DNA from: a virus
IMG/VR virus record: IMGVR_UViG_3300025098_000347
Span: 1 to 20,773 of that record
Reading direction: 5' to 3' (one strand)
DNA length: 20,773 nt
Shown here: positions 1-20,773 of the stretch, one piece after another
How the letters are laid out: every line of letters starts with the position of its first letter
Numbering within the stretch: the first letter of the stretch is position 1
Translations under genes and position numbers: made by a program
The notes under the pieces: model-generated
The model's input: only the letters and a program-made list of their open reading frames with translations
The model's database searches: none
What the model was told of the DNA's origin: nothing

Positions 1-2009
1 GATGAAAGAGAATCAACACTAGCAGGAGCCGCCGGTTGTGAAATAGCAGTTGTTCCAAAGAAACCCATTTGTTTAGCACCAGTAGCACTATTACCCGACC
101 TTTTCATTTCTAATATTTTATCTGTTGCCGACACCAACATAGCACTAATATTTCCAAAAGAAATATCGAATACTCCTGTATCTCGTTGCCCTATCTGCCA
201 AATTGGGTCATCAATCGTTGCACCATCAACAGGCGAGGAATTGTCGTTTTGGACTTGTATTTGCCCAAAACTGTTTATTCTAACATTTCCATTATTCCCT
301 TGCACTCTTACAGGGAAATTATCATTGGCTCCGTCAATATGTAAGAAATGTTCCGGTGCAGATGTCCCAATACCGACCTTCCCGTCCGAAAGTATTCTCA
401 TATGCTCAGTTGAAACAGTGTCGTCATTTTCATTGATAGCAGCAGTCCCAAATGTCAAGTCGGCTCCCTTATCACTTGTTCCGTGTGCTTCTGCCGCTAA
501 TGCAGCAATATAAGCAGAGGATTCTAAAACCGATGAAGGGACATTTCCATCTGTGGAATCAAAACCTATTCCTCCTAGTAAATCAGTGTCGGAAGTTGAA
601 GTATCTTCTCTCACAATCATAATGCCGTTATTTCCGTCAGCACCTGTATGGCTAACTTGAAGTTTGTTCTTTGGAGAAGAAGTCCCAAAACCTACCCTAT
701 CATTTCCAGCATCTGCAAATAGTAAATTAGCATCCGAAGAACCCTCCACTCTAAAATTCACATCACTTGCACCCTCATTGACTACTGCTTCAAATCCTCC
801 TAATCTAAGAATTTCCGTAATAGCACCTGCTCTCATAACATGGAATCTCATCCTTCCTCTCTCATCACTATCTGTGGCAACATGGGCATCTGTGGTAATA
901 GCCCCATAAAGAATATCTTCATTTGCGTCGTTATCTCCTTGAAATGCTATTCTGCCAATATCAACTGTTGGGTCGGATGGATGAGAACCTGTTCTTGTAA
1001 ATGTTAAGTTTGGCTCTGTTGTTGAAGTCCCAGTATTTTCAATAAGAATGGTAGGCTCACCTGCATCTGCATCACTAAGATGAAGCATTTGTGTTGGCGA
1101 AGAAGTGCCAATACCAATATTACCATCATCGTCTATTCTCATTCTTTCTGTTTCGGAACCATCACCTGTTAAGAATCGTATTCCATGTCTTGAATCACTA
1201 GCAATATCCATGCCGATAAAAGCAGAACTACCTGTTCTTTCAAGAGTAATTCTTCCTGTTTGGTCATCTGTGGAGTTTGGAGAAATTAAGGAAATGCCCG
1301 TCCTGCCAATACTACTACCAACATCTTTTGAAATGACTAATTCCGCATCATTTTTATCAGTGCTTAAAATATTTACTCTCCCGCTCCCGTGAGGAGTCAA
1401 ATTGATATTTGCATTTGAGTTGGTGGTAGTAATATCAATGCTATTAGCATCACAACTAATTGTCCCCATTTCGGTATAAACCCCGCTATTATCTCTAGCA
1501 ATACTAAAAGAATTAGCAGTTTTTGTAGTGGTCAAAAATTGCACATGGCGTTGAGTTGTAGTTTCTCCCGCACCTAATCTTAGAACGGCGATAGGAATGT
1601 CTGTAGTAGCAGGATTAGGAACAATATCGGTAATGATTGTTCCGCCGTTGTTCTTCAATTCAAGAGCATTTGAAGAATTAACGACAAGAAGGTAATAGGC
1701 GAAACCCGATGTAGGCTCCTCAAATGCGGCAGGAGTTCCTTGAGTGAAGTTTGCTGTAGAAACAGCCGCTTGTAGAGCCCCGTTACGGACGACCCTTCCA
1801 GCCGCTACAGAGAATTGGGTTTTACCGCTAGAATCGCTTTGAGTAATATCAAAATCATTTCCTTCAATGATAGCATAGTTTCCTTGTGTAGCGATATTCA
1901 AGGCATGAAACAATGCGCTATGTGGGAAATCTGTTCCGTCTACTAAACCGCTAATTGTAGGGTCTACACCCATTCTACTAAATCCTCTGTTGTTTGCACT
2001 ACTCGTCAT
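1..2009 (-). CDS. Tail fibre protein with GIGTSSP-type beta repeats (C-terminus beyond left edge)
   Basis: Probable receptor-binding tail fibre. The reading frame is open from the start to the window edge (669 codons with no stop), so the protein is 3'-partial. The N-terminal third (to about residue 170) is a globular-looking head with motifs such as VAAGRVVRNGALQ. From about residue 200 it turns into fibre: TPHGSGRVNI, then three copies of a unit of the type MRI-DDG-IGIGTSSP-LH (about residues 293, 440 and 544), a pattern typical of trimeric beta-fibre shafts in phage tail fibres. Near the edge the MGFFGTTAISQPAAP stretch matches the GFFG..PI-QP segment that often precedes the C-terminal region of such fibres. 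A self-cleaving chaperone or knob could follow off-window, but that is inference. GGAGGT lies 6 bases before the ATG at 2009 and 3 bases before the ATG at 2012. I chose 2009 for spacing, and it gives a TGATG overlap with the gene before it. It is the last visible gene of the operon. Confidence 0.85.
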   Translation of the reverse strand, partial: MTSSANNRGFSRMGVDPTISGLVDGTDFPHSALFHALNIATQGNYAIIEGNDFDITQSDSSGKTQFSVAAGRVVRNGALQAAVSTANFTQGTPAAFEEPTSGFAYYLLVVNSSNALELKNNGGTIITDIVPNPATTDIPIAVLRLGAGETTTQRHVQFLTTTKTANSFSIARDNSGVYTEMGTISCDANSIDITTTNSNANINLTPHGSGRVNILSTDKNDAELVISKDVGSSIGRTGISLISPNSTDDQTGRITLERTGSSAFIGMDIASDSRHGIRFLTGDGSETERMRIDDDGNIGIGTSSPTQMLHLSDADAGEPTILIENTGTSTTEPNLTFTRTGSHPSDPTVDIGRIAFQGDNDANEDILYGAITTDAHVATDSDERGRMRFHVMRAGAITEILRLGGFEAVVNEGASDVNFRVEGSSDANLLFADAGNDRVGFGTSSPKNKLQVSHTGADGNNGIMIVREDTSTSDTDLLGGIGFDSTDGNVPSSVLESSAYIAALAAEAHGTSDKGADLTFGTAAINENDDTVSTEHMRILSDGKVGIGTSAPEHFLHIDGANDNFPVRVQGNNGNVRINSFGQIQVQNDNSSPVDGATIDDPIWQIGQRDTGVFDISFGNISAMLVSATDKILEMKRSGNSATGAKQMGFFGTTAISQPAAPASVDSLS
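345..400 (-). repeat. Fibre shaft repeat, copy 3
   Basis: This encodes MRILSDGKVGIGTSAPEHFL-type sequence within the fibre gene. It aligns with the copies near 1090 and 660 in the core G-[IF]-G-T-S-[SA]-P followed by a short beta-strand ending in L-x-[IV]. Spacing between copies is irregular (about 100-150 residues), so these are shaft modules separated by variable inserts, not a tandem array. Confidence 0.7.
660..700 (-). repeat. Fibre shaft repeat, copy 2
   Basis: This encodes RVGFGTSSPKNKLQV, the degenerate second copy of the GIGTSSP unit in the fibre gene. The I to F change in GFGTSSP distinguishes it from the other two copies. Confidence 0.7.
1090..1146 (-). repeat. Fibre shaft repeat, copy 1
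   Basis: This encodes MRIDDDGNIGIGTSSPTQML, the first and most canonical copy of the unit in the fibre gene. It is preceded by a conserved-looking segment (HGIRFLTGDGSETER) that also typifies fibre shafts. Confidence 0.75.
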
Positions 2010-2347
2010 CATTCAACCTCCAATGTTATGAAGAAATCTACATTTTCTGTAGAGAATGGTCCAACACCTTCAAAATTTAGTCGGGTTAGCATTTTGCTGA
2101 AATCTGCGTTGAATATACCTAACTCTCTTATGGTATATCCAGCGATTGAACCCCCTGCTATTGTAAACTTGAAATCAACTACATTCTCATCCGATTTTGA
2201 AGAGGTAATTGTAGATACATCAAAAATGGGAACATCTAAATTAGTGGTGATGGGGCTACTGTTATTCCCTCCAACACCCACTCTAGCCTTAGTGTAGGTT
2301 GTTTTTAAATAAGTAGCCAAATCCTCTCTAGCACTATCTGTAATCAA
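2009..2347 (-). CDS. Small tail-collar/fibre-attachment-like protein
   Basis: A 112-residue protein between the giant hub and the fibre. The N-terminus (ITDSAREDLATYL) and the C-terminal segment (IAGYTIRELGIFNAD, then beta-rich sequence to FFITLEVE) resemble the N-terminal attachment domain of phage tail-collar fibre proteins, where a Y-T-[IV]-R-E-[LIV]-G-[IVL]-F motif is characteristic. Role by inference: a baseplate adaptor that anchors the downstream fibre. The start is a TTG whose last two bases belong to the TGA stop of the upstream gene. A weak purine-rich stretch (GGGATGTGG) precedes it and no ATG exists nearby, so reinitiation after the hub is likely. Family resemblance is by motif only. 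Confidence 0.7.
   Translation of the reverse strand: MITDSAREDLATYLKTTYTKARVGVGGNNSSPITTNLDVPIFDVSTITSSKSDENVVDFKFTIAGGSIAGYTIRELGIFNADFSKMLTRLNFEGVGPFSTENVDFFITLEVE
2016..2021 (-). promoter_or_regulatory. Shine-Dalgarno deciding the fibre start
   Basis: GGAGGT on the minus strand, inside the last codons of the attachment-protein gene. It lies 6 bases from the ATG at 2009 and 3 bases from the ATG at 2012. The longer spacing is more usual, so 2009 is preferred. Confidence 0.6.
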
Positions 2348-5300
2348 AAGTCCACATCCCTAATTGTTGTAGTTGTTATTGCTGCTGTCCCCATTGGGAT
2401 GCTGAATCCAATTGTTCGGACGAAGCCAATCTTATTAGTTGTTGCCGAAGCCTCTCTCTTTTGAATCAAAAGTTTGCGTTCTCTCAATGAAACCAAGTCC
2501 AAAAGGGAGACATTTTCTTCGGACTGAATGAGGTCTCTTGAACGGAGTTTTGCTTTGTTAGAGTTTGTGGTAATAAGTAATTCAGCGAATCTATCTTCCA
2601 TACCCTTTGAGAATTTTCCGAGTTCCATTTTTATAAACCCATCAATTTGATGCTTCATTTCTAAAATTTGATATTGGTTCTTTGGGATATTTTCTTGAAT
2701 CAATTCAAAAGAAATAGTATCCCCTGCCCTAAGTTGGCTAAAATTAGTATGTCCCAACTCAATGCTGATTCTTTCATTTTCTTTTGAATGAAGTCTTAAC
2801 AATTCCGTAGCCTTATCATCCACATCCTCTTGTGTGAAAATACTAGAGTCTTCCACCTCCAAAGTTTTCTTACCCACCCTTTTGATGCTACGGAGATTAC
2901 TTTTCTTGGAGACATGGCTGGAACCGTAAACAATAATTTCATTGTAGAAATCAAATAATCCACTGGATTTCTTGAAATCCTTAATCTGTAGTTGTTGGTT
3001 CCTATCGGAGATAAACAGTGAAGGGCGTAAATCAACATCATCGGACTCTTTAATCTTAAATTTGTCATCTTCGTAAATCAATTCTTTGTCTTTTCTTTTG
3101 AGGATATAGTTGATAGCAGAGAACAAATTCACACTCTTAAAATTAGGTGCTAAGAAAAGAGGATAGGTTGAATCCGGTATCTCGTATTGGATATCGTTGG
3201 ATTCTAACAAATCATTCAACATATTATCTGCTTCATGGCTGATGTTCACAACCGAACCAATCATGGCTCTTTCTATAGGGGGAACAATATTTGAAGCAGT
3301 TGTAATTGTAAAAGTTTCAGACATAGAGACAAGACCATGTTTCTCTTTCATCTCTCCGAATTCAATGTAAGAACCTTGATTTGTTCCTAAATATCGCTGA
3401 TTAATTGAAGTTTTGTGTTTGTTTATTCCATCTGTGATACACATGGTAAACTGATTTTCGTATAAAGATTCTACATCCGAGAGAATGACATAGGCCTCTG
3501 TATGGGTCCTAGGGACGACCTCTTCTCTATTGCTCAAGAGAAATTCGCTTTGTGCGTCTGTATCAACCAAAACATACATGGATAGAACCGCTTCATTGTG
3601 TCCGATATTACCCCCAAGTGGTGAATCTCTTTCCCCCGAACCAAAGCCTAAAGCGTAATCTCTTGTTGTAGAGTATGTTTTATCTTCATAGGCTATCTTT
3701 GTATATTCGCTAGACAGAGTATTTAATTTAATTTTGTTAGGAGTAAAGTCATAAAAGGCTGTTTCGTTAGGTTGCATGATTCTGTAAAATCCGTTTGCCA
3801 AATCAGCATCAACTTGGATAATGTGAGTTAGCGTAGTGTTGTCTGTCTCAATTTCGTGACTCAAAACATACCCTAAGTTGTTAGGGATTGTATTGTTAAT
3901 CCCCCCCGTTGTTCCTGTGGCTGTCCCTGTTCCGAATTCCTTACCAACTTCCGAAGCCAAATAGCATCCTGTTAAGTCCGTGATATAATCTAGAATTTCC
4001 GAACTGGTAATTCTGTAGAAGTAAATAGTTTTGTTATTAGGTCCAGCGTAAGAATTCTTTGTGATGTTTGATTCGTTCGTATCTAGGTTGAGCCTTGCTT
4101 TGAATCCCATGAATACACCTTCTGCATCAGTAGAAGTTGCACTTCTAGCGCCCCCATTCGGGCCATCCAAAGTCATAAACTGTGTATTCAATCCCATGTT
4201 TACAGTTGTAATTGAGTTTGCATACTTCCGAACATGAGTGTTATCGTTGTAAGTAAAGACTGTCCCCTTGCTCAAAATCTCGTCGCCACGGTTGCCTCCT
4301 TCCACATCGTATCGGTCAAGAACAACACCGAACAAATCTGCTTGGAAGGAATTATCAGCAGTCCCTACTGAATCGGGAAGGCTGTCAATCTTCTTCAACC
4401 ATCGGCTAGGATGCCCTGAGACGCTATTCCCAATTGTTTGATTGTCGTTGAAACTTAGCGGTAGAATAACATTGGAGAGATTGGTAGCGGTGCTTCCGCC
4501 AGCCTCATTGAAGTCATTTCCAAAGACCGTGGTAAATTCGGAATTAGTGTATGCGTCGTTGTGAAGCGTTCCTCGGTGGAGAGTGATACCTCTTTCAAAC
4601 TGGACGAGTGAATCTTTTTCTCCATGACCTTTGAGAGTACCCTTGCTAATTGTAGCCTTGTAGAGGGTTCCTGTGTAAGCAGAACCGTTGTTTGTTGGGA
4701 TGGGTGCGGCGTTGAGATTGATTGTGAATGGAGACGAGGTAGGATTCTGCGCTCCATTAGCAGTTCCGATGAGATTACCCGCAGAGTCTACAAGCAATTC
4801 ATTATCTGCTACGGTCACGCTACCCGATAAAGAAATAGAAGTTGAGCCATAAGAAGAAACAGTTACGCTGAGAGATGAAATAGTGTGATAGTGATAGATA
4901 AACGACGGTATCTGCTTTGTTTTTCTAGGAGGCTTTTCAGCGTTAAATTGATTGAATGCAGTATCAAAAACCAATTCTGTAAGTCGCATAATACCTGTTC
5001 TTTTCAGTTGGACGATATCCTTATCCACTTCTATTATTCCAGCGTCAATGTAGGTCTCGTCTGTATATTTTACAGTAGAACCTCTTGATGAATATTTAGA
5101 TTGTCCTTCTGAAAAGGAACCTTCTGTAGGTTCCCCCAATAGCATAAGTTTGAATTTTTTCAAGTCATCTTTTTCCGTAATTATATTTCCTACTCTTCCT
5201 GTTCCGATAGAGAAAGTCATATTGAAGATGCTATCGCTCCTCTTGCTGGAATAGGGTGTTGAATCACTAGTTGAAAACAAAAATAGTCTTCTAGATTTAG

Positions 5301-8300
5301 GGTCAAATTGTTCCAAGTAATCCTTAACGAGATATTTTGATTTTGTTATTTCTGTGTTTATCGTCGGTGGTGTGACATCTACAATAACAGGCTTCGTATG
5401 ACCGGATTCATACACATCGTAATCAAAGAAAAGAGAACCTGCGGCAGGGGAATTACCTCTTGCTTCTATCGGTAAATGATTGCTGTTCGTGAATTTAAAG
5501 TCTCTACCTATTGTTCCATTATAATATACTGCACTCTCAAAATGTCTTACAGGATTCACCTTATAGCAAGAGGCATAATACTTGATTTTACTACCCCCCT
5601 CATAGTAATTATTTTCAAAATTTTGGGCAGAAGTTGTGATAGAACGAGAAACGAAATCAAATACCCCTTTTTCCAAGTGCATAATTCTGTATTGAGGAGT
5701 CCCGTATCTTTCCGTAGTGGTAGCGCTTTGGGAGCGCTGTCCGGTATAAGTCACAAATGTTCCAGCCTTATTATTGAAGAAAAGAGGGTGTAAAAGTGAA
5801 ACGAATTTGCCTCCATGTAAGTGCGCTCCATTCGTTAAATACAAATCTTGAGTATATTTCTCTTCATAGTTTTGTCCACCAACAGGAGAGAAATCATCTA
5901 ATATCTGCACTGCATCACTGGCCGAATGTGAAATAGGCCTATCCACATATATTTTCCAATTACTACTTGTGCTTTCCTTCACAACTTGAACAACATATCC
6001 TACGAATGCCCCTTCAATGTAGAGGGGGTCTTTTTCGGAAGGAGAATTAACGATTGAAGAAACAGACACATGCCTAATATTGTTAGAGGCACTTGCGGAA
6101 CCCACCGCACTACCTACTAAAGCCAAATCCACATCAGTGACATCTGCATCATTGAAATCCATTCTACCTAAAGTGACAGGAACATAAGGTGCGAGTTCAA
6201 AAGTAGTTTTACCGTCTTTCGTATTTTGCGAAATAACAGTAAAATCAATTAAAGTGTTTACAGTATCAAAACCGGCATAACCTACAGAAGAAGCACCATC
6301 AGTCAGTTCTGCTTGGAATGGGTTATCCTTCCCTATTTTTGAAACATTATGTAAATGATAACCTATTGCATTATCGTTATCGGATTTGCTCGTCTTAACA
6401 AGTGTAGAATTGTTAGCGATATCTAAACCCGACTCAAAGAATATACCCTTCTCCGAATGCCCGATAAGGCTTGTCGTAGTTTCCGCTACACGATTATTTG
6501 ATGATAGGGCCTTATTGAATAGGTAGGATTTTTGATTTGATTTCCAAATGTTGCGAGTGGTAAAGGTGGGAGTTCCGACTCCCCCAACTGTGAGTTCACC
6601 CGTGGAAGCAAAGGCGTGAGTTTCTAAAGTCACTACCTTTGAGGAAGAGTTGTAAGTAGAAACTCTACCAATATAAGAAAAATTGTTGTTGGTGTATTGA
6701 ACATACAAATCATCTCCTGTTGTCGGTGCAGAAGTGACAGAAATAAGCGTTAGGGTATTAGATGAAAAGTTCACTGTGTTGGATGTTCCGCAAGAAATTG
6801 CTGTTTTAAATGGGCTATCGGACGAATAGATGATATCCTTAGAACTGAGATAATTTTTAGTTATGATAGGGGAGATGAGTTTAGCGTATGTGCTACGACC
6901 GTACACTTTCATAAAATTTTGACCGAATTCTCTCTCAGTATCAATTTGTTCAACTGTTCCTTCAAATCTCTCAATCTCAATAGAATAGATTCCACCGATA
7001 AAACCAATGTTAGACTCCGACTCATAAAGAGAATTATCAAAAGATAAAGAGAGTGTTTTGGTAGTAGCATTAGAAGAAGAAACAGTAGCCTCTAATAAGT
7101 TGCTAAAAACAACTTTGATATTGTAATGTCTATTTTCTACGATTTTAAATGTTGTCAAAAGATTTCCTTTTGATTGACTCCATGCTCTCCTAAACAGCCT
7201 ATCGCCGGAGGAGGCTATACCCGTAAGGCTCGTGGCCGCAAAAGTTGGAGAAGACTCTAAACGAGTGGATGTTGTCATAACGATAGTTTGTTGATTGGAG
7301 GAAAACGAACCAATAGCACTACCAGTTGTAGCGATAATGTAAATTCTATCTCCTATTTTAATTTCGTCTCCTTCTGCTAAAAGAGTAGATAAATCATACT
7401 CTGTATTGAAAACAAAATTTGTTCCGGACTGGCTAGAAATAGTAGCCTTTAATGCAAAAAATTCACTTAGGTCTGCTGAATGTAGTCTGTGCCTTACACG
7501 AAGAAGGTCGTCGTTTTTTATTTTGGACGACAGAATTCTTTGTGTGTCAATCAATTTAATTTCTGCATATCCACCCTTTTCGCCTATTGATTCAAAAACA
7601 GTAAAATCAGTTAAAGAAAAATTAGTGTTTGCTTTCTCCGGAGAGTAAGAATAATGTGTATATCTGTATGGGCCTGTCAGCGCCAAAGTAGACGCATCGG
7701 TTTGGTCAAATACATCATTAGCATCTCTTCTAGCATTAAAGAAACACCTACTGTAATCCGTAAAGTCGTTAGATGGTAAAGTAAATCCCTCACTAGAGGT
7801 AATAGAATTTTTTGTAGGGTCATCTAGATTTTTTAAGTTATCTACTAAGTTTGCTTTAATCGTATATTTACTATAATCTATGATTCTAGTAGAAAATGCT
7901 GTTGTAGTAATAAACGCATTATTCACATTAGGAGTAATGGTTCCACTAGCCGAAGTAATGTATTTAATGAAATATTTAGTGCTATGGTCTAATTCGTTTT
8001 TCTTATCCAATCTATCCGAAAAGAAATAGAATAGAGGTCTAGCGCAAATATACGATTTATCGTATCGGTATGTGGAAGAACCGGAAGTAATGTTTTCCGG
8101 TTTGATTCCGGCAGATACCGCAACAATGGAAGTTTCTGTTTTCAAGGGTCCACGGAAAATCATAAATTTCGTATCCTTGGCTAGTCCTTTACCCAATCTA
8201 GGCTCAAAATCAAATCTGTCACCGGAAACTTCATCCTGTTTTATTTCAGTTATTTTGGCAAAATGGTGTTGTAGTAAATCATCCGAATGAATTAAAACGA

Positions 8301-8646
8301 AATAATCATAGTTTTGTGAAGATATAGGAGAAATACCATTCAATTGTATTCCGGTTTGTGAGAAATCATCCCAACAATGAATAGAATACCCTTCGGTATC
8401 ACTGAGATTAGAATACTCTGTTCCCGCCGAATCGCTACCTTGTAGTTGTTGAACAAAGTCTTGGCTATGAGAGCCGTCTGTGGAAATATAAGAAAACATC
8501 CTGTGACCACTAGTGACAGAACCAGCATCACTAACAAACATAGGATTGGTTGGACAATCAAAATTGATGTTGTTTGTTGCATCATTGATTGTTGTGACAA
8601 CCGTTGGGTTGGGAGAAGTGCCTTTACGCATAGCAAAAATAGCCAT
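2344..8646 (-). CDS. Giant tail hub/baseplate protein (2100 aa)
   Basis: The largest gene here. The C-terminal part (about residues 1780-2060) looks like a tail-hub domain of the gpD/gp27/siphovirus tail-associated type: a segment predicting helix then strand (AINYILKRKDKELIYEDDKF), a beta segment ending in YNEIIVYGSS, and the AGDTISFEL ... YQILEMKHQIDGFIKMELG pattern, which recalls the G-D-x-[VI] ... Y-x-[IV]-x-x-x-x-H motif near the end of hub proteins. The first about 1750 residues are Ser/Thr/Asn-rich and beta-like with no recognised enzyme motif. They may form a tail-tip spike or central fibre comparable in role to lambda gpJ. The ATG follows a GAGGTGGAT site and overlaps the upstream TAA by one base (TAATG). 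Order (distal tail, LamG protein, this gene, fibre) agrees with a hub/tip role. Seen: position, length and C-terminal pattern. Inferred: hub function. The fusion of hub to a huge N-terminal extension is unusual. Confidence 0.7.
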   Translation of the reverse strand: MAIFAMRKGTSPNPTVVTTINDATNNINFDCPTNPMFVSDAGSVTSGHRMFSYISTDGSHSQDFVQQLQGSDSAGTEYSNLSDTEGYSIHCWDDFSQTGIQLNGISPISSQNYDYFVLIHSDDLLQHHFAKITEIKQDEVSGDRFDFEPRLGKGLAKDTKFMIFRGPLKTETSIVAVSAGIKPENITSGSSTYRYDKSYICARPLFYFFSDRLDKKNELDHSTKYFIKYITSASGTITPNVNNAFITTTAFSTRIIDYSKYTIKANLVDNLKNLDDPTKNSITSSEGFTLPSNDFTDYSRCFFNARRDANDVFDQTDASTLALTGPYRYTHYSYSPEKANTNFSLTDFTVFESIGEKGGYAEIKLIDTQRILSSKIKNDDLLRVRHRLHSADLSEFFALKATISSQSGTNFVFNTEYDLSTLLAEGDEIKIGDRIYIIATTGSAIGSFSSNQQTIVMTTSTRLESSPTFAATSLTGIASSGDRLFRRAWSQSKGNLLTTFKIVENRHYNIKVVFSNLLEATVSSSNATTKTLSLSFDNSLYESESNIGFIGGIYSIEIERFEGTVEQIDTEREFGQNFMKVYGRSTYAKLISPIITKNYLSSKDIIYSSDSPFKTAISCGTSNTVNFSSNTLTLISVTSAPTTGDDLYVQYTNNNFSYIGRVSTYNSSSKVVTLETHAFASTGELTVGGVGTPTFTTRNIWKSNQKSYLFNKALSSNNRVAETTTSLIGHSEKGIFFESGLDIANNSTLVKTSKSDNDNAIGYHLHNVSKIGKDNPFQAELTDGASSVGYAGFDTVNTLIDFTVISQNTKDGKTTFELAPYVPVTLGRMDFNDADVTDVDLALVGSAVGSASASNNIRHVSVSSIVNSPSEKDPLYIEGAFVGYVVQVVKESTSSNWKIYVDRPISHSASDAVQILDDFSPVGGQNYEEKYTQDLYLTNGAHLHGGKFVSLLHPLFFNNKAGTFVTYTGQRSQSATTTERYGTPQYRIMHLEKGVFDFVSRSITTSAQNFENNYYEGGSKIKYYASCYKVNPVRHFESAVYYNGTIGRDFKFTNSNHLPIEARGNSPAAGSLFFDYDVYESGHTKPVIVDVTPPTINTEITKSKYLVKDYLEQFDPKSRRLFLFSTSDSTPYSSKRSDSIFNMTFSIGTGRVGNIITEKDDLKKFKLMLLGEPTEGSFSEGQSKYSSRGSTVKYTDETYIDAGIIEVDKDIVQLKRTGIMRLTELVFDTAFNQFNAEKPPRKTKQIPSFIYHYHTISSLSVTVSSYGSTSISLSGSVTVADNELLVDSAGNLIGTANGAQNPTSSPFTINLNAAPIPTNNGSAYTGTLYKATISKGTLKGHGEKDSLVQFERGITLHRGTLHNDAYTNSEFTTVFGNDFNEAGGSTATNLSNVILPLSFNDNQTIGNSVSGHPSRWLKKIDSLPDSVGTADNSFQADLFGVVLDRYDVEGGNRGDEILSKGTVFTYNDNTHVRKYANSITTVNMGLNTQFMTLDGPNGGARSATSTDAEGVFMGFKARLNLDTNESNITKNSYAGPNNKTIYFYRITSSEILDYITDLTGCYLASEVGKEFGTGTATGTTGGINNTIPNNLGYVLSHEIETDNTTLTHIIQVDADLANGFYRIMQPNETAFYDFTPNKIKLNTLSSEYTKIAYEDKTYSTTRDYALGFGSGERDSPLGGNIGHNEAVLSMYVLVDTDAQSEFLLSNREEVVPRTHTEAYVILSDVESLYENQFTMCITDGINKHKTSINQRYLGTNQGSYIEFGEMKEKHGLVSMSETFTITTASNIVPPIERAMIGSVVNISHEADNMLNDLLESNDIQYEIPDSTYPLFLAPNFKSVNLFSAINYILKRKDKELIYEDDKFKIKESDDVDLRPSLFISDRNQQLQIKDFKKSSGLFDFYNEIIVYGSSHVSKKSNLRSIKRVGKKTLEVEDSSIFTQEDVDDKATELLRLHSKENERISIELGHTNFSQLRAGDTISFELIQENIPKNQYQILEMKHQIDGFIKMELGKFSKGMEDRFAELLITTNSNKAKLRSRDLIQSEENVSLLDLVSLRERKLLIQKREASATTNKIGFVRTIGFSIPMGTAAITTTTIRDVDF

Positions 8647-9806
8647 TACTCATCCACCTCTTCAAATCTAAAATACAATAAAACTTCTGCGAATCTAGGA
8701 TTTAGCGTTGTCAAATCAAATGTTTCTCTTGCTCCATTTGTAAATGCAAACTCATGTAATTCTCCCATGAATTGGTTATTAGTGTGAGAAGTATCTCTTC
8801 CGATAGCACCTACTCCATTAGCACCTAGAAACATATCGCTTGTCGTAAAAGAAAATTCCGAAGTTGAAGAATGTTCACTAGAAGCCACTTCTTTTCCTCC
8901 GTAATAAATAGTCATTTTTCTCGTAAGGTCGTTGTATGTGGCCGCAATGTGATGAACTTCATTCACATAGAAGGGGTTTTTTGTGGTAGGAATAAAAATG
9001 GTTTTACCCACCAAAAAGTTATCCGATACGCTAATATCTTTCAGGGTTAAGACTGCTCCGGAAACGAGATTGATAGTACCTATTTCTATAAAATCAAATC
9101 CATCTCTATAGTAGATTTTTTGCTCATGGTGAAAATTCGCTTCTATGTTGGATGCGAAAGTTATCGTCTTAGTCAAGGTAGAATTGCTATTGACAGCGAC
9201 AGAAGTAGCCTCTTGAAATTTAACCTTACCTTCGGAGTCAAAACCTACGGTTGATAGTGAAGAACCCTTGTGCGGTTTACCAAAAATAGGAGAGATAACA
9301 ATTGGACTCGTTAAAGACTCATTCACACCCCCAACACTTACTTCAAATTTAATTCTATATTCTGCTGGATTATTGAATCCATGTTCGCTAGCATTTAACA
9401 AAGATAACTTCACTTCTTCGCTATGAAAAACACGCATCTCATATCCGTTAAGGTCGCTAGCAGTTCCAAATTTATTCGTATCATTCAAATAGCGATATGA
9501 TGTCTTTTGTTCTCTATCTGTAGCGTTGTCAAGAACAGACTTGGTTATTCCAGTCATCATTTTTTCGCTATTTGTCGTGAAGGGCATAATTGTTATTGCT
9601 CCATAACCATTGATGTCATAAGGGGTTAAGGTTGATTCTATTGTAAAAGAATCCTTATGGTTCCAAATACCATACCTTACATCATCAGAAGATATTGCAC
9701 CATCAGCCCCTATGGGTATGTTGTCGCTATAATCAATTTTAACAAAAGAATTACACATAACAGGGAATACCAAACTTCTTTGTTTTCCTGTTAAAAGACG
9801 ATACAT
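8646..9806 (-). CDS. LamG/concanavalin-like lectin tail protein
   Basis: A 386-residue tail-tip protein with a laminin-G/concanavalin-type jelly-roll fold, judged from motifs. An early strand (DSFTIESTLTPYD, about residues 52-64) matches the FTIE-x-W-x-x-P start of such domains. The diagnostic block sits at about 283-366: HHIAATYNDLTRKMTIYYGG-KEVASS, then a Phe-rich strand, then FMGELHEFAFTNGA. The middle (about 100-260) is an insert of beta-rich sequence. LamG-type modules commonly bind glycans, so cell-surface sugar recognition or tail-tip decoration is plausible but inferred. The ATG follows GGAGTGA, which overlaps the stop of the distal tail gene 4 bases upstream. It lies directly before the giant hub gene, as expected of a tail-tip component. 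Confidence 0.65.
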   Translation of the reverse strand: MYRLLTGKQRSLVFPVMCNSFVKIDYSDNIPIGADGAISSDDVRYGIWNHKDSFTIESTLTPYDINGYGAITIMPFTTNSEKMMTGITKSVLDNATDREQKTSYRYLNDTNKFGTASDLNGYEMRVFHSEEVKLSLLNASEHGFNNPAEYRIKFEVSVGGVNESLTSPIVISPIFGKPHKGSSLSTVGFDSEGKVKFQEATSVAVNSNSTLTKTITFASNIEANFHHEQKIYYRDGFDFIEIGTINLVSGAVLTLKDISVSDNFLVGKTIFIPTTKNPFYVNEVHHIAATYNDLTRKMTIYYGGKEVASSEHSSTSEFSFTTSDMFLGANGVGAIGRDTSHTNNQFMGELHEFAFTNGARETFDLTTLNPRFAEVLLYFRFEEVDE

Positions 9807-9810
9807 GAAA

Positions 9811-10512
9811 TCACTCCAAAGCGTCTTCTATTTTTGTAATAAGGTTTCCTTGAGGGAATACAGTAGCGACTTCAAATTGTAAATTAAAAGATACATCAAT
9901 TGTAGTGGACTCAATAGTTGTGCTAAATGAGCGAATGAATCCTTTTAATCCGTCTGCCTTGTTATCGGCAGGGAATGTTTTGGGGAATGCAACGCCTTGA
10001 TTGTCAAATGTACCCGAAGTTACTCCTCCATCGCCTCTAGCACTAAAGGTAAAAGGTATAAGTTGTGTTTCAGAATTAGGAGTTTGGCTTTCAGGTGTTC
10101 CCCTTTGGACATAGTTCGCATCCACTTTAGAATCGTAGAGAAAAATTAATTCATTGATGGCTTGGTAAGATTGTAGACCTGTAGAATCTACACTAGAATG
10201 AATAAGTTGTGCAATTTCAATCGCTGTGAATTTTCTAGTGATGGCATTGCTTCCCTTTGAGAATTTTTTAGTGATGGAGTCTTCTAAGATGAAACCAGTA
10301 ATGGAGATTGATTTACTCGCCATTCCTAAATCCAAAGCCGCAGTAACGGATTCCCCTGTCAGTAAACCGCTAAAAGGAACATCTAGAGAAGGAATCGTTT
10401 TATTTGTGCTGATGTCTACACTTGTTGCCTTCAAAGGAATGATGTTGTCGGTCAATTCATTACCGCCACTGGCTCCGGCTCCAAGCCGCAAAAATACATA
10501 ATGGTCTGCCAT
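9811..10512 (-). CDS. Distal tail/minor tail protein
   Basis: A 233-residue beta-rich protein immediately after the tape-measure gene. This is the usual position of the distal tail protein that caps the tube and starts the baseplate. The segment VPFSGLLTGESVTAALDLGM, followed by KSISITGFILEDS, suggests a beta-sandwich, and the C-terminal third (residues 190-225, TTIDVSFNLQFEVAT) looks like paired strands. No catalytic motif, signal peptide or membrane segment is visible. It starts at ATG with the site GGGTGATTAA, identical to the one before the GTPase gene at 19515. The function comes from position; the sequence family is not recognised. Confidence 0.6.
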   Translation of the reverse strand: MADHYVFLRLGAGASGGNELTDNIIPLKATSVDISTNKTIPSLDVPFSGLLTGESVTAALDLGMASKSISITGFILEDSITKKFSKGSNAITRKFTAIEIAQLIHSSVDSTGLQSYQAINELIFLYDSKVDANYVQRGTPESQTPNSETQLIPFTFSARGDGGVTSGTFDNQGVAFPKTFPADNKADGLKGFIRSFSTTIESTTIDVSFNLQFEVATVFPQGNLITKIEDALE

Positions 10513-10516
10513 TTAA

Positions 10517-11941
10517 TCACCCGATTGTGCCTCTAGAAGAGGTTGTTCTGTTCACTTCTTTGTTTATCATGCTTCCAATCTTGGAAGCAATTTGTCGCAG
10601 TTCGGTATCGGAAGCGCCAATTCTACCTTGAACATTGACGGTGATATTGTTTACGCTTCCTTTTGAAATCATCTTTTTTGAGTTGTCATTAGAAAACACT
10701 CTGCTACCCATTGGAAGTTTGACTAATTCCGGACCTCGTTCACCAACAATGCTAAGACCGGAACCTGTAATTCCTCCTCTAGCATACATTCCTACACCGC
10801 CAAAACTCATTCCCGAAAATCGTTCTTTAATTTTATCTCTAGATTTCTTGGCAGAGACTTTATCCTTAACGGCTTGAGCCTTATCCGTTAAATATTTGAT
10901 AACTGCTTCAACGGCAAAACTAGCAGCATCTTTAATTGCCACACCTACGGCAATAAGACCGGCCTTCAACAAACCAAACGCCACGGTGAATAGACCCTTG
11001 AGAATACCCATGAGTATTTTTCCTAGACCTGTTAAGACCATGCCTAGGGAAGACCAAAAGCCACCGCCGCCAAACAACCCGTTGTAGATGAGCATAAATC
11101 CATCTTTGATGAGATTAAATGCGGCTATTAGAGGTTCTTTGAGGGAGCGTAAAACTTCCATGAAGGCATTGAATGCGTTTTGGAACGCCTCGCTTTTCAA
11201 GAATAGGAGGAGAACTCCGATGGCTAAAGTTAATCCAATGAACATTTTCACTCCTAAAAGAGCGAAGGCTCCTAGGTTTATCAATATCTTCTTAAGCGGA
11301 ACTTTAGTTAAAATTCCTTGAATTTTATCTGTTCCTGCATAGAATTTCTTTAACGCTTTGTAGGCTCCTCTCCTCATCCGTTTTCTTTTATCATCTGCTT
11401 TAGCAAATCCAATTAATTTACTTATCCCGCCCTTTGCGCCCCCTAGAATAGCACCTACACCGCCCATAGCGCCTTTTGCACCCTTCCCAATAGCGCCAGT
11501 TGCTCCAAAAGACAGAAAGTTGCCTATTTTTTTTAGATTAGATTCTTGGACTACGCTAGTTCCAGCCATAATAGAAGCAAAAGAAGCATCTCCTGTAGCG
11601 GTAAAGGTTTTGCTTAATGCATTTTTAGCCTTCCCAAATTGTTTTGACATAGAACCAAATGCCTTACCTAGCATACCAGCATCCTCGGTTCCCCCTCTCA
11701 TAACCTTGCTGATTTTACCCAAAGCCAAAAGAGTAGTCTCAACACGATTCTTTAATCTAAAGTAAAAGGGCAAAGTAGCATAACCGATTTTATTCGCAAC
11801 TGCCATAGTTTTTGCGAAGCCTTTCATTTTACCATTAAAGGACTCTGCGGCATAGTCGGTGTTTCCGATAGCCTGTGCTAACCGTGTAAATACGGATTGC
11901 AGTTCGCTTGCATCCCTTGAAGCATCAGTTAAGCGACTCAC
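10517..11941 (-). CDS. Tape-measure protein
   Basis: Sets tail length and is threaded through the tube during assembly. Evidence: it lies directly after the chaperone pair; it is Ala/Gly/Lys-rich and helical; it has two hydrophobic stretches (about residues 215-250 and 300-340) typical of tape measures that insert in the host membrane; and the C-terminus carries GLSIVGERGPELVKLPMGS (about 393-411), a hallmark motif of tape-measure C-termini, then a NITVNVQGRIG strand. At 474 residues it is short. With the usual rule of about 0.15 nm per residue the tail would be near 70 nm. It starts at GTG, overlapping the preceding TGA (GTGA), with GGTGA 4 bases upstream. Confidence 0.9.
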   Translation of the reverse strand: MSRLTDASRDASELQSVFTRLAQAIGNTDYAAESFNGKMKGFAKTMAVANKIGYATLPFYFRLKNRVETTLLALGKISKVMRGGTEDAGMLGKAFGSMSKQFGKAKNALSKTFTATGDASFASIMAGTSVVQESNLKKIGNFLSFGATGAIGKGAKGAMGGVGAILGGAKGGISKLIGFAKADDKRKRMRRGAYKALKKFYAGTDKIQGILTKVPLKKILINLGAFALLGVKMFIGLTLAIGVLLLFLKSEAFQNAFNAFMEVLRSLKEPLIAAFNLIKDGFMLIYNGLFGGGGFWSSLGMVLTGLGKILMGILKGLFTVAFGLLKAGLIAVGVAIKDAASFAVEAVIKYLTDKAQAVKDKVSAKKSRDKIKERFSGMSFGGVGMYARGGITGSGLSIVGERGPELVKLPMGSRVFSNDNSKKMISKGSVNNITVNVQGRIGASDTELRQIASKIGSMINKEVNRTTSSRGTIG

Positions 11942-12147
11942 TTTTTCACCTTCTTCATTTCCTGTTCTATGGTATCCGCCTTCAATTCTTCAAAGTTTCT
12001 ATGAATGTAAAGGAAATCCATGACCATATTCGCTGGCATTTTCATTATTTCTAGAGGACTAATTGCCAATGCTTTACTCAAAGTGTAAGTAATCAAGAGA
12101 GATACGGTTCGGGGGTCAGCCGCCCCCTTTCTTACCGCATCCCTCAT
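11938..12147 (-). CDS. Tail assembly chaperone, T-part (frameshift extension)
   Basis: The second reading frame of the tail assembly chaperone, corresponding in position to lambda T. Translated alone it would give 69 residues. As a -1 fusion it adds these plus Arg-Val to the G part, giving a protein of about 188 residues. Residues 30-60 (SPLEIMKMPANMVMDFLYIH) resemble the conserved segment found in many T domains (P-x-E-[IV]-x-x-[ML]-P). The ATG at 12147 overlaps the stop of the G part (TAATG) and has no Shine-Dalgarno upstream, only the A-run, which argues for expression by frameshifting. In known systems the G-T fusion binds the tape measure and recruits tube subunits and is absent from the virion. 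It ends at the GTGA that starts the tape measure. Confidence 0.8.
   Translation of the reverse strand: MRDAVRKGAADPRTVSLLITYTLSKALAISPLEIMKMPANMVMDFLYIHRNFEELKADTIEQEMKKVKK
12111..12127 (-). other. GC-rich hairpin downstream of the frameshift site
   Basis: On the minus strand GGGGG, a 7-base loop, then CCCCC: five perfect G-C pairs, conspicuous in A+T-rich DNA. It begins 25 bases after the slippery heptamer, farther than the 5-9 bases usual for frameshift stimulators. A stimulatory role is therefore possible but not established. It lies inside the T-part coding sequence. Confidence 0.4.
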
Positions 12148-12503
12148 TACTCGTTTTTTTGCTCGTTCTCCTCAAAGACCGCTAGCGGGTTTGGTAAAAC
12201 TTCTTTCAATTGGCTTCCAATGAAAGGGTTGAGTCTAATAATTTCAATCGTTGTCAAACTAGGTTCAGTTCTTGAAACGAAGTTTTCAACGAGATAACGA
12301 TACATAGCATTCAAGTCAATTCCCATGTCTTGATTCTTAGCATCAATCGTCATTAAGGTTGTAAGAGCCTTTTCTACTTCTAACCAAGTAGGTTCTCTAA
12401 TCCAAACCTTGAGGCATTCATCGCTTTGTGGCGCTACTTTAAGTTCGTAGCACTTCTCTTCTGTGTGTGCAAAAAGCACCGATTTATCTTTTACAGTATT
12501 CAT
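12147..12503 (-). CDS. Tail assembly chaperone, G-part
   Basis: The upstream half of the chaperone pair that precedes the tape measure, analogous in layout to lambda G. It has 118 residues when started at the ATG at 12503, which follows GGTGG at 7 bases. An in-frame start 36 bases upstream would give the residues MFVCWFFEGG read through the leader hairpin and the ribosome site, so it is rejected. The protein has mixed alpha/beta sequence with a helical middle (WLEVEKALTTLMTIDAK) and an acidic end (FEENEQKNE). The last codons CAA AAA AAC contain the slippery heptamer. No enzyme motif is visible. Identification rests on synteny (tube, chaperones, tape measure) and on the frameshift architecture. 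Confidence 0.8.
   Translation of the reverse strand: MNTVKDKSVLFAHTEEKCYELKVAPQSDECLKVWIREPTWLEVEKALTTLMTIDAKNQDMGIDLNAMYRYLVENFVSRTEPSLTTIEIIRLNPFIGSQLKEVLPNPLAVFEENEQKNE
12153..12159 (-). other. Programmed -1 frameshift site (A AAA AAC)
   Basis: The heptamer A-AAA-AAC sits in the correct phase (X XXY YYZ) on codons 116-117 of the G-part, two codons before its TAA. Slippage by -1 makes the next codons CGA GTA ATG, which is exactly the frame of the T-part and passes through its ATG. Position, phase, sequence type and gene context all agree with the conserved tail-chaperone frameshift. Confidence 0.85.
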
Positions 12504-12518
12504 GTTTCTTCCACCTTC

Positions 12519-12546
12519 AAAAAACCAACAAACAAACAATGTTGGT
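12519..12546 (-). terminator. Stem-loop plus T-tract: terminator or attenuator candidate
   Basis: On the minus strand ACCAACA, a 9-base loop, TGTTGGT, then TTTTT: a 7-bp perfect stem followed by a T-tract, in a 51-base gap between the 53-residue gene and the chaperone. Archaeal RNA polymerase terminates at T-tracts even without a stem, and a bacterial-type intrinsic signal would look the same. Its place inside the operon suggests partial read-through, lowering chaperone mRNA relative to the tail tube. The chaperone ribosome site starts within about 10 bases of the T-tract. Confidence 0.5.
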
Positions 12547-12554
12547 GGAATGTA

Positions 12555-12716
12555 TCACTCTTCTTCCGCTTTCACGGCTTCCTCCGGTTTGGCCTTCGGC
12601 TTCCGGCCCCTCTTTTTGGGGGTAGGTTTTGCCTTTGCCTCTTCCTGTTCTCTATGCTTTCGCTCACGGAGTTCCTTCATCTTCGTGTAGCGGTCTTTTC
12701 CTTCAATGGTTGCCAA
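12555..12716 (-). CDS. Small basic protein with AT-hook-like core (53 aa)
   Basis: A 53-residue gene with a TTG start. The frame is highly charged: residues 1-29 form a Lys/Arg/Glu helix (KMKELRERKHREQEEAKAK) and residues 31-44 read PTPKKRGRKPKAKP, close to the AT-hook core R-G-R-[PK]. The tail is acidic (EEAVKAEEE). GGGGTGA, which contains the TGA stop of the tail tube gene, lies 4 bases before the TTG, a strong translational signal and the main support for the gene. The base composition (few T, many A/G in the coding strand) is coding-like. Location between tail tube and chaperone suggests a late accessory role. DNA binding would be odd there, so the basic patch may instead bind RNA, tube or membrane. 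No family recognised. Confidence 0.7.
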   Translation of the reverse strand: MATIEGKDRYTKMKELRERKHREQEEAKAKPTPKKRGRKPKAKPEEAVKAEEE

Positions 12717-12720
12717 GGTA

Positions 12721-12727
12721 TCACCCC
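12721..12727 (-). promoter_or_regulatory. Shine-Dalgarno overlapping the tail tube stop
   Basis: GGGGTGA on the minus strand contains the TGA stop of the tail tube gene and lies 4 bases before the TTG start at 12716. Termination and reinitiation are probably coupled. Confidence 0.7.
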
Positions 12728-14262
12728 TGCAAAATCCAATGAGTCTTGACGGTGCATGAGTTGAGCGTTCTTGGAACGATTGTAGCCTCTACCATGACGG
12801 CCCCTTTATCTTCGGGGATGGGCCAACTGTTCGTCGTTAGCATGTAGTTGTCAAACTTGAGTCGGATTTGCTCTCCGTTTGACTTGTCAAAGATGAGGTC
12901 AATCAAGGCCCCACTACTTGCGGATTGATTTTCGTCTTGTTCTTTCAATTCGTTGAAGAGTTTATCATCGGTGACAAGTGCTGTAAAGGATAATTCGTAG
13001 GTTCGCTGTGCAGGAATAGCATCCTTAACAGTCTTGGAACCAACGCCAATGAATCTCTTATCTGTAAGAGTGTTGTTCATCGTCAATGTAAAGTTCGTAA
13101 TCCGCAAGAAGTTTTGTCCGAATAGGCTAATTGAACCTCCGGAGAAAAAGAATGGTTCTAGGAATTTATCGTTAGCGGAATAATTCTTGAACGAAGTTTC
13201 ATCCGTGACCGAGCGACGAGCCGCATATTTTTCCCCCTTGGTTAGATTGTGAAGTTTACGAGGCATGGTATCAAGAGTCATTTTCAACTCTTCATTTTCG
13301 TTTGCTGTCATTGTAAGAGTGTTCACTCTGTTTCCTGTAGCGATAAGAACGAAGTTGGTATCCTCGTCTGCATCGGCAGTATTCGTGCTGTAAGTGTTCG
13401 CAGAAGGAAGTTTAGAAAAGACTTGTTCCATAGCGAAGGAAGGCAAATCGTCTCCATCTTGTTCCGAAAAAGTGTAAGTGATGGGATTTGAAATTGTAGT
13501 AGTTCCACTAGGCTCTGTTAGATGGTCTAACTCAGCGAAAGCATCTGTCCCCCTTAGAACGGGCGGAACCATGCCATTGTCAATACTACGATAAAATAGT
13601 GGGCCAGTATCTCCTACGCTCGTTCCATTTAGGAAGTATTTATTTCCACCGCCGCCTTGGAAATCGCTGGCAGGATTGGTTGAAGCATCTAGAGTAGCAG
13701 TAATCGCAGAACACTTACCAAAGAAATAATAGAGCCAAGCACCATGGTTAGCGACAACATTTACGCTAGCATTTCCAGCAGTTTCAATTCCCTTATACTG
13801 ATAGGTAAAGTTTCTACTACCGCCAACAAATAAGTTCTGTTGCTTGAATTCTACTTCAAGAGATGGGAAGGTCAAGGATTCTAGAATACCCATCCAATAA
13901 TCGGCGTTCAAATGTTTTAGGTTAGAAGCGCCACTATTTGCAGGGCAAGGCGCACCGTAGCCTTTCAAGTGATAATAGTCGTTAGTAGCATCAAGGGTAA
14001 TTGATTGAGCAGGATGGAAAGTAATGGTAGTGGAGGTGTTTCCTGTAATTCTATGGGTAGTGGTATGGGTTCCATTGTCATAAAACTCAAGAACACACCC
14101 TACATACAAATCAGTGACCAAATCAAACCTACTTGTAAAATCGGAATGTAGAGTCAATTCGTTTTTATCCGAGTTCAAACTTGCCGGTTTCAAATAAATA
14201 TCAACTTCGGGAACAAATGTTACCGATGAACCGCTTCCTAAAAATATATTCGTGTTAGCCAT
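12721..14262 (-). CDS. Major tail tube protein
   Basis: A probable tail tube subunit of 513 residues, about twice the length of many tube proteins (lambda gpV is about 250). It is beta-rich throughout. Segments SLEVEFKQQNLFVGGSRN (about 135-152) and the C-terminal block LIDLIFDKSNGEQIRLKFD ... NSWPIPEDKGAVMVEATIVPRTL (about 455-500) fit tube-like sandwich proteins, the latter resembling strands that close the tube barrel. Residues about 200-340 look like an inserted domain exposed on the tube. Support for function is position: after the neck genes and before the chaperone pair and tape measure. The ATG follows GGAAGTGGGATT, a modest ribosome site. A hairpin precedes the gene and another lies past its small downstream partner, which may enrich this mRNA. 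No sheath gene is present, so the tail appears non-contractile. Confidence 0.7.
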   Translation of the reverse strand: MANTNIFLGSGSSVTFVPEVDIYLKPASLNSDKNELTLHSDFTSRFDLVTDLYVGCVLEFYDNGTHTTTHRITGNTSTTITFHPAQSITLDATNDYYHLKGYGAPCPANSGASNLKHLNADYWMGILESLTFPSLEVEFKQQNLFVGGSRNFTYQYKGIETAGNASVNVVANHGAWLYYFFGKCSAITATLDASTNPASDFQGGGGNKYFLNGTSVGDTGPLFYRSIDNGMVPPVLRGTDAFAELDHLTEPSGTTTISNPITYTFSEQDGDDLPSFAMEQVFSKLPSANTYSTNTADADEDTNFVLIATGNRVNTLTMTANENEELKMTLDTMPRKLHNLTKGEKYAARRSVTDETSFKNYSANDKFLEPFFFSGGSISLFGQNFLRITNFTLTMNNTLTDKRFIGVGSKTVKDAIPAQRTYELSFTALVTDDKLFNELKEQDENQSASSGALIDLIFDKSNGEQIRLKFDNYMLTTNSWPIPEDKGAVMVEATIVPRTLNSCTVKTHWILQG

Positions 14263-14272
14263 AATCCCACTT

Positions 14273-14291
14273 CCTTACAAACAAACTAAGG
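14273..14291 (-). repeat. Intercistronic stem-loop upstream of tail tube
   Basis: On the minus strand CCTTA, loop GTTTGTTTG, TAAGG: a 5-bp stem with a 9-base loop that includes the stop of the neck gene. The 10-mer GTTTGTTTGT recurs in the hairpin at 12524-12546. The two hairpins bracket the tail tube and 53-residue genes, so they could be RNA processing or stability elements. A 5-bp A/T-containing stem alone is weak. Confidence 0.4.
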
Positions 14292-14795
14292 GACTGTTTG
14301 AGCGAATCGCTTTGCTTCCAAATTTACTTTGTATCCGAATAGTCGTTTTGCTCTATCATTTGATTCACTTCTTGAACCGATAAATAGTTGATTAAAACAT
14401 GAATTATCCGAAGACTCGTACCCCCTACGCTTGCTCTCAACCACCCTACGAGTAATCAGGTATAAAGCCCTTAGCCTGTCTTTGCCAAAATCAGCATCCG
14501 TCCCTGCTCTTTCATCATGGACAGTTCTAATGTGTAAAGTAAAGGTGTAAGTTTCATTTCTTACATCATAAAAAACCGTTGGATATTCTACAGAATTAGC
14601 ATCTTCAAAAACGATAATGACATCCTTTGAAGAGAGGTCGTATCTTACTCCTTTATTTTTCTCCAAAGACCTAACATCAACGAAGTTAGGCTTGGAAGAA
14701 TGCGAAACATCAATCGTTCCATCATCTACAAGGGCGGTTGCCGAAGTTGTCCATTGAGTATTCAATAAATCAATAACTAGGCTAACTTCGTCCAC
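14286..14795 (-). CDS. Probable neck/tail-terminator protein
   Basis: A 169-residue alpha/beta protein directly upstream of the tail tube, the usual place of a tail terminator or neck protein. Visible pattern: an N-terminal helix (VSLVIDLLNTQW), a DVRSLEKNKGVRYDL loop, a strand (KDVIIVFED), a core strand (ETYTFTLHIRTVHDERAG), then a basic helix (DRLRALYLITRRVVESKRRG), the helix-after-strand order seen in terminator folds. GTG at 14795 follows GGGGGT at 5 bases and is preferred. A TTG at 14810 would add five residues but would place that site inside the gene. It overlaps the preceding gene by 14 bases. Function is inferred from position and fold-like pattern. Confidence 0.55.
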   Translation of the reverse strand: MDEVSLVIDLLNTQWTTSATALVDDGTIDVSHSSKPNFVDVRSLEKNKGVRYDLSSKDVIIVFEDANSVEYPTVFYDVRNETYTFTLHIRTVHDERAGTDADFGKDRLRALYLITRRVVESKRRGYESSDNSCFNQLFIGSRSESNDRAKRLFGYKVNLEAKRFAQTVP

Positions 14796-14994
14796 CGAAT
14801 ACCCCCTCAATTTTCTTTTCTACTTCCTTGCTAATATGTTGAGCGTAAGCCATTTCAGCATTCTCAATCATTTCATCGTTTGAAAAAGAAACATCAAATC
14901 CTAATAATCTAGATAACTCAATCATTTGGATATTTCTTTGCTTCTCTCTTTCTAGGAATCTATTGAAAATATCTGTGGCTTCTCGGAATGACAT
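14782..14994 (-). CDS. Short helical neck-region protein
   Basis: About 70 residues, mostly helix with charged ends (FREATDIFNRFLEREKQRN, then ENAEMAYAQHISKEVEKKIEG). The ATG at 14994 stands one base after the TGA of the connector gene, and a TTG at 15003 would add three residues. Neither has a Shine-Dalgarno, so reinitiation from the upstream gene is the likely mode. The C-terminus ends in FGGRS inside the overlap with the next gene. No family recognised. Location suggests a head-tail joining accessory or small scaffold. Confidence 0.55.
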   Translation of the reverse strand: MSFREATDIFNRFLEREKQRNIQMIELSRLLGFDVSFSNDEMIENAEMAYAQHISKEVEKKIEGVFGGRS

Positions 14995-14995
14995 A

Positions 14996-16120
14996 TCAAT
15001 CAATCAAATACAACAAGTCTTTCTTCCCATCAAGGATTTCCATAGCCTCTTTTCGGAGAATGTCATACTTTTCCTTGGTAGAAATATTTCCTCCTGTATC
15101 AGCAATAAGAATAGTTTGGTCATCGTGTCTCAGTATTTCTGCTGCTGATAATTTAGTAGCAGCCTCATGGATAGCAGAAGGCACCCTACCATCACCAGCA
15201 ATGAAATTTACAATGACAGAGTTTTTGTTGTGGTAAGGGTATCTCTTCATAAAAAAAATCCTACCATCATTATCCATCATCCAAAAGTCCCCTAATCTTC
15301 TCATCTCTTGCTTATCTGTAAAGGGCTCAAGAATGGTGTTAGAGTTTTCTCCTGCTTGGTCGGATACAGTTATTTGGCAATCGGACCCATCTTCTCCCTC
15401 TAAAAGGCTAGAAATGTGAATCTTACTTCCATCTTGTTTATCCGTATAAGCATAAAAAAAGTCGGATATGTTGTAGGAGTTAGGGCTAGAGGTTAATGCT
15501 TTCTCGGAAGTGGCTCCTGTAAATTGTGCTGTTTTTGCAGGAAACTCTTCGTTGATTAGGGCAACAATCTCCTTTGCTGTGGTCTTAGCCCCGAAAGAAG
15601 AATTGAATCTAGCAGCGTTTACTACTGGTGTATCTGTATGGGCATGATATTTCAATTCCCAAACATTTCCGGAATTCGGCAATTGTAATGTGATTTTATT
15701 GATTTTAGTATAGTCGCTAGCATCCAAAGTAATGCTTGCTTGTGCAGAAGCAAGTTCTCTGTAGTTATTACCTTCCCAAACTTGTAGACTAACAATCTTT
15801 CTAATCTTCATTTGGTTAAGTTGAACAAAACCAACATAGCCGCCATAGTAGGAATTGATAGGATGTCTTGTAAATTCAAAATCTCTAAATTCATCCTTCC
15901 AAATAATAGGGCGATAAGAACGCCCTACTTTATCATCAATTGTTCCTTCCACCCTTTTGATAATGCTACCGATTTGAGCATCAGTAGGATTTGTTAAGGA
16001 AGTAAATGCTGGAATTTGTAAAAGGTCGGAAATAGCGTCTTTATTTGTGTAAAAGCCCTTTCCTTGGGAATAATTGACATCAATATTTGTGTAGTCGCTT
16101 GGGGATGATGATACAGGCAC
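14996..16120 (-). CDS. Head-tail connector-like protein
   Basis: A 374-residue protein whose N-terminal part resembles head-completion adaptors of the gp6/gp15 type: LLQIPAFTSLTNPTDAQIGS then IIKRVEGTIDDKVGRSYRP, a helix pattern ending in D-x-x-[VT]-G-R-x-[YW] that such adaptors share. A beta-rich insert spans about 90-310, and the C-terminal helices (EAATKLSAAEILRHDDQTIL, EKYDILRKEAMEILDG) return to the helical core. Adaptors are normally 90-150 residues, so the insert makes this one large and possibly exposed at the neck. GTG start after GGAGGG at about 6 bases, two bases after the upstream TAA. Adaptor role is inferred from pattern and order. Confidence 0.6.
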   Translation of the reverse strand: MPVSSSPSDYTNIDVNYSQGKGFYTNKDAISDLLQIPAFTSLTNPTDAQIGSIIKRVEGTIDDKVGRSYRPIIWKDEFRDFEFTRHPINSYYGGYVGFVQLNQMKIRKIVSLQVWEGNNYRELASAQASITLDASDYTKINKITLQLPNSGNVWELKYHAHTDTPVVNAARFNSSFGAKTTAKEIVALINEEFPAKTAQFTGATSEKALTSSPNSYNISDFFYAYTDKQDGSKIHISSLLEGEDGSDCQITVSDQAGENSNTILEPFTDKQEMRRLGDFWMMDNDGRIFFMKRYPYHNKNSVIVNFIAGDGRVPSAIHEAATKLSAAEILRHDDQTILIADTGGNISTKEKYDILRKEAMEILDGKKDLLYLID

Positions 16121-16122
16121 AA

Positions 16123-17505
16123 TTAACCCTCCAACGCTTCTTCTAATTCATAGGTGTTAGCCAATAGATTCTGTAGAAAATCTATCGCTTCTTCTCTAGT
16201 CTTCCCCACTTGTTCTGTGTAAGAACCTGTTTTAGCGGCATCTTCTTCCCCATCTATCTCGGAAATTTTGAAATATTTAGGGATATTTCGTGAAACTCTT
16301 CTTCCCTCAGCGTAGTTTCCCCGTCCCTCTGTAAGAATTGGGATTTTTGTAAATCGCAATTCCCCTTTAACCTCTACTTCCAATTGTGAAAAAATAGGGT
16401 CAAAGAAAAAGACATCTTTTCTAAATTCGTTCTTGTAGGGGTCAAGAATAACTTCTTCGGGGACTATCACTTTGACCTCCACCATCTTCTTAAAATCCGA
16501 CAAGACATCAATTATTTTTCTTCTTTCTCCACCTGTTTCTTTTGGAAATAGACAATGCATGAGAAGTTTGAAAGCGGTATTCTTATCTAAATCTTTCAAA
16601 GAAAGAATAACTCTAGCCTCTGAAAAAAGAGTCATTCTTTCCTCTCCTCTTTTCACGCTTGTTTTCTGTTGAGAGGTGTCTACCTCCACATCATATATAT
16701 CCATCAAATTAAAACCGTTGATATCCATTTCAAGTTTTTTATCTAGCCCATGCGCTTCTAAAAATGTTTTACCTTTAGGGTCGTTCACTCTTCTCCATTT
16801 AGTTTCTTCACTATAATGGCTTTCCAACAAAGGCTCATCCTGTTTAGTAATGGTGGCTTTTGTTTTCGGATAATCCACCCTAAACAAATTGCTAGGCCCG
16901 TAGTTTACGAGAACTTGCTCCGTAAGAGTTTTCTTTTCCTCATCTCCAAAGGAAATAACAATTTTGCCCCTACCTCTAGTCACTTCCATATTGTTTTTCA
17001 TTGTATCCACTAGAGTCTTGAAAGGATATTCATCGGATTCCTCTTCTAAAATTTCTTCCATATTTTCAATAATGACATCAGCATCGCTAGGCCCATCTAC
17101 AGAGCCGGAAGCCGTAAGTCTTTCGTATTCGGAAGTTTCTTCACCTTTACCAATAATTTTAGAAAAGTTGTCGGGATTTTTCAAGTCGTTAATAGAAAAA
17201 TCCATTTGTGTAAAATCAAGAAGGCCTTCTTTAAATGGTTTAATTTTATTTAATTCGCTCAAATTAGCGGTTGTTAATGTAGACAATTTCTCGTTAAGAA
17301 TTCGTATGGCTTCACTCACATTATCTTCATAGGCCAAACTTTTGTTTAGGGCTTCCATTCTTTCAATATTTTCATCAAGTTGGGAATCTTCTTGATTACT
17401 TTTTTCTTCCAAATAGCCAAACGCTATGTTTTTTAGAATAAGCGCTTGCCCTAAAGCCTCAACATCGGTGACTGTATTGGAGTCAAAGAGTAGAACCTTT
17501 ACCAT
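16123..17505 (-). CDS. Unknown structural-region protein (460 aa)
   Basis: Not recognised. Seen: about residues 1-110 are helical with coiled-coil-like stretches (NERL/EALNKSLAYEDN); about 110-160 are very acidic (EEILEEESDEYPF); about 160-380 mix strands (GKIVISFGDE, VLVNYGPSNLFRVDYPKTK, MTLFSEARVILSLKDL) with charged loops; the end has another helix (REEAIDFLQNLLANTYELEE). Highly charged overall, no signal peptide, no membrane segment, no Walker or catalytic motif. It sits between the WW-like protein and the connector, so a neck, portal-adjacent or assembly role is possible but not shown. ATG start with only a weak GAGTTGA site; 10 bases separate it from the preceding stop. Confidence 0.6.
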   Translation of the reverse strand: MVKVLLFDSNTVTDVEALGQALILKNIAFGYLEEKSNQEDSQLDENIERMEALNKSLAYEDNVSEAIRILNEKLSTLTTANLSELNKIKPFKEGLLDFTQMDFSINDLKNPDNFSKIIGKGEETSEYERLTASGSVDGPSDADVIIENMEEILEEESDEYPFKTLVDTMKNNMEVTRGRGKIVISFGDEEKKTLTEQVLVNYGPSNLFRVDYPKTKATITKQDEPLLESHYSEETKWRRVNDPKGKTFLEAHGLDKKLEMDINGFNLMDIYDVEVDTSQQKTSVKRGEERMTLFSEARVILSLKDLDKNTAFKLLMHCLFPKETGGERRKIIDVLSDFKKMVEVKVIVPEEVILDPYKNEFRKDVFFFDPIFSQLEVEVKGELRFTKIPILTEGRGNYAEGRRVSRNIPKYFKISEIDGEEDAAKTGSYTEQVGKTREEAIDFLQNLLANTYELEEALEG

Positions 17506-17515
17506 TTAAATCAAC

Positions 17516-18208
17516 TCACATTAACCATTTAGCCCAAGCCGCACCCTTTTGGATAGCAGAACCTAGATGTAGGCCGCTAGATGGCGGCTCATAACTTGTC
17601 TGTCCTGTTTTGGGGTCAATCCAATATGGCCTTCCATATCCATCTTGTCCCGAAGGGGGGATAGGATATCCAGTTCCATTATTCACGGCCCCTTGCATTT
17701 GATTATATTGCTGAGAATGTCCAGTCACTCCCGCTATAGCCATGCCTGTATTGGGTTGCATTGGTTGTTGCATCTGTTGTTGCATTGGCATTCCTCCTCC
17801 CATATTAGAATTAAATCCTTGAGATTCAAGATATTGTTGTTTTGCCATTTTTCTTTGCATAACAACTTCACTATCTATGGCCGAATTCACAATAGCATTA
17901 ATGTCTAATTGAATATTTTCTTGAGTGATTTTTTCGTATTCTCGGAGACAATCCGGATGAACTGACATCTTACCAGTAGTAGAGTCTTGAACAAATTCAA
18001 TTTTAGAAAGCATTTGGCTAACAACTCTTTCCATAACATCTTCCATCATTTTCTCAAAGGTTGTCAAAAATTTAACTCCATGGTATTGGAAAAATTCTTC
18101 TACATGGTTGTCTTGTAAAGAAAGAAGATTGTTTACTGTTTTGAATTGTGTATCTTGTGATGCGCTAATTGCACCCACGATGTCTTTATTGTTTGGACCA
18201 AATACCAT
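17516..18208 (-). CDS. Met/Gln-rich protein with WW-domain-like C-terminal motif
   Basis: A 230-residue protein of three parts (residues counted from the ATG at 18208). The N-terminal part (about 1-125) is helical, rich in Met/Glu/Val, probably oligomeric. Residues 125-180 are low-complexity Gly/Met/Gln/Pro (MPMQQQMQQPMQPNTG), a flexible linker. The end, about residues 184-210, contains GYGRPYWIDPKTGQTSYEPP, which follows the second half of the WW-domain pattern (G-R-x-Y-[YW]-x-[DN]-x-x-T-x-x-[TS]-x-[WY]-x-x-P) with Tyr in place of the second Trp and the first Trp absent. WW domains bind Pro-rich peptides; the neighbouring zinc protein has Pro-rich stretches. ATG at 18208 has GGTGA at 5 bases; the in-frame GTG at 18217 lies inside that site and is rejected. 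No family recognised. Confidence 0.65.
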   Translation of the reverse strand: MVFGPNNKDIVGAISASQDTQFKTVNNLLSLQDNHVEEFFQYHGVKFLTTFEKMMEDVMERVVSQMLSKIEFVQDSTTGKMSVHPDCLREYEKITQENIQLDINAIVNSAIDSEVVMQRKMAKQQYLESQGFNSNMGGGMPMQQQMQQPMQPNTGMAIAGVTGHSQQYNQMQGAVNNGTGYPIPPSGQDGYGRPYWIDPKTGQTSYEPPSSGLHLGSAIQKGAAWAKWLM

Positions 18209-18209
18209 T

Positions 18210-18842
18210 TTATTCACCTTTTCCTTGTACCAAGAATTCCATTCTTTCTAGTGCTGTCCTAACTTCTTGGGTTATTCTAATGACTTCTTGAGGAGGAGTT
18301 TCTTCTGCTTCTTGTTGAGGCGGTTTTATAATCCACCCTGCACTAGTAAGAGAAATAACATCCTCCCTTGTCAATGTGGTGGCTGGCCCTTTAGATAAGA
18401 CTTGTGGCAATCTAGGCTTCGGTATGAATGCTTTAAAATCTAACCCATGTTCTTCTGCCATTATTTGCTGCTGTAACATTTCCATTTGTTTATGAAAACC
18501 AGCGTGCTTTGGGCAGTATGTCCCCCTCATTGGTCTACCTTTTTCTACATGAGTTAAGGGTATAGGGGGTCTCATGTAGTCTCCTGCTTCCCAAACCTGA
18601 TGAGTGCCGCAAACAACACACCGTTCTTTGAGATTAAATTTCCAACTGTAATTGATGAATAAGAATTTTTTCTTTTCAGCCATCAATACCTTTCTAATCT
18701 CTTTGAGCCTTTTCTTTGGCTTGAGAGTCCTGTATTGATATTCTTCTACTGGCCCACTTGCTCTCGCTTGAACAAGAGGCGGTAAAAATGGGTTGCTTGT
18801 CTGTGCTGATTGTGCGCCTATTAAGTTTGGTTGTTGATACAT
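18210..18842 (-). CDS. Zinc-binding protein with CxxC...CxxH site
   Basis: A 210-residue protein of unknown role. Residues C75-x-x-C78 and C110-x-x-H113 form a probable zinc site of treble-clef or ribbon type, set in CVVCG ... YCPKH. The 31-residue spacer is rich in Pro/Tyr/Gly (DYMRPPIPLTH). A basic segment precedes it (KPKKRLKEIRKVLMAEKKKF, about 41-60), and Pro/Gln-rich ends flank the core (NPFLPPLVQ and PPQQEAEETPPQ). The latter are plausible partners for a WW-type module such as that in the next gene (inference). ATG after GGTGA at 6 bases. It may bind nucleic acid or proteins; no enzymatic motif. The gene follows the GTPase by 10 bases. Confidence 0.65.
   Translation of the reverse strand: MYQQPNLIGAQSAQTSNPFLPPLVQARASGPVEEYQYRTLKPKKRLKEIRKVLMAEKKKFLFINYSWKFNLKERCVVCGTHQVWEAGDYMRPPIPLTHVEKGRPMRGTYCPKHAGFHKQMEMLQQQIMAEEHGLDFKAFIPKPRLPQVLSKGPATTLTREDVISLTSAGWIIKPPQQEAEETPPQEVIRITQEVRTALERMEFLVQGKGE
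18214..18218 (-). promoter_or_regulatory. Shine-Dalgarno deciding the 18208 start
   Basis: GGTGA on the minus strand, 5 bases before the ATG at 18208. It also contains the alternative GTG codon at 18217, which is why the longer reading is disfavoured. Confidence 0.7.
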
Positions 18843-18852
18843 TTTTCTTCAC

Positions 18853-19515
18853 CTAGTAATCTTTAATCATTGTAGTGACTCCACGATAAACCATTTCGGG
18901 TTGAGACTTAGCCGATACTATGTATTTGAATGTCGGTATCCCTCGTTCATTTAGTTTTTGCATCCCGTAATGAAAAGGTTCAAAAATTGGGTGTTTACTA
19001 ATGTCTCCATCGTATTTGTATTTCTCTCCCCACATGTCGTATTTATTAGCCCAAATACTGATTGCTAAAGGGAAATCCTCTTCCTTTTTCTTTTTACCGT
19101 TGGGCCAACGAGAGGAACATATTGAGTCTACTAAAAATTTCCATGCTAGTTGATGGTCCAAATTAGCGCTGCTATCCAAATGTCTATGGTCAATCATAAA
19201 GATAATATATCTAACCTTTCTACTTTTCATATCTTTAACCCATTCTTTCCAATAAATAGATTCTCCTCCGATATCCGAAGAGCGTATGGTATGTAATTCT
19301 CCTTCAAACTTTATTCTTTTGCGGGTTGCTCTATGAACACCAACGGTTCTTTCCTTGATTTGCGCTACCTCTCCCCTTGTTCTTAATTGGTGGCTCAATG
19401 TTGTTTTCCCAACCATTGTTGCCCCATAGACTCCGAAATTTATTGCATGAATTTTTTTGTAAAATCCTATAATTGCTTCACCGACAAGAATAGCAAAGCC
19501 TGTCATTAATGACAT
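18853..19515 (-). CDS. Ras/Arf-superfamily small GTPase
   Basis: A 220-residue small GTPase. All five G motifs are visible and in order: P-loop G31-ATMVGKT-38; switch I Thr (T57 in ERTVGV); DIGGE at 81-85 (switch II, the D-x-G-G form typical of Arf, SRP-receptor-beta and MglA-like GTPases, with Glu where Arf has catalytic Gln); NKYD at 157-160 (guanine specificity); SAK at 201-203. It should bind GTP/GDP and act as a molecular switch; hydrolysis may be slow without the Gln, as inferred from family knowledge. The N-terminus (SLMTGFAILVGEAIIGFY) is a hydrophobic helix, recalling the membrane-binding N-terminal helix of Arf. A Lys-rich insert is at 140-145 (GKKKKEE). ATG at 19515 with GGGTGATTAA upstream; the ATG at 19506 would be too far from that site. 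Its neighbours include two membrane proteins. Confidence 0.85.
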   Translation of the reverse strand: MSLMTGFAILVGEAIIGFYKKIHAINFGVYGATMVGKTTLSHQLRTRGEVAQIKERTVGVHRATRKRIKFEGELHTIRSSDIGGESIYWKEWVKDMKSRKVRYIIFMIDHRHLDSSANLDHQLAWKFLVDSICSSRWPNGKKKKEEDFPLAISIWANKYDMWGEKYKYDGDISKHPIFEPFHYGMQKLNERGIPTFKYIVSAKSQPEMVYRGVTTMIKDY

Positions 19516-19519
19516 TTAA

Positions 19520-20071
19520 TCACCCAAAGTATTTTTCCAACATTTTTTTCATATGTTCTTTTACTTCCATTACATCTTCATCTAGCGATAGTTCCATTCC
19601 TGCTGAACTTCTAAAGTATCCTGTAATTTTAGGATGGTTATATTCCGTCGCATCATTTATCAAATCCATTAACTCCGTCACCTTCCTTTTTACTACATCG
19701 TCGGGTAGATATTTGTATGCTATATCTTTATCATGTGAAATACCTCTTGGCATTCCCATCTCTTTTTTGTTTCTTATGTTTCTATTAACGGTATATTCTT
19801 TGTCGCCTTCCAACCGTTTTTCTTTATTTGTTTTCAGGGCTTGCTTTATCATAGGCTTTCCTTCGTCCTTTATTGAATATATTTTAGAACCAAAAAAAGC
19901 ATAAATCAACGCTTCATCTAAAGAAGGAGTCCAATATTCAGTATCTTCCCTTCCTTGTGTTCCTTGAAACAATTTACTGTAAGTATTGATGTAATCCTTT
20001 ACTGGGGAACCATCTAAATCAAAAATAGTAGATTGTATTTTGTAAGGTGATTTGAGGATGTCCTTCCACAT
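19520..20071 (-). CDS. Unknown protein with a WTPSLDEALIYA segment (183 aa)
   Basis: Not confidently recognised. Residues 34-68 (LFQGTQG, then EYWTPSLDEALIYAFFGS and KIYSIK) have the layout of the first two motifs of ADP-ribosyltransferase-like folds ([YF]-[RQ]-G-[TS] ... W-[TS]-[PS]-S-x-x-x-A-x-x-[YF]-[AG]), but the usual Arg is a Gln and no convincing catalytic Glu motif follows, so this is only a hint. The rest is charged, with a basic middle (about 78-110) and an acidic helical C-terminus (LSLDEDVMEVKEHMKKMLEK, about 161-180). No signal peptide or membrane segment. ATG two bases after the stop of the membrane protein, with GGGTGGGGG upstream. It lies 4 bases before the GTPase, so the two are surely co-translated and perhaps work together. 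Confidence 0.55.
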   Translation of the reverse strand: MWKDILKSPYKIQSTIFDLDGSPVKDYINTYSKLFQGTQGREDTEYWTPSLDEALIYAFFGSKIYSIKDEGKPMIKQALKTNKEKRLEGDKEYTVNRNIRNKKEMGMPRGISHDKDIAYKYLPDDVVKRKVTELMDLINDATEYNHPKITGYFRSSAGMELSLDEDVMEVKEHMKKMLEKYFG

Positions 20072-20072
20072 A

Positions 20073-20294
20073 TTAATGCCCCCACCCGTTTAACAAAGTG
20101 TCAAACAGAAACCCCATGATATTGATGTCAAGGACAACCCCGATAATATTTCCAGTGAGGAACGAAAAAAGTGCTATACTACTTCCCCAAAAAAGCATTC
20201 TCATCTTCAAAAAGAAGATATCCGCCGAATGCGCTCTTTGTTGGTTGTAGGCGTAATCGGATTCGGAAAACCCCATTAAGTCTCCAAGAACCAT
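20073..20294 (-). CDS. Small membrane protein (73 aa)
   Basis: A 73-residue protein with a hydrophilic N-terminus (MGFSESDYAYNQQRAHSAD, about 7-25) and one or two membrane-spanning stretches: FWGSSIALFSFLTGNIIGVVL (about 35-55) and IMGFLFDTLL (about 59-68). Resembles holins in size and layout, but holin function is not shown; a membrane anchor for the neighbouring GTPase or a virion-associated membrane protein are alternatives. ATG follows GAGGTGA at 6 bases, a strong site that overlaps the stop of the preceding gene. No family recognised. Confidence 0.65.
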   Translation of the reverse strand: MVLGDLMGFSESDYAYNQQRAHSADIFFLKMRMLFWGSSIALFSFLTGNIIGVVLDINIMGFLFDTLLNGWGH

Positions 20295-20305
20295 ATGGGT
20301 TCACC

Positions 20306-20710
20306 TCATTGAAGTTGAGATAAGAATTCCGCACCTAAATCATTATCTTCAATAGTTTGGTAAGTGGTGATATCGGGAATCCTTGTCGTATTGAAGTCTT
20401 GTTGGAATGTTTTTAGAGAATCCTGCATTCTTTTTCTCTGTTGTTCTTCCTTGTTCTTCATCTTCCAATAAGATTCAATTCTACGGTCAAGAAGGCCTTG
20501 TTCTATGTAGTCATTGAGAAAGAGGTCATTGAGGGCTTTCATAATCAAAATAGCACCAACTGTAATGAGCCCAAATAAGACCCCATGCGCTAAATGCGTG
20601 TATGGGAATTGTGTCCCAAATTCTGCATAGAAGAAAACATTTGCTCCGCTAACTACCCCTACAAAAAGAATAGTCATAATCAACCGTGTGTCTGCGTTAA
20701 GAGCCGCCAA
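20306..20710 (-). CDS. Two-pass membrane protein with cytoplasmic helical tail
   Basis: A 134-residue protein. Membrane segments at about 9-28 (RLIMTILFVGVVSGANVFFY) and 40-59 (LAHGVLFGLITVGAILIMKA), joined by a short loop with HLAH. From about 60 a charged helix with coiled-coil-like heptads (EQGLLDRRIESYWKMKNKEEQ) forms a soluble tail of about 75 residues ending in GAEFLSQLQ. By the positive-inside rule the tail would face the cytoplasm (KNKEEQQRKR is basic). TTG start at 20710 with GAGGTG upstream and a T-run between; no ATG nearby. Unknown function; with the next gene it forms a membrane pair upstream of the GTPase. Confidence 0.65.
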   Translation of the reverse strand: MAALNADTRLIMTILFVGVVSGANVFFYAEFGTQFPYTHLAHGVLFGLITVGAILIMKALNDLFLNDYIEQGLLDRRIESYWKMKNKEEQQRKRMQDSLKTFQQDFNTTRIPDITTYQTIEDNDLGAEFLSQLQ

Positions 20711-20719
20711 AAAAACACC

Positions 20720-20773
20720 TCAAGAGAATTCTACTGAAACTGCGGCTCCTTCGCCAGCCCCACTAGAAATGCT
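20720..20773 (-). CDS. C-terminal end of an unidentified gene (partial)
   Basis: The last 17 codons of a minus-strand gene entering from the right edge. They read SISSGAGEGAAVSVEFS followed by TGA at 20722-20720. The stop overlaps the GAGGTG ribosome site of the next gene, the same junction style seen across the operon, which supports it as a real coding end. Too short to identify. Confidence 0.5.
   Translation of the reverse strand, partial: SISSGAGEGAAVSVEFS

Follow-up and report, generated by a model that had tools for sequence, protein, structure and literature searches.

The window analyzed here, a stretch of 20,773 nucleotides from virus record IMGVR_UViG_3300025098_000347, encodes a protein of 220 amino acids (aa) that is, judged by its sequence motifs and predicted fold, a genuine small GTPase of the Ras superfamily. 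It forms a virus-specific family of its own, which is Arf-like in switch II and in build without being Arf proper, and its gene is one of five that stay together as a cassette in two clades of archaeal tailed viruses. The open reading frame (ORF) lies as follows.

18853..19515, minus strand (19515->18853): small Ras/Arf-like GTPase, 220 aa, ATG start, motifs G1 to G5, fold model

The plus strand of this interval is full of stops. On the minus strand the G motifs occur in order: G1 at 31-GATMVGKT-38 (followed by T39), G2 at T57, G3 at 81-DIGGE-85, G4 at 157-NKYD-160, and G5 at 201-SAK-203. Residues G31, G36, K37, T38, T57, D81, G83, G84, E85, N157, K158, D160, S201, A202, and K203 are invariant in 64 close homologues, counted as distinct sequences with the window's own included. 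The five motifs at family spacing that a preliminary description of this DNA had reported are thus present and conserved, with the strand corrected to minus. Altogether 279 distinct homologues were recovered; they fall into two deep clades of archaeal tailed viruses, and G1, G3, and G4 are retained across them. The dN/dS ratio of the ORF was 0.03 to 0.14 in the pairs with usable, unsaturated dS, which indicates purifying selection. Among the 279 homologues, the position of Arf Gln71 is Glu in all of clade 1 and mostly Gln in clade 2, where some sequences have Glu or Asp and His occurs once, and it changed at least nine times on the tree. This means that Glu85, first taken to predict an altered hydrolysis rate, is not peculiar to this protein but a clade-wide residue at a position where Gln, Glu, and Asp interchange. 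Because an acid or amide is kept there, the family is likely an active hydrolase. The hydrophobic N-terminal helix described earlier was also recovered, as a hydrophobic stretch at residues 2 to 19 modeled as a helix at 2 to 22, but with a Kyte-Doolittle maximum of 1.62 it is only borderline as a transmembrane (TM) segment. The corresponding helix in clade 2 is less hydrophobic (maximum, 0.94).

The AlphaFold2 model of the GTPase (44-sequence alignment; pLDDT 81, pTM 0.80) shows the canonical small-GTPase topology, b1-a1-b2-b3-a2-b4-a3-b5-a4-b6-a5, with the single helix ahead of it. A Foldseek search of the PDB with this model gave 1412 matches at E values of ≤0.001 with GTPases at the top, namely Rab33, Rab3, and Rab1 first and Arl8b in the top 20 (E values of 4e-9 to 6e-8). 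With VIA-align, the best matches were Arl6, Arf6, Arf1, and Arl1 (Z of 15 to 16, rmsd of 2.6 to 2.8, about 160 residues aligned), followed slightly lower by Asgard Arf-related and RagA-like proteins and by Rab/Ras proteins at a Z near 14, where Z differences under 1 are to be read as ties. The comparison of a model with known structures, proposed when the protein was first described, therefore returned a Ras-like fold and not a structure lacking it.

By sequence, the protein is far from all known families. A profile of the GTPase matched Rab33B among PDB sequences (E value of 6e-5), and 44 family members compared with Pfam matched GTPase families only, bar one weak AAA_14 match. The window's protein scored below cut-off against MMR_HSR1 (8.5e-4), Roc (0.011), and SRPRB (0.11), and likewise against NCBIfam small_GTP (17.5 bits; cut-off, 42.5). 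The SRPRB family PF09439 reached 12.3 bits with a cut-off of 25, and weak Pfam similarity to SRPRB was found in 17 of the 44 members (best E value of 8e-4). No match to the Arf family PF00025 was found in the window's record, and only 4 of the 44 members gave one (best E value of 0.021). Nor does the protein have the Arf D-x-G-G-Q motif, which reads DIGGE here and in all of clade 1, with Gln only in much of clade 2, or the Arf myristoylation site, since residue 2 is Ser and not Gly and the N-terminal helix is hydrophobic with a low hydrophobic moment. The Arf-like switch II noted at the outset is borne out, as GKTT and DxGG are present and Arf/Arl proteins are the top structural neighbors in VIA-align; taken to mean Arf proper, this likeness fails on PF00025, the catalytic Gln, and Gly2. 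What the protein does have are the features of Ras-like (TRAFAC) GTPases: ordered and conserved G1 to G5, the NKxD guanine motif, and, in the predicted fold, a single Ras-like domain of about 20 to 25 kDa. Its distance from all known families in sequence, combined with this fold, places it in a family of its own within the Ras superfamily. Scores under the cut-off of every curated library may explain why the GTPase seems to be unnamed. It is hardly credible that an ordinary phage P-loop ATPase or kinase was misread as a GTPase: the best PHROGs match, to a Sak4-like protein, was weak and covered the P-loop only (E value of 0.17), against which stand the invariant NKxD, DxGG, and T57, the Ras-like topology, and the GTPases leading the 1412 PDB matches. 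A profile search thus did not place the protein in such a family, the outcome that had been named as contrary to a GTPase.

Among 50,697 phage records (INPHARED) there was no credible relative; the best match of the clade 1 query had an E value of 1 (RNA polymerase genes), and the clade 2 query had none. The 50 predicted viral structures closest to the model all came from giant eukaryotic viruses. Both results agree with the original remark that Ras/Arf-type switches are rare in viruses of prokaryotes. A scan of genome contigs gave a single match, the 12.2-kb contig NZMJ01000024.1 (L265) in a Maricaulis MAG, which bears the GTPase gene and the gene for the zinc-motif protein described below. 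Maricaulis was rejected as a cellular carrier, as this contig looks like misbinned viral DNA. Record IMGVR_UViG_3300021958_000021 (L145, L149; 184,733 bp) contains two nonidentical GTPase genes separated by about 92 kb, has twice the usual genome length, and is probably two joined genomes.

Several traits point to magroviruses. All ten related long contigs (88 to 118 kb) encode Cpn60 and a family B DNA polymerase; in clade 1, the polymerase match was split in two in three of the four contigs. The major capsid protein (MCP) of clade 1 matched only Druskaviridae and methanogen viruses among the phage records, in agreement with the MCP relationships reported for magroviruses (PMC8651126). A DNA ligase lies ahead of the prohead protease (both names read from translations), an order noted in a group A magrovirus (PMC7318539). 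The contigs share with Magrovirales a Druskaviridae-related HK97 MCP, PolB, Cpn60, a genome size in the range of 90 to 118 kb, and replication genes on the strand opposite to the late genes (PMC10768690, PMC12999244). In genome size, form of the polymerase, and opposite orientation of the modules, clade 1 is consistent with Aoguangviridae-like viruses and clade 2 with Apasviridae-like viruses (PMC10768690, PMC12999244). No tRNA was found in the pieces scanned, and a search for MCM stayed below cut-off. The case that both clades are magroviruses is strong but indirect, and this placement in turn suggests Marine Group II/Poseidoniales archaea as hosts.

In the window, the GTPase gene is accompanied by the following genes.

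20306..20710, minus strand: cassette gene 1, 134 aa, two predicted TM segments (10-28 and 39-57), then a charged, probably helical tail
20073..20294, minus strand: cassette gene 2, 73 aa, one predicted TM segment (37-55)
19520..20071, minus strand: optional inserted gene, 183 aa, N-terminal MWKDILK, in 16 of the loci searched
18210..18842, minus strand: cassette gene 4, 210-aa zinc-motif protein, C75-x2-C78 ... C110-x2-H113, 10 bases past the GTPase stop
17516..18217, minus strand: cassette gene 5, 233-aa Gln-rich protein

The order is the same in both clades: two-helix membrane protein, one-helix membrane protein, GTPase, zinc-motif protein, and Gln-rich protein. The two membrane genes were upstream of the GTPase gene in 231 of 231 loci (114/114 in clade 1 and 117/117 in clade 2), and the zinc-motif and Gln-rich genes were downstream in 241 to 242 of 242 (105/105 in clade 1 and 136 to 137 of 137 in clade 2). 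When clade 1 loci with enough sequence were sampled by way of the MCP and not the GTPase, the GTPase gene was present in 55 of 55, 1.3 to 2.6 kb after the MCP gene, which makes it a core gene of clade 1. The statement that the GTPase adjoins two membrane proteins holds for most relatives, where the membrane genes are directly upstream, but not for the window, where the optional 183-aa gene intervenes. The proposed setting in a late structural operon with membrane proteins nearby was upheld by the late strand of capsid and tail genes and by the constancy of the membrane genes. The GTPase does not belong with tail morphogenesis, however; it is a core gene of a cassette of five genes that relocate together.

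Comparison of independent profiles with hhalign showed that the zinc-motif families of the two clades are homologous (probability of 96.9, E value of 1e-10), as are the Gln-rich families (probability of 97.9, E value of 4e-13). The membrane proteins of clade 1 showed no detectable sequence similarity to those of clade 2 (hhalign probability below 2), and a shared role is suggested by their same place in the cassette. In the zinc-motif protein, C75, G79, C110, and H113 are invariant in both clades, and the C75-x2-C78 ... C110-x2-H113 arrangement resembles a zinc site. Its AlphaFold model (pLDDT 82) matched no fold in the PDB (best Foldseek E value of 2.6; best Z of 2.6), so that no longin domain, as in the partner of SRPRB, was recognized in it, and its sequence had no PDB match. 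Searches run alongside gave no match in PADLOC and only scores below cut-off in NCBIfam. Roadblock, the MglA-type partner, had no Pfam match among the neighbors, and no known partner of the GEF, GAP, roadblock, or longin types was found for the GTPase. Promoter and terminator scans were at chance level only. Of the clade 2 loci, 136 of 137 have a sixth gene after that for the Gln-rich protein, encoding a membrane protein of 77 to 88 aa (for example, L323:12341-12607); no clade 1 locus has it.

The N terminus of the optional 183-aa protein carries a motif, M-x-W-x-D-I-L-K, which also begins 15 different late-strand ORFs, and no others, within 79 kb of contig G001 (clade 1). Inside proteins it occurred once in 17,241 residues, and 160 kb of clade 2 sequence lacked it. 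ORFs with the motif lie in L518 and L519 (many) and at L017:1660, and L518:17083-19725 together with the start of L519 holds a tandem array of late-strand paralogues opening with MxWxDILKETITQSRVKEIEDIDIDIEDDDC. The motif resembles a common leader, presumably comparable to the capsid targeting sequence of T4.

The position of the cassette in the genome differs between the clades. Downstream of it, the window contains the following.

14996..16120, minus strand: head-tail connector-like protein (HVTV-1 gp125, E value of 1.7e-15; clade 2 protein, E value of 7e-50), marking the insertion site
12721..14262, minus strand: tail tube protein (Pfam Phage_tube_2, 6.5e-12; HVTV-1 gp128, E value of 3e-19)
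2344-8646, minus strand: ORF of 2100 aa, tail region; probable tail tip or receptor-binding protein

The clade 1 order is TerS-TerL-protease-MCP-cassette-connector-tube-tape measure, whereas that of clade 2 is cassette-TerS-TerL-protease-MCP-connector-tube. The clade 2 homologues of clade 1 genes occur in the same order (MCP, 1e-89; connector, 7e-50; neck, 4e-13; tail tube, 1e-31), and TerS and TerL of clade 2 also have homologues in clade 1. The late genes are therefore collinear, and the cassette alone differs in place. HVTV-1 has the same order from MCP to tail tube, with homologous connector and tube, and the cassette is absent at the syntenic site. Since the five-gene block relocates intact while its neighbors stay collinear, this pattern is best explained by movement of the cassette en bloc, with the five genes forming a single functional unit separate from the head-tail machinery.

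We tentatively favor, at close to an even chance, a model in which a membrane-anchored GTPase is the switch subunit of this conserved late module and times a late membrane step. That step would most likely be egress or membrane-linked virion assembly or maturation, our first choice because the cassette genes share a strand and an operon with capsid and tail genes. The N-terminal helix would tether the GTPase to the host membrane, next to both membrane proteins, and GTP binding would order switch I (T57) and switch II (DIGGE). The zinc-motif and Gln-rich proteins could then be recruited to the GTP-bound form, acting as its effector or regulator, and hydrolysis, with Glu85 (Gln in many relatives) positioning the water, would free them. 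Such a cycle would set the moment of a membrane event late in the infection of Marine Group II archaea. Against this model count the borderline TM character of the helix, weaker still in clade 2, the MCP-related haloviruses without a cassette at the syntenic site, and the dissimilar membrane genes of the clades.

Other readings explain part of the same evidence. The location among capsid, connector, and tail genes would also suit an entry complex carried in the virion. Its five proteins would be packaged and then injected, or inserted into the host membrane, and the GTPase would drive or gate delivery of the genome; in haloviruses, too, the gene immediately ahead of the connector encodes a small TM protein (HVTV-1 gp124). 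We consider this unlikely, as capsid and tail genes keep their order when the cassette relocates, which is not how virion core genes behave, and tailed-virus virions are not known to contain a nucleotide switch. A soluble assembly checkpoint, at which the GTPase licenses a head, neck, or packaging step as Era-like GTPases do in ribosome assembly and the membrane genes are bystanders, appears improbable to about the same degree. In its favor are the genes next to the cassette, connector in clade 1 but terminase in clade 2, and the presence of MMR_HSR1 among the best Pfam matches; against it, the membrane genes are never lost from the loci examined, and related haloviruses manage assembly with no cassette at the corresponding site. 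Less probable again is an effector aimed at the host, which would imitate or titrate one of its membrane GTPase systems and divert membrane or secretion traffic. The Arf/SRPRB-like architecture with its hydrophobic helix and the host-like Rab/Ras proteins of giant viruses would agree with such a role; a core, invariant gene that is not patchy, deeply diverged from cellular families and bound to its own partners, would not.

Returning to the membrane-switch model, no mechanism is established for the exit of tailed archaeal viruses from cells without peptidoglycan, and a switch protein that is encoded by a core gene and has constant membrane partners offers a concrete, testable way into this question. 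A bolder reading, which we regard as rather doubtful, is that the cassette is an undescribed viral membrane machine for egress or membrane-dependent maturation, with an Arf-like switch, its own membrane platform, and effectors; it would be the first nucleotide-switch-controlled exit of a tailed virus. Magroviruses are described as among the most abundant viruses of the plankton (PMC10160649). A literature search, which fell short of the primary magrovirus papers so that a prior mention is possible, found no GTPase tied to them. Provisionally, then, it appears to be unreported that tailed archaeal viruses have a small-GTPase gene that is both core and bound to a cassette, and for the five-gene system no described counterpart was found, although the small-GTPase fold is already known. 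An Arf/Ras-type switch thus occurs in the core gene set of a group of tailed prokaryotic viruses and not in eukaryotic giant viruses alone, and the family adds a diverged branch for studies of small-GTPase evolution.

Compared with known systems, the late operon of Druskaviridae (HVTV-1, HCTV-1) has homologous MCP, connector, and tail tube genes in the same order, but its interval from MCP to connector contains none of the genes for the GTPase, the zinc-motif protein, and the Gln-rich protein. Arf/Arl proteins, including the Asgard GerdArfR1 and HodArfR1, share with the viral protein a Ras-like G domain, GKTT in G1, D-x-G-G in G3, and a hydrophobic helix before strand 1, whereas the viral protein has Glu at Arf Gln71 (clade 1), Ser2 instead of Gly, a Pfam Arf score below cut-off, and a cassette of its own. 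SRPRB (SR-beta), a membrane-anchored Arf-like GTPase, likewise has an N-terminal hydrophobic anchor directly ahead of the G domain; the viral protein scores below its cut-off, no longin-type partner was found, and the partner gene encodes the zinc-motif protein without a known fold. The Rab/Ras-like GTPases of giant viruses (Edafosvirus, Pithovirus, Klosneuvirus, and Tupanvirus) are also virus encoded and have the same fold. However, those are annotated as Rab, Ras, or Ran and belong to eukaryotic viruses, whereas the family of the archaeal tailed viruses is diverged, universal in its virus clade, and fixed in a cassette.
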